From the NCBI RefSeq assembly GCF_001787335.1, contig NZ_CP014674.1:1506501-1570500 (forward strand): a DNA stretch of 64,000 nucleotides, read 5' to 3'. Below the pieces are notes generated by a model, which had not been told where the DNA came from, ran no database searches, and saw only the letters and a program-made list of their open reading frames with translations. The stretch is from Kozakia baliensis. Lineage in GTDB: Bacteria > Pseudomonadota > Alphaproteobacteria > Acetobacterales > Acetobacteraceae. This document shows positions 1-64,000 of the stretch, in pieces; the stretch's first letter is position 1, and every line of letters starts with the position of its first letter. Made by a program: the position numbers and the translations under genes.

Positions 1-351
1 CCACGATGTCGTGACGGAAACCTTACCAACAATTCCGTCATCGATCATCCATTGCAGCGCATTTTCGCAAATGGTGCGCGCGTGGGTGAGAAGACTGTTG
101 CCAATTTTCTTGCTGCCCTCGATCGTCCACAGAAGGGAGCCCATCGAATAACCTTCGTAAAAATCGATCCAGCACCCGCGCAGATCCGTCGATCCGTTCG
201 GCGGCACCGTCCCATCAGGTGCACGGGCATCGGTAAACAGACTCAGCAGCACCGCCGTTTCGAGATCTCCCGTTGTGTCGAGATCTCCGTCTGTGATGAC
301 CCAATCGCAGTGGCCTTTGGTATTGTCATAGACGAGACGAATATCAGTCAT
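1..351 (-). CDS. Phage GP46-like baseplate protein (partial, runs off window)
   Basis: The reading frame from the ATG at 349-351 stays open to the left edge (117 codons visible, no stop), so the 3' end is missing. The product starts MTDIRLVYDNTKGHCDWVI and resembles the Mu Gp46 family of small T4 gp25-like baseplate wedge proteins, which connect the baseplate hub to the tail fibre network. The ATG overlaps the stop codon of the gpV-like gene by 4 bases, which implies translational coupling in the late operon. Gene order (gp44, gp45, gp46) matches phage Mu and supports the call. Family assignment is by recognition and position. Confidence 0.75.
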   Translation of the reverse strand, partial: MTDIRLVYDNTKGHCDWVITDGDLDTTGDLETAVLLSLFTDARAPDGTVPPNGSTDLRGCWIDFYEGYSMGSLLWTIEGSKKIGNSLLTHARTICENALQWMIDDGIVGKVSVTTSW

Positions 352-830
352 GGCTCGACTGGCCCCTGTGTCTTGCTCGATCCCGATTGCACGCCAGGAT
401 GAACGTGGTCACTCAGTTTGATGCCTGCCGATGTCTGAAAATCGTCGGCAATAATCGTCGCACCTTCAGCAATGATCTTCGCGCCCGGCATCTTGATAAT
501 GAGCGTGCCGTCTTCCGCTAGAAGAACCGAAGATCCTGCCACGGGATTGGCGAGGCCGCTTTCGCCAGGTTTCGCGCCTTTGAAGCGGTATTGCTGATGA
601 TTGTGTCCAATCACGACACTGTTCGTGCGTTCGTTCGACAGGCACGCCAACAAGACATCACTCCCGACAGGCGGCGAACTGATGAGGCCATACGTGCCCA
701 TCACCATACGATGATCGAGGGTCTCATACTGCGATAATTTAACCTGGATTTTCTGGACAGCACCTGTGTCATCGGCTGCGGTTGTGGTTTTCCCTAGTCC
801 AAATAGCGTGGCGAAGAGACGGCGCATCAT
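348..830 (-). CDS. Phage baseplate assembly protein V (Mu gp45-like spike)
   Basis: This 160-residue protein is the membrane-piercing central spike of a contractile tail. Residues about 25-100 read as the OB-fold part (VQKIQVKLSQYETLDHRM and following) and the C-terminal part is a repetitive beta-helix-like stretch. It ends in a DHVHPG motif near residue 143. In Mu gp45 and P2 gpV the HxH motif near the tip binds an iron ion, so the motif fits a spike apex. The gene overlaps the gp44-like gene upstream and the gp46-like gene downstream by 4 bases each. Confidence 0.85.
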   Translation of the reverse strand: MMRRLFATLFGLGKTTTAADDTGAVQKIQVKLSQYETLDHRMVMGTYGLISSPPVGSDVLLACLSNERTNSVVIGHNHQQYRFKGAKPGESGLANPVAGSSVLLAEDGTLIIKMPGAKIIAEGATIIADDFQTSAGIKLSDHVHPGVQSGSSKTQGPVEP

Positions 831-1978
831 GGCGTTTGTCCCTGGGCTAAGGCCTGCGCCACCTGGTAATCGAATGCCATGGGAAACGCCGGCTCGACCG
901 TCATCGCCTCGGGTGGCATGAGCGTGATTTCAGCTCCCGTTCCACGAGCTTCGCCAGAAAACAAGGTCACTTCCGTGATAAGCCATGTCTTATTCGGCAG
1001 TTTTAATGTCGGCAAATTGACTGGCGCTAGGCGGTTGGGTTGCCATATCTGGCCGGCACTGTCGTACCAAGAGTCTACCACCAGCCGCACAACCTGCGAA
1101 CGGCCGCGACGCCGTTGGAGTTCCCAGGCGGCGCGTTGCTGAGCGAGCGACTTATCGTTGTAATACTGCTCGCTTACGACGAAGAACGGGCGATAGCGCG
1201 GAACTCCTGGATCTTTCAGGGGCGTGAACTGATTCCCGACATTCCCGCCAGCAAAGTCATTCATTGTCTGAGCACTAAAAAGCACGGGATAATAGGTGCT
1301 CATCCGCTCATCCATCCGGAACGACACACCAGCGCCCTGGACGTTCACGCCCTCACTGAAACCGCTGGCATGTTTTTGCGTGCTTACTGGGCTAAGGACA
1401 AGGTTGCCATCAGGGCCATCGTAAACGAGCAGGGCATAATAGCGGCAATTCACTTCTATGATTTCGAATGGTGTCATACCCAACGTAACATTGAAGACTG
1501 GAAGGACGCTTTCTTGAGGATCGACCGGCAGCGTCACGGACGAGGAATCGACCACAATTCCGTATGGCGCGGCCAATTGCTCCGCGAGCGTTCGGATCGT
1601 GCAGTTTCCAAGTTGGCCGTTTGGGACGATCGCGTGCGTGTCGACGAGGTCCTGGCATTTGGAGCGGCCGCCAATTCGAACGCCGTGATTGATGGCGTCA
1701 TATTCGCCACCATAGAGATCGATATAGCCGGTAATTAGAGGCTGCTTCCCAGCCTTCAAAACGCATGTCTGTCCCGGCTGGACGTCGATCTGAGTAGCAT
1801 CGGAGAATTTCTCGGTGACGCCGATATCGAAATCGCCTGGGCACCGCTCGCATCCGCGCGTGATGCGAATTTCTTGCCATCCTCGCCATTCTATCCCGCC
1901 AACGGTGAGCGAAATATCCGTGTCGATCTCGGGCAGCTTAATGCCAAGAGCATCGCGCAGTGACGAAACGATGCTCAT
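827..1978 (-). CDS. Phage baseplate hub protein (Mu gp44 / gpP-like)
   Basis: The 383-residue product matches the Mu gpP (gp44) 43-kDa tail hub family, the counterpart of T4 gp27 and P2 gpD. The N-terminal part contains the typical beta-rich opening (SLTVGGIEWRGWQEIRITRG), followed by the second beta-barrel (GYIDLYGGEYDAINHGVRIG) and the conserved GRSKCQDLVDTHA segment. The hub is expected to form a trimer between the tape-measure end and the gp45 spike. It is coupled by 4-base overlaps to the gpN-like gene upstream and the spike gene downstream. Confidence 0.85.
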   Translation of the reverse strand: MSIVSSLRDALGIKLPEIDTDISLTVGGIEWRGWQEIRITRGCERCPGDFDIGVTEKFSDATQIDVQPGQTCVLKAGKQPLITGYIDLYGGEYDAINHGVRIGGRSKCQDLVDTHAIVPNGQLGNCTIRTLAEQLAAPYGIVVDSSSVTLPVDPQESVLPVFNVTLGMTPFEIIEVNCRYYALLVYDGPDGNLVLSPVSTQKHASGFSEGVNVQGAGVSFRMDERMSTYYPVLFSAQTMNDFAGGNVGNQFTPLKDPGVPRYRPFFVVSEQYYNDKSLAQQRAAWELQRRRGRSQVVRLVVDSWYDSAGQIWQPNRLAPVNLPTLKLPNKTWLITEVTLFSGEARGTGAEITLMPPEAMTVEPAFPMAFDYQVAQALAQGQTP

Positions 1979-3279
1979 GCGTCGAGCGCCTGGAATGTCT
2001 TGGGCATGAAAAGAGGATGCGGGGCATTGGCCCTTGCGATGAGATCGCGAACCCGCGTTGGATCCTGATAGAGCTTCCAGGCCAGAGCGATCGCTGGCAT
2101 CGAGGCGTTGTAGGAAAACGTCTCGATATGGGCCAGCTTCGCCCCGCGCTCGCTCAAATCTTGCACCACGGCCGTCCGGACATCGCGCAGAAAGCTAAAG
2201 GCGTCACCATCGCCAGCATCCGCAGCGACGAGAATTTCAGCATCGAGGAGAGAAACCGCATTCGTCAGGGTCGCTTGCGCCGCTTCGGCGCTATCGGGCT
2301 GATAACTGGAAATGGCCTCCGCCAATCCGATCAAGGCCGAACGCCGCAGCATGGAGGCGAGGGCGGTTTGCGCAGAGGCGATTGCGCCACCGATCGGCGC
2401 GCTGGATGCCGTAATGGTCGGCTGGAACTGCGATAGATTGGACAAAAGGCGGATTTGATCGAGCGGGCTGATCGCGGCCGTCCGGATGGCAACGATCGTC
2501 GATCGCGCAGCTGCCGTACAGCTTTCCGGATTGGTCACGATATTGCCAGCCGCCGTGTTGAGATCGGCGACCGACGCCTCGATCGCGGAACGGGAGGAGA
2601 CTACCGCTGCCCGCTGACTGGCGACCGTAGCACTTGTCGCGGCTGGCACGGCGAGGCCTCCGCCGTCATACCGGCCATTATAGCCGGACAACCCCGACGT
2701 CTCCCGCGCGATCGCAGCCGGGTCGCGACCGAGGACCGTTGCACGATCGGACCATGCCGTTGCAACGGATTGGGAGCCAAGTGCAACGGCAGCCGCCGAC
2801 GAACCACCGCCGGAGACGGCGGCCGCCACGACACGACCGACCAGAAGGACAGCAGCGGCAGCCGCCACCAAAATCGCGTTTTGCGTGTCGATCAGCAGGT
2901 TGGGATAGCGCCGATCCCCACCTTGCATGAAGACCATCTCGAATTCGACGACGCGCTGCGCATCATAGCGATCACGCATCACGACCGGTTCGAGAAGACT
3001 GCACTGGACGGGGCCGAGCGTCGGATGGACGAGAAGGCCAGGGCCTTTCAGTTCGCAAGCGGCCTGCATGACGGCGCGCTGAAGATAGACGTCATCCCCG
3101 ACCAGACGGCCGGTAAAGGAAATGACGCGCGAAGCACGCCCCATGTCTTCCACCCACGGCGTGGAGCGGAATGGATATTCATGAACGGCATTTTTGCGGC
3201 CGACGCGAAGCGAACTACCGAGGACGTGGAAAGGAACGCCACGCCACACGGCCGGGATCATGAGGGTAATAACGGACAT
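1975..3279 (-). CDS. Mu gpN-like tail/DNA circularisation N-terminal domain protein
   Basis: The 434-residue protein begins with the region characteristic of the DNA circularisation protein N-terminal family (Mu gpN): AVWRGVPFHVLGSSLRVGRK, then PWVEDMGRASRVISFTGRLVGDD and GPGLLVHPTLGPVQCSLLEP within the first 120 residues. In Mu-like phages gpN is a tail protein located between the tape measure and the hub, and it probably acts as the distal tail or upper hub component. The middle (about residues 130-250) is alanine-rich and looks low-complexity. It follows the tape-measure gene after 2 bases. Confidence 0.8.
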   Translation of the reverse strand: MSVITLMIPAVWRGVPFHVLGSSLRVGRKNAVHEYPFRSTPWVEDMGRASRVISFTGRLVGDDVYLQRAVMQAACELKGPGLLVHPTLGPVQCSLLEPVVMRDRYDAQRVVEFEMVFMQGGDRRYPNLLIDTQNAILVAAAAAVLLVGRVVAAAVSGGGSSAAAVALGSQSVATAWSDRATVLGRDPAAIARETSGLSGYNGRYDGGGLAVPAATSATVASQRAAVVSSRSAIEASVADLNTAAGNIVTNPESCTAAARSTIVAIRTAAISPLDQIRLLSNLSQFQPTITASSAPIGGAIASAQTALASMLRRSALIGLAEAISSYQPDSAEAAQATLTNAVSLLDAEILVAADAGDGDAFSFLRDVRTAVVQDLSERGAKLAHIETFSYNASMPAIALAWKLYQDPTRVRDLIARANAPHPLFMPKTFQALDA

Positions 3280-3281
3280 GG

Positions 3282-5159
3282 TCAGTATCCCGACGAATAA
3301 TCAGGCATAGCGTGTGAGACTTTCGGATTGACCGGCGTGCCATTGAGCGATGCGCCACGAACACGCACATGGGAATTTCCACCGTTGCCCTGATGGACCT
3401 CGATTTCCAATTTCATCTGATTGGCGCGGTTGGCGGTCTGGGCGTCAATCGAGCGGATGTATTCTTTCGTTTCCCACGGCAAACCGCTCGCATCGCCGGT
3501 TGCCGCGAATTTCAAGACGCCATTATTTCCTGGACCTGCATTATAAGCAGCTGCGGCCGCATCGCGATTTCCCTTGAAGCGATCGAGCATCTGGCGTGCG
3601 TAGCGTGCACCACCTTCTAAATTCGCTTGCCAAGTGTAGCCAGGCGCATTGATACCGGATGGCAATCCAAGCCCTGCAGCCGTGCCAGGCATTAATTGAG
3701 CTGGCCCGAAAGCGCCGGCTTTCGAGACATTGTTATAGCCGCCTTGCTCTGTCTGAAGCAGAGAAAGAAACCAATTCGGGTCGAGACCATTACGTGCAGC
3801 GGCTGTGCGCCCCGCTGCCTCGATATCGGCAGGAAGCGGCTTTCCTTTCATCAAGGTATCGCCAGTGCCGAGGGAATGCGGTTTGAAGGCCTCATAAGTG
3901 CCATACAACAAGGCAGCCAGAAGGCCGCCTCGCAACCCAAGCTTCAGCAAACCCTTGCCGCCGCTTTTCAGCGCGCCACTCGCACCACCTGCATCGACGG
4001 CCGCATCTGCCCACGCGCCGTATTTAGCGGCAGACATCGCCACTAAAGCCTTCGTGGCCTTACCTGCCATGAAAATCACTTTGGCAATTTGCAAAAGAAC
4101 AGGTGCGAAAAGCTTCGCGATCATACCTTCGGCGACAAGAGTTGCCACCGATCCCCAGCCGCCCAATGCCTGCGCGACATCATTTACGCCAGTATAGATG
4201 TCGGAAATGTCAGTGCCGACCTGCTTCCAATTCACTGATTTCACCCAGTCGGCAAACGTCTTCACGGCCTGGCCGACCTTGGCGGCGATCACTTCACGGT
4301 TTTTGGAGATCAAATCTGTGAACCATCCCAGCAATCCCTGAAGGCTGGGCGCGACTTGCTGAGCGATCGAGTAGGAGAGGCCGACAGACGCAAGTTTCAA
4401 TTGGGTTAGGGAAAGGCGCAGCGCATTCGCTTTATCGGCGCCGTCCCGATTTGTAAGACCAAACCGGCTCGCATCCTTTTCATATTGCGCCATCCCCTTC
4501 GCGCCGAGGCGCAGGAAGGGAAGAAGGTCTTCACCCGCCGATCCGAGTAGCTGCGTGGCAACACGCGCCTGAAGCGTAGGATCTTTGATGGCTGCAATCT
4601 TGTCGGCCAATTCCGGGAGCACTTGCGTGACGTCGCGGATGCCCCCCTTCATCGTGCCGATATTAATCTGGAACTGTCGGAAATATTGCAGCGACTGCGC
4701 ATCACGACCACCCAGCGCGTTCACCATGTTATCGCGCAAGGATCGAAGCCCGGAGGTCATGCTACCCGCTGATGCGCCGGCCTCTTCCGCCGCTCCCTGA
4801 AGGTCCTGGAGCTTTTGCGGCATGATGCCGATACGCTGAGCATCGAAGCCGAGCTTTGATCCAAATTGTGCCCAAGCCGTGGTCATCTTGTAGATGCCGG
4901 CGATACTGGCCACGCTGGTCAGCGCACCTAGCGGCTCGACGATTTTCACGAGAGAGCTGGCAACGCTTAATCCAGCAGATGCCCAGTTCCGGAACGCGCC
5001 CGCCACGCGGTTGATGCCGGTCGCGTCCAGGAAGCGACCGGCAGAACCACGAAAGCGCCGGAGCGGCGCGTTCATGGCGTTGATCCGTTTTGTGATGTTG
5101 TCCATCACCCGGCTGGCCCGATCGGTCGCCGAAATGGTGATGGTAAATCCACTAGCCAT
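3282..5159 (-). CDS. Phage tail tape measure protein with lytic transglycosylase domain
   Basis: The 625-residue product has a long helical region with hydrophobic stretches (about 1-430), as expected for a tape measure that sets tail length and fills the tail tube. Near residues 440-560 it carries an SLT-type lytic transglycosylase domain. The visible motifs are LSLLQTEQGG (candidate catalytic Glu), AGAFGPAQLMPGTAAGLGLP and AAAAYNAGPG. A muralytic domain in a tape measure is thought to help DNA pass the cell wall during ejection. Its ATG overlaps the stop of the frameshifted chaperone extension. At 625 residues it implies a fairly short tail. Confidence 0.88.
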   Translation of the reverse strand: MASGFTITISATDRASRVMDNITKRINAMNAPLRRFRGSAGRFLDATGINRVAGAFRNWASAGLSVASSLVKIVEPLGALTSVASIAGIYKMTTAWAQFGSKLGFDAQRIGIMPQKLQDLQGAAEEAGASAGSMTSGLRSLRDNMVNALGGRDAQSLQYFRQFQINIGTMKGGIRDVTQVLPELADKIAAIKDPTLQARVATQLLGSAGEDLLPFLRLGAKGMAQYEKDASRFGLTNRDGADKANALRLSLTQLKLASVGLSYSIAQQVAPSLQGLLGWFTDLISKNREVIAAKVGQAVKTFADWVKSVNWKQVGTDISDIYTGVNDVAQALGGWGSVATLVAEGMIAKLFAPVLLQIAKVIFMAGKATKALVAMSAAKYGAWADAAVDAGGASGALKSGGKGLLKLGLRGGLLAALLYGTYEAFKPHSLGTGDTLMKGKPLPADIEAAGRTAAARNGLDPNWFLSLLQTEQGGYNNVSKAGAFGPAQLMPGTAAGLGLPSGINAPGYTWQANLEGGARYARQMLDRFKGNRDAAAAAYNAGPGNNGVLKFAATGDASGLPWETKEYIRSIDAQTANRANQMKLEIEVHQGNGGNSHVRVRGASLNGTPVNPKVSHAMPDYSSGY

Positions 5160-5597
5160 TATCGGCCCTTTCGGTTTCGCTGGCGAGAGTCTCGATCCAC
5201 CACTCGATCTCGCTAGGCGTCAGGCTCCAGACATCATCCGGCGCCCAGCGTATCGCACGCGTCAGGCTGACGGCTCGCTGTCGCCAATCGGTTCGCCAGC
5301 CTCGATAAAACCCTGAAGATATCGGGTGCCTTCGTTGATGACGGAGATCGGGAAATTATCGCGCAGCACTTCGAACGGCACGCCGCTGACAGCAGCCACC
5401 AGCGTGAAGGAATAGAGGCGAAGATCCGAAGGACCGATCGAAGAGCCTTTGAGGTGTTTTTCCGCATCGAGAACTGCGCGGCCGGTCGGTTCTTTCAACG
5501 TGAGTTCCGTATAGTTCGCGCCCTTGACCGTAATCGGCTCAGCGAGCGGAATGATAAGAATTGCCTCCGGCTTGGGCTTTACTTTTTGTTCGCTCAC
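5152..5597 (-). CDS. Tail assembly chaperone, predicted -1 frameshift product
   Basis: If the ribosome slips by -1 at the heptamer at 5307-5313, reading continues in an open frame to a TAG at 5152-5154. This adds about 50 residues (segments such as LTRAIRWAPDDVWSLTPSEI and EWWIETLASETERADNG). The extension contains no stop and reads as a compact helical domain with a WW pair, as in the gpT-like half of lambda gpG-T. Its stop overlaps the start codon of the tape measure. The slip itself is inferred from sequence and from the known behaviour of this gene position; no other good start codon explains the downstream frame. Confidence 0.7.
5262..5597 (-). CDS. Phage tail assembly chaperone, short (unshifted) product
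   Basis: The 111-residue protein (AILIIPLAEPITVKGANYTE, LKEPTGRAVLDAEK) matches the Mu gp41/FII-like tail assembly chaperone family, which coats the tape measure while the tail assembles. It sits between the tail tube and tape-measure genes, where chaperones with programmed frameshifts are almost always found. A G GGT TTT slippery heptamer lies 15 codons before the stop, and the -1 frame continues open to 5152 (separate entries). The start overlaps the tail tube stop codon by 4 bases. Confidence 0.82.
   Translation of the reverse strand: MSEQKVKPKPEAILIIPLAEPITVKGANYTELTLKEPTGRAVLDAEKHLKGSSIGPSDLRLYSFTLVAAVSGVPFEVLRDNFPISVINEGTRYLQGFIEAGEPIGDSEPSA
5307..5313 (-). promoter_or_regulatory. Slippery heptamer GGGTTTT for -1 frameshifting
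   Basis: Read on the minus strand in the chaperone frame, the codons are CAG GGT TTT ATC. The bases G GGT TTT therefore form a canonical X XXY YYZ slippery heptamer (XXX = GGG, YYY = TTT, Z = T). Slipping here would join the chaperone to the open -1 frame ending at 5152. Its position, 15 codons upstream of the stop, and its location before the tape measure match other tailed phages. Confidence 0.72.
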
Positions 5598-5965
5598 GAT
5601 GTTGCCTCCGTCAGATCGACACCTTCGAGCGATACTTCAAAGGTTGCTTCCGCCGCCGACACCTCAATCGCCTCGGTCACCCACATGCCGTCACCGCTCA
5701 CCGCCTTGCCGTTGGCAAGCTGAAGCTGGACGGACACCGACGACATATCGTTAAAGTCCGCGACGGTCATGCCGGCAGCATCACGGATCGTCATGGTGAT
5801 ACGGCCTTGCTGTGGCAATTCGGAATATCCGTGAATGCCGTTCAGCCCCTTGAGCGTCTCGCGCACGACACGCGAGGGACTGTAGCGCGCCTCGGTGATG
5901 TCGTAGGCAACACCGTTGATGAAGCCCGCCGTAACGCCGGCGCGACGCATATTAGTTCCTGACAT
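5594..5965 (-). CDS. Phage tail tube protein (Mu gpM-like)
   Basis: The 123-residue product belongs by appearance to the Mu tail tube family. It begins MSGTNMRRAGVTAGFINGVA and continues with beta-rich segments (GRITMTIRDAAGMTVADFND, SVSVQLQLANGKAVSGDG). It forms the inner tube through which DNA is delivered. It follows the sheath gene after 8 bases, the standard sheath-tube order of contractile tails, and precedes the chaperones. Confidence 0.86.
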   Translation of the reverse strand: MSGTNMRRAGVTAGFINGVAYDITEARYSPSRVVRETLKGLNGIHGYSELPQQGRITMTIRDAAGMTVADFNDMSSVSVQLQLANGKAVSGDGMWVTEAIEVSAAEATFEVSLEGVDLTEATS

Positions 5966-5973
5966 AACGCCCC

Positions 5974-7443
5974 TCAGCTCTTACGGAATTGGATCAGCAT
6001 CGGAATGGTGCGGACCTGATTGGCAACGTCGATCGGCAGACTTTCCGCCAGTTGGCCGGCACCCTTATTCTGGACGATGATCGCAGCCGCGAAATTTGCG
6101 CTGTTCTGGACGTATCCCGCCGTTTCGAGAAACCGATAGCGCCCGATCAGCGCCTGCTTGACGACAGGCGCGTTGATACAACCGGACCCGCCAGGGATAC
6201 GCGTGGTGTCGGAAACCAGCTTCATGGCGAGATAGGGTTGCTGAAACGTGCGCAGATCGCGGATCACGTAAGCCAGGGTATTCATCGTCTCGACATCGAG
6301 ATAGGAATCGTCCGGAGAGCCAGCCACGTTTTCCTGATAGGTCGTGATCAACCGCAGGATCGAGACCGTTCCGTCATCGCTGACGCTGAAAACGGACATG
6401 CCTTCATAGAGAAGGGAATTCTGCTCAGAGAACGACCAGACATTTCCATCGGAAGGTGGCGCGATCGTCAGCGCCATCTGTGTGATGGGAAGTGCCGGAT
6501 CCGCGCGACACTTCACGGCGGCGCTGGCAGCGATTTCCGCCGCCCACCGCAACGGCGATGAGGGGCTGTCAGCGATCGGCATCACCGTCAAATGCTCATC
6601 GTTCACGGACTGAGCAAAGGTTGTGACGGTGCCGAGCGTGCCACGGATCGCCGAATAGACATGCCCGAAGATCATCTCATTCCATGACCAACGGCCGCTT
6701 GCCGTGGATAGGAACGCCTTCAGGGCGCCGAGGCTGGCCGCATCCGTATAGGGGCAAGCGATGAAATCATACGGCTTTGACCCGAGGGCGAGCAGCGCTG
6801 TCGCCAGAGTGGTCGGATTTTGCGTGCCGCCGGTCGGTTGAGTGATGGTGACAGCGAGACCCGCCGAGACATAGTCGCTCGACTGATCGGAGATGCCGAT
6901 AAGGATATCGTTGCCGCAAAGGCCCTTGTTGATCGCAGTTAGAGGCAAAGCACCATCAGCAACCGCTCCGGCACTCAGCGGAATTCCGGTGACTTTCGCC
7001 ATAGCGCTCGGGATGCGACCGAGAATGGTCGCTGCCGTGTCACCCGCTGCATAGGGGATCGAGACAGAAACGTTGTCGAAAAGCAAGACGAGAGTACCAG
7101 ATGCCGACGTGGTTCCCGTGATTCCGATGGAGCCGGCCGCAGCTTGAGCCGCATCGTCATCGGCAAGCGGGAGCACCCACAACTCACCGAAAGTATCGAT
7201 GTTGCGATAATGCTGCACCGCGATCGCGGCCTGAGAACCTGCTCCGAATAGGGTGATGGCGGCTGAAACGCTCGGCACGACGACAGGCGTTCCTGCCACG
7301 GCGGTTCCGCCTGCCATTTGCGCGATAATGAGCGCCCGTAGCTGAGCGGTTGCTGTGTTCGCCTTGCTGGGATCGATGTCGGCAAAAACGCCGGGAACGC
7401 GGTTACTGGACGGGTAGCGCGGGAAGGAAATGGGCTGGCTCAC
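5974..7443 (-). CDS. Phage contractile tail sheath protein (Mu gpL-like)
   Basis: The 489-residue protein is the sheath of a contractile tail. It opens with ISFPRYPSSNRVPGVFADID and carries the typical C-terminal domain (TRIPGGSGCINAPVVKQALI, RFLETAGYVQNSANFAAAII) of Mu-type sheaths. Its presence classes the prophage as a myovirus although the head genes are HK97-like. The start overlaps the stop of the DUF2635-like gene by 4 bases. Confidence 0.9.
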   Translation of the reverse strand: MSQPISFPRYPSSNRVPGVFADIDPSKANTATAQLRALIIAQMAGGTAVAGTPVVVPSVSAAITLFGAGSQAAIAVQHYRNIDTFGELWVLPLADDDAAQAAAGSIGITGTTSASGTLVLLFDNVSVSIPYAAGDTAATILGRIPSAMAKVTGIPLSAGAVADGALPLTAINKGLCGNDILIGISDQSSDYVSAGLAVTITQPTGGTQNPTTLATALLALGSKPYDFIACPYTDAASLGALKAFLSTASGRWSWNEMIFGHVYSAIRGTLGTVTTFAQSVNDEHLTVMPIADSPSSPLRWAAEIAASAAVKCRADPALPITQMALTIAPPSDGNVWSFSEQNSLLYEGMSVFSVSDDGTVSILRLITTYQENVAGSPDDSYLDVETMNTLAYVIRDLRTFQQPYLAMKLVSDTTRIPGGSGCINAPVVKQALIGRYRFLETAGYVQNSANFAAAIIVQNKGAGQLAESLPIDVANQVRTIPMLIQFRKS

Positions 7444-7703
7444 GCTGCACCCTCCGCGTTCTTCTCGGCTTTTTGCGCGGCAGCCAACTGCTCTTGCGCG
7501 CGCTGCTCATCGGCTTTCGCACGATCTTCAGCATCTTTCCGAGATTGTTCCTGTTGAGCGGGCGTCAGCTTCGAGACATCGCCGTCACGAAGACGACGCA
7601 GCCAGAAGGTATCGTAATCACCGACCAACAGGCCGCCGTCATCCAACGGCAATTTTGTTACCGGGTCACGCACGCACCTGTTCGGGACAGGGTAAACTTT
7701 CAT
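7440..7703 (-). CDS. DUF2635-like small phage tail protein (Mu gp38-like)
   Basis: This 87-residue protein starts MKVYPVPNRCVRDPVTKLPL and continues LLVGDYDTFWLRRLRDGDV, the recognisable pattern of the DUF2635 family, found just before the sheath gene in Mu-like phages. The C-terminal 40 residues are charged and alanine-rich (a probable helix or coiled coil). Its molecular role is not known. It is coupled to the sheath gene by a 4-base overlap. Confidence 0.75.
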   Translation of the reverse strand: MKVYPVPNRCVRDPVTKLPLDDGGLLVGDYDTFWLRRLRDGDVSKLTPAQQEQSRKDAEDRAKADEQRAQEQLAAAQKAEKNAEGAA

Positions 7704-7720
7704 GCCAGAGGCTCCGCAAT

Positions 7721-8260
7721 TTAGACGCGGAACTTGATGTCGGTCGCCTGTTCCGTGTCTGGGTCGAGCAAGGTTGCGTCAATCTCTGTGATCGGTTCCG
7801 ATGGAGCCTGCCAGCCATCCCCATCGGTAATGAGGATTTTTAAGGAAAATCTAAATTGCCAGTGCAGCCGGGCGCGATCGAGTTGGATCAGATGGCCACC
7901 CCCATACTGAAAACCACGACTAGCATTGGCACCGCCCGGTAGCCAGTTGAGCAGACAAGAGAACAGATCGGCGCGCGCCTGGTCGACGGTCGAGGCAGCG
8001 AACTGGCCGCGTTGGTCGGGCGTATTATCCAGATCCACAATGACCGCGATGGATTCCTCGACGTCCTGATCAAGGCCATTCATCGACATGTTATCGCCAG
8101 CCGCATCATCGAGCGCAATTACGTATGCTGCCGGGCGCTTCAACCAAGCCTTATCGACGACTTGCGCCGCCTCGGCTGCGCCAGCCACCTGGGCTGCACC
8201 ATCGTGATTGAAAAATTTCGTGTAGGCCTTGATCTGAGCGATAACCTGATCGACGTTCAT
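7721..8260 (-). CDS. Phage tail terminator-like protein (Mu gp37-like position)
   Basis: The 179-residue product has the order expected of a tail terminator or tail completion protein: an N-terminal helix (MNVDQVIAQIKAYTKFFNHD), a central AAYVIALDDAAGDN strand, an ARADLFSCLLNWLPGG segment and a C-terminal ILITDGDGWQ strand. It lies between the HK97 gp10-like gene and the sheath block, where Mu gp37 lies. Such proteins cap the tail tube and attach it to the head. The family call rests on position and general fold pattern. Confidence 0.6.
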   Translation of the reverse strand: MNVDQVIAQIKAYTKFFNHDGAAQVAGAAEAAQVVDKAWLKRPAAYVIALDDAAGDNMSMNGLDQDVEESIAVIVDLDNTPDQRGQFAASTVDQARADLFSCLLNWLPGGANASRGFQYGGGHLIQLDRARLHWQFRFSLKILITDGDGWQAPSEPITEIDATLLDPDTEQATDIKFRV

Positions 8261-8790
8261 TTCTTAACGCGCTCCATGACGACATCCTTGATCGCCGCAT
8301 CGGCCAATCGACGTTGGATACTCGGGGCACGCTCCGCCAAGGCTTTCGAAAGAAATGGGCGCGGCTCCAGGACACGACCGCCCGAGGCATAGATCTGTCC
8401 TCGGTTGCGCTGGTTTTTCCGACCAGGCGCGCCACCTTTGGCACCGGCCTCAAGCATTTTGGCATAGAAAGCAGCATCTCGAACGCCGATCGCATCCTTA
8501 TTCCGCAGCACGACAACCTTGATCGAGCGGGCCAGCGTGCCCGTTTCATTCGCCGGCGCTTCGCCGGGAGACGATGCACGGTGCCGACCGCTTGCGGCAC
8601 CGCCGCGATACTGGATGCTGCCACCCGGCCCGTAATAGAGCCGGCCGCCTCCAATACTGTTCCGAATCTCGCTCCGTGCGGTGCGTGCCACCTCATTGCC
8701 GGCAATACGAAGGCTCTTACGCAGATTCTTCTTTGAGAACTCCAGCGCATAGGATGGTATTTCGATCTGAAGGCGACTGTCTTCAGCCAT
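8257..8790 (-). CDS. HK97 gp10-like head-tail joining / tail completion protein
   Basis: The 177-residue basic protein shows the pattern of HK97 gp10-family proteins: a helical N-terminus (AGNEVARTARSEIRNSIGGG), a GTLARSIKV motif around residue 85, and a C-terminal PRPFLSKALAE segment. These proteins sit at the head-tail interface or in the tail completion ring. It overlaps the head closure gene by 8 bases and the terminator-like gene by 4 bases. It could also be named a minor tail protein; the position favours tail completion. Confidence 0.68.
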   Translation of the reverse strand: MAEDSRLQIEIPSYALEFSKKNLRKSLRIAGNEVARTARSEIRNSIGGGRLYYGPGGSIQYRGGAASGRHRASSPGEAPANETGTLARSIKVVVLRNKDAIGVRDAAFYAKMLEAGAKGGAPGRKNQRNRGQIYASGGRVLEPRPFLSKALAERAPSIQRRLADAAIKDVVMERVKK

Positions 8791-9223
8791 CGCTGTCCTC
8801 TGTTAGTTGCTGGGCGATGACGCCAGGCGTGACAGATTCCCGTTGCTCCAACTCGCATTCGATACAAACGAAGCGCTTTCGTCCCGCCAATTCCTTCCAG
8901 CGCCGGATCCGGAAACGCTCCCAGATCAGAACATCTGTCATCGGGGTGCTCTCGGTGCTCTTGGTGACACGGAAGATAACGCACTCATTATCGATCGTAT
9001 CGAACCATCGCATGAAGATACGGTGCGTAATCCCGGCATCGACCTGCATCGATCCCCAATACGTGCCTGCGCCGACCGGTTGAATATCGGCACGCGCAGA
9101 CATCATCTGGGGGAAAAGCTCGGCGATGCCGACGCCAGGGTTGGCTTCGGGCAGCTGCTCGCGCCGTGCGACGAGAACCGGCCACTTCATGCGCCCGATG
9201 CGGACGCGCTCGTCTTCAGGCAC
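8783..9223 (-). CDS. Phage head closure (head-tail adaptor) protein
   Basis: The 146-residue protein fits the SPP1 gp16 / HK97 gp7-like head closure family. It has a small beta-barrel with the segments VLVARREQLPEANPGVG, YWGSMQVDAGITHRIFMRW and TDVLIWERFRIRRWKELAGR, the last resembling the usual 'RYRVxxVxxxxGRxRFL' ending. It closes the portal channel after packaging. It overlaps the connector gene by 8 bases. Confidence 0.68.
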   Translation of the reverse strand: MPEDERVRIGRMKWPVLVARREQLPEANPGVGIAELFPQMMSARADIQPVGAGTYWGSMQVDAGITHRIFMRWFDTIDNECVIFRVTKSTESTPMTDVLIWERFRIRRWKELAGRKRFVCIECELEQRESVTPGVIAQQLTEDSDG

Positions 9224-9863
9224 CGAACCATACCAGACGATACATGACCAATAGCGCCTCGACCGCAGCTGGCGGCTCGCTCATCTCCATGTCTCCACGG
9301 TTTTCGTAATAATAGGCGACCAGCATGGCGATGCTCAGCTGGATCGGCTTCGGCACATCCGCTGTATCTGGACCGTATCCAGCCGTGAATTTGACCAGAA
9401 GGCTCTCACGGCGCTGCAAGGGCATTGCATTGTCGAGCCACAACCGAGACGGTTCCGAATTGATATCGAGCGCATACTGGGCGGGAGAAATATCGGTCGA
9501 TGATCCGTCGTTTGGATCGACCAACTGGACGCTATCGATCGAGATCAGCGGTGAGCGCAGAATACGATAGGCCTGGCTCTGCAATGGCGGCCAGGACAAG
9601 GCAAGAGGCAGGATCAGGAACGGCGTGGGCAACATCGGCCAGGCCCCAGCGTAAGGCTGCTCACCGACCGCCTGTAAAAATTGCGTGCTGACCAAGGCAC
9701 GGCCAAGATAACTCTCCACCCAGGCGGTCGCCGCCTGGATGTAGCCCGCAATCAAATCGTCGTCTTCGTCATGGTCGATGCGCAGATGGCGTTTTACCGT
9801 CTGCAAATCAGCCGCCGGATTGACCGGCGGCGTGACGATACGCAGGGAAAGGGTCGAGGGCAT
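9216..9863 (-). CDS. Phage gp6-like head-tail connector protein
   Basis: The 215-residue product contains the typical connector opening LQTVKRHLRIDHDEDDDLIA followed by GYIQAATAWVESYLGRALVS, as in HK97 gp6/SPP1 gp15-type proteins, which bind below the portal. The start at 9863 (MPSTLSLRIVTPP) is chosen because the frame is open far upstream through the capsid gene without meaningful similarity. The C-terminal KPIQLSIAMLVAYYYENRGD is also usual for the family. Confidence 0.82.
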   Translation of the reverse strand: MPSTLSLRIVTPPVNPAADLQTVKRHLRIDHDEDDDLIAGYIQAATAWVESYLGRALVSTQFLQAVGEQPYAGAWPMLPTPFLILPLALSWPPLQSQAYRILRSPLISIDSVQLVDPNDGSSTDISPAQYALDINSEPSRLWLDNAMPLQRRESLLVKFTAGYGPDTADVPKPIQLSIAMLVAYYYENRGDMEMSEPPAAVEALLVMYRLVWFGA

Positions 9864-9873
9864 CGCTCGGCCG

Positions 9874-10152
9874 TTATTTTTCGACCTGAGCGAACGCGCC
9901 TTGTCGGGCAAGGATCGCGCCCTGGCGAATGAGCATATTCTCTTCCATCGAGCGTTCGCGCGCATCTGCCAGGGCCGCGTCTCGTTCCGACTCTTCTTTC
10001 GTCGGACGATAAGACGTTGCGAAACCCTTATCCACGAGTTGACGCGCGGTGCTGGTATCGAAACGGGCGACTTGCCCTTTTTGATAACCACGCCACCATT
10101 TATTGAAACGGACAGCAGCACCACGATCGGACGCATTACGAGACTGTGACAT
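9874..10152 (-). CDS. Small phage protein downstream of capsid (unknown)
   Basis: This is a 92-residue charged protein. The middle (RFNKWWRGYQKGQVARFD followed by ARQLVDKGFA) recalls a short motif seen in small proteins next to capsid genes of many phages, a W/Y-N-GE-A-F pattern ending in a LVxxGxA helix. The C-terminal half is a predicted charged helix. Lying between capsid and connector genes, it is probably a virion accessory or assembly protein. I cannot name its function. Confidence 0.6.
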   Translation of the reverse strand: MSQSRNASDRGAAVRFNKWWRGYQKGQVARFDTSTARQLVDKGFATSYRPTKEESERDAALADARERSMEENMLIRQGAILARQGAFAQVEK

Positions 10153-10209
10153 GTTCTGTTCCTTGGCCCCGGCATCATGACGCGCGGGGCATAGAAGGGA
10201 GGAGAAGGG

Positions 10210-10235
10210 ACCCGACCGCGATTAGTTGGTCGGGT
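10210..10235 (-). terminator. Hairpin spanning the capsid gene stop codon
   Basis: ACCCGACC (10210-10217) pairs perfectly with GGTCGGGT (10228-10235), leaving a 10-base loop that holds the TAA stop of the major capsid gene. There is no T-tract after it on the minus strand, so it is more likely a 3' stability element or a weak attenuator that raises capsid transcript levels than a strong intrinsic terminator. Confidence 0.4.
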
Positions 10236-11775
10236 TGGCGCTCTGTGCCGAGCTGCCCTTGGTATTGAGCGGCTGCGTCGTGTAGGGCGCGCCAGCACCG
10301 TAACCGGCCCAGCCGGTCGGCACCCAACCATCCACCGTCGCCACGACGATCGATTGAAGGTGACGTGGCTGAATGTCATGCTCGCGGATAATACGGAACA
10401 ATGTCTGATCGCGTTGGAACGCCGAAACGGCTTTGCCATCCGTGCCGACGTACGTGCCCTCATAGGAGACTTCGACATCGGCCGTGTAGGCGTCACCGAT
10501 GATGATATCCGCAAAATCCACGAAAAAGATATTCGAACCGTGACCATCCGTGCCGAGATTGGTCGGAAGCTGCGTTGTGGTGACGTAGGGATAGCCATTG
10601 AGCATCCCGCGTTCCATCTCTTCCCGGAAGAAGTAATGACCAACGCTATCGGTGAGGCCCTTTAGGAACATCTCAACGGCAGGATGGAAAATCCAGCCCA
10701 CCGACAACATGCGCGAATTGCCAGCCTTCAGAGACAATTCACATGAGTTCAGCGTCGCGATCGCACCGGCGAGGGTCGCATCCCCACCCGTGACGGCGGT
10801 GCCACCCATATTGACGATGCCGATCGGGTCTTTGAGCGTGCCAGCCCCAAGCAGGAATGCCAGATCCTCACGACGCGCCGTAGCAGCCACGAGATCCTCG
10901 CGCACGATCTGCTCGACGCTCAACGCCGAGCGGCGGATCAAATCGTTCGATACCGGCACCATCGACGTCAGCTTCTTGGCGGTGAACTGGACGTCATCAA
11001 ACGTTTCTTGTGACAGCCCGATATCGTCCAGTTCGTCCTGATAGCCCGCCGTTGCGCCGCCCGCGAGACGGGGAATGGTCATGTTACCGTAAGCCATGTC
11101 CATCGAACGGGCGCCGAGCTTGCGGACCACAACCTCAGCGCGGAGCAGCTCGATCAAGTCGGCAACGAATTGCTGCGGGATCATCGCACCGCCGGTGGAT
11201 TGGCCGCCAGCCGCCAAAGCCTTTACGACAGCCGCGTTGCCAAGCGTCTTTTGCGCAAATTCGATGCCAGCCGGCATACCGTAGCGCTTGGCATGACCAA
11301 CACCCAGCAGGAAATGAATGAAGTTGTCTCCAGGAAGCATCTTGCGCTTCAGGACGGGATCGATGTGCAGCGCGCTCTTACCAAAATTCTGACGCAAGCC
11401 ACGGCGTTGAGGCAGAATCAGGTTACGGCGGATGTTGCCGCGAAAATTCCGTTCTTCATCTTCGGGATCGTCGTTCGGATCGGCATTGTCGTCATTGTTC
11501 TCGATGCCATCGGCCTCGATTTCGAGAACGCCCTCAATGCGCTCGATACGCGTATCGAGATCGGCGATCTTGGCCATGCAATCGGCCATCTCATCGTTAT
11601 CCGCCTTATCTTCGGCGGCCGCCGCATCTTGGTCGATCGGTTTATCGTCTTCCTCGGCTTTCTGAAGACGCTTGATGCTTCGCTCCTCAAGGCGTTCGGC
11701 GGCCTTGCGGGCCTGCTCGACCAGCGCCTTTTTCTTCCGGCGCAATTCCTTGAGGGAGGCAAGGTTAACGGGCAT
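10222..11775 (-). CDS. HK97-fold major capsid protein with N-terminal delta domain
   Basis: The 517-residue protein has a charged coiled-coil N-terminal region (about residues 1-130; LKELRRKKKALVEQARKAAE) that acts as an internal scaffold (delta domain) and is normally removed by the prohead protease. The rest is an HK97 capsid fold, with GAMIPQQFVADLIELLRAEV near residue 200, then TIPRLAGGATAGYQDE and the C-terminal FRIIREHDIQPRHLQSI. It follows the protease gene in the standard portal-protease-capsid order. Cleavage would fall near residue 130-190; the exact site cannot be read. Confidence 0.92.
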   Translation of the reverse strand: MPVNLASLKELRRKKKALVEQARKAAERLEERSIKRLQKAEEDDKPIDQDAAAAEDKADNDEMADCMAKIADLDTRIERIEGVLEIEADGIENNDDNADPNDDPEDEERNFRGNIRRNLILPQRRGLRQNFGKSALHIDPVLKRKMLPGDNFIHFLLGVGHAKRYGMPAGIEFAQKTLGNAAVVKALAAGGQSTGGAMIPQQFVADLIELLRAEVVVRKLGARSMDMAYGNMTIPRLAGGATAGYQDELDDIGLSQETFDDVQFTAKKLTSMVPVSNDLIRRSALSVEQIVREDLVAATARREDLAFLLGAGTLKDPIGIVNMGGTAVTGGDATLAGAIATLNSCELSLKAGNSRMLSVGWIFHPAVEMFLKGLTDSVGHYFFREEMERGMLNGYPYVTTTQLPTNLGTDGHGSNIFFVDFADIIIGDAYTADVEVSYEGTYVGTDGKAVSAFQRDQTLFRIIREHDIQPRHLQSIVVATVDGWVPTGWAGYGAGAPYTTQPLNTKGSSAQSANPTN

Positions 11776-11790
11776 GTAGATATCCTCTCA

Positions 11791-11808
11791 CAGGCGCGCT
11801 TGCGCCTG
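11791..11808 (-). promoter_or_regulatory. Perfect hairpin in capsid gene leader
   Basis: CAGGCGC (11791-11797) and GCGCCTG (11802-11808) form a perfect 7-bp stem with a 4-base loop, between the protease stop and the capsid start. An SD-like AGGATATC lies just after it and before the capsid ATG. Leader hairpins at this position can protect capsid mRNA from 5' decay after processing; that role is an inference. Confidence 0.4.
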
Positions 11809-11820
11809 CTTCGGGATATG

Positions 11821-12519
11821 TCAGGCCAGCGACGCGATCCGTTTCGAGCGGATATCATGCAGACGGCGACGCTCCGCCGCCCGCGACGCGGCGTTTCGCC
11901 GAGAGGTCAGATTTTTAAGATCATCCGCATCGGAAGATATCGTTATCGGCGCAACGGAAGGGTCAAGCAGAGCTTCTGGATTGCAAGGGACACCCACGAT
12001 CGAGAATTCCGTCAGTTCCTGACGGCGGAAATCGATGCCGGGGAACCATCCATCACCGTCGCGATCGGGATCTTCGGTCAAGTCCCATTCTAATGGACGA
12101 AACCCGACGCTGGTGGCACGCACAAACCCGCTGACGCCGCTTCGATATGCGTATTCCGCCCAGCCGCCGACGATCGGCATGTCGGCCGGCTGAAATTCAA
12201 CGGTAGCCTTCAGGCCGTTATCTACACGATCAACGCTGATTGCCTTACCGATGACCAAATCCTGATTATGACCCCAGAGGACAACCGGGCTTTTAAGGTA
12301 GCTGCTCAAATCCCAACCATCGGCCGCGATCGTATCTTGCTGCCGGTCAACGCAATCCGTCGTGATCGTATAGGAGAGCTGACGGCCGGAAGGATCAGGA
12401 TCATCCATCGCAGCCGCAAAGCTACGCGCGATGACGAGATCGTCCGGCATACGGCCCGATCCGCGCTTGCGCACGTCGAACGCCATTTTCGCAAAGCGTT
12501 CCGGAGTAATGAGCCGCAT
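11821..12519 (-). CDS. HK97-type prohead maturation protease
   Basis: The 232-residue serine protease cleaves the capsid delta domain during prohead maturation. Visible family features are PVVLWGHNQDLVIGKA (catalytic His region, about residue 85-100), SGFVRATSVGFRPLEW and QELTEFSIVGVPCNPEALLD, whose EFSIVGVPCNP element carries the catalytic Ser. It overlaps the portal stop by one base, and the capsid gene follows after 45 bases. Confidence 0.9.
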   Translation of the reverse strand: MRLITPERFAKMAFDVRKRGSGRMPDDLVIARSFAAAMDDPDPSGRQLSYTITTDCVDRQQDTIAADGWDLSSYLKSPVVLWGHNQDLVIGKAISVDRVDNGLKATVEFQPADMPIVGGWAEYAYRSGVSGFVRATSVGFRPLEWDLTEDPDRDGDGWFPGIDFRRQELTEFSIVGVPCNPEALLDPSVAPITISSDADDLKNLTSRRNAASRAAERRRLHDIRSKRIASLA

Positions 12520-13835
12520 TATTCTGTTTCCTCGGGCTGGATGGGAGGCGTGTCTTCGACTGCCGGGGCTTGATCGCCTGGCGCGCCGGTTGGAGGAGGG
12601 GACGCGGGCTTGATCGGCGCGGTGTTGAGCGGGAAGCGGTAGATTTCGCCACCTTCGACAGGCCCCAGCCCTTCATTGGCTCGGGCTTCATTGCCGTTCA
12701 TGAAACCAGTCTGCATGCCAATGCTGTAAGCTTCGAAACGCGTTTTCATGTCGCCACGAAGCAATGCGCGGAAATCGAAGAAGATCTCCAAACCTTCATC
12801 GATCTCATCCTCGAAGAACAATTTACGGGCTTGCTCCTGCTCGACCTCTGTGGCGATCGGCTGAAGCGCGTCGTTGATGTAGGCCTGTTCCTGGTTTTCG
12901 ATGTTGGCGAACGTTCCGCCGACGATGTGCTGGATTTTATGGGGCGGCACACCGAAGATCCGGCAGATTTCCTCGACCGAGAACTTTCGACTTTCAAGAA
13001 ATTGTGCCTCATCCGGCGTGATGCTCATCCGTTCATATTTGAAGCCACCCCCTAGAACCATTGGCTTCGATGAATTCTGCACGCCCGAATATTGCCTTGC
13101 GACTTCATTGGCGATTTGCGTCGTCAATTCCGGCCCCAACTGCTTTTCCGTCGAAAGGATACCTCCGGTCTGATTGCCCTGGCGAAACAGGATAGCCGCC
13201 TGTTCCTGCGCAGCGATCGCGAGACCCATCGTATCCTGCGCGAACGCGATTGGTGACAGGCCGACATACCCTCCATCCACACACATATTCTTGAAATGAA
13301 GAATGTCTTCCGCGTGCCAGCGAAGCCCATCACCGATTAGCGGATGGCTGAAATCGTAAAAAACAAGGCCATTCACCGAAACCTGGACATTCACGCGATC
13401 AGGACTAATCGGGATCAATTCCACCGGATCGCCGAGAGGATTACGCAGGATCGCTGCGTAAGCGTTGCCACGCAACTGAATGCACGACACCATGTAGCGC
13501 ATGAATTGATAAGGCGTCATCCAGTTGTTAGGGCGGCGTAGGAGACGCATGAGCGGATGGTTCGGGCGCGGACGGTATCCTTCGCCGCTCGGCAGCTTCT
13601 GGCGAACACCGAGCGGCAGTTTGGCAATATCTTGTCCCAAACGATTCACGCACCCATAGACGGAAGCGCTTCGAAGCGACGTGAACGGCGTCACCGGCGT
13701 ACCGGTATTGGACATCATCCCGCCAAAAGCCGCCAGCATGCCGAGCGATGGTTGCGTCGACGTGCCAACATCCTTCTGGCGGGATGGCATCGAAAAAGTC
13801 GGCTCCATCGGCCGAGCTAGGCGGGAAGGGGGCAT
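12519..13835 (-). CDS. HK97-type phage portal protein
   Basis: The 438-residue portal forms the dodecameric DNA entry ring. Characteristic segments are SVYGCVNRLGQDIAKLPLGV near residue 57, NWMTPYQFMRYMVSCIQLRG and NAYAAILRNPLGDPVELIPI, followed by the crown region (GLEIFFDFRALLRGDMKTRF, GFMNGNEARANEGLGPVEGG). It begins 4 bases after the large terminase stop. The C-terminus is proline-rich. Confidence 0.92.
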   Translation of the reverse strand: MPPSRLARPMEPTFSMPSRQKDVGTSTQPSLGMLAAFGGMMSNTGTPVTPFTSLRSASVYGCVNRLGQDIAKLPLGVRQKLPSGEGYRPRPNHPLMRLLRRPNNWMTPYQFMRYMVSCIQLRGNAYAAILRNPLGDPVELIPISPDRVNVQVSVNGLVFYDFSHPLIGDGLRWHAEDILHFKNMCVDGGYVGLSPIAFAQDTMGLAIAAQEQAAILFRQGNQTGGILSTEKQLGPELTTQIANEVARQYSGVQNSSKPMVLGGGFKYERMSITPDEAQFLESRKFSVEEICRIFGVPPHKIQHIVGGTFANIENQEQAYINDALQPIATEVEQEQARKLFFEDEIDEGLEIFFDFRALLRGDMKTRFEAYSIGMQTGFMNGNEARANEGLGPVEGGEIYRFPLNTAPIKPASPPPTGAPGDQAPAVEDTPPIQPEETE

Positions 13836-13839
13836 TTTC

Positions 13840-15489
13840 TTATCCTATGACCAGGACACCGTTAACGATCTGAACGGAGGGCGGCGTTTCTTCAGAGGTA
13901 ACCGATGCACCGCCGTAAGCCATGATCGCGGCAACTATTCCGTCAATCTTGTCGGCAGCCTTAGATTTTTCAGGTTTTATATTCCCGGCCGCATCCTTCG
14001 TGACGACAGCGTTGCGCGCCATCCATGTGGCAACGGGATTTCCGCCGTGCACCAGACCATGAGAAATTACGAGACGTTCAAAGCCTTGCGTCGGCGCCGA
14101 CATGGAAAGGAATCCTTGTCGGAACCACTGGATCGGCAAGCCATCCTCATCGAGAAGGCGGCGCGCCATGTCCGATGCGTTGAAGGGATCGATCCCAAGC
14201 CATTCCGGCTTGAAAAGATCGGCATCTGCATTGATCTGGGCACGAATGAAGTCATTATCGACGACACGCCCTGGCGTTAAGACAAGCGCCTCATTGCGAA
14301 CGAACGATTCATATCGCGCCCTTCGCTCACGAGGCTGATTCTCAACGGCTGCTTCTGGAAGCCAAAAACGCCAGATGAAGACGAACTTCTGGTTGATATC
14401 ATCGCTATCCGGATCCGCATCCTTTCCGTTAACGGGCGGGAAACACCAGCAAAGCGAACTGGTATCCGAGACCATCGACAAATCGAGGCCACCGAAGCAC
14501 CGGCGGCCGCGCAGCACTTTGGGAAGATCGTGCCAGGAAATTGGCCCGGCACTGAGATTCCAATCCTCCATCGAAAGCCAGCGCGTGGTCTGCTCAGTCC
14601 ACAGATTAAGATGATAGCGCTTGAATTCGTTCTCTAAGCGAGGCGACCGGGCTGCTTTGTTGCATTCCTCGCGCAGATATTCCGGTTTTACGGAAACCCC
14701 ATAATTCGGGTTGGCTTTGCGCCACGTTTCTTCCGATTTCCAATCATCGTCTTCCGATGCTGCATAAATCACCGGGAGGAAAGTAGGATCGATCACGTTG
14801 CCTGCGATGACATCCATCGCCAGTTCGTGCATCTCCGCCGCGTAGCCGACGCCCTTCACGCCGGCCGTGGTAATATAGCATTCCAAGGGCTGGCGGCGCG
14901 CAGCCGTCGATTTATGGACGACATCGGCGATTTCACCATCCCGCCATTCATGAACTTCGTCGCCGATCGCAAACGTGGTGCTGAAGCCATGCTTGCCTTG
15001 CGGGCCAGCTGAGAGAGGCTTGAAGGTTGTGCCGAGAGCCGGACAAAAAATAGATGTCTTCAGAAGTTCCAGCGATTTGGCGAGGTTTTCATTGAACTGG
15101 GCCATGACGCCCGCTTTGTTGAAGACGATCTTGGCCTGGTCCTTGTCGGTGGCCATTGAATAGATCTGTCCGCCCATCTCACGATCGACGAACATCATGG
15201 TGATGGCCAGCCCTGCGGCCAATTCGGTCTTGCCGTTCTTGCGCGGCACTTCGATCCATACGATTCGGATCAGGCGCGTGCCATCCGCGCGCTTCCAGCC
15301 GAATATCGGACGGATGATATCGTCTCGCTGCCAATCCTGAAGCTGAAACGGACGCCCAGCCCACTCCGCCTCGGTATGCCGCAACATCGCCGGGAAAAAG
15401 GCTGTGACGCGCTGAGCCGCCGCCTCATCCCACCATGCGCCATAACGCTCCGCGCCTTTCGGCATGGGAGGGATCGGCAGATCGGCCAT
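13840..15489 (-). CDS. Phage terminase large subunit
   Basis: The 549-residue packaging motor has an N-terminal ATPase domain (Walker A-like VPRKNGKTELAAG near residue 85, and FAIGDEVHEW as the Walker B region near residue 175). It also has a C-terminal RNase H-like nuclease domain with the acidic FGGLDLSMVSDTSSL strand near residue 325 and a late KIDGIVAAIMAYGGA segment. It pairs with a P27-type small subunit; the genes overlap by one base (TGATG). Together they suggest cos- or HK97-like packaging, though the end type cannot be proved here. Confidence 0.92.
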   Translation of the reverse strand: MADLPIPPMPKGAERYGAWWDEAAAQRVTAFFPAMLRHTEAEWAGRPFQLQDWQRDDIIRPIFGWKRADGTRLIRIVWIEVPRKNGKTELAAGLAITMMFVDREMGGQIYSMATDKDQAKIVFNKAGVMAQFNENLAKSLELLKTSIFCPALGTTFKPLSAGPQGKHGFSTTFAIGDEVHEWRDGEIADVVHKSTAARRQPLECYITTAGVKGVGYAAEMHELAMDVIAGNVIDPTFLPVIYAASEDDDWKSEETWRKANPNYGVSVKPEYLREECNKAARSPRLENEFKRYHLNLWTEQTTRWLSMEDWNLSAGPISWHDLPKVLRGRRCFGGLDLSMVSDTSSLCWCFPPVNGKDADPDSDDINQKFVFIWRFWLPEAAVENQPRERRARYESFVRNEALVLTPGRVVDNDFIRAQINADADLFKPEWLGIDPFNASDMARRLLDEDGLPIQWFRQGFLSMSAPTQGFERLVISHGLVHGGNPVATWMARNAVVTKDAAGNIKPEKSKAADKIDGIVAAIMAYGGASVTSEETPPSVQIVNGVLVIG

Positions 15490-16049
15490 CAGTGGACGGT
15501 GCCAGGCGCGAAGAAGTCGACCGGGCTTGCAGGCGCTTCAACAACCATGCCCGCGCCCTCTTCCTTCTCATTGGGTGTTTGCGCGTTCCCGAACGTGAGC
15601 GCAGCCTGAGAGCCGGCAGCCATTCGGGCCATGATTTGCTGGCGCGATGCCGGCGTCAGCCCGAACCGATCCTCCAGATCCTGTAAGCGCTTCACGAGAC
15701 GCTCCTGCACCATGAAGTATGGCGAGATCCGCAACAGCTCGCCATGGTTCGACTTGCTCTTGTAAACATGACCCTGCATGTCGAGTTCTTTCGTCATCGC
15801 CACGTAATCAGCCAAGGTCTCGCAATACCGCGCCAAGGCGTTCCGGTCGGAGGCGCGCACAATACGAGAGTCGATCAAGTATCCTGCGACCTCCTCCCAA
15901 AATTTCCGTCCTTTTGCGCGCATGTGTTTTGGAGCGGTCACGCCAGCAATGGACGGGATCTCTTTGACGGTCGATTTCCGCGCCCGCTTGCCAGGATTTC
16001 CACGCGCCTCATTCAAGCCGTCCGGCGTCGGTTTTCTACCTCTAACCAT
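15489..16049 (-). CDS. Phage terminase small subunit, P27 family
   Basis: The 186-residue product shows the P27 pattern: MVRGRKPTPDGLNEARGNPG at the N-terminus, RAKGRKFWEEVAGYLIDS, then RNALARYCETLADYVAM and a C-terminal FGLTPASRQQIMARMAAG. It recognises phage DNA and starts packaging with the large subunit. The start at 16049 is preferred over upstream codons because TTTTGGAG, a good ribosome binding site, lies 9 bases ahead and because family members begin there. Confidence 0.88.
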   Translation of the reverse strand: MVRGRKPTPDGLNEARGNPGKRARKSTVKEIPSIAGVTAPKHMRAKGRKFWEEVAGYLIDSRIVRASDRNALARYCETLADYVAMTKELDMQGHVYKSKSNHGELLRISPYFMVQERLVKRLQDLEDRFGLTPASRQQIMARMAAGSQAALTFGNAQTPNEKEEGAGMVVEAPASPVDFFAPGTVH

Positions 16050-16128
16050 TTGATACTCCAAAAAAAAGTTTTCAGAATTTCGCGGCGACACACGTTGAGG
16101 GGGAGTGCGGTCCACATTCGATCGGTTT

Positions 16129-16677
16129 TCAGCTTTTGACCCCCCCTACCTCTGGCGCGGACAGCGCGGGGAGGGGAGGGTTTCCCTCCATCGCGGCGTC
16201 GAGATCAAGACGATGACGCGGCACGCCAGCATGGATCATGTTCTGTTTCGTGCGCGAGAGCGCCGATCGAGCACGCTTCAATTCGGCATCGGCCTGGGCG
16301 AGGCGCAACTCAGCCTCTGCTTTCTCGGCGACCCTACGCTGACGCGCGGCCTGCGCCTCAAGAACGGCGACATGTTTGTCTTCGACTGCATGCACAGCCT
16401 TGGCAATGAACTCTTCAGCCTTCGCGGCATCACGCGGATCCATGTCTTTATTCATCAGGTTCCTCACAGCGAGATCAGGACGAAGACGTTCAGGCGTAGT
16501 GTTGAGCAGTTCCGCGACCTTCGGAAGATGCCGCTCTGGCACACGCTTCCATTGACTAACGGCAGGAGAGGAAACACCGCATGCCGCAGCGATTTCGCTT
16601 CCATCGCCCCACTTCAAGATGAAGGGCATGGAACCAGGACGCCGCCAAAGGGCGCGATGTCCACGCTGCGCGGTCAT
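16129..16677 (-). CDS. HTH protein with YdaS/Cro-like domain and coiled-coil tail
   Basis: The 182-residue product has an N-terminal helix-turn-helix (about residues 18-65; GSEIAAACGVSSPAVSQWKR then LPKVAELLNTTPERLRPDLA) close to YdaS-type Cro-like domains. A long alanine/charged helix follows (about 85-155; KHVAVLEAQAARQRRVAEKA). The start at 16677 overlaps the HNH stop as ATGA. In this place it could be a late-gene regulator or a DNA-binding packaging accessory. No exact family is assigned. Confidence 0.68.
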   Translation of the reverse strand: MTAQRGHRALWRRPGSMPFILKWGDGSEIAAACGVSSPAVSQWKRVPERHLPKVAELLNTTPERLRPDLAVRNLMNKDMDPRDAAKAEEFIAKAVHAVEDKHVAVLEAQAARQRRVAEKAEAELRLAQADAELKRARSALSRTKQNMIHAGVPRHRLDLDAAMEGNPPLPALSAPEVGGVKS

Positions 16678-16982
16678 TTGTAGCGACGCGGCCCTTCTTT
16701 GGCCGTCAGGCGCGAATGGCATTCCTTCGTCAGGCCCTGCCAGTTCGATGGGTTCCAGAAGAGATCATAGTCGCCGCGATGGGCTTTGATATGATGAACC
16801 TCGGTCGCCGGACGCTGGCATGCAGCATCATCGCACTGACAGACAGGATTTTCCGCCAGATAAGCCGCACGCGCTTTCTGCCAGCGGCGACCGTAGCCAC
16901 GAGAAGCAGCAGAACCGCGCGCCTTATCACTTGTCGGCATCAAAACGCGATGCGGCGAGAAGGTAGGGATTTTACCGTTCAC
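16674..16982 (-). CDS. Phage HNH endonuclease
   Basis: The 102-residue protein (GTG start) has the small HNH nuclease layout: SRGYGRRWQKARAAYLAENP, a CQCDDAAC zinc pair, VHHIKAHRGDYDLFWNPSN and LTKECHSRLTAKEG. HNH nucleases beside terminase genes are needed for packaging in several HK97-like phages. The GTG lies inside the first GTTCACA repeat of the adjacent array. An alternative ATG at 16940 would give 88 residues and keep the whole nuclease domain; neither has a convincing ribosome binding site. Confidence 0.82.
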   Translation of the reverse strand: MNGKIPTFSPHRVLMPTSDKARGSAASRGYGRRWQKARAAYLAENPVCQCDDAACQRPATEVHHIKAHRGDYDLFWNPSNWQGLTKECHSRLTAKEGPRRYK

Positions 16983-17235
16983 AATGAGGCACTCGCAAAA
17001 ATGGCGGAAAACTGCCGTTCACAAGCGTTCACAGCTTTTACTACAATATAATCTAATCTTTTCAATAAGTTATATAGGGCTGTGAACTTGTGAACGCTGT
17101 GAACGGTTTTTTGGTGTAAAGAAGCAAAACCCATGACGAGACGCTCTATAGGCGTTTTCCCGTTCACAGCGTTCACAACGTTACACGTCTGATATTGCAG
17201 CATTTTTTGTTCACAGCCCGTTCACAATGTTCACA
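16977..17235. repeat. Iteron-like array of 11 GTTCACA repeats (candidate phage replication origin)
   Basis: The heptamer GTTCACA or its complement TGTGAAC occurs eleven times. Plus-orientation copies start at 16977, 17017, 17027, 17162, 17171, 17209, 17220 and 17229; complement copies start at 17081, 17089 and 17098. Neighbours inside a cluster are 8-11 bases apart, about one helical turn. A very AT-rich stretch (about 17034-17079, rich in TATA and AATC) separates the first plus cluster from the complement cluster, like a DNA unwinding element. The array lies directly downstream of the primase and helicase-like genes. It may be an initiator-bound origin; a dense repressor-binding region is the main alternative. 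Confidence 0.72.
17034..17080. other. AT-rich segment inside the repeat array (possible unwinding element)
   Basis: This 47-base block is composed almost entirely of A and T in its centre (ACAATATAATCTAATC, TTCAATAAGTTATATAG). It is flanked by oppositely oriented GTTCACA clusters. Iteron-controlled origins usually place such an easily melted region beside the initiator sites. The role is inferred from composition and placement. Confidence 0.5.
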
Positions 17236-17259
17236 AAGCTTTCTAGTAAAATCAACGGT

Positions 17260-19107
17260 TTAGACACTTTCAATGTCTCCAAACCCTAATTCTTCACCAG
17301 AAACCCATATGCACCTTGCGGGCTTCATTGCCCCGACACGCACGTTGCGTTTAGGACAGCGAGCAGACTCTAATCGCCTGATCTCGTATTCCCATTTCTG
17401 CCCTTCAAATGGTGTTCCTGTAAAGAGACCACGTAACTGTGCATTCGCAGGGCTGAACCAAACTCCAGCACCGGTAGCTTCGCGCGGAATTTCGCGCCCA
17501 CGGATATCGACAGTGTCCGAGGCGCGGATAACGCGTATGCCGTATTGACCAAGAACCTCCATCGCGACATTGCGCACAAGAACATCTTCGCCGACCTCAT
17601 TCTGATCTTTCGTCAGAACACGTTCGATTAAAGCGGCGACTGACTTTCTCTCGGTCGATCGCTGCACCTGGATCAGCTGAGACATGAGATGATTTGTCAC
17701 CTGCATCGAGGCGCTCTCGGCCGCGACCTCATCAGTGTCACGAACGAATTCCGTAAGCGCACCGACACCGACAAGCCCGTCGCGTTCATTCGGAATGCCG
17801 TCACGGGTCAGAATCCACCATCCGGCCATGAGCGCACCAAGCTGATCCATCTCGCGCGGCTGACATTTGGTTTCGAGCAACGCCGTTCGAAAAACCTTAA
17901 GCGCAGCGCGATAGCGTTCCCATCCGGCAATGGCGCGGCCCCACATCAGCGGCCCATGCTCACGCGCCCACTCTTTCAATTCGTTATGTTCGGCAGAGAA
18001 ATCCTCGCCCTCATTCGCTGCTTTCAGATCCACGATCGTAAAGCGGCCCTTATGCTGCGCCTGCATATCAGGAGGTGAGATCGACGCCATGATAATGGAA
18101 CCGGCGACTTCGATCTTACGAGCTTTGCCATCCTGGCCGCCGCGCGAACCTTTCGTGCCGTCGCCACTCGCGGCAGAAAGAACAAGATCTAGGAGGGCAC
18201 GGGCACCACGCTGATCTTCTCGATCGCCAGCCTCATCAATAAATGAGGGCATGGCACGCCCGTCGAGCGATTGCTCCAGTCCGGCCTTAGACGTGTCATT
18301 CGTATAGAAGTGAACAGGGCACGCGGCAGCGAACACACGAAGCAGGGATGATTTGCCAGAGCCGGCAGGACCAATGAAGAAACCGGCCGGGCGCCAAGGA
18401 ATCGCCGCGCCATAATAAGCGCAACCAAGAAGGCCGAGCACGGCGATTTCACCGCCAGCCTTCCGGAAATTCCAGAATGCTTTGATCTTCTCCAAGAACT
18501 TCGTCCCGATCGAAGCATCGGCAGGCTCGCCTGGACGTGGCGAAGGAGGAGCAGCCGCCCAGATCTGATTGCCTGTACGCGTGCCGGCCGGTTCGTAATG
18601 ATCGCCGAGAAAGACCACGTCGCCGCAATGCACGATCGGCATGCCGTTCTTTTCCGGCCAGACGCCAGGCCGCCGGATCATGAGGTGATCACCGAACAAT
18701 CCCTCATTACGGCAAGTGCTAATCAGCCACGCCGATACTGCATTCTTGCGGAAATCGACGACGCGCTCCTCTTTCGCCGGCTGACCATCCGCACCGGTCA
18801 CATCGACCATCTTCCGCAGCGGAAATCGGCCCCGCAACCATGCGCCCTCATCCATGAACAGACTCATGAGATCGTCACGGCTGCCGAGCGCGCGCGCCGC
18901 CAGGACGCGAACCTGCCCAACGGCATCAAGAAAATAGAACTTGCCGTCCAGATGCCCAAGCGGGCGCACTGGGCAATGCGCATCGTCGTATTGTGCTTCC
19001 GGCGGACCACCGGAACCGCCGCGCTTACCACCCTCGATCACATGGAATTGGCGATCGGCGTTCTCGATCGCGCCCCGGATATCCGAGAGGGTTTCAGTTG
19101 AGGGCAT
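17260..19107 (-). CDS. Phage helicase-like NTPase (replication)
   Basis: The 615-residue protein starts at MPSTETLSDIRGAIE, overlapping the primase gene by 14 bases; the frame is open further upstream but only as the primase shadow. The central part contains FFIGPAGSGKSSLLRVFAAA (Walker A, near residue 280) and AMPSFIDEAGDREDQRGA (Walker B), followed by an IIMASISPPD sensor-like strand. This is the layout of phage DNA helicases that work with a Toprim primase (SF3/D5-like or DUF927-like). The exact superfamily is uncertain. With the primase and the adjacent repeat array it forms a probable replication module. Confidence 0.72.
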   Translation of the reverse strand: MPSTETLSDIRGAIENADRQFHVIEGGKRGGSGGPPEAQYDDAHCPVRPLGHLDGKFYFLDAVGQVRVLAARALGSRDDLMSLFMDEGAWLRGRFPLRKMVDVTGADGQPAKEERVVDFRKNAVSAWLISTCRNEGLFGDHLMIRRPGVWPEKNGMPIVHCGDVVFLGDHYEPAGTRTGNQIWAAAPPSPRPGEPADASIGTKFLEKIKAFWNFRKAGGEIAVLGLLGCAYYGAAIPWRPAGFFIGPAGSGKSSLLRVFAAACPVHFYTNDTSKAGLEQSLDGRAMPSFIDEAGDREDQRGARALLDLVLSAASGDGTKGSRGGQDGKARKIEVAGSIIMASISPPDMQAQHKGRFTIVDLKAANEGEDFSAEHNELKEWAREHGPLMWGRAIAGWERYRAALKVFRTALLETKCQPREMDQLGALMAGWWILTRDGIPNERDGLVGVGALTEFVRDTDEVAAESASMQVTNHLMSQLIQVQRSTERKSVAALIERVLTKDQNEVGEDVLVRNVAMEVLGQYGIRVIRASDTVDIRGREIPREATGAGVWFSPANAQLRGLFTGTPFEGQKWEYEIRRLESARCPKRNVRVGAMKPARCIWVSGEELGFGDIESV

Positions 19108-20131
19108 CGTTGAAATCCTTACCTTTCGGCGAGCGTGCGGTGCGAACCTCGCGACCGGCCGCCAGATGGGTCTCGATCGCCCGGCGAAGACCACGCTTCG
19201 CTTCGGGCTTTTCGTCTTTGTCGGCCAGGAGCAGCACACGCCGGACTTGCTCCGGGAGCTGCACGCTCGCCATGTTGCCGAGACTGGCCGCAGCCAGAAT
19301 TCGCAATTCGGGGCAGGCGAGGGCGACGGAGAGACAGGTCTCAATCCCTTCGCCAATCACCACCATTTCGTCGGCAGGCGCATCTTTCAGCCCCTTGCCG
19401 GATGAACCTTTACGCAGACGGATGGAACCACCGCCGAAGCGACCGCGAATTTTCTTCGCGTTCCGCAAGGGCGCTTTGCGCCAAACGCCTTGATCGTCTT
19501 TCGCCAACCAGGTCTGATGCGTCGCAATATGCGCGCCATCCAGATCGCAGATCGCCGCAAGCATCGCAGGAAGCTTGGAATTCGTCTCGCGGCAATAATG
19601 CTCCGGCGCAAAGCGGATCGCGCGCGTGGCGTGGCCCAGCATGCGCAGATCGATCCCGCGCGCCGTAAGATAAGCCTCCACCGGGGTACCACCGATATCG
19701 GCCTGAGCGCCGAGCCACATGCCACGCGCGCGGCGTCGGCCATCTTCTTCGCTTTCACCGCTCGAAGCTTGGCTTTCCTTCGCGATGATTTGAGCGCGAC
19801 GCTCTTGCACAGCGCCCAGATCGCCAAGGCCAAGCCACCGATGTGCCCAACGATAGGCGGCCTTCATATCGTTCCCGGTTAGACATGCCGCTACCAGATC
19901 GAGAGCATCTCCACCTTCTCCGGTGCTGAAATCGGACCAGACGCCTACCTTCGCGCCACTGAGACGGAAAGCGAGTGAGCCACCATTTTCGCCAGCTTCG
20001 CCAGCGACAGAACCGCAGCGCCATTCCGGACCCTGCTTAACGCCGCCAGGCAACAATTCGCGCGCCAACTGCTCGGCTTGTGCCGCCAACATCTTCGAGA
20101 TTTCGGAGGCCTGGACGCGATCGGCGCTCAT
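19094..20131 (-). CDS. Phage DNA primase with Toprim domain
   Basis: The 345-residue product has an N-terminal zinc-ribbon-replacing region typical of DUF7146-like primases (EWRCGSVAGEAGENGGSLAF, KVGVWSDFSTGEGGDALDLV). The C-terminal Toprim domain shows MVVIGEGIETCLSVALACPE (acidic motif near residue 260) and VLLLADKDEKPEAKRGLRRA (DxD-like motif). It would make RNA primers for phage replication. The start at 20131 is chosen because CGGAG lies 8 bases ahead and because TGATG couples it to the gene before. Confidence 0.82.
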   Translation of the reverse strand: MSADRVQASEISKMLAAQAEQLARELLPGGVKQGPEWRCGSVAGEAGENGGSLAFRLSGAKVGVWSDFSTGEGGDALDLVAACLTGNDMKAAYRWAHRWLGLGDLGAVQERRAQIIAKESQASSGESEEDGRRRARGMWLGAQADIGGTPVEAYLTARGIDLRMLGHATRAIRFAPEHYCRETNSKLPAMLAAICDLDGAHIATHQTWLAKDDQGVWRKAPLRNAKKIRGRFGGGSIRLRKGSSGKGLKDAPADEMVVIGEGIETCLSVALACPELRILAAASLGNMASVQLPEQVRRVLLLADKDEKPEAKRGLRRAIETHLAAGREVRTARSPKGKDFNDALN

Positions 20132-20364
20132 CACAGCATCTCCGTCCATCGGGAGACGCGCTTCTCAACACGCTTCAGCCGAGTTAACCGGCGCTGAAGC
20201 GTCCAGCCTTCATAGCGAAGCCAAACCTGGACGATACGGATCCGCACGATGCGCGCAGCAACCCGCATATCGCCGCAATAGTAATACTCGAACACGATAC
20301 CACTCGCGACGAACACGCCCGCAACGAGTGGCACCGCAATCAGACCGTAGGCGAGTTGCCTCAT
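20131..20364 (-). CDS. Small membrane protein of the phage replication operon
   Basis: This 77-residue protein begins MRQLAYGLIAVPLVAGVFVA, a clear hydrophobic segment (about residues 5-30), and ends in a basic tail (LRYEGWTLQRRLTRLKRVEK). It overlaps the upstream gene as ATGA and the primase as TGATG, so it is translated as part of the operon. The function is unknown. It may anchor replication factors or act on the host envelope. Confidence 0.6.
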   Translation of the reverse strand: MRQLAYGLIAVPLVAGVFVASGIVFEYYYCGDMRVAARIVRIRIVQVWLRYEGWTLQRRLTRLKRVEKRVSRWTEML

Positions 20365-20729
20365 ACGCTGGCCGTCCAATCGTCTTCGATGTTGAGCAGG
20401 GCGATCTGATGAGCGATCTGAGCTTGTCTTTTCTTCAGCGCATCAATGCGGCGACGGCGCACGACGTCCCATTCGTCAGCCGTGACGCTGCGCACTTCAT
20501 GGTGCCAGCATGCACGCACGCGACGCTCCGTGAGCCCGAATGCACGCGCTACTTCAACAAACGCTCCTTTCAGCCCAATGCCGCGACGAGAACGAACCTC
20601 TTCGCAGACCATGTCCTGAAACTGGATCGCCTTGCTGTCAGACATCGCCGACGCTTCCGGCATAGCCTTGGGCGTCACGCCCACGCTCTTGGGTGAAATA
20701 CCCAACATCTTGGGTGCCCCTCCTGTCAT
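20361..20729 (-). CDS. Phage HTH-like protein, first gene of leftward replication operon
   Basis: The 122-residue frame carries an HTH-like stretch (about residues 55-85; GAFVEVARAFGLTERRVRAC) and a helical basic C-terminus (VVRRRRIDALKKRQAQIAHQ). From the first ATG it also encodes a short heptapeptide repeat, PKMLGIS then PKSVGVT then PKAMPEA. That repeat is the translation of a 21-bp tandem DNA repeat that may be an operator, so the true start may be the ATG at 20645 (GGAAG lies 8 bases ahead). It is probably a regulator or replication accessory. Confidence 0.58.
   Translation of the reverse strand: MTGGAPKMLGISPKSVGVTPKAMPEASAMSDSKAIQFQDMVCEEVRSRRGIGLKGAFVEVARAFGLTERRVRACWHHEVRSVTADEWDVVRRRRIDALKKRQAQIAHQIALLNIEDDWTASV
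20666..20720. repeat. 21-bp tandem repeats with internal dyads near the replication-operon start
   Basis: On the minus strand, two adjacent 21-base units begin CCCAAG and carry GTTGGGT or GCGTGGGC in their middle, and a third partial unit follows. On the plus strand this appears as two dyads, TTGGGCGTCACGCCCAC (20668-20684) and TTGGGTGAAATACCCAA (20689-20705), plus a half-site TTGGGTGCCC (20710-20719). Regular 21-bp spacing places them on one face of the helix. They may be repressor operators or simply code for the PKxxGx(S/T) heptads. Confidence 0.55.
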
Positions 20730-20916
20730 TGTACCGATTGTCGAGGTCGGAACCCATGCAGCAGGAGGAACTCAGCAAGTATTCGAAAACGCCCGGCAGG
20801 ATGTCGCTGATATGGCGCATGCCGGGCATCAATAAATTTCCCTTACGGCCGAGGCATTGTGACCCCGGCCGTTTCGGACCACCATGGCGTCACCACAACA
20901 ACCAATGGAGGATTCG
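20730..20916. promoter_or_regulatory. Divergent control region with two dyads
   Basis: This gap separates the leftward replication operon from a rightward small gene. It contains GCCCGGCA (20791-20798) with its exact inverse TGCCGGGC (20820-20827), and ACGGCCG (20845-20851) with CGGCCGT (20866-20872). The first dyad has a 21-base spacer, typical of a looped or two-site operator; the second can form a hairpin. No convincing -35/-10 pair could be assigned by eye. Confidence 0.4.
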
Positions 20917-21195
20917 ATGCTAAAAGATATTGAGCGGGTGCCATACATCCTTAAAACGAAGCGACAAGACGATGGGTCCGAGAAGATCACCTTTCTCCTC
21001 CCCATGGATGGCCTTGAATCTAAAGATTGGCCGCAGGTCACGACAACGGTCCCGAGCGAACTACTTGGTAAAAACGTGACACGCATCGAAATGCTGTTCG
21101 AAATAATGAAACCGTTTGCTCGCAACGCCAACGCAAGCTTCGAGACGTTAGAGAGCCTCTCTCGAAGCGCTCGCTCTCAACGTTTGCCCCGCTGA
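20917..21195 (+). CDS. Unknown small prophage protein
   Basis: The 92-residue product starts at MLKDIERVPYILKTKRQDDG, nine bases after a strong GGAGG site. It reads as a soluble protein with a beta N-terminus (KITFLLPMDG) and a helical end. No family is recognised. Its last 158 bases overlap, tail to tail, the 3' part of the minus-strand gene at 21038-21496, which also has a good ribosome binding site. Confidence 0.55.
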   Translation: MLKDIERVPYILKTKRQDDGSEKITFLLPMDGLESKDWPQVTTTVPSELLGKNVTRIEMLFEIMKPFARNANASFETLESLSRSARSQRLPR

Positions 21196-21496
21196 TCTCT
21201 TGGAGAAGTCGAGAAAGATTCTGGGAAAGTCGGTGGACGATTAGTGCTTGGGTGCCAGGAGATAACTCTCTGAAACGCTGAAGAGCCGCAACGCGTAGTT
21301 CTTTGGTGAACATCTCAAGTTCACACGAGGCGCGAAGATTGAAGAGATCATCGTTGATGCGGTCTTGGGATTCTTGATCAAACTTCCCCGAAAGGCGGCT
21401 CGCCTTCTCCGTGATGTCTGCGCGTCTTAAGATTTTCAGAAGCTCGTCGTTGGCGTCAGAAAACCATTCGGGAAAGAACTCCGTATGTGTGGTCAT
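21038..21496 (-). CDS. Unknown helical prophage protein
   Basis: The 152-residue protein is largely helical and charged (DANDELLKILRRADITEKAS, DRINDDLFNLRASCELEMFT). The start is backed by GGGAG 7 bases ahead. The last 50 residues, antisense to the plus-strand gene, look less regular (SLRWRCEQTVSLFRTAFRCV), so the functional part may be the first 100 residues. No family is recognised. It is a lone minus gene in the immunity region, a place where superinfection exclusion or defence genes often sit. Confidence 0.5.
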   Translation of the reverse strand: MTTHTEFFPEWFSDANDELLKILRRADITEKASRLSGKFDQESQDRINDDLFNLRASCELEMFTKELRVAALQRFRELSPGTQALIVHRLSQNLSRLLQEISGANVESERFERGSLTSRSLRWRCEQTVSLFRTAFRCVSRFYQVVRSGPLS

Positions 21497-21564
21497 GCCG
21501 CTTCTCCCTGTTTGGCGTTTTTGACGGTGTCTGAACGCGCAACTAAAACAATGGAAGGAGTGTG

Positions 21565-22194
21565 ATGTTCTTCATCATCTTTGTTGCAGCGTTCATCGTT
21601 CTGGCGGCGCTCGACAGTATCGGAGCCGTGCACCTCACACCCGCTACAGCACTGATATCGGCCATCGCACTCAGCGCGGTAGGTTGGGGAATTTATTGGG
21701 TTCGTTTCGGACGCGCGAAGCGGGACGCGAGGGAAGCTGCTGAAGCCGCTCGAAAGGTCGCGCTGGCAACTGGCAAATTCTGTCCCGTTGGAGCGCTCGA
21801 CCCCAGCTACGAAGGAGACATTCTCGGGAACAGCATTTCTATTCACATTAGAATACTTAGCCGAGAAAGTCTTTATGATGACAAGAGAGGCCGGTGGCAT
21901 GATGCGATCCTGCATCAGGTCGCTTTTGAAAAAAGCGAAGGCCACCAATATGTCCGCGCGATCTATATAACTGACAAAACCACGGGGCGGCGGGGTTATC
22001 TTTCGTGGAGGAATCTCTACGAGATCGAAGATGTTGCAGCGCACCGTACTTATCGGTCCGATACCGACCTTCCAGATTTTCTTCGCCTTATCGTCGGGGG
22101 CGTTATGCCGAGAGATAAAAGCAAGATCCCGGCTTTTGAGAGAAAGCGATTGGAAGACATTCAAGCCAGCAACATAAAACAGCCTACGCGATGA
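21565..22194 (+). CDS. Prophage membrane-anchored protein (unknown)
   Basis: The 209-residue protein has two N-terminal membrane segments (about residues 1-18 and 27-46, the second ending GWGIYWVRFGRAKR), then a charged helix and a soluble C-terminal domain. That domain ends with QYVRAIYITDKTTGRRGYLS then WRNLYEIEDVAA, a layout loosely like WYL-type ligand domains. The ATG at 21565 follows AAGGAG. It is transcribed opposite to the neighbouring regulator and looks like a lysogenic conversion gene. Function not assigned. Confidence 0.55.
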   Translation: MFFIIFVAAFIVLAALDSIGAVHLTPATALISAIALSAVGWGIYWVRFGRAKRDAREAAEAARKVALATGKFCPVGALDPSYEGDILGNSISIHIRILSRESLYDDKRGRWHDAILHQVAFEKSEGHQYVRAIYITDKTTGRRGYLSWRNLYEIEDVAAHRTYRSDTDLPDFLRLIVGGVMPRDKSKIPAFERKRLEDIQASNIKQPTR

Positions 22195-22217
22195 CACAGA
22201 CGGGAAGACACCAACCT

Positions 22218-22430
22218 TCATGCGGCCTCTCCACGCACAACACCTTCATTCAACAAGTCGCTGGCGGTGACTTCCCCATTTGTGAACTGGAAAACGGCGC
22301 GGATCGCCGGCGGGGACGGATGGGTCTTGTTGTCCAACCAACGCGACACGGTTGCATGAGAAACACCTATTTCTCTTGCAAAAGCTGTTGGCGTCATCCC
22401 CGCCTGTTCAATCCACGCACGAAGTTTCAT
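22218..22430 (-). CDS. Small XRE/Cro-type HTH regulator
   Basis: The 70-residue protein (MKLRAWIEQAGMTPTAFARE, then IGVSHATVSRWLDNKTHPSP) is a single helix-turn-helix domain of the XRE/Cro class. It is divergent from a second XRE gene at 22523 and separated from it by a region with GTGC...GCAC repeats, the arrangement of a phage CI/Cro switch. Which of the two is the lysogenic repressor cannot be decided from sequence. The ATG at 22430 is preferred; an upstream ATG at 22445 lies inside an operator-like repeat. Confidence 0.75.
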   Translation of the reverse strand: MKLRAWIEQAGMTPTAFAREIGVSHATVSRWLDNKTHPSPPAIRAVFQFTNGEVTASDLLNEGVVRGEAA

Positions 22431-22439
22431 TCTTCTTAT

Positions 22440-22477
22440 GTGCATGTAGCGCACAGTGCACGTCAAGCACAATGTGC
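22440..22477. promoter_or_regulatory. Operator cluster between divergent HTH genes
   Basis: Two 15-base dyads sit side by side: GTGCATGTAGCGCAC (22440-22454) and GTGCACGTCAAGCAC (22456-22470). A perfect inverted repeat GCACAATGTGC (22467-22477) overlaps the end of the second. The same 15-base pattern recurs at 22851 and 22886 downstream of the second HTH gene, so one of the HTH proteins probably binds all of them. Confidence 0.65.
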
Positions 22478-22502
22478 GCCGGGTGCCGTGGCGAAGGAGC
22501 TA

Positions 22503-22526
22503 ATGAACAGCGAAAATAGGCTATGA
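22503..22526 (+). CDS. Seven-codon leader peptide coupled to the repressor gene
   Basis: An ATG at 22503, just after GAAGGAG, opens a tiny frame MNSENRL whose stop overlaps the repressor ATG (ATGA at 22523-22526). The repressor start itself has only a weak ribosome binding site, so translation of the leader may feed ribosomes onto it. The SD-to-ATG distance is short (3 bases after GGAG), which keeps confidence low. Confidence 0.35.
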   Translation: MNSENRL

Positions 22527-22843
22527 CGTCGAAAACATCCTCTCTCCAGCACCATCTTCGCGCCTGGCGTAAGCATAAAGGCTTGTCACAGGAACAAGTC
22601 GGGAACATTATGAACGTCGCGCATACTACCGTCGGGCGCTGGGAGAGGGGTGAAGTGCCGTTGACGTCAGATCAGTTCGAAACACTGGCACGGATCTTCG
22701 ATGCCAGTCCTGCGCAACTGCTTGGAGATCCAGCTGACGCACAAATGATTGCGACTCTGCAAGAGACGCACGAGATCGTCAAAAATATGAGCCCAGATAC
22801 ATTGCGTCACTGGCTGGAAATCGGAAAGAAACTCGGTTCTTAG
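22523..22843 (+). CDS. XRE-family phage repressor-like regulator
   Basis: The 106-residue protein carries an N-terminal XRE helix-turn-helix (about residues 8-65; HLRAWRKHKGLSQEQVGNIM, then NVAHTTVGRWERGEVPLTSD) and a short helical tail (HEIVKNMSPDTLRHWLEIGK). It lacks a LexA-like peptidase domain, so it would not be cleaved in the SOS manner; another induction route is needed. It is the first gene of the rightward operon, and the operator-like dyads lie on both sides of it. Confidence 0.8.
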   Translation: MTSKTSSLQHHLRAWRKHKGLSQEQVGNIMNVAHTTVGRWERGEVPLTSDQFETLARIFDASPAQLLGDPADAQMIATLQETHEIVKNMSPDTLRHWLEIGKKLGS

Positions 22844-22850
22844 TTCCTAA

Positions 22851-22900
22851 GTGCATCCAGCGCACATTTCTTATTGACTGATCATGTGCACACGGCGCAC
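22851..22900. promoter_or_regulatory. Second operator pair downstream of repressor gene
   Basis: GTGCATCCAGCGCAC (22851-22865) and GTGCACACGGCGCAC (22886-22900) match the dyads at 22440 and 22456 (shared form GTGCAnnnnnGCGCAC). They lie between the repressor stop and the next gene, 20 bases apart, and could control a separate promoter for the rest of the rightward operon or allow looping to the first pair. Confidence 0.62.
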
Positions 22901-22934
22901 AACACTCACATCGCACCCCGCGATGGAGAACGCC

Positions 22935-23213
22935 ATGCCTTTCAAACAGAACGGAACACAACGGGACAGCGGCGGACAGAAAGCCTCACCCGCGTATTCC
23001 CGGCTCAACGTAGCACTTCCCGCGCTTTCAACGTTCGCTACCGTTGTCAATGCGATCGCTCAAATCTTCTGCGTTTTGGTAATCGTTTCAAATAAAAGAC
23101 GCGAATATCAGAAAGAAGAACAAAACCGACGAATTTGGCGCAGCTTAGAAAAGAATAGAAGAAAACCGCACTCGAATAAGAATTCTATTTTCGAGCTTTA
23201 TCAAAGAGGATAG
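22935..23213 (+). CDS. Small single-pass membrane protein of prophage
   Basis: The 92-residue product starts MPFKQNGTQRDSGGQKASPA six bases after GGAG. It has one hydrophobic span (about residues 33-53; FATVVNAIAQIFCVLVIVSN) followed by a very basic tail (KRREYQKEEQNRRIWRSLEK). It resembles small phage membrane proteins of unknown use. It is the second gene after the repressor, with the operator pair ahead of it. Confidence 0.55.
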   Translation: MPFKQNGTQRDSGGQKASPAYSRLNVALPALSTFATVVNAIAQIFCVLVIVSNKRREYQKEEQNRRIWRSLEKNRRKPHSNKNSIFELYQRG

Positions 23214-23239
23214 CGCCTCTTTCTCTTCCTTAAAATTCG

Positions 23240-23572
23240 ATGGACCTCGACATGCTAGACTCGAATTGCGTCCAGCGCGCGGAGTTTTCGCGCCTTCTGG
23301 ACGGTCTTCCGCCTCATATTCTTCACCAGGCCGCCCGCGTTCAGGACCGCCTCAACCTCATCCGCAGCCGAGAAAGCATCGCGGTGCGCCTCGGCAATTC
23401 CATGATGCGCGACATTTGGCGCAAGAGCGCGGACGAAGCCCAACAGGAACTGGAAGAGCTGCTCTTGAAGGGCCGCGTTTCCACCTGCTCCAGCACGGTA
23501 GAGGGCGCAATCGTCTTCTATCCTGACGGCGGCCGCGGCTACTTCATTCCGAAGGCATCGCGCCCATGCTGA
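23240..23572 (+). CDS. Unknown prophage protein upstream of ParB-like gene
   Basis: The 110-residue protein has a helical N-terminal two thirds (LPPHILHQAARVQDRLNLIR, SADEAQQELEELLLKGRV) and a short beta end (GAIVFYPDGGRGYFIP). Its stop overlaps the ParB-like start by 7 bases, which suggests they work together. No family is recognised. An ATG at 23252 is an alternative start; neither has a strong ribosome binding site. Confidence 0.6.
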   Translation: MDLDMLDSNCVQRAEFSRLLDGLPPHILHQAARVQDRLNLIRSRESIAVRLGNSMMRDIWRKSADEAQQELEELLLKGRVSTCSSTVEGAIVFYPDGGRGYFIPKASRPC

Positions 23573-25209
23573 TCGCGATCGACGATATCCACGAGAACGG
23601 CAACATGCGCCGCACGCTTCCAGAAAAGCAAGCGGATGAGGCGTTGAGCCGCAGCATTGCCGCTATCGGCGTGCTGGAGCCGGTTCTCGTGCGCCCCAAT
23701 CCCGAGGGCGGCTACCTATTAATTGCAGGTTACCGCAGGGTGAAGGTGGCGCGGAGTCTAGGCCTGAAAGAACTTCCGGCCGAGGTGAAACTGTTTACCG
23801 ATGTCGAGGCCGAAGCGGCCCAGGCCGCTGAGAACATGGTTCGGGCGGCCGTCGATCCGGTGGACCAGTGGCGGCATATCTGTCGTCTGATCGACGACGG
23901 TTATTCAAAGGAGAGCGCCGGAGCGGCGCTCGGGCTGTCCGACCGAAGGGTCGGCCAGCTGTCTAAGTTAGGCCGGCTTGCGCCGGCGGTGCTGGACTGC
24001 CTCATCGGTAAATCGCTACCGCCCTGGAAGACGCTCGGCGAGATCGCTCAAGCACCGCACGATCGTCAGATCGAGGCGCTCAATCGTCATCGGCATGACT
24101 CTGGCACAAATTGGAATTCCATTGCGGCCGAGTGCATTCAACAACGCATCCCACGCGACTACGCCATTTTCGACGTCGAAGCATCGGGTATCGAGTTCGA
24201 AGAAGATATGTTCGCGGAGCCGGGCTCTCCGGAGCAATTCACCACGACGCAGCTGCTCGACTTCATGCGTGCCCAGCGCGACGAAGTGGAAGAGCGGATC
24301 CGCAACGGTAAAGAACCAGCCATTCTCGCCGAGTATAATCCGATCAGCACACTGCCGAAGATGCCGGCAGGGTGGACGTTTGCGGATTATGGCGAAGCTC
24401 GGACGCTGACGAAGCGCAGCCGCCAGAAGCGCCTCTATTCGATCATCCCAGCCAATGAATACCGGGACGGCGGGAAGGTTATCAGCATTCTCATCAAGTC
24501 GATGTCGGCCGGGAAGGAGCCAGACGTCGATCCAGATAGCGACGAAGCTGATCCATATTTCCAAGAGGATGCGGTCCCGGAAGTGGCGGATGAACCGGAC
24601 GTGGTGGATGGCGAACAGATCACGAAGGCTGGGCACGATATGCTGGCCTCGATCCGCGAAAATGCGCTGAAGGATCGGCTCCGGTTCATTTATCCGGACG
24701 CCTATGATTCGCAGATCATGGCCGCTTTGATCGTCCAGCTCGTTGGCCATGACCAACGCTGTCGAGATCTGGTCGCAGCCTTGATTGCGCCAGACGGAAA
24801 CGGATTACCGCTCCAAATTGAGGAAGTCGCCGCGATCGGCGCCGAAGCGCTCGCCCGCACCGTGGAGATTTGGCCCAAGCACAATCAGATCGCTCATAAC
24901 CGTGAGAGCATGACAACGCGCGCGGAATGGATCGGCGCGCTTGTCGAAGCAGATCTCTCCATGCCCCGGCTCGATACCCGCGAAATACTCGCGCATGTCG
25001 GCGGTGAGGCCCTGAAGAAGATCGCAACCGACTTCCTACCGCCTTCCACGCCCAAAAAATCAGTCCCGAAGAAGGTCGGAGATCTGCGCCAGTTTCTTGT
25101 CGGCAAGGCCGAGGCCTGGCGTCCGGTGCATTTCGGCGCGCCTGGACCGAACTGTGCGGCCTGGCATCCAGAGAACGAGGCGGACGAGCAGGACGAGGAG
25201 GCGGCTTGA
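23566..25209 (+). CDS. ParB/Srx-domain DNA-binding protein of prophage
   Basis: The 547-residue protein opens with a ParB N-terminal domain: MLIAIDDIHENGNMRRTLPE, then GVLEPVLVRPNPEGGYLLIA, GYRRVKVARSLGLKE (the GxRR box near residue 55) and AENMVRAAVDPVDQWRHICR (the ENxxR box). An HTH follows (SAGAALGLSDRRVGQLSKLG, near residue 115). The last 300 residues are acidic and unusual for chromosomal ParB (PDVDPDSDEADPYFQEDAVP). No ParA gene is adjacent. It may regulate transcription or bind phage DNA rather than segregate it; CTPase function is likely by family but not shown. Confidence 0.78.
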   Translation: MLIAIDDIHENGNMRRTLPEKQADEALSRSIAAIGVLEPVLVRPNPEGGYLLIAGYRRVKVARSLGLKELPAEVKLFTDVEAEAAQAAENMVRAAVDPVDQWRHICRLIDDGYSKESAGAALGLSDRRVGQLSKLGRLAPAVLDCLIGKSLPPWKTLGEIAQAPHDRQIEALNRHRHDSGTNWNSIAAECIQQRIPRDYAIFDVEASGIEFEEDMFAEPGSPEQFTTTQLLDFMRAQRDEVEERIRNGKEPAILAEYNPISTLPKMPAGWTFADYGEARTLTKRSRQKRLYSIIPANEYRDGGKVISILIKSMSAGKEPDVDPDSDEADPYFQEDAVPEVADEPDVVDGEQITKAGHDMLASIRENALKDRLRFIYPDAYDSQIMAALIVQLVGHDQRCRDLVAALIAPDGNGLPLQIEEVAAIGAEALARTVEIWPKHNQIAHNRESMTTRAEWIGALVEADLSMPRLDTREILAHVGGEALKKIATDFLPPSTPKKSVPKKVGDLRQFLVGKAEAWRPVHFGAPGPNCAAWHPENEADEQDEEAA

Positions 25210-25373
25210 TGCTCGACCCCAAGGGCACAGCGATCGTCATCCTGGTCGCGTTGTGCCTCTTCCTCACGCTTTGGAACCACTCTCTCAACACGCTTCTCAC
25301 GCGCCGCGAAGACGAAATTCGGCGGCTAAAGCAGAAAGGAAAGTCTCCTTATGACCTGCATTATTGGAATTAA
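25209..25373 (+). CDS. 54-residue small membrane protein
   Basis: This short gene starts at an ATG overlapping the ParB-like stop (TGATG) and ends at a TAA inside the next gene. The product MLDPKGTAIVILVALCLFLT has one membrane span and then a charged tail (RREDEIRRLKQKGKSPYDLH). The strict overlap with both neighbours argues that it is translated. Function unknown. Confidence 0.6.
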   Translation: MLDPKGTAIVILVALCLFLTLWNHSLNTLLTRREDEIRRLKQKGKSPYDLHYWN

Positions 25374-25974
25374 GCATAAAGGCGGCGTGACGATCGCAGC
25401 GGATAGTATCGGATCGGACGGATACAACCGGTCTATTCGTCTCGATAAGAAAGTATTCCGCTTAGATGATATGATCATTGGTTTCACATCATCGTTCCGC
25501 ATGGGCCAGATACTTCGCTACGGACTCAAGCCGCCGTTTTTTCGGGGAAAGATGGACGCGATGGAATACATGGTGTCGCACTTCATACCAGCGGTTCGTG
25601 ACGCGCTTAAGTCTGGCGGTTTTCTCAAGACAGAGAACGGTGAAGAACGCATCGGCTGCTTTATGGTCGGATACGAAGGCCGCTTGTTTACCATCGAAGG
25701 TGACCTCCAGGTTGGAGAAAACTCTCTCGGATTTGACGCCATAGGATGTGGCCAAGACTTCGCTCTAGGCTCGATTTTCTCCGCGTTGGATTTGCATTTC
25801 CCCGGTAGCGTTTCGCACAAGGACGCCAAGCCGGAAACCGTCGAGGCGGCTACAGCGAAAATCGTTGCGAGATGCGCCATGCGTGCCGCCAGCACTTTCT
25901 CAGCTCATGTCGGCGGCCCGATTCATATGGAAACTCTCAACACAGCGTTGGACACGGGAGAAGCCACAAAATGA
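25351..25974 (+). CDS. Proteasome-like Ntn hydrolase encoded by prophage
   Basis: The 207-residue protein begins M-TCIIGIKHKGGVTIAADS. After removal of Met, Thr1 would be the nucleophile, and Asp17 (IAADS) and Lys33 (RLDKKVF) fall at exactly the positions of the catalytic triad of proteasome beta subunits. A GFDAIGCGQDFALGS segment near residue 130 matches the GxG...A loop of the fold. Such proteins are N-terminal nucleophile peptidases that usually form rings. No ATPase partner gene is adjacent. AAAGGAAAG lies 7 bases before the ATG, and the stop overlaps the next gene as ATGA. Substrate and role are unknown. Confidence 0.78.
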   Translation: MTCIIGIKHKGGVTIAADSIGSDGYNRSIRLDKKVFRLDDMIIGFTSSFRMGQILRYGLKPPFFRGKMDAMEYMVSHFIPAVRDALKSGGFLKTENGEERIGCFMVGYEGRLFTIEGDLQVGENSLGFDAIGCGQDFALGSIFSALDLHFPGSVSHKDAKPETVEAATAKIVARCAMRAASTFSAHVGGPIHMETLNTALDTGEATK

Positions 25975-26183
25975 GTGCCATTTCCGCCACCATTCCTGAC
26001 GCCGTGAAACAGACCGGCCTTTCCCGCACGAAGATCTATGAGCTGCTTTCCGAAGGCATGATCCAAGGCCGCAAAGCAGGCACTCGAACGCTGATCCTGA
26101 TGCCAAGCCTGCGCCGCTACATTGAAAATCTGCCGCCTGCGGAGATTGCCATCTCGCCCCGCCGCGAAGGAGCGCACGGTTGA
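25971..26183 (+). CDS. Excisionase/AlpA-like small HTH protein
   Basis: The 70-residue protein MSAISATIPDAVKQTGLSRT followed by KIYELLSEGMIQGRKAGTRT matches the MerR-like winged HTH of the excisionase (HTH_17) family. It could be the directionality factor for the integrase at the end of this operon, or an AlpA-type activator. It overlaps both neighbours (ATGA and TGATG). Confidence 0.75.
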   Translation: MSAISATIPDAVKQTGLSRTKIYELLSEGMIQGRKAGTRTLILMPSLRRYIENLPPAEIAISPRREGAHG

Positions 26184-26983
26184 TGCTTCAAGCTCATCAA
26201 ACCCAGGAAAATCAGATGCCTGATTTGAATCATGAAGATGCGAAACGGCAGCGCCTTTGCTCGCTCGATAACCACATGCGCGCGGCGAATCTCGGCACGT
26301 CGGAGGCGATCTATTCCTTCCATGCTGCACCGGCCGCTTACCTTCCGTATCTCGCCAGACTTCACGCTATTATCGAAATGATGTGCGATGCTGGGGACAT
26401 CGATCGCAATGTCTTTCGCCGACACGTTCATCAGCTTCGTTGCGATCGCGCGTGGCTTGGCGGCGAAAACGCCGCTTTTCCTGCGGCCGCGATCGCGTCC
26501 CAACCGACGCCCGCATCGCCAGGCCTGCTTTGGATCCCTGAAGCTTTCTACGATGTCGATGGGCCAGGCTTCCGCTCATCGGCAGATAGCTGGTGCGTCC
26601 ATCGGACCTGTGACGCAACGGTGCTTTCCGATGACACGAGCGGGGAACGTTGTTCCGACAGTGTCCCGCTTAAAGAAGGGGAAACGGTCGGTTTCTTGTG
26701 GGCAAAACCCATCGCGTCTGTCGGCGTCTCGGTGCGAGGACTACACGATTATACCATTGATGGAGCCTTTCCAGAGACACCACGAGGCACCGACCTGATC
26801 TATGCGATCAAGAAGAATGGCGAGGGTTTCGAGACGACATCGGATGCCCTGATCGATTGGTTTGCGACGTCGAGCGAAGTGAAGCTTCCTGACGCCCTCA
26901 CTGTGCATGTCCTGGCGGTCGGCGTCGAGAGCGTGCCTCTCACTTGGAACGGGCAGACCTTCGTGCCGGAGGCACTCCAATGA
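26183..26983 (+). CDS. Unknown prophage protein
   Basis: The 266-residue protein has a helical N-terminal third (AEAIYS-like region, RLHAIIEMMCDAGDIDRNVF). A beta-rich C-terminal part follows (KPIASVGVSVRGLHDYTIDG, ALTVHVLAVGVESVPLTWNG). No known motif was seen. AAGGAG lies 10 bases ahead of the ATG, which overlaps the stop of the excisionase-like gene; an ATG at 26216 (MPDLNHED) is a possible start. Confidence 0.55.
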   Translation: MLQAHQTQENQMPDLNHEDAKRQRLCSLDNHMRAANLGTSEAIYSFHAAPAAYLPYLARLHAIIEMMCDAGDIDRNVFRRHVHQLRCDRAWLGGENAAFPAAAIASQPTPASPGLLWIPEAFYDVDGPGFRSSADSWCVHRTCDATVLSDDTSGERCSDSVPLKEGETVGFLWAKPIASVGVSVRGLHDYTIDGAFPETPRGTDLIYAIKKNGEGFETTSDALIDWFATSSEVKLPDALTVHVLAVGVESVPLTWNGQTFVPEALQ

Positions 26984-27501
26984 GCTTAAGCCCTACGGAT
27001 CGATCTTCGGAACTTCGCGAGCGTCGCTACCAGGAGGGACAACGCACGTTCGGCTTAAGCTCTCCCCAGCGCCGCCCAGTGACCGTGCCGAAGCTCAGCC
27101 GATCGCTCCTCGATCTTCTACCCAAGCGGCCGGCTGAATGGATGCGCCATGTCGATCATGTCGCACCGGAGGACGTGCAGATTTGGGTATGCCAAACATG
27201 GTCCGGCTGCATGGTCGAGTTCTTCGGCGGCGCTGAAGAATGGCGGTGCCTATGGCATAGCGGCGACATCGAAACCTTCACGCCCATGAGCACGCGACAC
27301 CGCGTTGTCATGATGAAGGCAGAGGACGCGCTTCAGATACATGAGCGCCATCAGCTGATCGACGTTAGCACGAACGACACTATCCTGCGGCTTCGCTTCC
27401 GCCGACCGCGCGAAGATCGTGGCGTAATCGACGCCGACGCCAGGTTACGCGAAAAATGTGGCCTTCCGCCGATAAATCGGCGGGAAGGAGAGGCGTCATG
27501 A
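26980..27501 (+). CDS. Unknown prophage protein
   Basis: The 173-residue product starts MSLSPTDRSSELRERRYQEG at an ATG overlapping the previous stop. A central stretch with several Trp and Cys residues (DVQIWVCQTWSGCMVEFFGG, AEEWRCLWHSGD) suggests a compact domain. The C-terminal end is basic. No family is recognised. It is translationally coupled to the next small gene. Confidence 0.52.
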   Translation: MSLSPTDRSSELRERRYQEGQRTFGLSSPQRRPVTVPKLSRSLLDLLPKRPAEWMRHVDHVAPEDVQIWVCQTWSGCMVEFFGGAEEWRCLWHSGDIETFTPMSTRHRVVMMKAEDALQIHERHQLIDVSTNDTILRLRFRRPREDRGVIDADARLREKCGLPPINRREGEAS

Positions 27502-27656
27502 TGCACCTCTATACCTGCTTCACGACCACACAGGTCAATCTGACGCTCTTTTTAGCAGCCCTAGGCTCGATCGCCCTTATTTGCCTCGGGGCTGAGGTAT
27601 GGGCGCAAGCGAAGTTTCGCCGATACCTGGCCGAGCAGAAGGCCAGCGAAGAATGA
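27498..27656 (+). CDS. 52-residue small membrane protein
   Basis: The product MMHLYTCFTTTQVNLTLFLA followed by ALGSIALICLGAEVWAQAKF has one clear membrane span (about residues 14-36) and a charged end. AAGGAG lies 7 bases before the first ATG, which overlaps the previous stop. The stop overlaps the next gene. Function unknown. Confidence 0.55.
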   Translation: MMHLYTCFTTTQVNLTLFLAALGSIALICLGAEVWAQAKFRRYLAEQKASEE

Positions 27657-27754
27657 ACCTCTCCGAAATCACGGCCGCATATTTCTGCCTCAGTCCCTTC
27701 ATCGCCGTGCTGGTCGGAAGGTGGATTCATCTCAATTCAAAGGACGCGTCATGA
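27653..27754 (+). CDS. 33-residue hydrophobic micro-protein
   Basis: The frame MNLSEITAAYFCLSPFIAVL then VGRWIHLNSKDAS starts and stops in 4-base overlaps with the genes on both sides. It would span the membrane once. Its existence rests on this perfect coupling; it has no known family. Confidence 0.42.
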   Translation: MNLSEITAAYFCLSPFIAVLVGRWIHLNSKDAS

Positions 27755-28485
27755 CCAACACCACGAAACAGCCGAGCACGGTCCGGTCGCGGGATGAGCA
27801 GGTCGAGGCACTTCATTACACGATCCAGATGGGGACTGCATATGCGTGGCAAGAGGCTCGATTAAAGGCAGAAAAGCACATCCTCGAAGCCGAACAACGC
27901 GCCCGCATGGAAAAGAAATTACCGGCCTTTGAAAAGGACGAAGGAGCAAATTTCGTTCTTGAGGAACTATGCGAGCGACTTGGCGTGGAAGAAGGCGCAG
28001 TTGCTTGGGATGCAGCGACCGAAACGTGGGAAGGTGACGTTAGTGCCGTTTTAGGCAACATCCTCGAAGAAGCTTTCGGAGAAGATGCTGATCCTGCCGC
28101 CGTCTGTAAGGCGTCTCGTGACACGAAATCTGATGCTCGAGCGGAATCCACACGAGGTGGAAAAGCCGTTTATCAATATCGTGCTACTAATTCCTATTGG
28201 ATGGATACATCGTCCGCCTTCTTTAATGGTAGGAAGAACAATGGGCAGGAATGTCGCGTTCTATACACCGCACCCCAACCCAACGCTCAAGCCGAGAAGG
28301 TGGCACGGTTGGAGGCAGAGAACGCGCGGTTTCGGAAACTCGTGAATGACGCGCGAAAATGGCACGAACGGGAGCGAATAGCTTTTTCAATGAAGCCGCC
28401 CGGTGACTATCGAGATTTTTACATGCAGCAGCATGCCGACATGGCCGAAGCCCTCGCATTCGACCAGAAGGAGAGCGGGGAATGA
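27751..28485 (+). CDS. Unknown prophage protein with helical C-terminus
   Basis: The 244-residue protein starts MTNTTKQPSTVRSRDEQVEA. Residues about 30-115 are charged helices (ARLKAEKHILEAEQRARMEK). A middle segment YQYRATNSYWMDTSSAFFNG leads to RVLYTAPQPNAQAEKVARLE, then a short coiled coil (LEAENARFRKLVNDARKWHE). The 'VLYTAPQP' string is typical of small early proteins in many phages (Ead/Ea22-like). The role is unknown. The next gene has a similar N-terminus. Confidence 0.58.
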   Translation: MTNTTKQPSTVRSRDEQVEALHYTIQMGTAYAWQEARLKAEKHILEAEQRARMEKKLPAFEKDEGANFVLEELCERLGVEEGAVAWDAATETWEGDVSAVLGNILEEAFGEDADPAAVCKASRDTKSDARAESTRGGKAVYQYRATNSYWMDTSSAFFNGRKNNGQECRVLYTAPQPNAQAEKVARLEAENARFRKLVNDARKWHERERIAFSMKPPGDYRDFYMQQHADMAEALAFDQKESGE

Positions 28486-28655
28486 GCGACAATACGAAAC
28501 AGCCAATAACCGGCTATCAACCATCTGGACCAATGCGAACACGCGTCCCGCCATCAGGCGGATCTAGCGCAATGAAAAAAGGCCATCTTCGCCGCGCGAT
28601 CAAGCATGCCAAAAGCTTCATTCGAGAAGCAGAGCAACTAGCGACCGCTTACTAG
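28482..28655 (+). CDS. 57-residue basic prophage protein
   Basis: The short product MSDNTKQPITGYQPSGPMRT, then GHLRRAIKHAKSFIREAEQL, is basic with a helical end. GGAGAGCGGGGA precedes the ATG, which overlaps the upstream stop. Its N-terminus (SDNTKQP) copies that of the upstream gene (TNTTKQP), which suggests a small duplication. It is the last gene of the rightward operon before the convergent integrase. Confidence 0.55.
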   Translation: MSDNTKQPITGYQPSGPMRTRVPPSGGSSAMKKGHLRRAIKHAKSFIREAEQLATAY

Positions 28656-28757
28656 GAAACTCCAAGCTCGATTGGAATAGCCTATCGGGAAGGACGCACG
28701 AGCGAAGCCGCCTTGCACTTAACTATCTCGTTAAAGAAAATGACATCATCCGATAGC

Positions 28758-29972
28758 TCATAACTTCGAAATGCACCACTTTCCCCAGTCATCCATCAAC
28801 GGCCGCCTTAGATCGAGCAGATCGCTTCGAGCATAGGCGGCCTCGACCTTGTTATCGACTGTATGCGCAAGAGCTGCTTCAGCTACCTCCCGCGCGTAAG
28901 GCGTTGCTTCAGACGCCCAATCCCTAAAGCTCGATCGGAAGCCGTGCGGCACAATCGGTTCGCCAGTTAGGCCATCCTTCCAAATCGGCTCATGTCCGGA
29001 TTTCTTCCCGTTCATCCGACGCACCGTTTCCAGCATGGCCATCAAGGATTGCGGCTTGCCACCCGGAGCGGCGAACACATGATGATCGAGAACAATATTA
29101 TCCGGCCGCACCGCCGTAAGCACCTGGAGCGCTTCGTCCGAAAGCGGCACACGATGCCATCGCCTTGTCTTCATGCGCTCCGGCGGAATCGTCCAGATCG
29201 CTTTCTTTAAGTCGACCTCGCTCCATTTCATGCCGCGCGCTTCGCCTGATCGGCAGGCAGCCAAAATCGTGAATTCTAGCGATCGAGCAGAATATCCCTC
29301 TCGCTTGCGAAGGTCCGCAAAGAAGGCCGGGATTTGCTGCCAGGGTAGGGACGGGTGATGCACAGTGGCACGAACTCGGCTTGGCGGCGGAAGACGGGTC
29401 GCAAGATGGCCTTTCCAACGCGCCGGATTATCGCTTGTTCGCCAGCCACGCGCCCGTGCGCCGTCCATAATCGCCTCGATACGTCCGCGCACGCGCGATC
29501 CGGTCTCCGGCGTCTTCGCCCAGATCGGGCGCAGGATATCGAGCAGATGGTCCGTGGTAATGTCTTCGACGTCGATATCGCCGATGACCGGATAGACATG
29601 AGCCTCCAACGTGCTTGTCCACTGCGCAGCGTGCTTTGGATTGCTCCACCCGATCGCGCGATCGGCAATTAGATCGGCCGCCGCTTTGCGGAAGCTATGA
29701 TCTCCATCCTCAACGTGGACGTTTTTCGCTGCAAGCGGGTCTATTCCCTCGCGGATCTGCGCACGGGCTTTTTCCGCCGAGATCCGTGCGTCGGATAATC
29801 GCACGTCCGGAAACGCCCCCAGGCCGATATCGCGCCGCCGACCGCTCATCGCATATCGGAAGACCCAACCCTTATGCCCGCTCGATCGAATGACAAGATA
29901 AAGACCGGCGCCGTCACTATAACGGCCCGGCTTCACAAGGTTCTTAATTCCAATAGCTGTAAGCTTTGCCAT
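28758..29972 (-). CDS. int: P4-type tyrosine integrase of prophage
   Basis: The 404-residue integrase has the DUF4102 arm-binding domain (NLVKPGRYSDGAGLYLVIRS, RYAMSGRRRDIGLGAFPDVR) at residues 1-90, a core-binding domain, and a catalytic domain. Catalytic residues are visible: Arg in LAACRSGEARGMKWSEVDL (near 240), His and Arg in VPHGFRSSFRDWASE (near 350), a late His in ALAHTVDNKVEAAY and the Tyr of AAYARSDLL (near 380). It would catalyse site-specific insertion and, with the excisionase-like protein, excision. It faces the rightward operon, and the host genes begin 360 bases beyond its start. Confidence 0.92.
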   Translation of the reverse strand: MAKLTAIGIKNLVKPGRYSDGAGLYLVIRSSGHKGWVFRYAMSGRRRDIGLGAFPDVRLSDARISAEKARAQIREGIDPLAAKNVHVEDGDHSFRKAAADLIADRAIGWSNPKHAAQWTSTLEAHVYPVIGDIDVEDITTDHLLDILRPIWAKTPETGSRVRGRIEAIMDGARARGWRTSDNPARWKGHLATRLPPPSRVRATVHHPSLPWQQIPAFFADLRKREGYSARSLEFTILAACRSGEARGMKWSEVDLKKAIWTIPPERMKTRRWHRVPLSDEALQVLTAVRPDNIVLDHHVFAAPGGKPQSLMAMLETVRRMNGKKSGHEPIWKDGLTGEPIVPHGFRSSFRDWASEATPYAREVAEAALAHTVDNKVEAAYARSDLLDLRRPLMDDWGKWCISKL

Positions 29973-30103
29973 ACTCGTCCTTTAACTGGTCCCTCATTTG
30001 GTCCCACACCATCACTCGGATAGTGCGGAACAAAACGGGACAACCACGGACTATGGCAAGAGGGAAAATCGCGGTTTTCTGCGATTTTCAAACAGTGGCG
30101 GAC

Positions 30104-30143
30104 GCTGGCGGACGGAGATTCTATTTTCATCCCCTCCGCCAGC
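30104..30143 (+). other. Candidate attachment-site region (att)
   Basis: GCTGGCGGA (30104-30112) is the exact inverse of TCCGCCAGC (30135-30143). The segment ATCCCCTCCGCCA (30129-30141) resembles the 3' end of a serine tRNA, a usual target for P4-type integrases, but no complete tRNA can be folded here. If correct, the intact tRNA should lie at the prophage left end outside this window. The position next to int supports the idea only weakly. Confidence 0.3.
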
Positions 30144-30253
30144 AGTTTCCCTTCCTAAGAAAATCAAACTGTTAATCACGCATGACATCATTATTGCGTA
30201 TGCCATACGCGCGCTTGTGTTTTCATTAATCTTGTTCGGGTAGAGCAGGCGTT

Positions 30254-30310
30254 ACTGATGCGGTTGCATCAGTTCAAAAGAACCGCACCATTATTATAAA
30301 TTGGTACGGT
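30254..30310 (-). terminator. Two hairpins downstream of metI
   Basis: ACTGATGC-GGTT-GCATCAGT (30254-30273) is a perfect 8-bp stem. ACCGCACCA (30282-30290) pairs with TGGTACGGT (30302-30310) with one mismatch over an AT-rich loop. They follow the metI stop on the minus strand. Neither has a long T-run, so termination is likely but not certain. Confidence 0.45.
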
Positions 30311-30334
30311 CCTGTCGTTTCTATGCGCTTACCT

Positions 30335-30982
30335 TCAGCGAATCGCGCGTGAGATATAATTTCCGAACATTTGTATTATGCCAACAAGAACAATCAGCAC
30401 GCCCACCACGCTCAGCATCACGGATGTATTGAACCGCTGGTAGCCATAGCGAATGGCCAAGTCGCCCAATCCACCGGCTCCGATTGTTCCTGCCATTGCG
30501 GAGGCGCCAACCAAAGTTACGAGAGTAACCGTCAATCCGGCAATTAATCCTGGAAGCGCCTCAGGGATCAGCACATAGCGGATAGCCATCCAGCGTGACC
30601 CGCCCATGGCGCGAACAGCGTCAATCAGACCGGAATCGACTTCTCGTAAAGAGACTTCGGCGATGCGGGCGTAATAAGGAATAGCTGCAATGGAAAGCGG
30701 GACAATCGCTGCGGTTGTTCCCAAAGAAGTACCCACGATAAAACGGGTAAACGGGATCAACAGAACAAGCAGAATAATAAACGGAACTGCTCTTACCGTA
30801 TCGATCACAATGCTCGTCAGTTTAGCTAACCAAGGCGCTCGAAAGAGACCATCACGCCCGGTGACGATCATCAACAAAGCAAGTGGCAGCCCGCAGATGA
30901 GCGCAATCACCCCTGAGGCGAACACCATCTCCAATGTTTCTAAAGTCGCGCGGAAAACGAGTTCAACGATTAGGTGCGACAT
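30335..30982 (-). CDS. metI: Methionine ABC transporter permease MetI
   Basis: The 215-residue integral membrane protein has about five membrane spans and the permease EAA-like loop (IAEVSLREVDSGLIDAVRAM then GGSRWMAIRYVLIPEALPGL). It forms the channel of the D- and L-methionine importer with MetN and MetQ. The conserved GASAMAGTIGAGGLGDLAIR segment near residue 165 is diagnostic of MetI. It overlaps metN by 20 bases and is the last gene of the metQ-metN-metI operon. Confidence 0.92.
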   Translation of the reverse strand: MSHLIVELVFRATLETLEMVFASGVIALICGLPLALLMIVTGRDGLFRAPWLAKLTSIVIDTVRAVPFIILLVLLIPFTRFIVGTSLGTTAAIVPLSIAAIPYYARIAEVSLREVDSGLIDAVRAMGGSRWMAIRYVLIPEALPGLIAGLTVTLVTLVGASAMAGTIGAGGLGDLAIRYGYQRFNTSVMLSVVGVLIVLVGIIQMFGNYISRAIR

Positions 30983-31994
30983 AACCGATCACCTCCATCG
31001 TCTGGCTTACATCTCTCAAAAAAGTAAAAACCTCCTCCGAAGCATTATTGGAAAGCCGAACGATCATGTCGGCCGTAGGAGAGCCTGCAAGATCTGTTAC
31101 ACCACCTTGCAAAAGAGACGCCTCCACCGCGAAACGACGGTCTAAAATAGAGAGCAGGGGCATCGTCGCATTATCTGCAACTAGGGCGAGACGAATAAGC
31201 GTTTCGGCTCCCGCAAAAGCATTGGATTGGAGATGTTCCTTCCATAAAGGAGGTAGCTGCGGGCGAATATCCGCCAGTAATGCTGCAATGTGAGGGTTTT
31301 CGAGCCCGTCACGCATCAAGCGACCGATATCTCCGTCCTCAACGAGACGGCCATGATCCAACACCAAAATACGCTGAGCGAAACGCCGAACAACATCCAT
31401 TTCATGCGTGATCAGGACAATGGTCAGCCCCAATTTACGATGGATGTTTCTGAGTAGTTCGAGAATCGAGGTGGTTGTTTCAGGATCGAGGGCGGAAGTC
31501 GCTTCATCGCACAGCAGCAATGACGGATTCCCTGCCAAAGCGCGCGCAATGCCGACACGTTGCTTCTGACCGCCGGAAAGTTGCGAAGGTCTTCTTGCCG
31601 CATGACCCGAAAGCCCGACCAACTCAATCAATTCTTCAACGCGTGCTGTTCGCTCGCGCTTGGAGGCTCCTGAAATTTGGAGCGGGAGTTCGATGTTAGC
31701 GGCAACGTTTCGCGATTCCAGCAAGTTGAAATGCTGAAAGACCAATCCGATTTTGCGCCGGATGGTTACAAGCTCACGTTCGGGAAGTGTGACGAGGTCG
31801 GCGTTCTCAAGCAGAATACGCCCCTGCTGCGGTCGTTCAAGCGCGCAAAGGCAACGCAATAAGGTCGATTTACCAGCCCCAGAGCGCCCGATAACGCCAA
31901 CGATCTCTCCCTTTTCAATGCGAAAATCGATGTCGTCTAACGCAAGTTGTCCGCCAAAGCGATGGCTGACATGATCGACGTGTAAAAGACTCAT
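30963..31994 (-). CDS. metN: Methionine ABC transporter ATP-binding protein MetN
   Basis: The 343-residue ATPase has Walker A (GVIGRSGAGKSTLLRCLC), the signature LSGGQKQRVGIARAL, Walker B with LLLCDEATSALDPETT and a His switch (VLITHEMDVVRRF). It also has a C-terminal NIL regulatory domain (about residues 260-340), which in MetN senses intracellular methionine and blocks transport. The ATG at 31994 overlaps the metQ stop as ATGA. It powers uptake through MetI. Confidence 0.93.
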   Translation of the reverse strand: MSLLHVDHVSHRFGGQLALDDIDFRIEKGEIVGVIGRSGAGKSTLLRCLCALERPQQGRILLENADLVTLPERELVTIRRKIGLVFQHFNLLESRNVAANIELPLQISGASKRERTARVEELIELVGLSGHAARRPSQLSGGQKQRVGIARALAGNPSLLLCDEATSALDPETTTSILELLRNIHRKLGLTIVLITHEMDVVRRFAQRILVLDHGRLVEDGDIGRLMRDGLENPHIAALLADIRPQLPPLWKEHLQSNAFAGAETLIRLALVADNATMPLLSILDRRFAVEASLLQGGVTDLAGSPTADMIVRLSNNASEEVFTFLRDVSQTMEVIGYVAPNR

Positions 31995-32833
31995 GACCAC
32001 GCCGGAACATTCGCCCCACGGTAAATATCGATGATCGCTTTACGCACGTTAGGCTGATGGAACGCATTTACCAGCGTCGCTACCCATGCTGCGCGTGCAT
32101 CTTCTTCATTGACGGCAATAAAGCACACATATGGATTATTTTTTATCTCTTCGCGACCGATACGTTGTTTCTCAATATCGATGCCAGATTTACGCGCCCA
32201 ATCCGTATTGACGATGGCCGCGTCTAAATCCGGCAAAGCCCGGCCGACCACACCCGCATCCAATTCGCGGATCGTAATATTGCGCGGGTTATCAGTAATA
32301 TCCAACGCCGTTGGCAATAAACCAGCGGAATCGGAGACTTTCAGAACATTGAGGCTCTGCAAAAGCTTTAAAGCGCGGCCCTCATTGCTAGGATCATTAG
32401 GAACGCCGATCGTTGCATTCTGCGGCAATTCACCGACAGTTTTCCAACGTTGCGAATATAAGCCGATGGGAGAGAAATAGGTATTCCCAACCGGTGTGAT
32501 ATGAAAGCCATGCGCGGCGCTCTGCCCTTGCAGAAACGGCCCATGCTGAAAGGCATTGGCGTCAAGTTCGTGTTCCGCCAAAGCTTCATCGGGCGCATTG
32601 TAATCGGAAAATGTCGTTACCTTGACCATCAAACCGTTTTGCGCGGCGTTGGCGGTGACGATGCGCCAAATATCTTCGTCCTCGCCGGACATGATGCCGA
32701 CACGTATGGCTTTAGATGTCGTAGCGGACGTTTCAGCACGGCTGACACCTAAGGTGCTAAGGCCCCCCAAAAGGGCCAACACGGAACGGCGCGAAAGAGA
32801 AGAGGATGCGAACATAGGCCAAAGCTTCTTCAA
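31991..32833 (-). CDS. metQ: Methionine-binding protein MetQ (NlpA family)
   Basis: The 280-residue periplasmic binding protein belongs to the NlpA/MetQ family (IRVGIMSGEDEDIWRIVTAN, ELDANAFQHGPFLQGQSAAH, IGVPNDPSNEGRALKLLQSL, NTDWARKSGIDIEKQ). The signal region LSRRSVLALLGGLSTLGVSR contains a twin-arginine motif and no lipobox Cys. It is therefore probably exported by the Tat route as a soluble protein, unlike the usual MetQ lipoprotein. It is first in the operon, and a dyad lies 24 bases upstream. Confidence 0.9.
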   Translation of the reverse strand: MKKLWPMFASSSLSRRSVLALLGGLSTLGVSRAETSATTSKAIRVGIMSGEDEDIWRIVTANAAQNGLMVKVTTFSDYNAPDEALAEHELDANAFQHGPFLQGQSAAHGFHITPVGNTYFSPIGLYSQRWKTVGELPQNATIGVPNDPSNEGRALKLLQSLNVLKVSDSAGLLPTALDITDNPRNITIRELDAGVVGRALPDLDAAIVNTDWARKSGIDIEKQRIGREEIKNNPYVCFIAVNEEDARAAWVATLVNAFHQPNVRKAIIDIYRGANVPAWS

Positions 32834-32856
32834 GAGAGATATTAACTATTGACAAT

Positions 32857-32872
32857 TGTGAATAAAATCACA
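32857..32872. promoter_or_regulatory. CRP/FNR-like dyad upstream of metQ
   Basis: TGTGAATAAAATCACA is a perfect TGTGA-N6-TCACA palindrome, the classic form of CRP-family sites, 24-39 bases upstream of the metQ start codon. So close to the gene it would more likely repress or overlap the promoter. Whether this organism's CRP/FNR protein binds it is unknown. Confidence 0.4.
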
Positions 32873-33037
32873 CATTTTCCATAAAAACGCAATCATATCG
32901 CATCATCTTCATATGCTACTACGAAGTTACGTAGTGGTTACCTTGCCTTCGAAAATCTCTAAGGCTTGCGGGGCCTCATTAGCTTGTTCTTGAAAAATAA
33001 CTAGACTTTTGACGCCCAGACTACCGCGAGAGATATT

Positions 33038-33778
33038 CTACCGTTGTAATGCCAGTCTTACGGGCATTCTTCGGTAGGACAATAAATCGCGGCCCACTTG
33101 CCCGCTAGATCCACGCATTGCCGAAGGCATTGCAGCCTGTCGGATAATACGAGGTGGCGGTAAAGAGGCTATTTGCGGAAATGGGCGTGGCCTAGGAGGC
33201 GTGGGAGGAGAAAAGCTCGTTTTTACAGAGGAAGAAGCGTTTTCATGTTCGTTCCAAAGCGCCATAACGCGTTGCGCATATTCTTCCCCAAGCTGCAGGG
33301 TGAGAGAATGATAAGCGCCAGTTGCCGCACTCCAGCTATGCAGGCGACCGAATAGTTCGCTTATGAAATGTGCGCCGTATTGCGCATTATGGTCGGGATC
33401 AAATGCGTCATCCAAAGAAGCAAACGCATCGGGATGATGATGCAAATTGACCTGCATGCAGCCTACATCGATCGATTCAATTCCATGCGCCCGAAAATCC
33501 TGAGCTGCGGCGATCGCTTCGGCTTTATTGCGATAGAAATATCCTTGCCCTTGCGCATTGATCGTCCAGGGCCATGCTTGCAGACCGGCTATTGGGTCGC
33601 GACGTCCGCTTTCGATCTTACTAATGGCCTCCAGAAGCCGGTAAGGCAAATGCGCATGACGTTCCGCCATCGCAACTGCGTCTTGGCATAGGGAAGCAGG
33701 CGCTTGGTTTAAGGACGCGCATGCATCATATGGGGCGAATGCAATCAACAAGCACGCAAGAACGAAGAAACGGACCAT
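33038..33778 (-). CDS. Periplasmic lytic transglycosylase (SLT family)
   Basis: The 246-residue protein has a signal peptide (VRFFVLACLLIAFAPYDACA) and an SLT-type lytic transglycosylase domain. The catalytic Glu lies in EAISKIESGRRDP, with SIDVGCMQVNLHHHPDAFAS and ATGAYHSL as the other motifs. It cuts peptidoglycan glycan strands. The last 60 residues are proline- and arginine-rich (PPTPPRPRPFPQIASLPPPR). It is a single gene upstream of the metQ region on the same strand. A flagellar or secretion-linked role is possible but not shown. Confidence 0.82.
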   Translation of the reverse strand: MVRFFVLACLLIAFAPYDACASLNQAPASLCQDAVAMAERHAHLPYRLLEAISKIESGRRDPIAGLQAWPWTINAQGQGYFYRNKAEAIAAAQDFRAHGIESIDVGCMQVNLHHHPDAFASLDDAFDPDHNAQYGAHFISELFGRLHSWSAATGAYHSLTLQLGEEYAQRVMALWNEHENASSSVKTSFSPPTPPRPRPFPQIASLPPPRIIRQAAMPSAMRGSSGQVGRDLLSYRRMPVRLALQR

Positions 33779-33822
33779 GCTGGTAACATGATCCGTTTCT
33801 TCTTAATAAATGGTGAAGGATT

Positions 33823-34851
33823 TTATCGCAGCGCAGCCGCCAACGCTTCCGTCAGTTCTTTCGTTCCAGCCGTGCCACCCAGATCACGCGTACGCACGCC
33901 ATCTTGGTGAACCACTTTTTCGATAGCATCATCCAGGCGTTTACGTAGGTCGAAACGCCCGACATGCGCCAACATCAAGCTTGCCGCCATCAGAAGAGCC
34001 AAAGGATTGGCCACACCTTTACCGGCAATATCCGGCGCCGATCCATGCACCGCTTCAAAAATCGCCACATCCGTTCCGATATTCGCACCCGGCGCCATAC
34101 CAAGACCGCCAACAAGTCCCGCCGTCAGATCGGAGAGAATATCGCCAAACAGATTGGTCGTTACGATCACATCATATTGCCACGGATCGGTTACCAACTG
34201 CATTGCGCAAGCATCGACGATCCGCTCTTCCACAGCCACGCGGCCTTCATATTCTTTGGCAACACGTCGGCCTTCTTCAAGGAAAATGCCGCTGAAAAGC
34301 TTAAGGATATTGGCTTTATGAACCAGCGTAACCTTCTTGCGCCCATTCGCCAGCGCGTACTCGAAGGCAAAGCGCACAATACGTGCACACTCGCGACGCG
34401 AATTGAAACCACCTCCGAAAGCAAGCCCTTGCGGATCGTCGCCATCCGGCAGGTAATACTCCTTTGCAGCGTAAAGGCCTTCGATATTCTCCCGCACCAC
34501 AACGAGATCGATATGATCGAAATGCTGGCCGGAAACGACCGTCTTGGTTGGGCGAAGATTGGCGTAAAGGCCGAACTCCTGGCGTAAAGTCACATTAACG
34601 GAACGGAATCCCGCGCCCACCGGCGTGGTCAACGGGCCTTTAAGAGCAAGCCCCGTTTTCCGGATGCTGTCTAACGTCTGCTGCGGCAGAGGCGCGCCAT
34701 ATTTTTCGACTGCCTCTAAACCGCCGCTCTGGCGGTCCCAAGCAAAAGGGGCACCTAATACATCCAGCAATTCGACAACGGACGCCGTAATTTCCGGGCC
34801 GATTCCATCGCCTTCGACAAGAGTGGCGGGAATGTTCTGATCGACGACCAT
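33823..34851 (-). CDS. icd: NAD-type isocitrate dehydrogenase (IDH/IMDH family)
   Basis: The 342-residue enzyme shows LVEGDGIGPEI at the N-terminus and GFRSVNVTLRQEFGLYANLR, where the Ser of SVN and the three Arg residues bind isocitrate. It also shows LVHKANILKLF, FGDILSDLTAGLVGGLGMAP and GTAGTKELTEALA. The SxNxxLR...LYANxRP pattern fits NAD-dependent isocitrate dehydrogenase rather than LeuB. Acetic acid bacteria use this short NAD form in the citric acid cycle. It is last in a uvrD-prmA-GNAT-aminopeptidase-icd cluster. Isopropylmalate dehydrogenase is the alternative. Confidence 0.8.
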   Translation of the reverse strand: MVVDQNIPATLVEGDGIGPEITASVVELLDVLGAPFAWDRQSGGLEAVEKYGAPLPQQTLDSIRKTGLALKGPLTTPVGAGFRSVNVTLRQEFGLYANLRPTKTVVSGQHFDHIDLVVVRENIEGLYAAKEYYLPDGDDPQGLAFGGGFNSRRECARIVRFAFEYALANGRKKVTLVHKANILKLFSGIFLEEGRRVAKEYEGRVAVEERIVDACAMQLVTDPWQYDVIVTTNLFGDILSDLTAGLVGGLGMAPGANIGTDVAIFEAVHGSAPDIAGKGVANPLALLMAASLMLAHVGRFDLRKRLDDAIEKVVHQDGVRTRDLGGTAGTKELTEALAAALR

Positions 34852-34873
34852 AGATGATCCTTAAAGCGGTGAA

Positions 34874-36646
34874 TTACGGAGTAAGCGGCGCGCAAGCTTC
34901 GGCGAGCCATGCCCGCGTTTCATCGTCCAGAGCAGGGCCGATTTTTGCCAAAGTCTGAGCATGATAGTCATCAAGCCACGCCAGTTCGTCTGGCAGCAAC
35001 AAGGCAACATCAATCAATTTACGGTCGAACGGGGCAAAACCGAGAACATCGAACTCCAGGAAGGGCCCACGTCCACCAATCGGCGCCGGGCGTACCAAAA
35101 GAAGATTTTCCAAGCGAATTCCGTAATGACCCACTTCATAATATCCGGGCTCGTCGGAGACGATCATGCCCGGTTGCAAAGTCGTGGGGCGAGGCACGGA
35201 GGAGATATTCTGCGGCCCTTCATGCACCGACAAATAGCTGCCGATACCATGGCCAGTCCCGTGATCGTAGTCCAACCCCACTTGCCACAACGCATAACGT
35301 GCCAACGCATCGAGACGATGACCCGTCGTGCCCTCCGGAAAACGCGCACGCGCAAGTAAGATGTTCCCCTTTAAAACGCGCGTGAAAGCGGAGCGAATTT
35401 CATGCGGCGGCTCTGCGGGGCCAGACCAGACCGTACGCGTCACATCCGTGGTGCCGGCATCATACTGGCCACCGCTATCGATCAGATAAATCTGGTTGCG
35501 TTCCAATACCCGATCTTGCCCCGGCAAAGCCCGGTAATGGGGCAGGGCGGCATTCGGCCCAACAGCCGAGATCGCCGGGAAGCTTTCACCATGATAATCC
35601 GATGCTTCCGCACGAATCTGGTCAAGCTTCACCGCCAGATCCGTTTCCCGCATGCCGACGCCATGTTGAGAGACGAAATAAAGAAAGCGGCACAAAGCGA
35701 CAGAATCCGTCAAATGAACGCGACGCGCACCTTCCTGCTCCACTTGGTTTTTGCATGCTTTTGGCAAAACGCAGGGATCGCTCTCGCGTGAGACGATCGC
35801 TCCTGCGTCATCCAATGTCTGCACGAACCAGAACGACGTCCCGATCGGGTCGAGCCTTACCGTTTTTCCGGCAAGCGCCTTTAGCCGCGCAGGCAATGCG
35901 CCGATCGGCAGGATTTTCACATCATCCCCGAAGGATTCTTTCGCCTCGGGAGAAATCCGCGCCTCATCGACGAACAATTCCGCCGAACCATCATCATGCA
36001 ACACCCCAAAAGACAGCACGACAGGCGTATGCGGAACGTCGTCGCCGCGAATATTCAACAACCAAGCCAATGAAGTCGGGTCGCCGACCACGAGCGCCTG
36101 CTCGCCAGCCTCGCGCAATGCGTGTGCGATCCGTGCACGTTTGCTGGCACTCGTTTCACCACTCAACGCGTCACGCTGAAAACGCACAGTGCTCGCGGGC
36201 GGTTGAGGCTGATCGCGCCAGACAGCATCGATCGGATTTTTTTGTAGGGGCACCAGCTTAACGCCGGAATTTTGGAAACCCTGCAACGCCGCCTCGCTAA
36301 TCAGGCGCGGATCGTAGCCGATGCGCAATCCCTTAGCGTTTTCCTTAAGCCAAGCTGCGGGCGGCTCTTTAGTAATATGGCGACGCTCCCAAATCGTATG
36401 ATCGGCTTGGTCCTCCATCTGGCTCGTGTAACGGCCATCGGAAAAAAGCGCCGCCTTATTCGACAACAGAATTGCCAAACCGGCACTACCGGTAAAGCCG
36501 GTCAACCAAGCAAGACGTTCGGCATAAGGCGCAACATACTCGCTTAGGAATTCATCTCCTCGCGGCAGAATAAACCCATCCACGCCTTGTTGGGACAGCG
36601 CGGCCCGAACGAGGGCAGGGCGGTCGGCAAGGGGAATGGCGCTCAT
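34874..36646 (-). CDS. Aminopeptidase P family (Xaa-Pro) metallopeptidase
   Basis: The 590-residue protein is of the long three-domain aminopeptidase P type. Two N-terminal creatinase-like domains (about 1-320) precede the pita-bread catalytic domain. Metal-binding residues appear in YLIDSGGQYDAGTTDVTRTV (two Asp), HGTGHGIGSYLSVHEGP (His), SDEPGYYEVG (Glu) and GIRLENLLLV (Glu). It removes N-terminal residues before proline. The gene starts 4 bases after the GNAT gene stop. Confidence 0.92.
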   Translation of the reverse strand: MSAIPLADRPALVRAALSQQGVDGFILPRGDEFLSEYVAPYAERLAWLTGFTGSAGLAILLSNKAALFSDGRYTSQMEDQADHTIWERRHITKEPPAAWLKENAKGLRIGYDPRLISEAALQGFQNSGVKLVPLQKNPIDAVWRDQPQPPASTVRFQRDALSGETSASKRARIAHALREAGEQALVVGDPTSLAWLLNIRGDDVPHTPVVLSFGVLHDDGSAELFVDEARISPEAKESFGDDVKILPIGALPARLKALAGKTVRLDPIGTSFWFVQTLDDAGAIVSRESDPCVLPKACKNQVEQEGARRVHLTDSVALCRFLYFVSQHGVGMRETDLAVKLDQIRAEASDYHGESFPAISAVGPNAALPHYRALPGQDRVLERNQIYLIDSGGQYDAGTTDVTRTVWSGPAEPPHEIRSAFTRVLKGNILLARARFPEGTTGHRLDALARYALWQVGLDYDHGTGHGIGSYLSVHEGPQNISSVPRPTTLQPGMIVSDEPGYYEVGHYGIRLENLLLVRPAPIGGRGPFLEFDVLGFAPFDRKLIDVALLLPDELAWLDDYHAQTLAKIGPALDDETRAWLAEACAPLTP

Positions 36647-36650
36647 CTAT

Positions 36651-37163
36651 TTAATCCTCGTGCGAATTGGTCTCGAACAAACGATACATGAACACCAAAT
36701 CGAGCCAACGGCCAAATTTGCGTCCGAATTCCGGCAGAACCGACGAAGATTGGAATCCTGAATCGCGATGCAACGCTACAGAAGCCTCGTTGCTCGCCGT
36801 AATCACGCCGACAATCGCATGCATCCCTGCGCGTTCGGCGCGAATCACCATCTCCGCCAACAATAAACGGCCAACGCCGCGGCGGCGGGCCAGCTCCGCC
36901 ACATAGATGGAATGCTCGACCGTGCGGTTATATCCTTCATACGGACGAAACGGCCCATACGATGCGAAGCCCAACACGACATCGCCTTCAACAGCGACAA
37001 CGACCGGAAAACCCTTATCCTGCCGGTCTTTCATCCATGCCCGGCGCTGAGCCATCGTTTGCGCAGTATAGGCCCAGATGGCGTCGGAATTCTTAATCGC
37101 ATCGTTGGTGATGCTCAGAATGGCCGGAAGATCCGCCTCCGTCGCGTCGCGAAGTTCAACCAT
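36651..37163 (-). CDS. GNAT family N-acetyltransferase (phosphinothricin/MnaT type)
   Basis: The 170-residue enzyme matches the phosphinothricin/amino-acid acetyltransferase group: MVELRDATEADLPAILSITN, YGPFRPYEGYNRTVEHSIYV and the acetyl-CoA loop RRRGVGRLLLAEMV, then ASNEASVALHRDSGF. It probably acetylates amino acid analogues such as methionine sulfoximine or sulfone. It overlaps prmA by 8 bases. Confidence 0.85.
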   Translation of the reverse strand: MVELRDATEADLPAILSITNDAIKNSDAIWAYTAQTMAQRRAWMKDRQDKGFPVVVAVEGDVVLGFASYGPFRPYEGYNRTVEHSIYVAELARRRGVGRLLLAEMVIRAERAGMHAIVGVITASNEASVALHRDSGFQSSSVLPEFGRKFGRWLDLVFMYRLFETNSHED

Positions 37164-38055
37164 GGCGGCGCCGCAATACGAGCGTCGTCCAATCGCCCTC
37201 GCGATAGCGGCGTTCCAGCACCAATCCTTGACGGCGATGCGCGGAAAGCACCATCTGCGCCTGAGAGTTCAACAGGCCCGCCAAAATCACCGTGCCACCC
37301 GGTGCAAGATTCGCGGCCAAGGAACGCGCCATTTTGCACAGCGGACGTGCTAGGATATTGGCGAACACAAGATCATATGGCGCATCGGCACGCACTTGCG
37401 GCGTCTGCCACCCATTGCCTAAGCGACAAGTCAGAAGCGGGCCGATCCCGTTCAATCGCGCATTGCTTGCCGCCACGCGCACGGACCACGGTTCGATATC
37501 CACCGCCAGCACCGGGCGATGAAGCAATTTCGCCGCCGCCATCGCCAGAATGCCCGATCCGCAACCCATATCGAGAATACGCTGTGGTTTGCGATAGGCC
37601 ACATCCTCCAACGCCCGCAGGCAGCCGCGCGTGGAACCGTGCTCGCCGGAACCGAAAGCGATGCCAGCATCCAGCGTGATCGTCATCCGCGCCCGGGAGT
37701 GTGAACGGTCAAGATGCGTCCCGCGAATGGAAAAACGCTGCCCTACATCCTGCTGGGGGAACGCCTCATACGTGCGCGCCAGCCAGCCTTCGGCCTCGGT
37801 CTGCTGACGAGTCAGATCAGCATCCACGCCCGTCATCAGTCGCGCCAAGGTCAGGGCGCGTTCAAGCTCGTCCTCACCATAACCGACATCTTTCACGCCT
37901 TCGATGCGCCACACGCATTGCGTGTCATCCGCTTCGAAGATGCCTACCGTCGTGCAAACCGTCGCCAGCGCCTGCTCGAACAACGGAACGGCATCGTCCT
38001 CTACCGTGACGGAAATCGTCTCCAAAGCCGAAGCATGACGACGCGGCGCCTTCAC
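37156..38055 (-). CDS. prmA: Ribosomal protein L11 methyltransferase PrmA
   Basis: The 299-residue SAM-dependent methyltransferase modifies L11. Diagnostic segments are LDAGIAFGSGEHGSTRGCLR, ILDMGCGSGILAMAAAKLL (SAM motif I), AVDIEPWSVRVAASNARLNG and DLVFANILARPLCKMA (the NILAxPL motif). The N-terminal substrate-binding domain spans about residues 1-110. It overlaps uvrD by 4 bases and the GNAT gene by 8. Confidence 0.92.
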   Translation of the reverse strand: MKAPRRHASALETISVTVEDDAVPLFEQALATVCTTVGIFEADDTQCVWRIEGVKDVGYGEDELERALTLARLMTGVDADLTRQQTEAEGWLARTYEAFPQQDVGQRFSIRGTHLDRSHSRARMTITLDAGIAFGSGEHGSTRGCLRALEDVAYRKPQRILDMGCGSGILAMAAAKLLHRPVLAVDIEPWSVRVAASNARLNGIGPLLTCRLGNGWQTPQVRADAPYDLVFANILARPLCKMARSLAANLAPGGTVILAGLLNSQAQMVLSAHRRQGLVLERRYREGDWTTLVLRRRHG

Positions 38056-40271
38056 GACGCTAGTTCCACAAATTGAGCCATCACGCGCTTTTCGCCAGCC
38101 TTCTCGAAAGTAATATGCAGTCGGTCGCTATCCACACCCGTGACAACGCCATAACCGAATTTCTGATGGAATACGCGCGCCCCGACCGGAATATCAACAC
38201 GCGGCGCATCCAAAACATCCGTCACTTTAGGAACAGGCCGCATACTGCGTAACGGCCCGGACGCAAACACCGAAACATGCGCTGCCTGTTTTCGCTCCTG
38301 AAACGATTGTCCGCTATGCTGCACATGCTCATCAGGAATTTCCTCAATGAACCGACTGGGAATCGAATCCTGCCAATTGGCGTAAACCCGACGACGCGCC
38401 GCATGCACCACAACTGCGCGTCTACGCGCCCGCGTCAGCCCGACATAAGCCAGACGCCGCTCTTCCTCTAAGCTCTTCTGCCCGCCTTCATCCATACTGC
38501 GTTGGGAGGGAAATACGCCTTCTTCCCAACCGGGCAGAAACACCGTGTCGAACTCCAAACCCTTCGCGCCATGCAGCGTCATTAGGCTGATTTTGTCTTC
38601 CGCAGCGCTTTCCTCGGCTTCCGTCACCAACGCTACATGCTCAAGGAAACCCTCCAGGGATTGGAAATCCCCAATGGCCCGCAGCAATTCCTTGATATTG
38701 TCTAGCCGGCCCGGCGCTTCTGGCGATTTATCGTCTCGCCACATTTGCAAATAGCCAGAATCCTCCAGCAATTGCTCTACCGCCACAACATGCCCCTCAC
38801 GCGGCAATGTCTCACGCGCTTTGTCGAAAGCCTCCATCAACACGCGCAGGGCCTCGCGCGATTTACCTTTCAAGTTTCCGCGCGCCAGACCCTCAGACAC
38901 CGTTAGGCTTAACGGCCCATTCAATGCGCGCGCCTCGACGTGAAGCTTCTGCAAAGCCGCAGCCCCCACACCACGACGCGGCACATTGACGATGCGCTCA
39001 AACGCCAGATCGTCCGCCGGCTGCGCCAAAACACGCATATAAGCCATGGCGTCACGGATTTCCGCCCGCTCGTAAAAGCGCAGACCACCCACCACCCGAT
39101 AAGGTAGGCCCAGCGTCATCAAACGCTCTTCGAACGGGCGTGTCTGAAAGCCCGCGCGCATGAGAATGGCGATCTCGGAAAGCGGATGCCCATCCACCTT
39201 CAATCGTTCGATCGCCCCGGCAACGATCCGCGCTTCCTCATCGGAGTCCCAAACCCCGATGATTTGCACTTTCTCGCCGTGCGCATCCTCGCGCCCCGGG
39301 CGCAACGTCTTGCCTAAACGCCCGTCATTATGCGCAATTAGCCCCGCCGCCGCCGCCAGAATCTGCGCGGTCGAACGGTAGTTCCGCTCCAGGCGCACGA
39401 CCTTCGCGCCAGGGAAATCCCGCTCGAAACGCAGAATGTTCTCTACTTCCGCCCCACGCCAGGAATAGATCGACTGATCGTCATCGCCCACACAGGCAAT
39501 GTTAGCAGGTTGTCCCTCGCGCTTGGCCAGGAGACGCAGCCAGAGGTATTGAATGGTGTTGGTGTCCTGATACTCGTCCACCAGAATATAACGAAACAAG
39601 CGGTGATACTGCGCGAGAACATCCGGCCGCGTGCGCAATATCTCCGTCGTATGCAGCATCAGATCGCCGAAATCGCAGGCATTCACCGCGATCAAACGCG
39701 CCTGGTATGCCGCATAAATCTTGCGCGCGTGGCCACCACCGCCAAAATCGCTGTCCTCAGCAGGCGTCACGCGCTCCGGCGTTAACCCGCGATCTTTCCA
39801 ACGCTGGATAACGCCAAGCATTCCTTGAGCAGGCCAGCGCTTGGTGTCGATACGAAACGGCTCCATCACCTGCTTCACCAAACGCAGTTGATCGTCCGTA
39901 TCCAGAATTGTGAACCCACTCGTCAGCCCGACATATTCGGCATGACGCCGCAGCATCCGCGCGCAAATGGAATGGAACGTGCCCAGCCATAACCCTTCGA
40001 CGGACTCGCCTAGCAACGCACCTACACGCTCGCGCATTTCGCGCGCAGCCTTGTTGGTGAACGTCACCGCCAGAATCTGATGCGGTCGCGCGCAGCCCGT
40101 CAGAAGCAGATGCGCGAAACGAGTCGTCAAAACGCGCGTCTTGCCGGTTCCCGCACCTGCGAGAATCAATAACGGGCCTTCCGTCGTCTCGATTGCTTCA
40201 CGCTGTTCGGGATTCAAGCGTTCAAGATACTCGAGTGTCGAGCGCGGAGATGGGATAGGGGATTGCGTCAC
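38052..40271 (-). CDS. uvrD: UvrD/PcrA-type DNA helicase
   Basis: The 739-residue SF1A helicase has motif I ILAGAGTGKTRVLTTR near residue 35, AVTFTNKAAREMRERV (Ia), YILVDEYQDTNTIQYLW (II), CVGDDDQSIYSWRGAEV (III), RLERNYRSTAQIL (IV), SLMTLHGAKGLEFDTVF (V) and RRLAYVGLTRARRRA (VI). A C-terminal Tudor-like segment follows (GARVFHQKFGYGVVTGVDSD). It acts in excision and mismatch repair. It is first in the five-gene minus-strand cluster and divergent from the first radC-like gene. Confidence 0.94.
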   Translation of the reverse strand: MTQSPIPSPRSTLEYLERLNPEQREAIETTEGPLLILAGAGTGKTRVLTTRFAHLLLTGCARPHQILAVTFTNKAAREMRERVGALLGESVEGLWLGTFHSICARMLRRHAEYVGLTSGFTILDTDDQLRLVKQVMEPFRIDTKRWPAQGMLGVIQRWKDRGLTPERVTPAEDSDFGGGGHARKIYAAYQARLIAVNACDFGDLMLHTTEILRTRPDVLAQYHRLFRYILVDEYQDTNTIQYLWLRLLAKREGQPANIACVGDDDQSIYSWRGAEVENILRFERDFPGAKVVRLERNYRSTAQILAAAAGLIAHNDGRLGKTLRPGREDAHGEKVQIIGVWDSDEEARIVAGAIERLKVDGHPLSEIAILMRAGFQTRPFEERLMTLGLPYRVVGGLRFYERAEIRDAMAYMRVLAQPADDLAFERIVNVPRRGVGAAALQKLHVEARALNGPLSLTVSEGLARGNLKGKSREALRVLMEAFDKARETLPREGHVVAVEQLLEDSGYLQMWRDDKSPEAPGRLDNIKELLRAIGDFQSLEGFLEHVALVTEAEESAAEDKISLMTLHGAKGLEFDTVFLPGWEEGVFPSQRSMDEGGQKSLEEERRLAYVGLTRARRRAVVVHAARRRVYANWQDSIPSRFIEEIPDEHVQHSGQSFQERKQAAHVSVFASGPLRSMRPVPKVTDVLDAPRVDIPVGARVFHQKFGYGVVTGVDSDRLHITFEKAGEKRVMAQFVELAS

Positions 40272-40321
40272 CCGCCAAATATAGAGAGAGATTGCGCCAT
40301 GGCCAATTCCTCTTTCCCAAA

Positions 40322-40993
40322 GTGAACGAAATCGCTTTCCGGGGCACCGGCCCCCAAGGGCATCGCGCCCGCATGCGCGCGCGCATCCTCGTCAACGGCG
40401 CCGAAACCCTCGCCGATTACGAAGTGCTGGAAATGCTATTGTTTTTCGGCATTCCACGGCGTGACACCAAACCTTTGGCCAAAGGGCTGATCCAACATTT
40501 CGGCAGCCTGTTCGAAGTTTTTCGCGCGCAAGGCAAGGAACTTCATGCCTTTGGCCTCAGCGACGCCGCCATTCGCGCCCTACGTCTGCCCGCCATCGCC
40601 GCCGAACGCCTCGCTGGCGCGGAAGCGCGTGTTCGCCCGATGCTCGGCAATTGGGCGCAGCTTTTGGCCTATGTCGAGATCGCCATTCTAGGCGCAAAAC
40701 CAGGGCAACTGCGCATCCTTTATCTCGATAACCGCAACCGTCTTCTCGCCGACGAACCGATCGAAACCGATGCGATCACAGCCCCCATCTTTTGCCGCGC
40801 TCTTAGCTTGCATGCCACCGCGCTCATCGGCCTTGAACTCGCCGAAACCGATATGTTGAAAAACGCCAAGCGCCGCGCCCGTCTCGCCAAACAGATCGAG
40901 CAAGAGGCGCAATATCTTGCCATCACCCTGCACGATGTCATGATTATGGGCGAGGGTACGCCCATAAGCTTGCGTCAGGAAGGACTGCTTTAA
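40322..40993 (+). CDS. RadC-like protein with degenerate JAB domain
   Basis: The protein (223 residues from the GTG at 40322; a TTG at 40292 would add 10) has the RadC N-terminal HhH region (GHRARMRARILVNGAETLAD, then YEVLEMLLFFGIPRRDTKPL) and a JAB-like C-terminal domain. The metal-binding HxHPSGD motif is absent: where RadC reads VHNHPSGDP, this protein reads LIGLELAETD. It therefore cannot be a usual zinc enzyme. Its stop overlaps the convergent HAD gene by 4 bases. An intact RadC lies 750 bases away. Confidence 0.78.
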   Translation: MNEIAFRGTGPQGHRARMRARILVNGAETLADYEVLEMLLFFGIPRRDTKPLAKGLIQHFGSLFEVFRAQGKELHAFGLSDAAIRALRLPAIAAERLAGAEARVRPMLGNWAQLLAYVEIAILGAKPGQLRILYLDNRNRLLADEPIETDAITAPIFCRALSLHATALIGLELAETDMLKNAKRRARLAKQIEQEAQYLAITLHDVMIMGEGTPISLRQEGLL

Positions 40994-41691
40994 ACTCTAA
41001 CCCGGGACAAGGCATGAAGCTGCGCCCGGATGGTCTCATCTAAATCCTGCGGTTCGGCGACCAACACATCCGCGCCTGCTTCCGTCAGTTCTTTTTCGCC
41101 GCCATATCCCCACAGCACACCCACGCTGCGCAGTTTGTTGGCGTGTGCGCCATTGATGTCGAAGCGCCGGTCTCCAATCATCAGCGCCCGCTCCGGCGAA
41201 GCTTTATATTCCGCCAAAATCCGTGCGATCATCTCCGGCTTCTCGCCGCCGCTATCATCATCATTCGCGCCACAAATCCGGTCGAAACAATCTTCCAGCC
41301 CGTGCATCTCCAAGATATCGCGCGCTAAAAAAGCGGGTTTGGATGTTGCCGTGTAAAGCCGGACCGGAGACGCCGCCAAATCGCGCAGCAGCTTCGCCAT
41401 GCCAGGAAAAAGCGGCGTATCGAACCGCCCGGCCACTTGATAACGCGCACGATAAATCTCGACGGCCCGCTCCACGCGGTCCTCGCCGTAATGCGCCAGC
41501 ACATGCGCCATCAACTCACTCAACGGCGGCCCCACCACCCATGTCAGATCGACGGAGGGGTCCGGCTGATGCCCGAGAGTCTGAATGACATGATGCAGCG
41601 TGGAGATAATGCCTTGCCGGGAATCGATGATCGTCCCATCCAAATCGAAAAGCACGGCATAACGAGAGTCGAAATCATGGAAGGACGCCAT
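40990..41691 (-). CDS. HAD family phosphatase (Gph-like)
   Basis: The 233-residue protein carries HAD motifs: YAVLFDLDGTIIDSRQGI (nucleophile Asp), RLYTATSKPAFLARDILEMH (motif II Thr), GEKPEMIARIL (Lys) and RALMIGDRRFDINGAHANK (motif IV), followed by GVLWGYGGEKELTEAGAD. It is close to phosphoglycolate phosphatase/YjjG-type enzymes. The start at 41691 gives the usual length. It lies between two radC-like genes. Confidence 0.86.
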   Translation of the reverse strand: MASFHDFDSRYAVLFDLDGTIIDSRQGIISTLHHVIQTLGHQPDPSVDLTWVVGPPLSELMAHVLAHYGEDRVERAVEIYRARYQVAGRFDTPLFPGMAKLLRDLAASPVRLYTATSKPAFLARDILEMHGLEDCFDRICGANDDDSGGEKPEMIARILAEYKASPERALMIGDRRFDINGAHANKLRSVGVLWGYGGEKELTEAGADVLVAEPQDLDETIRAQLHALSRVRV

Positions 41692-41746
41692 TTTTCGCGT
41701 AATGTCCTCTATCGTCGGGAAGAGAGCATAACGGGAATCGAACAGA

Positions 41747-42475
41747 ATGACAGGGGGCTTTAACGATGCGGGTGGTTTCATGCTCACGAAAGACCGACCA
41801 CCCCCCGCACCAGCCTTGCACAATGACGATCCCTGGCACGCGCTTCTGATTGGCCGCGGGCGTCGCCTCGACGATACAACCCTTACCGAACTTTTCCTCG
41901 GTATCGTCACCAACCGACAATCTCACGCGCCCGAACTTGCGAATATCCTCGTCAATCGCTTCGGCTCTTTCGCCGCTATCCTTTCCGCTTCGGAGCAAGA
42001 ACTTTCCGGTATCGAAAATATCGGCACGCACGTCATTCCCGCTATCCGTCTGCTGCAAGAAGCCGCACTGCGCTACAACCAAGCGCGCATGGATCAGGCG
42101 GATGTTCTATCGGATGAGCCTAAGCTTCTGGACTATCTGACTGCCCGGCTTTCCCGCGAAAATATCGAACAATTCCGCATTCTTTTTCTGAGGGAAAATC
42201 GCACCCTCTTAGCGGATGAAGCACAAGCGCGCGGCACCGTGAACCATACCCCGGTCTATCCGCGCGAAGTCGCTCGTCGCGCCATGGAACTCGGCGCTCA
42301 GATTTTAGTGCTCGTGCACAACCATCCTAGTGGCGATCCCACACCTTCAGAGGCAGATCTGCAAATGACGCGCCAAGTTCAAGCCGCTGTTACCTTGATC
42401 GGCGTAGAGATCGCCGACCATATCATTATCGGCAACGGGCGACATACCAGCTTCAAAGCGCTAGATATCCTCTGA
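41747..42475 (+). CDS. radC: RadC family protein (intact JAB domain)
   Basis: The 242-residue protein has HhH elements (FAAILSASEQELSGIENIGT) and a JAMM/JAB C-terminal domain with the intact motif LVLVHNHPSGDPTPSEADLQ and [13 protein letters not shown]. RadC's biochemical role is uncertain, though it is linked to recombination. A start at 41780 (MLTKDRPPP) is possible. The upstream relative at 40322 has lost the metal site. Confidence 0.9.
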   Translation: MTGGFNDAGGFMLTKDRPPPAPALHNDDPWHALLIGRGRRLDDTTLTELFLGIVTNRQSHAPELANILVNRFGSFAAILSASEQELSGIENIGTHVIPAIRLLQEAALRYNQARMDQADVLSDEPKLLDYLTARLSRENIEQFRILFLRENRTLLADEAQARGTVNHTPVYPREVARRAMELGAQILVLVHNHPSGDPTPSEADLQMTRQVQAAVTLIGVEIADHIIIGNGRHTSFKALDIL

Positions 42476-43606
42476 AACGACCGGCTCCACCAATGGTCCC
42501 AACACCGCCGCGATGCCAAATGGGCCGGGCAGGGCGCCACGTGGGAAAATAGCATTTACATGCCCCATCTTCCGCCCTGGACGCGCCTCGTCTTTGCCGT
42601 AGAGATGCAGCGCCAAACCCGGCATACGCAACACTGCGTCGCATAACGCCATATCGTCCGGGCCGATCAGATTTTTCATCACCGCATCGCTGTGCCGCGT
42701 CGCTTCAGGAAGCGGCAGCCCAAGGACGGCGCGCACATGCATCTCGAACTGATCCACCAAACAGGCATTCATAGTCCAGTGGCCGGAATTATGCGGCCTG
42801 GGTGCGATCTCGTTAATCAGCAAGCCACCTCGCGCATCTACGAACATCTCAACGCCCATAATGCCGATCAGATCAAGCGATTCCGCAATGTGACGCGCCA
42901 TGCTCTGAGCCTGCGCCGCCAATGCGGGTGGAATCGGCGCGGGAGCCAAGCTCAAATCCAATATACCGTTCCGATGCCGGTTCTCCGTCACATCGAAACA
43001 ACGCACATCGCCATCCAAACCACGCGCCACCATCACGCTGATCTCGCGCTCGAAATCCACGATGCCTTCCGCCACGAGCGGGTAGGGCAAATCCGTTCCT
43101 AACGCCGCGAACTCCTCGGCATCGCGAATACGGAACTGCCCCTTGCCGTCATAGCCGAAGCGCGTCGTTTTCAAGATCAGCCGATAATCCAAAGCCTCGG
43201 CCGCCGCCGCCAAAGCGGCCGCATCCGGAACCTCGCGCCAAGGAGCCAGAGCCGCGCCGATCTCGGAAAGCCTACGCTTCTCGGCGATGCGGTCCTGGCT
43301 GATTTCTAAAACTGCTCCGGCAGGACGAACCGGCTTGATCGATTCAAGAATCCGCAGGCCATGCGCGGAAACGTTTTCGAATTCAAAGGTCACGGCATCG
43401 ACGTGCTCGGCGAAATCACGCAACGCGACTTCATCGTCATAATCGCCAATCGTCGCGCTAGATGCGACTTCGCAAGCTGGCGAATCGATATCCGGGGTCA
43501 ACACATGCACGCGGAAGCCAAGCCGAGCCGCCGCCATCGCCGACATGCGGCCAAGCTGACCGCCTCCAACGATTCCAAGCGTGGCCCCGAACGGAAGAAC
43601 CGTCAC
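42461..43606 (-). CDS. purK: 5-(carboxyamino)imidazole ribonucleotide synthase PurK
   Basis: The 381-residue ATP-grasp enzyme converts AIR to N5-CAIR with bicarbonate and ATP. Visible are [55 protein letters not shown] and [20 protein letters not shown]. The GTG at 43606 overlaps the purE stop as GTGA. The product feeds PurE. Confidence 0.94.
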
Positions 43607-44133
43607 GATTCCTCCGGTTTGTCCGCAACGGCTGCCGTCTGCATGGCACGCCAAGTCTCAAGTCGCGTCGCCAGTGCCGCGTCGTTCAACGATAAGATCG
43701 AAGCGGCTAATAAAGCCGCATTTATCGCGCCAGCTTTGCCGATCGCCAACGTACCCACCGGCACACCGCCCGGCATTTGCACGATGGAGAGAAGCGAATC
43801 CATTCCCTTCAACGCATGGGATTCAACCGGCACGCCCAAAACCGGTAATGTCGTCCAGGCCGAAACCATCCCAGGCAAGTGCGCAGCACCGCCTGCTCCG
43901 GCGATCACTACTTGCAGGCCGCGCTCACGCGCGGAACGCGCATATTCTGCCAAACGATCCGGTGTTCGGTGAGCGGAAACGATGCGGCATTCGAAGGAAA
44001 CCTCTAGCTCCGTTAGTCGCTCCGCCGCATGACGCATGGTTTCCCAATCAGATTGGCTACCCATGACGATACCGACAAGCGGTAAAGCCTCCTGCTGCGC
44101 ATCCTCGCGCAAAACTTCAATTTCTTCGCTCAT
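43603..44133 (-). CDS. purE: N5-CAIR mutase PurE
   Basis: The 176-residue class I PurE rearranges N5-CAIR to CAIR in purine synthesis. It shows [39 protein letters not shown] (catalytic His), [20 protein letters not shown] and [20 protein letters not shown]. It directly precedes and overlaps purK, the standard pair. Confidence 0.95.
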
Positions 44134-44334
44134 TTAGGCGATATCATCCGGAATCAGGCTGTTCTCAATGCAGGCGATCTCGTCCTTCAAAAGGAGCTTA
44201 CGCTTCTTGAGACGCTGCAATTGCAATTGATTGAGCGGATGCTGAACCAGGCGTTCAATCACCGTATCAAGATCGCGATGCTCGCTACGCAATTCATGCA
44301 AGCGGCGCAGCATGATGTCGTGGTCCATCAGCAT
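44134..44334 (-). CDS. DUF465 / YdcH-like small coiled-coil protein
   Basis: The 66-residue helical protein (MLRRLHELRSEHRDLDTVIE, LQRLKKRKLLLKDEIACIEN) matches the YdcH (DUF465) family. Its stop is adjacent to the purE start, so the genes may be co-transcribed. Function unknown. The start may be the second Met (MDHDIM). Confidence 0.85.
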   Translation of the reverse strand: MLMDHDIMLRRLHELRSEHRDLDTVIERLVQHPLNQLQLQRLKKRKLLLKDEIACIENSLIPDDIA

Positions 44335-44432
44335 CCTACTCGTCCCGGCAATTTATTCAGCAACCCATCGAGAAATAATAGGTTGTCGTCCCGCCCTTAC
44401 CACAAGGGCAGGAGACCGTTCCAGTGCCGTTC

Positions 44433-45032
44433 TTAGCTTTGGGCTTCTTCCGGCTCAGGAAGAACCGTCGGAACGCTTTGACCTTCGCGCGTCAGGCGCT
44501 CGTTCGCCGCCTGAACCGCCGCGTTGAGGTCGGTCTGGCTGCAAAGGCCTAAAATCACCGGGTCGCGCGGTTTGATATTCGCGCTATTCCAATGCTGACG
44601 GTCACGCACCTTGGCGATGGTGTCCTTCGTGGTGCCAAGCAATTTGATGATCTGCGGCTCGGAAAGCTGCGGGAACTGGCGCAATACGAATGCAATCGCG
44701 TCTGGGCGGTCATTGCGTTTGGCAACCGGCGTATAACGTGCACCTTTGGAACGCCGCGCTACCGGGCTTGCGCTCGCCGACATCTTGAGCCGCGCATCGG
44801 GGTTAGCTTCACAACGCGTGATTTCCGATTGCGCCAACTGATGGTTCTTGACCGGATCATACCCATTGATGCCTGCCGCGACCTCGCCATCGGCGATCGC
44901 CTGCACTTCAAGCGGATGCATGCCGCAGAACTCGGCAATCTGCGTAAAGGTCAGCGCTGTCTTTTCAATCAACCACACTGCGGTGGCTTTAGGCATAAGG
45001 GGAAGCGTCATTCTCGATTCGTCCTGCGTCAT
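44433..45032 (-). CDS. trcR: Cell cycle transcriptional regulator TrcR (DUF1013)
   Basis: The 199-residue protein is the alphaproteobacterial DUF1013/TrcR type: MPKATAVWLIEKTALTFTQI, AEFCGMHPLEVQAIADGEVA, GINGYDPVKNHQLAQSEI and KLLGTTKDTIAKVRDRQHWN. Members bind DNA and act in cell-cycle transcription. The usual family start is MTLPLMPKATAVWL, 7 residues in. A short hairpin (GCCCTT..AAGGGC, near 44399-44418) follows the gene. Confidence 0.85.
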   Translation of the reverse strand: MTQDESRMTLPLMPKATAVWLIEKTALTFTQIAEFCGMHPLEVQAIADGEVAAGINGYDPVKNHQLAQSEITRCEANPDARLKMSASASPVARRSKGARYTPVAKRNDRPDAIAFVLRQFPQLSEPQIIKLLGTTKDTIAKVRDRQHWNSANIKPRDPVILGLCSQTDLNAAVQAANERLTREGQSVPTVLPEPEEAQS

Positions 45033-45176
45033 GAGCAGCGCTCGCGCAGGTGCCAGTCGATCTTCTCTTTCGCCGTCTCATCGACGGCATTTGCAGCACC
45101 TGCAATGCGCTGCGAAGAATGGAGAGGATATGGGCTTGGCTATCCCTATGGGTCAAGCTTAAAGCGCAATCTTTAC

Positions 45177-45202
45177 GAAAAAGGGCGGCCCTAAAGCCGC
45201 CC
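45177..45202 (-). terminator. Rho-independent terminator of hsp20
   Basis: On the minus strand GGGCGGC (45202-45196) pairs with GCCGCCC (45189-45183) over a 6-base loop, and is followed by six T residues (45182-45177). This is a textbook intrinsic terminator, 11 bases after the hsp20 stop. Confidence 0.85.
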
Positions 45203-45212
45203 CTCCACATTG

Positions 45213-45704
45213 TCAGGCTGCTTGAGCCGCGTCCTGAGCAGCGCCATCATGCTCGATCTTCGGTTCTTCCTTGGCTTTAGGCTGGCCAAGGGTCACGGGA
45301 ATACGGCGTGGCTTCAAAGCTTCCGGCGTCACACGCTTTACGGAGATAGTCAGCAGACCATTATTCAGTTCGGCATCGCCAATCTCGATATGATCAGCCA
45401 GAACGAAGCGTCGTTCGAACGCGCGGGTCGCAATGCCACGATGCAGCAACTCACCATGGCGCGCATTCTGCGGAACCGAGCCTTTAATGATGAGGTTATT
45501 ATCGGCCAGCGTCACCTCGACATCGTCGGGGCCAAATCCAGCTAGAGCCATCGTCAGCGTGTAATCGCTGTCGCCAGTCTTCTCGATATTATAGGGGGGA
45601 TAGCTCGCACTCGTTGGTGCGGCATTTGCGGCTGTATCGACAAGCCGTGCTAGACGGTCGAAACCAATTGCGGTGCGAAACAGCGGTGCAAAATCGTACG
45701 TCAT
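45213..45704 (-). CDS. Small heat shock protein Hsp20 (IbpA type)
   Basis: The 163-residue chaperone has an alpha-crystallin domain (about residues 36-130): YPPYNIEKTGDSDYTLTMAL, AGFGPDDVEVTLADNNLIIK, GIATRAFERRFVLADHIEIG and NGLLTISVKRVTPEALKPRR. It holds unfolding proteins during heat shock. A GGAGGAGG site precedes the ATG and may be masked in the leader (see regulatory entry). A strong terminator follows. Confidence 0.93.
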   Translation of the reverse strand: MTYDFAPLFRTAIGFDRLARLVDTAANAAPTSASYPPYNIEKTGDSDYTLTMALAGFGPDDVEVTLADNNLIIKGSVPQNARHGELLHRGIATRAFERRFVLADHIEIGDAELNNGLLTISVKRVTPEALKPRRIPVTLGQPKAKEEPKIEHDGAAQDAAQAA

Positions 45705-45805
45705 TTAAGAACCTCCTCCAAGGCAGATCCAACAATCGACAACCCCCAAAAGGCAGGCCGTCATATTTACTTCCATGCATCGCAACCCCGAGCGGGCATT
45801 GCGAT
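45705..45805 (-). promoter_or_regulatory. Candidate ROSE-type RNA thermometer in hsp20 leader
   Basis: The hsp20 5' leader begins with a strong stem, ATCGCAA/TTGCGAT (45779-45805) with an inner CCCG/CGGG. Just before the gene it holds CTGCCTTGGAGGAGG, in which a pyrimidine-rich strand can cover the GGAGG ribosome site. Alphaproteobacterial hsp20 genes often carry ROSE thermometers with a YUGCYCCUUGGAGGA-like 3' hairpin. The similarity is suggestive, and folding was judged by eye only. Confidence 0.45.
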
Positions 45806-45825
45806 GACACAGAGGTAGGATCGTT

Positions 45826-45852
45826 TTTGCCGGAAACAAGTCCGGCAAAAGA
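45826..45852 (-). terminator. Hairpin downstream of rpmE
   Basis: TTTTGCCGGA and TCCGGCAAAA form a perfect 10-bp stem with a 6-base loop, about 20 bases after the rpmE stop. There is no separate U-run on the minus strand because the A tract is part of the stem, so it is a probable but not ideal terminator. Confidence 0.55.
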
Positions 45853-45869
45853 GGAGGGAAGTCGAAAAA

Positions 45870-46103
45870 TTACTTCTTAGCGTTACGGTTGCCGATACCA
45901 GCGAAACGCTTGTTGAACTTCGCAACCTGGCCGCCCGTGTCCAACATACGCTGGACGCCCGTCCACGCCGGATGAGATTTCGGATCGACGTCCAAACGCA
46001 GCGTCGCGCCCGGCTGGCCGTAGCAGGAGTGCGTCTTGAACTCGGTGCCATCGGTCATGATGACGTTAATTTCGTGGTAGTCGGGATGGATGCCGGACTT
46101 CAT
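45870..46103 (-). CDS. rpmE: 50S ribosomal protein L31
   Basis: The 77-residue protein [20 protein letters not shown], with [20 protein letters not shown] and [15 protein letters not shown], is L31. The start at 46103 gives the normal length. It has a single Cys (THSCYG) and lacks the CxxC zinc pairs, so it is a zinc-independent form as in many alphaproteobacteria. Confidence 0.93.
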
Positions 46104-46344
46104 GGGGTTTCTCTCCACTAAGGGGGCTCCGATACCGACCGGAGCAATATCGCGCCGCCTATAAAGGAAAGAAACCGTCAGGGAAACCATTAAACCGCGT
46201 CGCCAAACGAGAAAAAACGTTTTTTTAGCGCTTTACAGCGACTTGCCATCTTTCGAGACCTTTTTAGTGCAGTTTACAAGGGAACAATTGCGATAAGTCT
46301 GCAATTATCACTTTGACGGTAAACCCCAGGAGAAGCCGAACGAC

Positions 46345-46830
46345 ATGAGCGAAACAAAAATCAAAATCCACACGCCCGGCTGGATCGGTGAATTTCAAAA
46401 ATTCATCATGCGCGGAAACGTTATCGACATGGCTGTCGGTATCATCATCGGCGCCGCCTTTACCGCCATCGTCACCAGCTTGGTGAAAGATATCCTCACG
46501 CCGGTCATCGGCCTGCTGACGGGCGGTATCGATTTCTCCAACATCTTCGTCACCCTCAAGGGTCCTTCGATGCCGACCCTTGCCGAAGCGCAAAAGGCTG
46601 GCGCCGTAACGCTCAATGTCGGCCTGTTCCTGAATGCCGTCATCCAGTTCCTGATCGTTGCATTTGCGATCTTCTGGCTGGTCAAAGCCATCAGCAAAGT
46701 CCACCACAAGCAGGAAGCGACCCCGTCCGCACCCCCGGCACCGACTAAAAGCGAAGTGCTGCTGACGGAAATCCGCGATCTGATCGCCCATGAAGGCAAC
46801 GCCTCAGCGCCTACCACCACAACGCGCTAA
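46345..46830 (+). CDS. mscL: Large-conductance mechanosensitive channel MscL
   Basis: The 161-residue channel has two membrane spans. TM1 is FIMRGNVIDMAVGIIIGAAF (residues 19-38, with the constriction GIIIGAAF). After the periplasmic loop (VTLKGPSMPTLAEAQKAGAV) comes TM2, FLIVAFAIFWLVKAIS. The C-terminal helix RDLIAHE follows a proline-rich linker. It releases solutes on osmotic downshock. A GC-rich hairpin follows the stop. Confidence 0.94.
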   Translation: MSETKIKIHTPGWIGEFQKFIMRGNVIDMAVGIIIGAAFTAIVTSLVKDILTPVIGLLTGGIDFSNIFVTLKGPSMPTLAEAQKAGAVTLNVGLFLNAVIQFLIVAFAIFWLVKAISKVHHKQEATPSAPPAPTKSEVLLTEIRDLIAHEGNASAPTTTTR

Positions 46831-46838
46831 CGCTTTTC

Positions 46839-46860
46839 GCCTCTCGCCGCTTGGCGAGGG
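46839..46860 (+). terminator. Hairpin after mscL
   Basis: CCTCTCGCC pairs with GGCGAGGGG over a GCTT loop, 9 bases after the mscL stop. It is followed only by CCTATTTC, a weak T-run, so termination is possible rather than certain. Confidence 0.45.
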
Positions 46861-46886
46861 GCCTATTTCTGCGGCAGGATGGCGCG

Positions 46887-47237
46887 ATGTCGAAATTCCG
46901 CGCCATTCTGTTCGCCTCCGCCCTGTCCATGCTCTCAGCTTGCGCCGGACAAAGGTCAGGCGACCTGATGCAGCAAAGACCGACGGATACTCTTCTCACC
47001 AGTTATATGATTGCCAACGGAATGGCAGAGCGTGGCATGCTCGCGCGCATCCTCGCGCATAAAGCCACTCGGCAGGATATCTCACTGCTCATTGCCGTCG
47101 ATCACAACACTTGGCTGCTGATTCGACAGGCGCTTATCAATCCATCGCCTGAAAATATGCGTCGTGCGGACCAAGGGCTGGAGCAGGTCCTGAGCTTTGC
47201 CACTCAGGTCCCACAACCCGCCTCCCGCACGCAATAA
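46887..47237 (+). CDS. Small predicted lipoprotein (unknown)
   Basis: The 116-residue product starts MSKFRAILFASALSMLSACA. The LSAC lipobox predicts a lipid-anchored protein, mature from Cys19. The rest is helical (NGMAERGMLARILAHKATRQ). No family is recognised. It ends 4 bases before the convergent secF. Confidence 0.65.
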   Translation: MSKFRAILFASALSMLSACAGQRSGDLMQQRPTDTLLTSYMIANGMAERGMLARILAHKATRQDISLLIAVDHNTWLLIRQALINPSPENMRRADQGLEQVLSFATQVPQPASRTQ

Positions 47238-47241
47238 CTCC

Positions 47242-48183
47242 TTACGACGCGACCTTATTGCGGCGTAGGCGCTTTTCTCCCATCAACAGCAGCAAAGGCG
47301 CTGCGATAAAAATGGAGGAGGACGTGCCGACCACGATGCCGAACAGCATCACCGTCGCAAATCCCGAAAGGCTATGTCCGCCGAAAATGGCCAATGGCAG
47401 AGCCGCCAGAAACACGGTCGAGGATGTGCCTAAGGTTCGATTTAATGTCTCGTTGATAGAAAGATCGAGCAATTCGCGCAGAGGCATCGTGCGATATTTG
47501 CGCAAATTCTCTCGCACACGATCGTAAACGACAACCTTGTCATTGGTCGAATAGCCCAAAATGGTCAAAATCGCCGCAACCATCACCAGATCGAACTGAA
47601 AGCGCGTGATCGCCAGAAAGCCTACGGTTTTCGTCAGATCCAACACGAGCGTAATCACGGCGCTGACCGCAAACTCCCATTCGAAACGCACCCAGATATA
47701 GATCAGGATCATGGCCAAGCTCGACCCGAGCGCCAAAAGTCCGTCACGGAACAACTCCTTGGAAACGGAGGCGCCAACCGCATCCGCTCGCAGAACTTGC
47801 GTGCCCGGCTGTGCCTCCACCACCGCATGACGGACGTGATCGACCATCTGCTGCGTTTCGGCCTCCTGCTGCGGACCACTGGAGGGCATATCGAGCTGGA
47901 TCAAAACATCGTCCGGCGCACCGAAGCTTTGGATACCTGCCGCCGTGATATGCTGCTCCGCCAAAGCGGCACGCAACTTACCGAAATCGGCCGGTCCCTG
48001 CGTATGCGCTTCCACAACGATACCGCCGCGGAAATCCAATCCCAATTTCAGGCCGGGTGCGAAAAACAGCACTACGGACAGCAAAGAAAGAACGGCGGAA
48101 GTCGTAAGGCCAGCATAGCGGCCTCGCATGAACGGAATACGCTTATCGTCACGGACGAAGCGGAAAAGGGGACAAGAGAGCAT
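47242..48183 (-). CDS. secF: Protein translocase subunit SecF
   Basis: The 313-residue membrane protein has six spans. Diagnostic segments are GLDFRGGIVVEAHTQGPADF (first periplasmic domain), IWVRFEWEFAVSAVITLVLD, ILTILGYSTNDKVVVYDRVR and SINETLNRTLGTSSTVFLAA. With SecD it uses the proton gradient to help preproteins leave the Sec channel. The start at 48183 lies 4 bases after the secD stop. Confidence 0.93.
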   Translation of the reverse strand: MLSCPLFRFVRDDKRIPFMRGRYAGLTTSAVLSLLSVVLFFAPGLKLGLDFRGGIVVEAHTQGPADFGKLRAALAEQHITAAGIQSFGAPDDVLIQLDMPSSGPQQEAETQQMVDHVRHAVVEAQPGTQVLRADAVGASVSKELFRDGLLALGSSLAMILIYIWVRFEWEFAVSAVITLVLDLTKTVGFLAITRFQFDLVMVAAILTILGYSTNDKVVVYDRVRENLRKYRTMPLRELLDLSINETLNRTLGTSSTVFLAALPLAIFGGHSLSGFATVMLFGIVVGTSSSIFIAAPLLLLMGEKRLRRNKVAS

Positions 48184-48187
48184 CGCT

Positions 48188-49738
48188 TCAGACCGGCAGA
48201 ACAGAGGGACGGGTGAGGGCATACCAACGCACCATCAACAGGCGCGAAAGCAGCAACGTCGTGAAAAGGGTGGTGACGATGCCGATCGTGATCGTCAACG
48301 CAAAGCCGCGCACCGGGCCAGTGCCGAAAACGAACAACATGACATGCGCCAGGAAAGCCGTAGCGTTACTATCCACGATCGTCGAAGTCGCCCGCTCGAA
48401 ACCGGCCTGCATCGCCGCCAAAGCCGTGCGGCCACGGCCCACTTCCTCACGAATACGCTCATTGATCAAAATATTGGCGTCCACTGCCATACCTAAGGTC
48501 AGCAGCATACCCGCCATACCAGGCAAGGTGAGCGTTGCCTGAAACAGCGACAAAATCGCCGTCATCAGCACCAAGTTGGCCAATAGCGCCACGTTCGCAT
48601 ACAGGCCGAACCGCCCATAAAACAGAACCATGAACAAGATCACCAGCACGAAGCCGACGCCAAGGCTGATCCCGCCGGCGCGAATCGAATCTGCCCCGAG
48701 CGACGGGCCGATGGAACGCTGCTCGATTACCGAAAGCGGAGCGGGCAGGGCGCCCGCACGTAGCATCAGTGCCAAATCGGTTGCGCTTTGCGCCGTGAAA
48801 TTACCTGTAATCTGGCCATTGCCACCTGTAATCGGCGTTTGAATAACCGGCGCTTCGATCACCTTATTATCCAGCACGATCGCGAACCGACGGCCCACAT
48901 TCGCGCGCGTCGTATCGGCGAAAGCGCGTGCACCCGAACGGTCGAATGTGAACGTCACCGCCCAGTTGCCGCTCTGCTGGTCGATCACGGCACCCGCATT
49001 GGTCAGATCGCCGCCATCCACTTCAACATGATCCGATACTGGCAAGGGTTGCCCCGTGCTGATGTCGGTCAGCATCGTCGCGCCAGGAGGGGCAGTGGTT
49101 CCACCCGCACTATTGGCCAGCAAACGGAAGGTCATCTTCGCCGTCGTTCCAAGCAGCGCCTTGATCCGCTGCGGATCGCTGATCCCGGGCAATTCCACGA
49201 CGATACGATCATCGCCTTCACGCGTAATTTCCGGATCGATCGCGCCCGTGCCGTCGATACGCCGACGCACGATTTCGATCGATTGAGAAATTGCTTCCCG
49301 CGCTCTTTGCGCGACAGCTTCGCGCCCCAGCGTCAGAACGATCCGTCCATCTTGGTTGGCAACGGAAAACTCATTGGAAACCGTTTGCGGTAAGGCGGCC
49401 ACCACTTTCATCGCAGCTTCGGCTTCTCCCGCATCGCGCGGCGCGAAGCTTAAAATCCGATGCGCAGCATCACGCTGAAAATCGCGATAGCCGAGTCCCT
49501 TATCCAGCAGCGCCTGCCGGGCTTCGTCTTCCAGAGTTTGAAGACGGTCGCCTGCCAAGCTCTGCTGATCGAGACGCATCAACAAATAGGAACCGCCTCG
49601 CAAATCCAATCCCAGGTGGATTTGTCGCCACGGCATATGAGGCGCGGGCGCGCGCATAAAGTTGGGAATGCAGAGCAAAAGCCCGAGCAGACAAATGCCC
49701 AGCACTCCCATCATCTTAAGCCGACTGTAGTACATCAT
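48188..49738 (-). CDS. secD: Protein translocase subunit SecD
   Basis: The 516-residue partner of SecF has HLGLDLRGGSYLLMRLDQQS at the N-terminus, the P1 head region with IVVELPGISDPQRIKALLGT, and the membrane domain GISLGVGFVLVILFMVLFYG, then LTLPGMAGMLLTLGMAVDAN with ILINERIREE. The MMYYSRLKMMG start at 49738 fits family length; the ATG one codon later is equally possible. It overlaps nothing upstream and is divergent from the Gfo/Idh gene. Confidence 0.93.
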   Translation of the reverse strand: MMYYSRLKMMGVLGICLLGLLLCIPNFMRAPAPHMPWRQIHLGLDLRGGSYLLMRLDQQSLAGDRLQTLEDEARQALLDKGLGYRDFQRDAAHRILSFAPRDAGEAEAAMKVVAALPQTVSNEFSVANQDGRIVLTLGREAVAQRAREAISQSIEIVRRRIDGTGAIDPEITREGDDRIVVELPGISDPQRIKALLGTTAKMTFRLLANSAGGTTAPPGATMLTDISTGQPLPVSDHVEVDGGDLTNAGAVIDQQSGNWAVTFTFDRSGARAFADTTRANVGRRFAIVLDNKVIEAPVIQTPITGGNGQITGNFTAQSATDLALMLRAGALPAPLSVIEQRSIGPSLGADSIRAGGISLGVGFVLVILFMVLFYGRFGLYANVALLANLVLMTAILSLFQATLTLPGMAGMLLTLGMAVDANILINERIREEVGRGRTALAAMQAGFERATSTIVDSNATAFLAHVMLFVFGTGPVRGFALTITIGIVTTLFTTLLLSRLLMVRWYALTRPSVLPV

Positions 49739-49870
49739 ATGGCGGCGCGGCGTCCTTCCCGAAGCGACCGAAAACGAAATCCTCGCATAGGCGAAGCAAT
49801 CAGGGCGGGAACATGCCGACACAGCGCGCTCGTTGCAACCATGCTCGATGCGCTGCTAGAGCGAAAAGCC

Positions 49871-50872
49871 ATGAAGAATGTCTTTCAGAACACGGTCGCA
49901 CGACGTTTACGCGTCGGTATCATCGGCGCAGGGCATTTTGGGCGCTTCCATGCCCTCAAAGCGCAAGCATGCCCGAGAGAAGAACTCGTCGCGCTTTACG
50001 ACCCAGATCCAGTCCGCGCCGCGACGGTTGCGAAAGAATGCGGATGCGCCACAGTTCCTTCTCTGAACGATCTTCTCGCCCAGGTCGAAGCCGTCATCAT
50101 CGCAGCTCCGGCCGAGCATCATTTCTCTCTTGCTTCGGTCTGCCTCCACGCCAAGCGTCATGTGCTCGTGGAAAAACCCATTGCCGCAACCCTTGAGGAA
50201 GCGCATGCGCTTGCCGAACTCGCAGCCGAAACCGGGTTAGTGCTGCAAGTCGGCCACCTTTTGCGCTACTCCGCCGAGCATCGCGCCATCGCGGAACGTA
50301 TCGGGCGACCTCTCTACATCGAAGCTACGCGCATCGCACCCTTCAAACCCCGTGGCACGGATGTCTCGGTTATCCTCGATCTCATGATCCACGATCTGGA
50401 TCTCGTTCTATCCCTCGTGAACAGTCCTATCGCGGATATGGATGCGCTCGGCGTTGCCGTTTCGAGCGAACATGAGGACATCGCCAACGCCCGTGTTCGC
50501 TTCGAGAACGGTTGCGTCGCGACCATCACAGCGAGCCGGATTTCCCTTAAAACAGAACGTCGTATGCGCGTTTTTTCAGAAGAAGGTTATCTTTCCGCCG
50601 ATTTCATGCAACGCGAGCTCACAATGATTGGCCGAGAGCGCGGATTACCCTTACCAGGAACAGGCGGCTTTCGACGTGAAGCGGTTCGGTGGCAGGACTC
50701 AGATAGCCTTGCCGCCGAACACGACGCTTTCGCTGCTTCCTGCCTCGATCAAGCGCCCGTTCTGGTAGATGCTCAAGCTGGCATCCGCGCTCTCGACGCC
50801 GCTCTACGTGTTAAAAACAGTATGGATTCAGCGCGTGCGAGAATGGAAATGTCAGGCCTTATAAAGGCCTGA
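49871..50872 (+). CDS. Gfo/Idh/MocA family oxidoreductase
   Basis: The 333-residue enzyme has a Rossmann domain (LRVGIIGAGHFGRFHALKAQ), the EKPIA motif (HVLVEKPIAATLEEAHALAE) and the C-terminal substrate domain (SVILDLMIHDLDLVLSLVNS with the HDxD pattern). It likely oxidises or reduces a sugar or inositol-like compound with NAD(P). The substrate cannot be told. A start at 49841 is an alternative. A perfect hairpin covers the stop codon. Confidence 0.85.
   Translation: MKNVFQNTVARRLRVGIIGAGHFGRFHALKAQACPREELVALYDPDPVRAATVAKECGCATVPSLNDLLAQVEAVIIAAPAEHHFSLASVCLHAKRHVLVEKPIAATLEEAHALAELAAETGLVLQVGHLLRYSAEHRAIAERIGRPLYIEATRIAPFKPRGTDVSVILDLMIHDLDLVLSLVNSPIADMDALGVAVSSEHEDIANARVRFENGCVATITASRISLKTERRMRVFSEEGYLSADFMQRELTMIGRERGLPLPGTGGFRREAVRWQDSDSLAAEHDAFAASCLDQAPVLVDAQAGIRALDAALRVKNSMDSARARMEMSGLIKA
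50852..50872. terminator. Perfect hairpin between convergent genes
   Basis: TCAGGCCTT-ATA-AAGGCCTGA is a perfect 9-bp stem with a 3-base loop at the end of the oxidoreductase gene, and its TGA stop is the last three bases. It sits between convergent genes and could act in both directions. No T-run follows. Confidence 0.5.
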
Positions 50873-50875
50873 TCT

Positions 50876-52684
<1,809 letters not shown>

Positions 52685-52726
52685 GCAACGCTATGTGTCG
52701 CACCGCTCGCCGCTCTGCAAGTCGGA

Positions 52727-53467
52727 TCAGAGCGCTTTCAAACCACCGGTCACTGCCTGATAGGTCGTAATCGCCAAAGTCATCGGTTCAAACGGCTTTG
52801 TGATCACGAAGGAAGGCTCTTCGGTTTCACCCGTTAGAAGCCGTTCAGGATAGGCCGTCACAAAGATTACTGGGGCTTGATGCCTCTTCATAATCCGACC
52901 GACTGCTTGCATCCCATCGCCGCCACCGCCGAGGTTGATGTCAGCCAAAATCAAGCCCGGTTTGGTTTCTTCCGCAAGCCGCACCGCATCCGCCTCGGTA
53001 TGCGCCACGCCAGCGATACGATGCCCGCATTGTTCCACCACGTCCTGAATATCCATCGCGATAATCGGCTCATCTTCGATGATCAGCACGCTGGTCTCAG
53101 CTACCAAACGAAGTCCTTCATTGGCGCGGCTTATCTCCGCCAACGCTGCGTTCTCGTCGATTTCCAAAATTTGAGCCGCCGTCGCGACAGATAATTCTTC
53201 CAGCGCCGTCAAGAGAAGCAACAAACGCTGATTGATCGTCAGTCCGGCATCCAATTCGCTTGCGGGATGTTCCTTGACGAAATTTTGCGCAATATGGCGA
53301 TATAAACTAAGCCGGGCAGGGAGAGTGTCCTCTTTGTGAGTCGCCAATTGCTTTAGGCTGTTCGCCACAAGCATATCGCCTTGAGCCTGCCCGCCGGCCA
53401 ATGCTCTCGCGAAGCGGCGCGCGAAAGGTAACGCTTGGATGAGTTCCTGGCGCCTTACATCGACCAT
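52727..53467 (-). CDS. phyR: General stress response regulator PhyR
   Basis: The 246-residue protein has an N-terminal EcfG sigma-like domain (about 1-120; LPFARRFARALAGGQAQGDM, LTALEELSVATAAQILEIDE). The C-terminal receiver domain (SVLIIEDEPIIAMDIQDVVE) has its phospho-Asp in GLILADINLGGGGDGMQ (near residue 177), and VIFVTAYPE and TKPF as the conserved Thr and Lys sites. Phosphorylated PhyR binds NepR and frees EcfG. A TATAAT on the minus strand (53517-53512) may be its -10 element. Confidence 0.93.
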   Translation of the reverse strand: MVDVRRQELIQALPFARRFARALAGGQAQGDMLVANSLKQLATHKEDTLPARLSLYRHIAQNFVKEHPASELDAGLTINQRLLLLLTALEELSVATAAQILEIDENAALAEISRANEGLRLVAETSVLIIEDEPIIAMDIQDVVEQCGHRIAGVAHTEADAVRLAEETKPGLILADINLGGGGDGMQAVGRIMKRHQAPVIFVTAYPERLLTGETEEPSFVITKPFEPMTLAITTYQAVTGGLKAL

Positions 53468-53639
53468 GAGATCAAAACTCCGTATTTTACCGGCATTCGG
53501 CGTCCTAAATATTATAATGCCACGCTTTAATCTATCCGCAAAGAGTCACATATGATGGTGGCATTAAAGGATATTCTTTCTGGTCATTTCATCTGACATT
53601 CAGTCGTCAAGCCATGAACCGTCCGCCTCAAAGCTGGTC

Positions 53640-54137
53640 GTGCGGAAAGGCATTGCCGGAATTCTGCCGGATTTGCGCGGATTTGCTCGGTTTCTAACGC
53701 GTGACGCGAGTTCGGCAGACGATCTGGTACAGGATACGATTGTCAAAGCACTCGCTGCTCAGGAGCAGTTTCAGCTTGGCACGAGCCTTAAGGCCTGGCT
53801 GTTCACCATCCAGCGCAATACTTTTTATGAACAACGTCGACGATTGCGGCGCGAAAAAGAAATTTTGGACGATATCGGGCAGGAGCCGGAGGTATCGGCC
53901 GATACGAGCGCAAACGATACCGTACGCGATCAAGTTCTCGATCTATCGGGGCTATTATGGCAACTGCCCGATATCTTTAGAGAAGCGCTTATTCTCGTAG
54001 GTGCCCAGGAACTCAGTTATGAAGAGGCCGCGCAAATTTGCGGCGTGGCCGTCGGCACGATGAAAGCGCGCGTTTCTCGTGCTCGTCTCCGACTGGCCGA
54101 ACTCGCCAATCCAGGCGCTGAAACCGTTACGGCTTAA
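53640..54137 (+). CDS. EcfG-like general stress sigma factor (first copy)
   Basis: The 165-residue ECF sigma factor has region 2 (LRGFARFLTRDASSADDLVQ, DTIVKALAAQEQFQLGTSLK, AWLFTIQRNTFYEQRRR) and region 4 (LPDIFREALILVGAQELSYE, EAAQICGVAVGTMKARVSRA). The wording is that of the EcfG group. A GTG start is used because no ATG lies in frame. It is divergent from phyR. A second EcfG-like gene follows 112 bases later. Confidence 0.88.
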   Translation: MRKGIAGILPDLRGFARFLTRDASSADDLVQDTIVKALAAQEQFQLGTSLKAWLFTIQRNTFYEQRRRLRREKEILDDIGQEPEVSADTSANDTVRDQVLDLSGLLWQLPDIFREALILVGAQELSYEEAAQICGVAVGTMKARVSRARLRLAELANPGAETVTA

Positions 54138-54249
54138 CGCCCTCGAAACTATTTTTGCAAAAATTCAAATTTTTTCGAAAGCGCGGCAACCTTTTTCGAA
54201 TGCCGTTCATTGATCGGATGATAACGCATTAAGCGAAAGGAATATTTCA

Positions 54250-54828
54250 ATGCCTAGCTTTCATGATCAGGTCATCACCATCCTGCCGAAACTGCGCGTA
54301 CAGGCCCTTTCGCTGACCCGGAACCGCGCTGCAGCCGAAGATCTCGTTCAAGATGCCGTCTGTAACGCTCTTGCCGCCCAGGATAGTTTCATTCCAGGCA
54401 CCAATTTCTCCGCATGGATGCATCGCATTCTTCGCAACCGCTTCATCTCGGACTTGCGTAAACGCCGCGATACAACGGATATCGACGATGTGCCGGCAGC
54501 CTGCTTTGCGAGCAACCCGACGCATGAAGATAATCTTGCGCTGAAAGACCTCTCTCTCGCTCTTTCGCGTCTTCCTGCGGATCAACGCGAAGCTTTGGTC
54601 ATGGTTGTTGTGCAAGGTATGAGCTACGAAGCATTGGCAGAAGCCACCGGTTGCGCGGTCGGCACGGCCAAGAGCCGCGTATTTCGCGCCCGTCGCCAGC
54701 TCGAAGCTTGGATGACCGGCGAACTGCCTGCCAACGATAAGCTGCGCATGAAGGTTACTGCCTTGCGCGCCGCTCTCGAAACGCGTCGTCGCGAAGGTCG
54801 CGATGGGTCCGATTTGCTCAATAGCTGA
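54250..54828 (+). CDS. ecfG: EcfG-like general stress sigma factor (second copy)
   Basis: The 192-residue sigma factor has region 2 (LRVQALSLTRNRAAAEDLVQ, DSFIPGTNFSAWMHRILRNR) and region 4 (LPADQREALVMVVVQGMSYE, ALAEATGCAVGTAKSRVFRA). The FxPGTNxxAWxxxILRNRFxS string is the hallmark of EcfG. An AAAGGAA site precedes the ATG. It ends with a tandem repeat and a strong terminator. Confidence 0.9.
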   Translation: MPSFHDQVITILPKLRVQALSLTRNRAAAEDLVQDAVCNALAAQDSFIPGTNFSAWMHRILRNRFISDLRKRRDTTDIDDVPAACFASNPTHEDNLALKDLSLALSRLPADQREALVMVVVQGMSYEALAEATGCAVGTAKSRVFRARRQLEAWMTGELPANDKLRMKVTALRAALETRRREGRDGSDLLNS

Positions 54829-54833
54829 TCCGG

Positions 54834-54883
54834 ATTTCCCGCATAGAATCATTTCGCTATTTCCCGCATAGAATCATTTCGCT
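54834..54883. repeat. Perfect tandem 25-bp duplication
   Basis: The 25-base unit that starts ATTTCCCGCATAGAATC occurs twice back to back (54834-54858 and 54859-54883) just after the second sigma gene, immediately before its terminator. The two copies are identical, so the duplication is recent or maintained. Confidence 0.9.
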
Positions 54884-54927
54884 TTGGGGATGTGTGCTGC
54901 ACAACACATCCCCAAAGCTATTTTTTT
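54882..54927 (+). terminator. Strong rho-independent terminator
   Basis: CTTTGGGGATGTGT (54882-54895) pairs perfectly with ACACATCCCCAAAG (54904-54917), a 14-bp stem with an 8-base loop, and is followed by a run of seven T residues (54921-54927). It separates the sigma genes from nepR. Confidence 0.92.
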
Positions 54928-55049
54928 GTTCTGCGGGCATATCGCCTTTCGTTGCTTGCGACGGCAATATTACTCAGATACTCGTGCAACCCCTCGTGGC
55001 AAACGTTGTTAAACCGTAGACGTTGTTTAGAAACATGTGAGGTGGATAT

Positions 55050-55229
55050 ATGAGCGGGGGAGAGAACGGCACGCCGCGGAAGCCCCGCCCAGGCAAAGAG
55101 CAGCAAGAGCCGGATACCGCTTTCGATCTTTGGCTCAAACGGGGTCTGCATCAGCTTTTCGACGATGTCGCCAATGAACCGATACCGGAAGAATTGCTGC
55201 GATTGATCGAAGAAGATCGCGATAAATAA
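55050..55229 (+). CDS. nepR: Anti-sigma factor NepR
   Basis: The 59-residue protein has the NepR core FDLWLKRGLHQLFDDVANEP followed by IPEELLRLIEEDRDK, with a charged N-terminal arm (GTPRKPRPGKEQQEPDT). AGGTGG precedes the ATG. NepR binds EcfG and keeps it inactive until phospho-PhyR displaces it. It lies between the sigma genes and the kinase gene, 21 bases ahead of the kinase. Confidence 0.9.
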   Translation: MSGGENGTPRKPRPGKEQQEPDTAFDLWLKRGLHQLFDDVANEPIPEELLRLIEEDRDK

Positions 55230-55250
55230 TTCATGATATAGGCGGGAGCG

Positions 55251-57125
55251 GTGGCGCGGTCGAAATCGACGTCAACCAAAATGAGTCCATTGCAACGATT
55301 TAGACGTTCTCTTCTCTCTCGCTCTCGTTGGACAGTCGGCTTGCTCGATACGGTTGGCTCGCGCGTTATGGCTCTCATCGTCAGCACGACTGTTCCACTT
55401 GCGACGATCGCAGGCGTTTTGGCATGGCATAGCTATCTATCGACCGCGGATAACAGTTCGGGCCGCACCGCCGCAGACGTAGCACGCGCACATTACGATA
55501 TTATCCGTGATGTCGATCGAACCAGAAGCGCCCTTGAAACACTCTCTGACATGGGCCTAAGCACAGGAAGCGCCGGGCACGTTTTCTCACTCGTTCAATC
55601 CGTTTCCCTCCGTCATTACTGTTTCCTTGCGCTGCTTGACGCGCATGGAGGAGTCATTGCGAGCCTACCTGGCGTCATCGATAACGGGGTGAGATGCCGT
55701 AATGACTATTTTACCCTCGATAATGTAAGCCATTGGGCCATCCAGCAATCTGCCGCCGAAGGCGCGCGCGCGGACGTCCTGCGTAACGTCAAGGAACCAT
55801 TGGTTCGCTTTGCGCTTCCCATTACGTACAACAACGCCAAGGATTTTCCGGAGGCTGGCTATCTAGTCGCGGTCAAGCCTTTAGCGCCTCAACGTGTTAC
55901 GACATCCGTGCAAGATGCACGGATTGTTGCGGGGGAGGAATCGAATTCGGAACTATGGTTGCAGACGGCCAATAGTCCGCCATCGCCCCTTCTGGTGGAG
56001 GCGCCTAACCCCCGCGCATGGCCTGAAAACGTTCTGAGAAGGCTGGCGCAAGATCGAACCCATGGTATCGACACCGATCATTTCAATGACGGCACGATCT
56101 ACTATGCCCTCTCACCAGGCTTCGATAATGTCCGGCTTCTAGCCCGATCGGAGCGTAGCGTTGCAGAAACACATGCACTTCATGTGTTTGTCGCTCGCGT
56201 GTTTCTGATTGCGCTGCTGCTGATTATCGAACTCCTTCTCGTAGCTGTAGCAGCACATTCCTACCTCGTCGAACCTTTGGAGAGATTGGCGCAAAGCGTG
56301 GCGGAATGGCGGCGGCACGGTAAGTTCGAACCCGATCTTCCCAGAGCGCTTCCACTTGAAATCCGTCATCTAGAACGCGCTTTCCGGCGCGCTACCACTC
56401 GCCTCGATCGTCATGAAGCACGCCTGAGACGCGCCGCCCGACAGCAGGAAGTGCTGATCAGGGAAATCCACCATCGCGTTAAAAACAATCTGCAAATTGT
56501 CGCTTCTCTGCTTAATTTGCAGGGAAACCGCATCAAGCTTCCGGAGGCGCGAGAAGAATTCAGGCTCGTCCGAGACCGCGTTCGTGCACTGGCTACACTC
56601 CATCGCCACATGTATCCCGAAGGCGGTGTAGCCGCGCTGGATATCCGTGCGTTTCTCGATGAACTCTGCAATCAGATTTTTTCCGCGAATGACGTTTCGA
56701 CCATAGGCCGCATTTCGCTTTCTCTAACAGCGGACCCTGTCACCATTTCGCCGGACCAAGCCGTTCCGATCTCCTTGATCGTCACGGAAATCGTCAGCAA
56801 CGCGCTCCGTTATGCTTTTCCAAACGGACGCACCGGTACAATTTCGGTCTCGCTCATAGCAAAGGAAGGGCGGTGCATTCTCACCGTCGCGGATGATGGG
56901 ATCGGAATGGACAGTCAGAAAGCCATTCCCACAAACAAACGGGAAGGAATCGGAATCCAACTGATCAGAGGTTTTGCAAGCCAACTCCGTGCAAAACTCG
57001 ATATCGACGGCAGTATGGGCACGAAATTCGTTTTCGTTTTCGAACCCGCCGCGCCTCGGCACCCTGCGGAAGGTGTTACGTCTTTAACCGGTATGACACC
57101 CGACGAACCGGAAACTAACGCCTAA
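55251..57125 (+). CDS. Membrane sensor histidine kinase, HisKA_2 type
   Basis: The 624-residue kinase has a TM1 near residues 38-60 (VMALIVSTTVPLATIAGVLA), an extracytoplasmic sensor of about 240 residues, and TM2 near 307-330 (FVARVFLIALLLIIELLLVA) with a HAMP-like linker. The HisKA_2 dimer domain EIHHRVKNNLQIVASLLNLQ has its phospho-His near residue 408, and the ATPase domain shows EIVSNALRYAFPNG and VADDGIGMD. It probably phosphorylates PhyR. A GTG start is used; an ATG at 55281 is the alternative. Confidence 0.88.
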   Translation: MARSKSTSTKMSPLQRFRRSLLSRSRWTVGLLDTVGSRVMALIVSTTVPLATIAGVLAWHSYLSTADNSSGRTAADVARAHYDIIRDVDRTRSALETLSDMGLSTGSAGHVFSLVQSVSLRHYCFLALLDAHGGVIASLPGVIDNGVRCRNDYFTLDNVSHWAIQQSAAEGARADVLRNVKEPLVRFALPITYNNAKDFPEAGYLVAVKPLAPQRVTTSVQDARIVAGEESNSELWLQTANSPPSPLLVEAPNPRAWPENVLRRLAQDRTHGIDTDHFNDGTIYYALSPGFDNVRLLARSERSVAETHALHVFVARVFLIALLLIIELLLVAVAAHSYLVEPLERLAQSVAEWRRHGKFEPDLPRALPLEIRHLERAFRRATTRLDRHEARLRRAARQQEVLIREIHHRVKNNLQIVASLLNLQGNRIKLPEAREEFRLVRDRVRALATLHRHMYPEGGVAALDIRAFLDELCNQIFSANDVSTIGRISLSLTADPVTISPDQAVPISLIVTEIVSNALRYAFPNGRTGTISVSLIAKEGRCILTVADDGIGMDSQKAIPTNKREGIGIQLIRGFASQLRAKLDIDGSMGTKFVFVFEPAAPRHPAEGVTSLTGMTPDEPETNA

Positions 57126-57189
57126 ATGTTGTGCAATGTAACGTAAAAACCCTACCGCAACGAAGGTCCTGCGCCTATATGGCGGCTTC

Positions 57190-58884
57190 ATGAGCGCTGT
57201 TGATAAGAAAATCGTGCGGGCGTGGGTCAAACGACAATCCGGCCCTGGAAAACGGGCCGCCAGGCCGAGTATCGCCTTAGGGTGCCTGAACGCCGTTATC
57301 GGTATCGGTCAGGCTTGGTGCGTCGCCCAGGCATTGAGCGATGCTCTAACACAGCAATATCAAGCTATTCCCGCCAATATTATCGGCTTTGGCGCTCTCG
57401 CCGTTCTCCGCGCGTTATGTCAGTTCAGCCAGGAAACGAGCGCGACCAAAGCTGGTATTGCCGCGCGTCGTAGATTGCGGCGCGAGGTGCTGGAATCCGT
57501 CGTTACGGAAGGCCCCGGCCTTCTCCGTCGTCATCATAGCGGCGAGCTTAGTGCTCTGATCGTCGATCGCATCGAAGCGTTGGATGGGTATTTCGCCCGT
57601 TGGATGCCTGCTTCTACGCTCTGGATCACAGCTCCCTTTATTATTTTTCTCGGCGTGCTTTGGATCAACCCTCGCGCCGCGCTCATTCTCGGTCTTTGCG
57701 GTTTGGCCGTTCCCATCGCACAGGCTGTTTTCGGCATCGGGGCCGCTCTGGCTTCACGCAATCAGTTCCTAGCGATGACACGCCTTCAAGCGCGCTTTCT
57801 GGATCGTATTCGTGGCATCGCCACCATCGTGCTGGCCGGTGCGGAGAAGCAGGAAGCCCGTTCTCTTGCTCTCGCTGCGGACGAACTACGCCAGCGTACG
57901 ATGAAGGTTCTGCGGGTCGCTTTTCTTTCTTCCGCCGCCATCGATATCGCGATGGTGATCGTTATTATCGGCCTTGTGCTAACCCAGGGGCATTTATTGC
58001 GTGAGCTTGCCATGGGCGGCGCTCATGCTCAGGCTGCGCCCGCGATTGCCCGTGCGCTTTTCGCGCTGCTGGTAGTGCCGGAGTTTTTCGCGCCGCTTCG
58101 TTCGCTCGCCTTGGCTTATCAAGATCGGGCGCATGCCGCCGGAGCTGCCGAAGCCATGCATGACCTCGTGCCGGCCACGCCCGCCGATGTGCCGACGACG
58201 AACGCAGCACACCAACCGATCACCTTGACAGCTCGAAACGTTTATTATCGCTGGAACGATGAACGACCTTTCGTTTTGCAGAATATCAATTTCTCTTTGA
58301 AACCAGGGGAAGTCCTGGTGCTTGAAGGTGCTTCCGGAGCTGGAAAGTCCACGCTTATCGAACTGCTGCTCGGGTTCATCCAGCCTACCGAAGGCAATAT
58401 CCTGTTCGATGGCATTGACATCTCAACGCTCAGCCCGCGCGCTGTGGCATCTCGTCTCGCCTGGATCGGGCAACGTCCCGTGCTGTTCGCTGGCACTCTA
58501 CGCGAGAATATCGCTTTTGCCCGTCCAGACGCCACCGAAAGCCAGATCAACGAAGCTATTCGCGCCGCTTCGGTCGATCGCTTCCTGGACGATCTGCCGG
58601 ATGGTTTGGAGACACGCATCGGGGAAGGCGGGTTCGGCCTTTCCGGCGGTCAGGCTCAGCGTATCGCGATCGCACGCGCTTACCTAAAAGACGCGCCTCT
58701 CTTGTTGCTCGATGAACCGACTGCCCATCTGGACCCGGAGACGGAGCAGGAAATTCTCGCCTCCCTGAGCGAACTGACACGCGGGCGCACGGTCGTCCTG
58801 TGTAGTCATTCTCAGGCTGTGCGTGACTTCGGCACGAAATATCTCATCCTCGATCGAGGCCGCATGCTGGAGGCCGCAGCATGA
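57190..58884 (+). CDS. cydD: CydD-type ABC exporter subunit
   Basis: The 564-residue half-transporter has six membrane spans (about residues 20-310) and an ABC domain (LEGASGAGKSTLIELLLGFI, LSGGQAQRIAIARAYL, LLLLDEPTAHLDPETE). With CydC it exports cysteine and glutathione to the periplasm, which is needed to assemble cytochrome bd. It overlaps cydC by 4 bases. No cydAB genes are within the window. Confidence 0.87.
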   Translation: MSAVDKKIVRAWVKRQSGPGKRAARPSIALGCLNAVIGIGQAWCVAQALSDALTQQYQAIPANIIGFGALAVLRALCQFSQETSATKAGIAARRRLRREVLESVVTEGPGLLRRHHSGELSALIVDRIEALDGYFARWMPASTLWITAPFIIFLGVLWINPRAALILGLCGLAVPIAQAVFGIGAALASRNQFLAMTRLQARFLDRIRGIATIVLAGAEKQEARSLALAADELRQRTMKVLRVAFLSSAAIDIAMVIVIIGLVLTQGHLLRELAMGGAHAQAAPAIARALFALLVVPEFFAPLRSLALAYQDRAHAAGAAEAMHDLVPATPADVPTTNAAHQPITLTARNVYYRWNDERPFVLQNINFSLKPGEVLVLEGASGAGKSTLIELLLGFIQPTEGNILFDGIDISTLSPRAVASRLAWIGQRPVLFAGTLRENIAFARPDATESQINEAIRAASVDRFLDDLPDGLETRIGEGGFGLSGGQAQRIAIARAYLKDAPLLLLDEPTAHLDPETEQEILASLSELTRGRTVVLCSHSQAVRDFGTKYLILDRGRMLEAAA

Positions 58885-60608
58885 GCAGCACTATAAGAAG
58901 CGAACTCACCGGCGTGCGTCCGGAAGAAGCTTATTCCGAGCAAGACATTGCGGGTTCGCACGTCAGCGCGGGAAGCGCCCTTAAAACCATTCTTGATGTC
59001 TGGCGTCCTTACCGCATTCGTCTGTTCATCGGTTTGTGCCTGTCCTTGCTGGCTTTGGCCTGCGGGTTGGCATTGATGGGGAGCGCTGGGTGGCGCATCT
59101 CCGCCATGGCGGTGGGCTTTTCCGCTGGTTACATGGTTCTGCGCCTCAGTGGACTAGGGCGCATTTTCCTTCGCTATTCCGAGCGGCTTTACGCTCATGA
59201 CGCAATGTTCCGCGCGCTCGCGGGGCTGCGCGTCTGGTTCTACCGCAAGCTGGCTCAAGGTGCTGCAGCGGGGCTCGGTTTCCGGCGTTCTGGCGATCTT
59301 CTCTCACGCCTCGTTTCGGATATCGAAACGCTAGACAATCTTTATCTTCGCCTCGCCGTGCCTTTGGCTGGTGCCGCGCTCACTCTGCCGGTGTTGGCTG
59401 TTTGCGCCTGGCGCGTCAGCGCACCGTTGGCCGTGGTATTGCTCGTTCTCTTTCTTTGCGCGGCACTCCTTTTGCCTTTTCTTGCTGCACGTCTAGCCCG
59501 CAAAAACAGCCACGAAATTCTTACCGCCGAATCGAATTTACGCATCGCATCCCTGGATCTCGCCATGGGACTACGGGAAGCGCGCGCCTTTGGTGCCGAG
59601 AAAACGCTGGTCGATCGTATCGAACGCGACCAGGAAGTCGTTTATGCCAGCCAAATACGTCAATCTCGTCGTCTGGCGGCTGCCGGCGCGTTGTCGTATC
59701 TGTGCGGCCAAGCAGCCATAATCGCTATTCTTGCCGCTCTTGCAGGCGTCGGTTTGCCTCATGTCGGTGCAATCGGTGGCATTGCGCTGTTGTTCTTGAC
59801 CATCGCATCTTTCGAAGGGGTGATGGGGCTGACACGGGCCGGATTGCTTGGTGGGCAGGTGGCTCATGCAGCCCAACGCGTGGTGGAAATTGCCGATCAA
59901 GCCGTTACCGATCGTTCCGCAACGCAACCCATGCCGACGAGCAATACGGTTATCTTCAAAAATGTTGGGTTCCGTTGGCAGGCTGATCGAAAGCCCGTTT
60001 TTCAAAATCTCGATCTGACCATTTCCTCCGGTGAGCGCGTCGCCATTATCGGCCCCTCCGGTATCGGCAAATCTAGCCTCGCCGCATTGTTGCTAAAGGT
60101 CGTCTCACCTGAATACGGCCAGATCACGCTGGGTGGCACAGACATCGCCAGCTTGGATACGGATGCGCTCCGGCATCGGATCGCTTGGCTGTCTCAAGCC
60201 ACGCACCTTTTCGATGATACGGTGCGCGGCAATCTGCTACTCGGCCGGACCGATCTTTCCGACGATGCTCTTTGGTGTGCGCTGGATAAGGCCGAGATCG
60301 GCGAAACCATTCGCGGTTTGCCTAAAGGGCTCGATTCATGGATCGGGGAAGGCGGCGCGCGTTTATCCGGCGGGCAGGGACGACGTATCGCTTTGGCGCG
60401 CACCTTGCTCATGGAAGCGCCGATCCTGATCTTGGATGAACCCGCCACGGGCCTGGATGCGGAAACGGAGCAAGCTTTCCTTCGCACTCTCAACAAAACC
60501 ACCCAGGGAAGAACCGTGATCCTCATCGCTCACCGCCTTATCGGCGTCGAGCAACTCGATCGGGTGTGGCGTCTGCAAGACGGCCACGCGGTCGCAGCGC
60601 CAATCTGA
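58881..60608 (+). CDS. cydC: CydC-type ABC exporter subunit
   Basis: The 575-residue half-transporter has membrane spans at about 45-310 (LFIGLCLSLLALACGLALMG, SAGWRISAMAVGFSAGYMVL) and an ABC domain (IIGPSGIGKSSLAALLLKVV, LSGGQGRRIALARTLL, ILILDEPATGLDAETE). The MGxSGWxIxxxA segment fits CydC. It partners with CydD. The next gene begins about 100 bases later. Confidence 0.87.
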   Translation: MSSTIRSELTGVRPEEAYSEQDIAGSHVSAGSALKTILDVWRPYRIRLFIGLCLSLLALACGLALMGSAGWRISAMAVGFSAGYMVLRLSGLGRIFLRYSERLYAHDAMFRALAGLRVWFYRKLAQGAAAGLGFRRSGDLLSRLVSDIETLDNLYLRLAVPLAGAALTLPVLAVCAWRVSAPLAVVLLVLFLCAALLLPFLAARLARKNSHEILTAESNLRIASLDLAMGLREARAFGAEKTLVDRIERDQEVVYASQIRQSRRLAAAGALSYLCGQAAIIAILAALAGVGLPHVGAIGGIALLFLTIASFEGVMGLTRAGLLGGQVAHAAQRVVEIADQAVTDRSATQPMPTSNTVIFKNVGFRWQADRKPVFQNLDLTISSGERVAIIGPSGIGKSSLAALLLKVVSPEYGQITLGGTDIASLDTDALRHRIAWLSQATHLFDDTVRGNLLLGRTDLSDDALWCALDKAEIGETIRGLPKGLDSWIGEGGARLSGGQGRRIALARTLLMEAPILILDEPATGLDAETEQAFLRTLNKTTQGRTVILIAHRLIGVEQLDRVWRLQDGHAVAAPI

Positions 60609-60706
60609 CGCCAGATTTGCCATATTGTTGACGTGAAGCGCTGTGCACGGCACGAACGAGACGTGACAGCCTTCCGCCGTGATGGCGACTCGAAAAGGAA
60701 ATAAAG

Positions 60707-61093
60707 ATGCGTCGTTCGTCTCTGATTCTTTCAATTTCCGCTTTGGCGGGTTTGGCAGCCTGCGCCAACACGAGCGACCGGGACCGTTACCCCGTCTTTT
60801 TCGATACCGCTTCGACGACAGTCTCTCCCTCGGGTAGCGATATCATCGCAAAAGCAGCCGCAGATGCCCGCCAGCAGCACGCACAGACCGTTCAGGTGAT
60901 CGGCCATGCGGGTGCGCGTGGTAATCTCTCGGCCGATGAACTGCTTGCCGTAACACGCGCCAAAAACGTTTCCTCAGTGCTCGCGCAAGATGGCGTCGGC
61001 AATGCTAAAATCACGCAAATCGCTCAGGCTCCCGCCAATAATCAGGATGCTTCGGTCGCCTCTCGTGTCGTTACGATCGAAATCGATCCTTAA
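60707..61093 (+). CDS. OmpA-like lipoprotein (small)
   Basis: The 128-residue product has a signal with the LAAC lipobox (MRRSSLILSISALAGLAACA) and an OmpA-C-like domain (VFFDTASTTVSPSGSDIIAK, TVQVIGHAGARGNLSADELL, AVTRAKNVSSVL). It may bind peptidoglycan like a Pal homologue, though the second Arg of the usual motif is not clear. An AAAGGAAATAAAG site precedes the ATG. Confidence 0.82.
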   Translation: MRRSSLILSISALAGLAACANTSDRDRYPVFFDTASTTVSPSGSDIIAKAAADARQQHAQTVQVIGHAGARGNLSADELLAVTRAKNVSSVLAQDGVGNAKITQIAQAPANNQDASVASRVVTIEIDP

Positions 61094-61120
61094 TCTCTCC
61101 TTTCAGGACGTCTTTCTGAA

Positions 61121-62962
61121 TTGCCGACTGATGATGTTGAAACTCTAATACGCTTTGAAAATGCGACGCCCGAAGATGTGCTGAGTCGCATCTTCGGCTT
61201 TTCCAGCTTTCGCGGTTTTCAGGCGGAAGCTGTCGCCTCGGCCATGCGTGGCGAGGATGCGCTCGTGCTTATGCCCACTGGCGGCGGCAAGAGCGTCTGC
61301 TATCAAATCCCCGCGCTTTGCCGCCCTGGAATGGGCCTGGTCATCTCACCGCTGATCGCCTTGATGGACGATCAAGTGGCTGCACTGCGCCAACTCGGCG
61401 TCAATGCTGCCGCGCTGCATTCGGAACTCGAAGCGGACGAACTGGCCCGCATTCGCTCTGACCTCAATCGCGGCGCTTTGGAAATACTGTACATCTCACC
61501 TGAGCGTCTTTTGTCGCCTGGCACCAGCGCTTGGTTGAGCCGTCAGCGGCTGTCGATTATCGCCGTGGATGAGGCGCACTGTATTTCTGCCTGGGGTCAT
61601 GAATTCCGGCCGGAATACCGCGCTTTAGCGAATCTGCCGGAAATCTTCCCCGGCGTTCCCCGTATGGCGCTGACGGCAACGGCCGATCCCAGAACGCGCG
61701 AGGATATTCTCCAAGCTTTGGGCATGGTCGACTCAAAGCAACTAACGGCCAGTTTTCATCGGCCCAATCTTTATATTTTCGTACGTCCCAAGACATCTGA
61801 GATCCGCCAACTTACCGAGGCGCTTGCCAATCGAGGCGATGGCGCTTCCATTGTGTATTGCGGCAGCCGCAACAAAACCGAACGCATCGCAAAAAGCCTG
61901 CGGGACAAGGGCTTCACCGCCTTACCATTCCATGCTGGCTTATCGCCTCAAGAAAAACGCGCCATTCTCACGCGGTTTCGTAGCGGCGAGCCGATCGTTA
62001 TCGTAGCGACCATCGCTTTCGGCATGGGCATCGACCGACCCGACGTGCGTTGTGTCGTGCATTTGGACATGCCTTCCTCGCCAGAAGCCTATTATCAGCA
62101 AATAGGCCGTGCCGGGCGTGACGGGCAAAGAGCTGACACCGTGCTGCTTTATGGCGGCGAGGACATGGCGCGTGCGCGTTATTGGCTGGAGCAGTCCAAC
62201 GCGCCGGACAGCGAAAAACGAGTCATGCAGCAACGGCTCGAAAGCATGATCGCTTTCACCGAGACCACAGGCTGCCGCACCCAGGCGCTTCTTGCCTGCT
62301 TTGGGGAGAACTTTCCTACGCCTTGCAGTCATTGCGATAACTGCCTCTCACCAATATCCGTTTTCGATGGCACGGAGGCTGCGCAGAAAGTTCTTTCTGC
62401 CGTTTATCGTACGAACCAACGTTTTGGAGCAGTGCATCTCACCACCGTTCTACGTGGGAAAATGACGGAAGCCGTAGAGCGGCATGCCCATCAACATCTT
62501 TCCGTTTTCGGCGTCGGTCGAGACAGAAGCGAGGCATGGTGGCGAGGGATTATTCGCCAGCTCATCGCCAGAGGCGCTCTGCGCATGAGCGGGGAGCACA
62601 ACACTCTGGGCCTTTCGCCGGAAGTTGCACGTCCCATTCTTCGTGGCGAAGAGAAGGTTATGCTGCGTGAAGATCCTATCGCCACTTTGCGCACCGGTGC
62701 TGCACTCAACACGGCACGCGCCGAGCAGGACGATCTTCCAGAAGAAGCGCGCCCACGTTTCGACGTTCTGCGCGCCTGGCGGCTCTCAGAGGCGCGCGAA
62801 CAAGAAATTCCGCCCTACATTATCTTTCATGACGTCGTTCTACGCGAAATCGCGAAGGAATTTCCGACGACCTTGGAACATCTCGGGCGCATCCGCGGTG
62901 TCGGCGGCTCGAAATTAGAGCGCTATGGAGACGCCGTTCTTGCTGCGTTACGCCAGATCTAG
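61121..62962 (+). CDS. recQ: ATP-dependent DNA helicase RecQ
   Basis: The 613-residue helicase has LVLMPTGGGKSVCYQIPALC (motif I), VDEAHCISAWGHEFRPEYRA (II), MALTATADPRTREDI (III), VIVATIAFGMGIDRPDVRCV (V) and YYQQIGRAGRDGQRADTVLL (VI). The Cys-rich zinc region CSHCDNC and a C-terminal HRDC domain (RLSEAREQEIPPYIIFHDVV) follow. It starts at a TTG at 61121, the only start in frame before the first motifs. Confidence 0.93.
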   Translation: MPTDDVETLIRFENATPEDVLSRIFGFSSFRGFQAEAVASAMRGEDALVLMPTGGGKSVCYQIPALCRPGMGLVISPLIALMDDQVAALRQLGVNAAALHSELEADELARIRSDLNRGALEILYISPERLLSPGTSAWLSRQRLSIIAVDEAHCISAWGHEFRPEYRALANLPEIFPGVPRMALTATADPRTREDILQALGMVDSKQLTASFHRPNLYIFVRPKTSEIRQLTEALANRGDGASIVYCGSRNKTERIAKSLRDKGFTALPFHAGLSPQEKRAILTRFRSGEPIVIVATIAFGMGIDRPDVRCVVHLDMPSSPEAYYQQIGRAGRDGQRADTVLLYGGEDMARARYWLEQSNAPDSEKRVMQQRLESMIAFTETTGCRTQALLACFGENFPTPCSHCDNCLSPISVFDGTEAAQKVLSAVYRTNQRFGAVHLTTVLRGKMTEAVERHAHQHLSVFGVGRDRSEAWWRGIIRQLIARGALRMSGEHNTLGLSPEVARPILRGEEKVMLREDPIATLRTGAALNTARAEQDDLPEEARPRFDVLRAWRLSEAREQEIPPYIIFHDVVLREIAKEFPTTLEHLGRIRGVGGSKLERYGDAVLAALRQI

Positions 62963-62967
62963 CTGTT

Positions 62968-63468
62968 TTATGGAGAGGTGGAGGGGGGCGTCTGCCGCAC
63001 TTCGAATTGCACCGTCAGGCTTGTTCCACCGAGGAAGGTAAAAGTAAGCGGCACTTTCGTTCCTACCGCGACGTCGGACGACATGCCCTGACACACCAAA
63101 TGATACCCGCCGACAGGAAAGACGAGGGGGATTTTAGGGGGGAGAGCGAAGTGAGACAGCAAATCAGCCGTGTGTGACGTTGATTCCTGCTCGCTATGAT
63201 GCGCGACGATGCTGCGACAATCTGGCGACGATACCCCTGTTATCAAATGCGCATCACGACTATTATTGGTAATCGTAAAAAACACGTTCGCCGCATCCCC
63301 GATATGCTCGGAACGACGCATCCACCCCATGACGGAAATATCTTTCGCGGCGTTCGCTTGCCCGGGGACGTTATCGTCCAGCGTCAATTCAGTGGCGCTG
63401 TAGGCAACGCCGCTTCCCACTATGCCAAAAGCAAGAACCGATAAGAGAAAACCTTGCGCTACCTTCAC
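62968..63468 (-). CDS. PCu(A)C-like periplasmic copper chaperone (motif degenerate)
   Basis: The 166-residue protein has a signal peptide (MKVAQGFLLSVLAFGIVGSG). It also has a PCu(A)C-type beta domain with FFTITNNSRDAHLITGVSSP, CRSIVAHHSEQES and PVGGYHLVCQGMSSDVAVGT. In active PCu(A)C proteins the GGYHxM site binds Cu(I); here it reads GGYHLV, and the early Met residues are not clear, so copper binding is doubtful. A GTG start with AGGAG 7 bases ahead is chosen. It is convergent with recQ. Confidence 0.68.
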   Translation of the reverse strand: MKVAQGFLLSVLAFGIVGSGVAYSATELTLDDNVPGQANAAKDISVMGWMRRSEHIGDAANVFFTITNNSRDAHLITGVSSPDCRSIVAHHSEQESTSHTADLLSHFALPPKIPLVFPVGGYHLVCQGMSSDVAVGTKVPLTFTFLGGTSLTVQFEVRQTPPSTSP

Positions 63469-63558
63469 CAATACGCTCCTTCTTGCACCGCGAACCGAAA
63501 TACAGGCGTAACGCTGCAAAGAATGCGGAGTGTCACGCGAGACTCTAGGAGGCTGTAA

Positions 63559-64000
63559 ATGCATTGTCCGTTTTGCGGCCATGAAGACACTCAGGTCAAG
63601 GATAGTCGCCCCACGGATGACGGCGCCGCGATCCGGCGGCGACGCGTCTGCACGGCCTGCGCTCAACGCTTTACCACGATCGAACGTGTGCAACTGCGTG
63701 AACTTGTTGTTACGAAAATGGACGGCCGCCGCGTGCCGTTCGACCGCGACAAACTCGCGCGTTCGATTCGGATCGCTCTGCGCAAACGCCCGATCGACGA
63801 GGAACGCCAGGAGCGCATCGTGAATGGGCTAGTGAGACAGCTCGAAGCCTCGGGTGATGCCGAGATTTCCTCATCCAAGATCGGCGAATTGGCCATGGAT
63901 GCATTGCATAATATAGACGGTGTCGCTTATGTGCGCTTCGCCAGCGTGTACCGCGATTTTCGCGAGGTGGAGGCGTTCTCGAAACTCCTCACCGACATGC
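63559..64000 (+). CDS. nrdR: Transcriptional repressor NrdR (partial, runs off window)
   Basis: The visible 147 residues hold the NrdR zinc ribbon ([40 protein letters not shown]) and the ATP-cone domain ([40 protein letters not shown]). NrdR senses ATP and dATP and represses ribonucleotide reductase genes. TAGGAGG lies ahead of the ATG. The 3' end lies outside. Confidence 0.93.

Follow-up and report, generated by a model that had tools for sequence, protein, structure and literature searches.

Here we describe a dense array of short repeats in a Kozakia baliensis prophage that is very likely a replication origin, recognised by the C-terminal tail of the helicase encoded beside it—a reading that draws on sequence comparison and on analogy with characterised replication modules. 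The array lies in the window, the whole stretch of 64,000 nucleotides that was analysed. The observations behind the reading are the array itself, its conserved place and layout among relatives, the changing repeat word, and one clean case in which helicase tail and array differ together.

The heptamer GTTCACA occurs in 11 exact copies within 259 bp (16977-17235), as the original prediction had it, with about 0.02 expected (Poisson P for at least 11 copies ~4e-27). Both strands of the window hold 17 copies in total, 11 of which fall inside this interval, compared with 4.89 +/- 2.13 expected from 100 dinucleotide-preserving shuffles, none of which reached 17. This is the densest 7-mer cluster of the window—the best unrelated one has four copies in 300 bp. 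Across the organism's own 3.5-Mb genome the tandem-pair pattern GTTCACAN{1,6}GTTCACA gave six matches, all six inside the array, and the reversed-pattern control gave one. The finer description also holds: start-to-start spacing within clusters is 8-11 bp, the sites lie in both orientations (17081, 17089, and 17098 are opposite to the remaining eight), and a 47-base core at 17034-17080 is 74% AT, versus 43% for the window.

On the minus strand, in the sense of the helicase gene, the word reads TGTGAAC and the sites fall into blocks. Block A (17209-17235) has three sites, at 17209-17215, 17220-17226, and 17229-17235; block B (17162-17177) has two exact sites, at 17162-17168 and 17171-17177, with three in many relatives; block C (17081-17104) holds the three sites on the plus strand; and block D (17017-17033) has two minus-strand sites, starting at 17017 and 17027. 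The AT-rich core separates blocks C and D and is the proposed unwinding element. An outlying eleventh site, also on the minus strand, lies at 16977-16983. The makeup is thus 3+2+3+2 exact sites plus one outlier, giving 11 rather than 12 exact sites, which counts against a 12-site reading.

An MCM-like helicase gene and an HNH gene border the array, which starts 24 nt past the helicase stop codon. The array had been placed beside the primase and helicase genes, and the adjacency stands; however, the array comes after, not before, the replication genes, both of which are on the minus strand, with the helicase gene ending at 17260. Directly after the array is the HNH endonuclease gene (16674-16982, minus strand), whose GTG start codon is overlapped by the outlying site; initiator binding there could influence expression of the packaging operon. 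The host element is a tailed prophage, with terminase large subunit, portal, major head, tail sheath, and tape measure genes in the same gene block, a terminase small subunit gene, and an integrase at 28758-29972.

The helicase (17260-19107, minus strand; 615 aa, start codon chosen by conservation) is an AAA+ protein of phrog_21086 (E 8e-214), a family with no assigned function, and is our proposed origin-reading, self-loading initiator. Against Pfam it matches weak AAA models only, with no DUF927 or D5 profile match at E 0.1, and its sequence profile searched against the PDB places P-loop ATPases on top. An AlphaFold2 model (27 alignment rows; pLDDT 82.8) has as its top PDB match, by Foldseek and by a second structural comparison, the SCCmec protein Cch (5dgk; Z 17.2, rmsd 5.1, 340 residues aligned at ~12% identity); the next matches are mostly MCM proteins. 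The gene upstream, the usual partner, encodes a Toprim primase (DUF7146 and Toprim_3; 19094-20149, minus strand).

Modelled alone, helicase residues 455-615 reach a pLDDT of 89.8. Foldseek gave no PDB match for this C-terminal model at E 0.001, and the matches of the second structural comparison went no higher than Z 4.6, one of them being PriRep1 with dsDNA (7pds; Z 2.3). The last 33 codons (residues 583-615; 17263-17361, minus strand) are central to the natural swap described below. The residues that differ in that swap come after the folded part's last predicted helix and fall in short strands, possibly the two arms of a hairpin; the order of the predicted elements alone is what would suggest reading the C-terminal domain as a wHTH with a wing. 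Separate pieces of the helicase also occur in relatives. Locus L131 carries an orphan copy of the C-terminal domain (3003-3359, a 118-aa frame) with no array nearby, either a remnant or an origin-binding protein. Three genomes of one genus (g60) encode small proteins resembling only the N-terminal domain (profile columns ~31-116), on the opposite strand a few kb from the helicase (L132:2814-3230, L133:3664-4005, and L134:1966-2370); these could be initiator regulators or decoys.

Related helicases were used to sample 121 loci from viral contigs, genome contigs, and whole genomes, so the helicase is present in every locus by construction. A profile match was found in 118, and 76 were kept after dropping loci with identical downstream DNA, open frames, or <150 bp downstream; close relatives remain numerous among the 76, and a stricter filter leaves 45. 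Named relatives in the genome collection come from Asaia, Swaminathania, Saccharibacter, Acetobacter, and Gluconobacter, alongside MAGs. By de novo 6-mer counting, 63/76 loci have at least seven copies of one 6-mer after the helicase stop, nearly all clusters lying within ~400 bp of it; mononucleotide shuffles (20 per locus) reached maxima of 3-7 copies. Removing L030, with its GC-rich, chance-like word further away, leaves 62 arrays. The other 14 loci comprise five with 5-6 copies of an iteron-like word (L020, L033, L035, L061, and L113) and nine, L030 included, with no array-like cluster after the helicase: seven distant relatives with at least a partial C-terminal region, one locus without that region (L070), and one fragment (L019). 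The original prediction had named as its counter-case related prophages that keep the replication genes and lack the array; the survey came out the opposite way, with at least seven copies in 62/76 relatives, of other words.

Four blocks are seen in 50 of the 62 arrays. Exactly 12 sites are counted in 28 of them, within a range of 9-15, when one mismatch is allowed and lone mismatched sites are excluded. Between blocks C and D the median AT content is 79% (n=50), and this gap is richer in AT than the B-C gap in 47/50; with the word oriented so that block C is reverse, block D is mainly forward in most arrays, and spacing within blocks is mostly 8-12 bp. The repeat itself varies: the 45 loci carry 26 different words at positions 2-7, registered by hand, with examples including TGTGAAC (window), TGTAACC, GGTAGCC, TGTCTCA, GGGAACC, and CGGGACA. 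A relative whose helicase is 70% identical uses TGTTACG. Across relatives, then, the place and layout of the array are conserved, but the repeat sequence is not. At one contig end (L026:1702-1908) there are direct repeats with a CRISPR-like look beside a fragmentary helicase match.

Arrays are also found in named phages. Related helicases occur in 20 phage records, nine of which were examined. In Synechococcus phage MinM1, TGTGAG is repeated 12 times immediately 3' of the helicase gene, the gut phage clone MT835534 has 10 copies of AGAACC 185-442 bp past the gene, and S-H1 and KLER1-1 have seven and six copies of one 6-mer, respectively. Acinetobacter phage Acjo_20 carries 11 TGTAAC-type repeats before, not after, its primase-helicase gene (L128:322-631)—its array may have changed place. 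No repeat cluster was seen in four of the nine. The array DNA itself had no match in phage records, as expected if the word changes.

The clean case comes from G721, a genome of the same family as the window's genome, which has two prophage regions with related helicases (L041 and L067), each region also carrying relatives of the window's TerL, HNH, primase, and ParB. The two helicases differ at 17/581 profile columns, 14 of which lie in the last 33 residues, with two extra differences between profile columns near the N-terminus; the two tails read RRNAKAMRVGQTPPAKCIW and RRSKTNVRIGQTPPGKYLW. Along the DNA, the pair is 90-100% identical up to a point ~100 bp short of the stop codon, then 44-70% over the next ~350 bp, and 88-100% thereafter; the differing island of ~350-380 bp corresponds to the last 33 helicase codons plus the array. 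The word changes with it: L041 has GTAAC at 12/12 sites, and L067 has GTGAC at 11/12 and GTAAC at 1/12. Over 23 kb the median identity of the pair is 100% (234 windows of 100 columns). Identity drops under 85% in only 13 of these windows: three mark the left edge of the compared block (-3.8 to -3.6 kb), four belong to the tail-array island, and six lie 2.4-7.1 kb downstream, one of them at 64%. From the early segment to the helicase tail, a stretch that includes the primase, no window is this low. Tail and array thus differ jointly amid nearly identical DNA.

Other pairs are less sharp. L067 compared with three more relatives using the GTAAC word gives a like contrast with less definition. In a second case, L097 and L102 are 88% identical over the helicase body and 35% in a tail patch, with words GGGAACC and GGTAACA; this pair localises the change less sharply because its divergent DNA begins ~500 bp before the stop. 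Further swap pairs were sought in two genera: the first gave no new helicase and the second one match (G847, L139).

Family-wide statistics speak less specifically about which residues read the word. Mutual information across the family did not single out the helicase tail, many body columns ranking equally high, and neither did windowed (partial) regression, in which tail windows ranked 6th to 163rd of 190. Alignment column 555, corresponding to residue N588 in the window, is associated with iteron base 4 (Fisher p = 0.0019 over 28 independent pairs, among which the more diverged ones are also those that differ in base); however, it is not the best column. That is column 577, also in the tail, followed by 71 and 420, outside it. 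Asparagine accompanies G4 in 9/13 loci and proline accompanies T4 in 6/11, a relation that is at best partial. It is mainly the one clean swap, the location of the array, and the behaviour reported for SaPI Rep and Cch2 that suggest the helicase tail as the reader.

The general layout of an iteron origin, with phased repeats near an AT-rich element and beside the gene of the proposed initiator—here the helicase, in its putative role—is found in the window. The closest published parallels are the rep-ori modules of SaPIs and PICIs. In the excerpts of the sources cited, primase and initiator-helicase genes are followed directly by an iteron origin in which two iteron sets flank an AT-rich region; in SaPIs the origin comes immediately 3' of rep, and its reader is the C-terminal domain of Rep (Ubeda 2007, cited in PMC7581432; PMC6092414). 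Here, too, the iterons lie directly 3' of the helicase gene (24 nt in the window; at least seven copies in 62/76 relatives) and blocks C and D flank the 74% AT element, with blocks A and B additional, and the joint difference of tail and array favours a C-terminal reader of the same kind. The differences are the primase, of Toprim type here whereas AEP primases are described for SaPIbov1 and SaPI5 in those excerpts, and the mostly four blocks in place of the two sets described there. Initiators of SaPI/PICI-type modules are AAA+ helicases of the DUF927/Cch or D5 type; the window helicase has Cch as its best structural match (340 residues aligned, ~12% identity) but no DUF927 or D5 profile match in Pfam. 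Cch is described in the available part of PMC7581432 as related to SaPIbov1 Rep; according to the same passages, the C-terminal domain of Cch2 binds direct repeats downstream of its gene, and the Cch2 origin has three 5-nt iterons. By analogy, we propose that the module would work in the manner of the SaPI/PICI rep-ori modules, although its layout is distinct and it lies in tailed prophages. It is not itself a PICI: those satellites are defined as being without virion genes of their own, whereas this prophage has its own terminase, portal, head, and tail genes.

Phage P4 alpha, with its sites ori1 and crr, is a primase-helicase that reads short iterons through its C-terminal domain, a comparable arrangement; the C-terminal model of the window helicase had no PDB match at E 0.001. 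Covariation and modular exchange have a parallel in the PLE satellites. In the sections of PMC8263062 consulted, the DNA-binding domain of the initiator RepA and the origin covary and are exchanged as modules, and a phage targets the origin with a nuclease whose specificity matches it; PLE differs, as described there, in having a RepA_N initiator, three ~30-bp iterons, and the lifestyle of a satellite of a lytic phage. TcpK of plasmid pCW3 is a wHTH protein whose beta-wing binds 9-nt tandem repeats (PMC6137059, in part). Its structure (5vfy) resembles the C-terminal model weakly (Z 4.6, rmsd 3.7, 91 aligned), within the range of common arrangements, and it acts, in that account, at a transfer origin, not a replication origin.

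Who else might read the array can be judged from its neighbours. In 41 helicase loci longer than 6 kb (32 distinct by downstream DNA), tblastn at E 1e-4—a search that small diverged proteins may escape—found relatives of the primase in 39, HNH in 11, TerS in 11, the HTH protein at 16129 in five, a 122-aa protein in four, and an 82-aa protein in two. The suggestion that the initiator is the HTH protein or one of the small operon proteins fits poorly with these few occurrences, and in G721 the word changes with the helicase tail, the relatives of the HTH and 122-aa proteins lying outside the differing island. The notion of a phage iteron origin itself is supported by the conserved position, block layout, and AT-rich gap among relatives, and by the features it has in common with the SaPI/PICI origins in the literature. 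A different reader of the same origin—the primase, a small upstream protein, or a host factor, with the helicase being recruited—is improbable in our judgement. The primase occurs at these loci almost as regularly as the helicase, and the family-wide statistics do not pinpoint the tail; however, in G721 the word changes while the DNA from the early segment to the tail, with the primase in it, stays at least 85% identical, the small proteins go undetected in most loci, and a host factor would need to read both G721 words in one cell.

Much the same improbability, only slightly milder, attaches to an operator array through which an HTH repressor (the HTH protein at 16129 or an immunity repressor/Cro pair) would control the HNH-terminase operon, which had been offered as the alternative to an origin. 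The site at 16977 overlaps the HNH start codon, so a regulatory side role is possible, and the region holds two weak promoter-like matches versus 0.3 expected. The early HTH genes of G721 (L140 and L143; ~3.6-5 kb before the helicase stop) also differ along with the array—as expected for different immunity—and, together with the six downstream windows below 85%, this makes the pair on its own compatible with an HTH reader as well. Against an operator, however, the DNA that differs adjoins the helicase tail without a break, whereas the HTH genes are >3.5 kb away. A relative of the HTH protein is seen in 5/41 loci and one of HNH, not a constant neighbour, in 11/41: the would-be regulator and the gene it would control vary from locus to locus, but the array keeps to the helicase. 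Operators, to our knowledge, are not usually laid out as four phased blocks with an AT-rich gap in their midst, which also counts against this explanation. Very improbable is a partition (centromere) site. The window does encode a ParB_N protein 6 kb off (23566-25209; E 2.5e-13; 547 aa), divergent from the replication operon and 51.5% identical to relatives in both G721 phage regions; yet in most loci the array keeps its place at the 3' end of the helicase gene, and the block containing the ParB gene is 96% identical between the G721 prophages while the words differ, a comparison that covers the window and G721, the flanks of other loci being too short.

If the array is an origin read by the helicase tail, replication might proceed as follows. 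The helicase encoded just before the array would bind, through its C-terminal domain, about twelve 7-bp sites in four phased blocks. It would assemble on these sites, probably as a pair of hexamers; the AT-rich element that separates blocks C and D would melt, and the helicase would load itself and work with the neighbouring Toprim primase. The choice of word would be set by the last ~33 residues. Lying side by side, tail and array could move between phages as one cassette, and related prophages in one cell could then replicate independently.

The boldest form of this proposal goes further: that tailed phages have a swappable replication-specificity cassette, in which the last ~33 codons of a self-loading helicase and a 12-site, four-block origin evolve and move as a unit and near-identical prophages in one cell own private origins; that the tail reads the variable bases through a beta-wing-like hairpin, with asparagine 588 pairing with G and proline with T at base 4; and that twelve sites specify a double hexamer. 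We put it forward tentatively, as a whole falling a little short of an even chance. No paper on such arrays for the phrog_21086 helicase family was found in the literature searched, most subscription journals lying beyond that search. The family, previously with no assigned function, would gain a testable role, and the 26 origin words with their neighbouring helicases offer a natural series for working out how a self-loading replicative helicase recognises DNA. Prophages and at least one named phage would share an origin organisation that has been described, in the parts of the sources cited, as confined to PICIs. Private origins of this kind may also be one reason that closely related prophages can share one cell.
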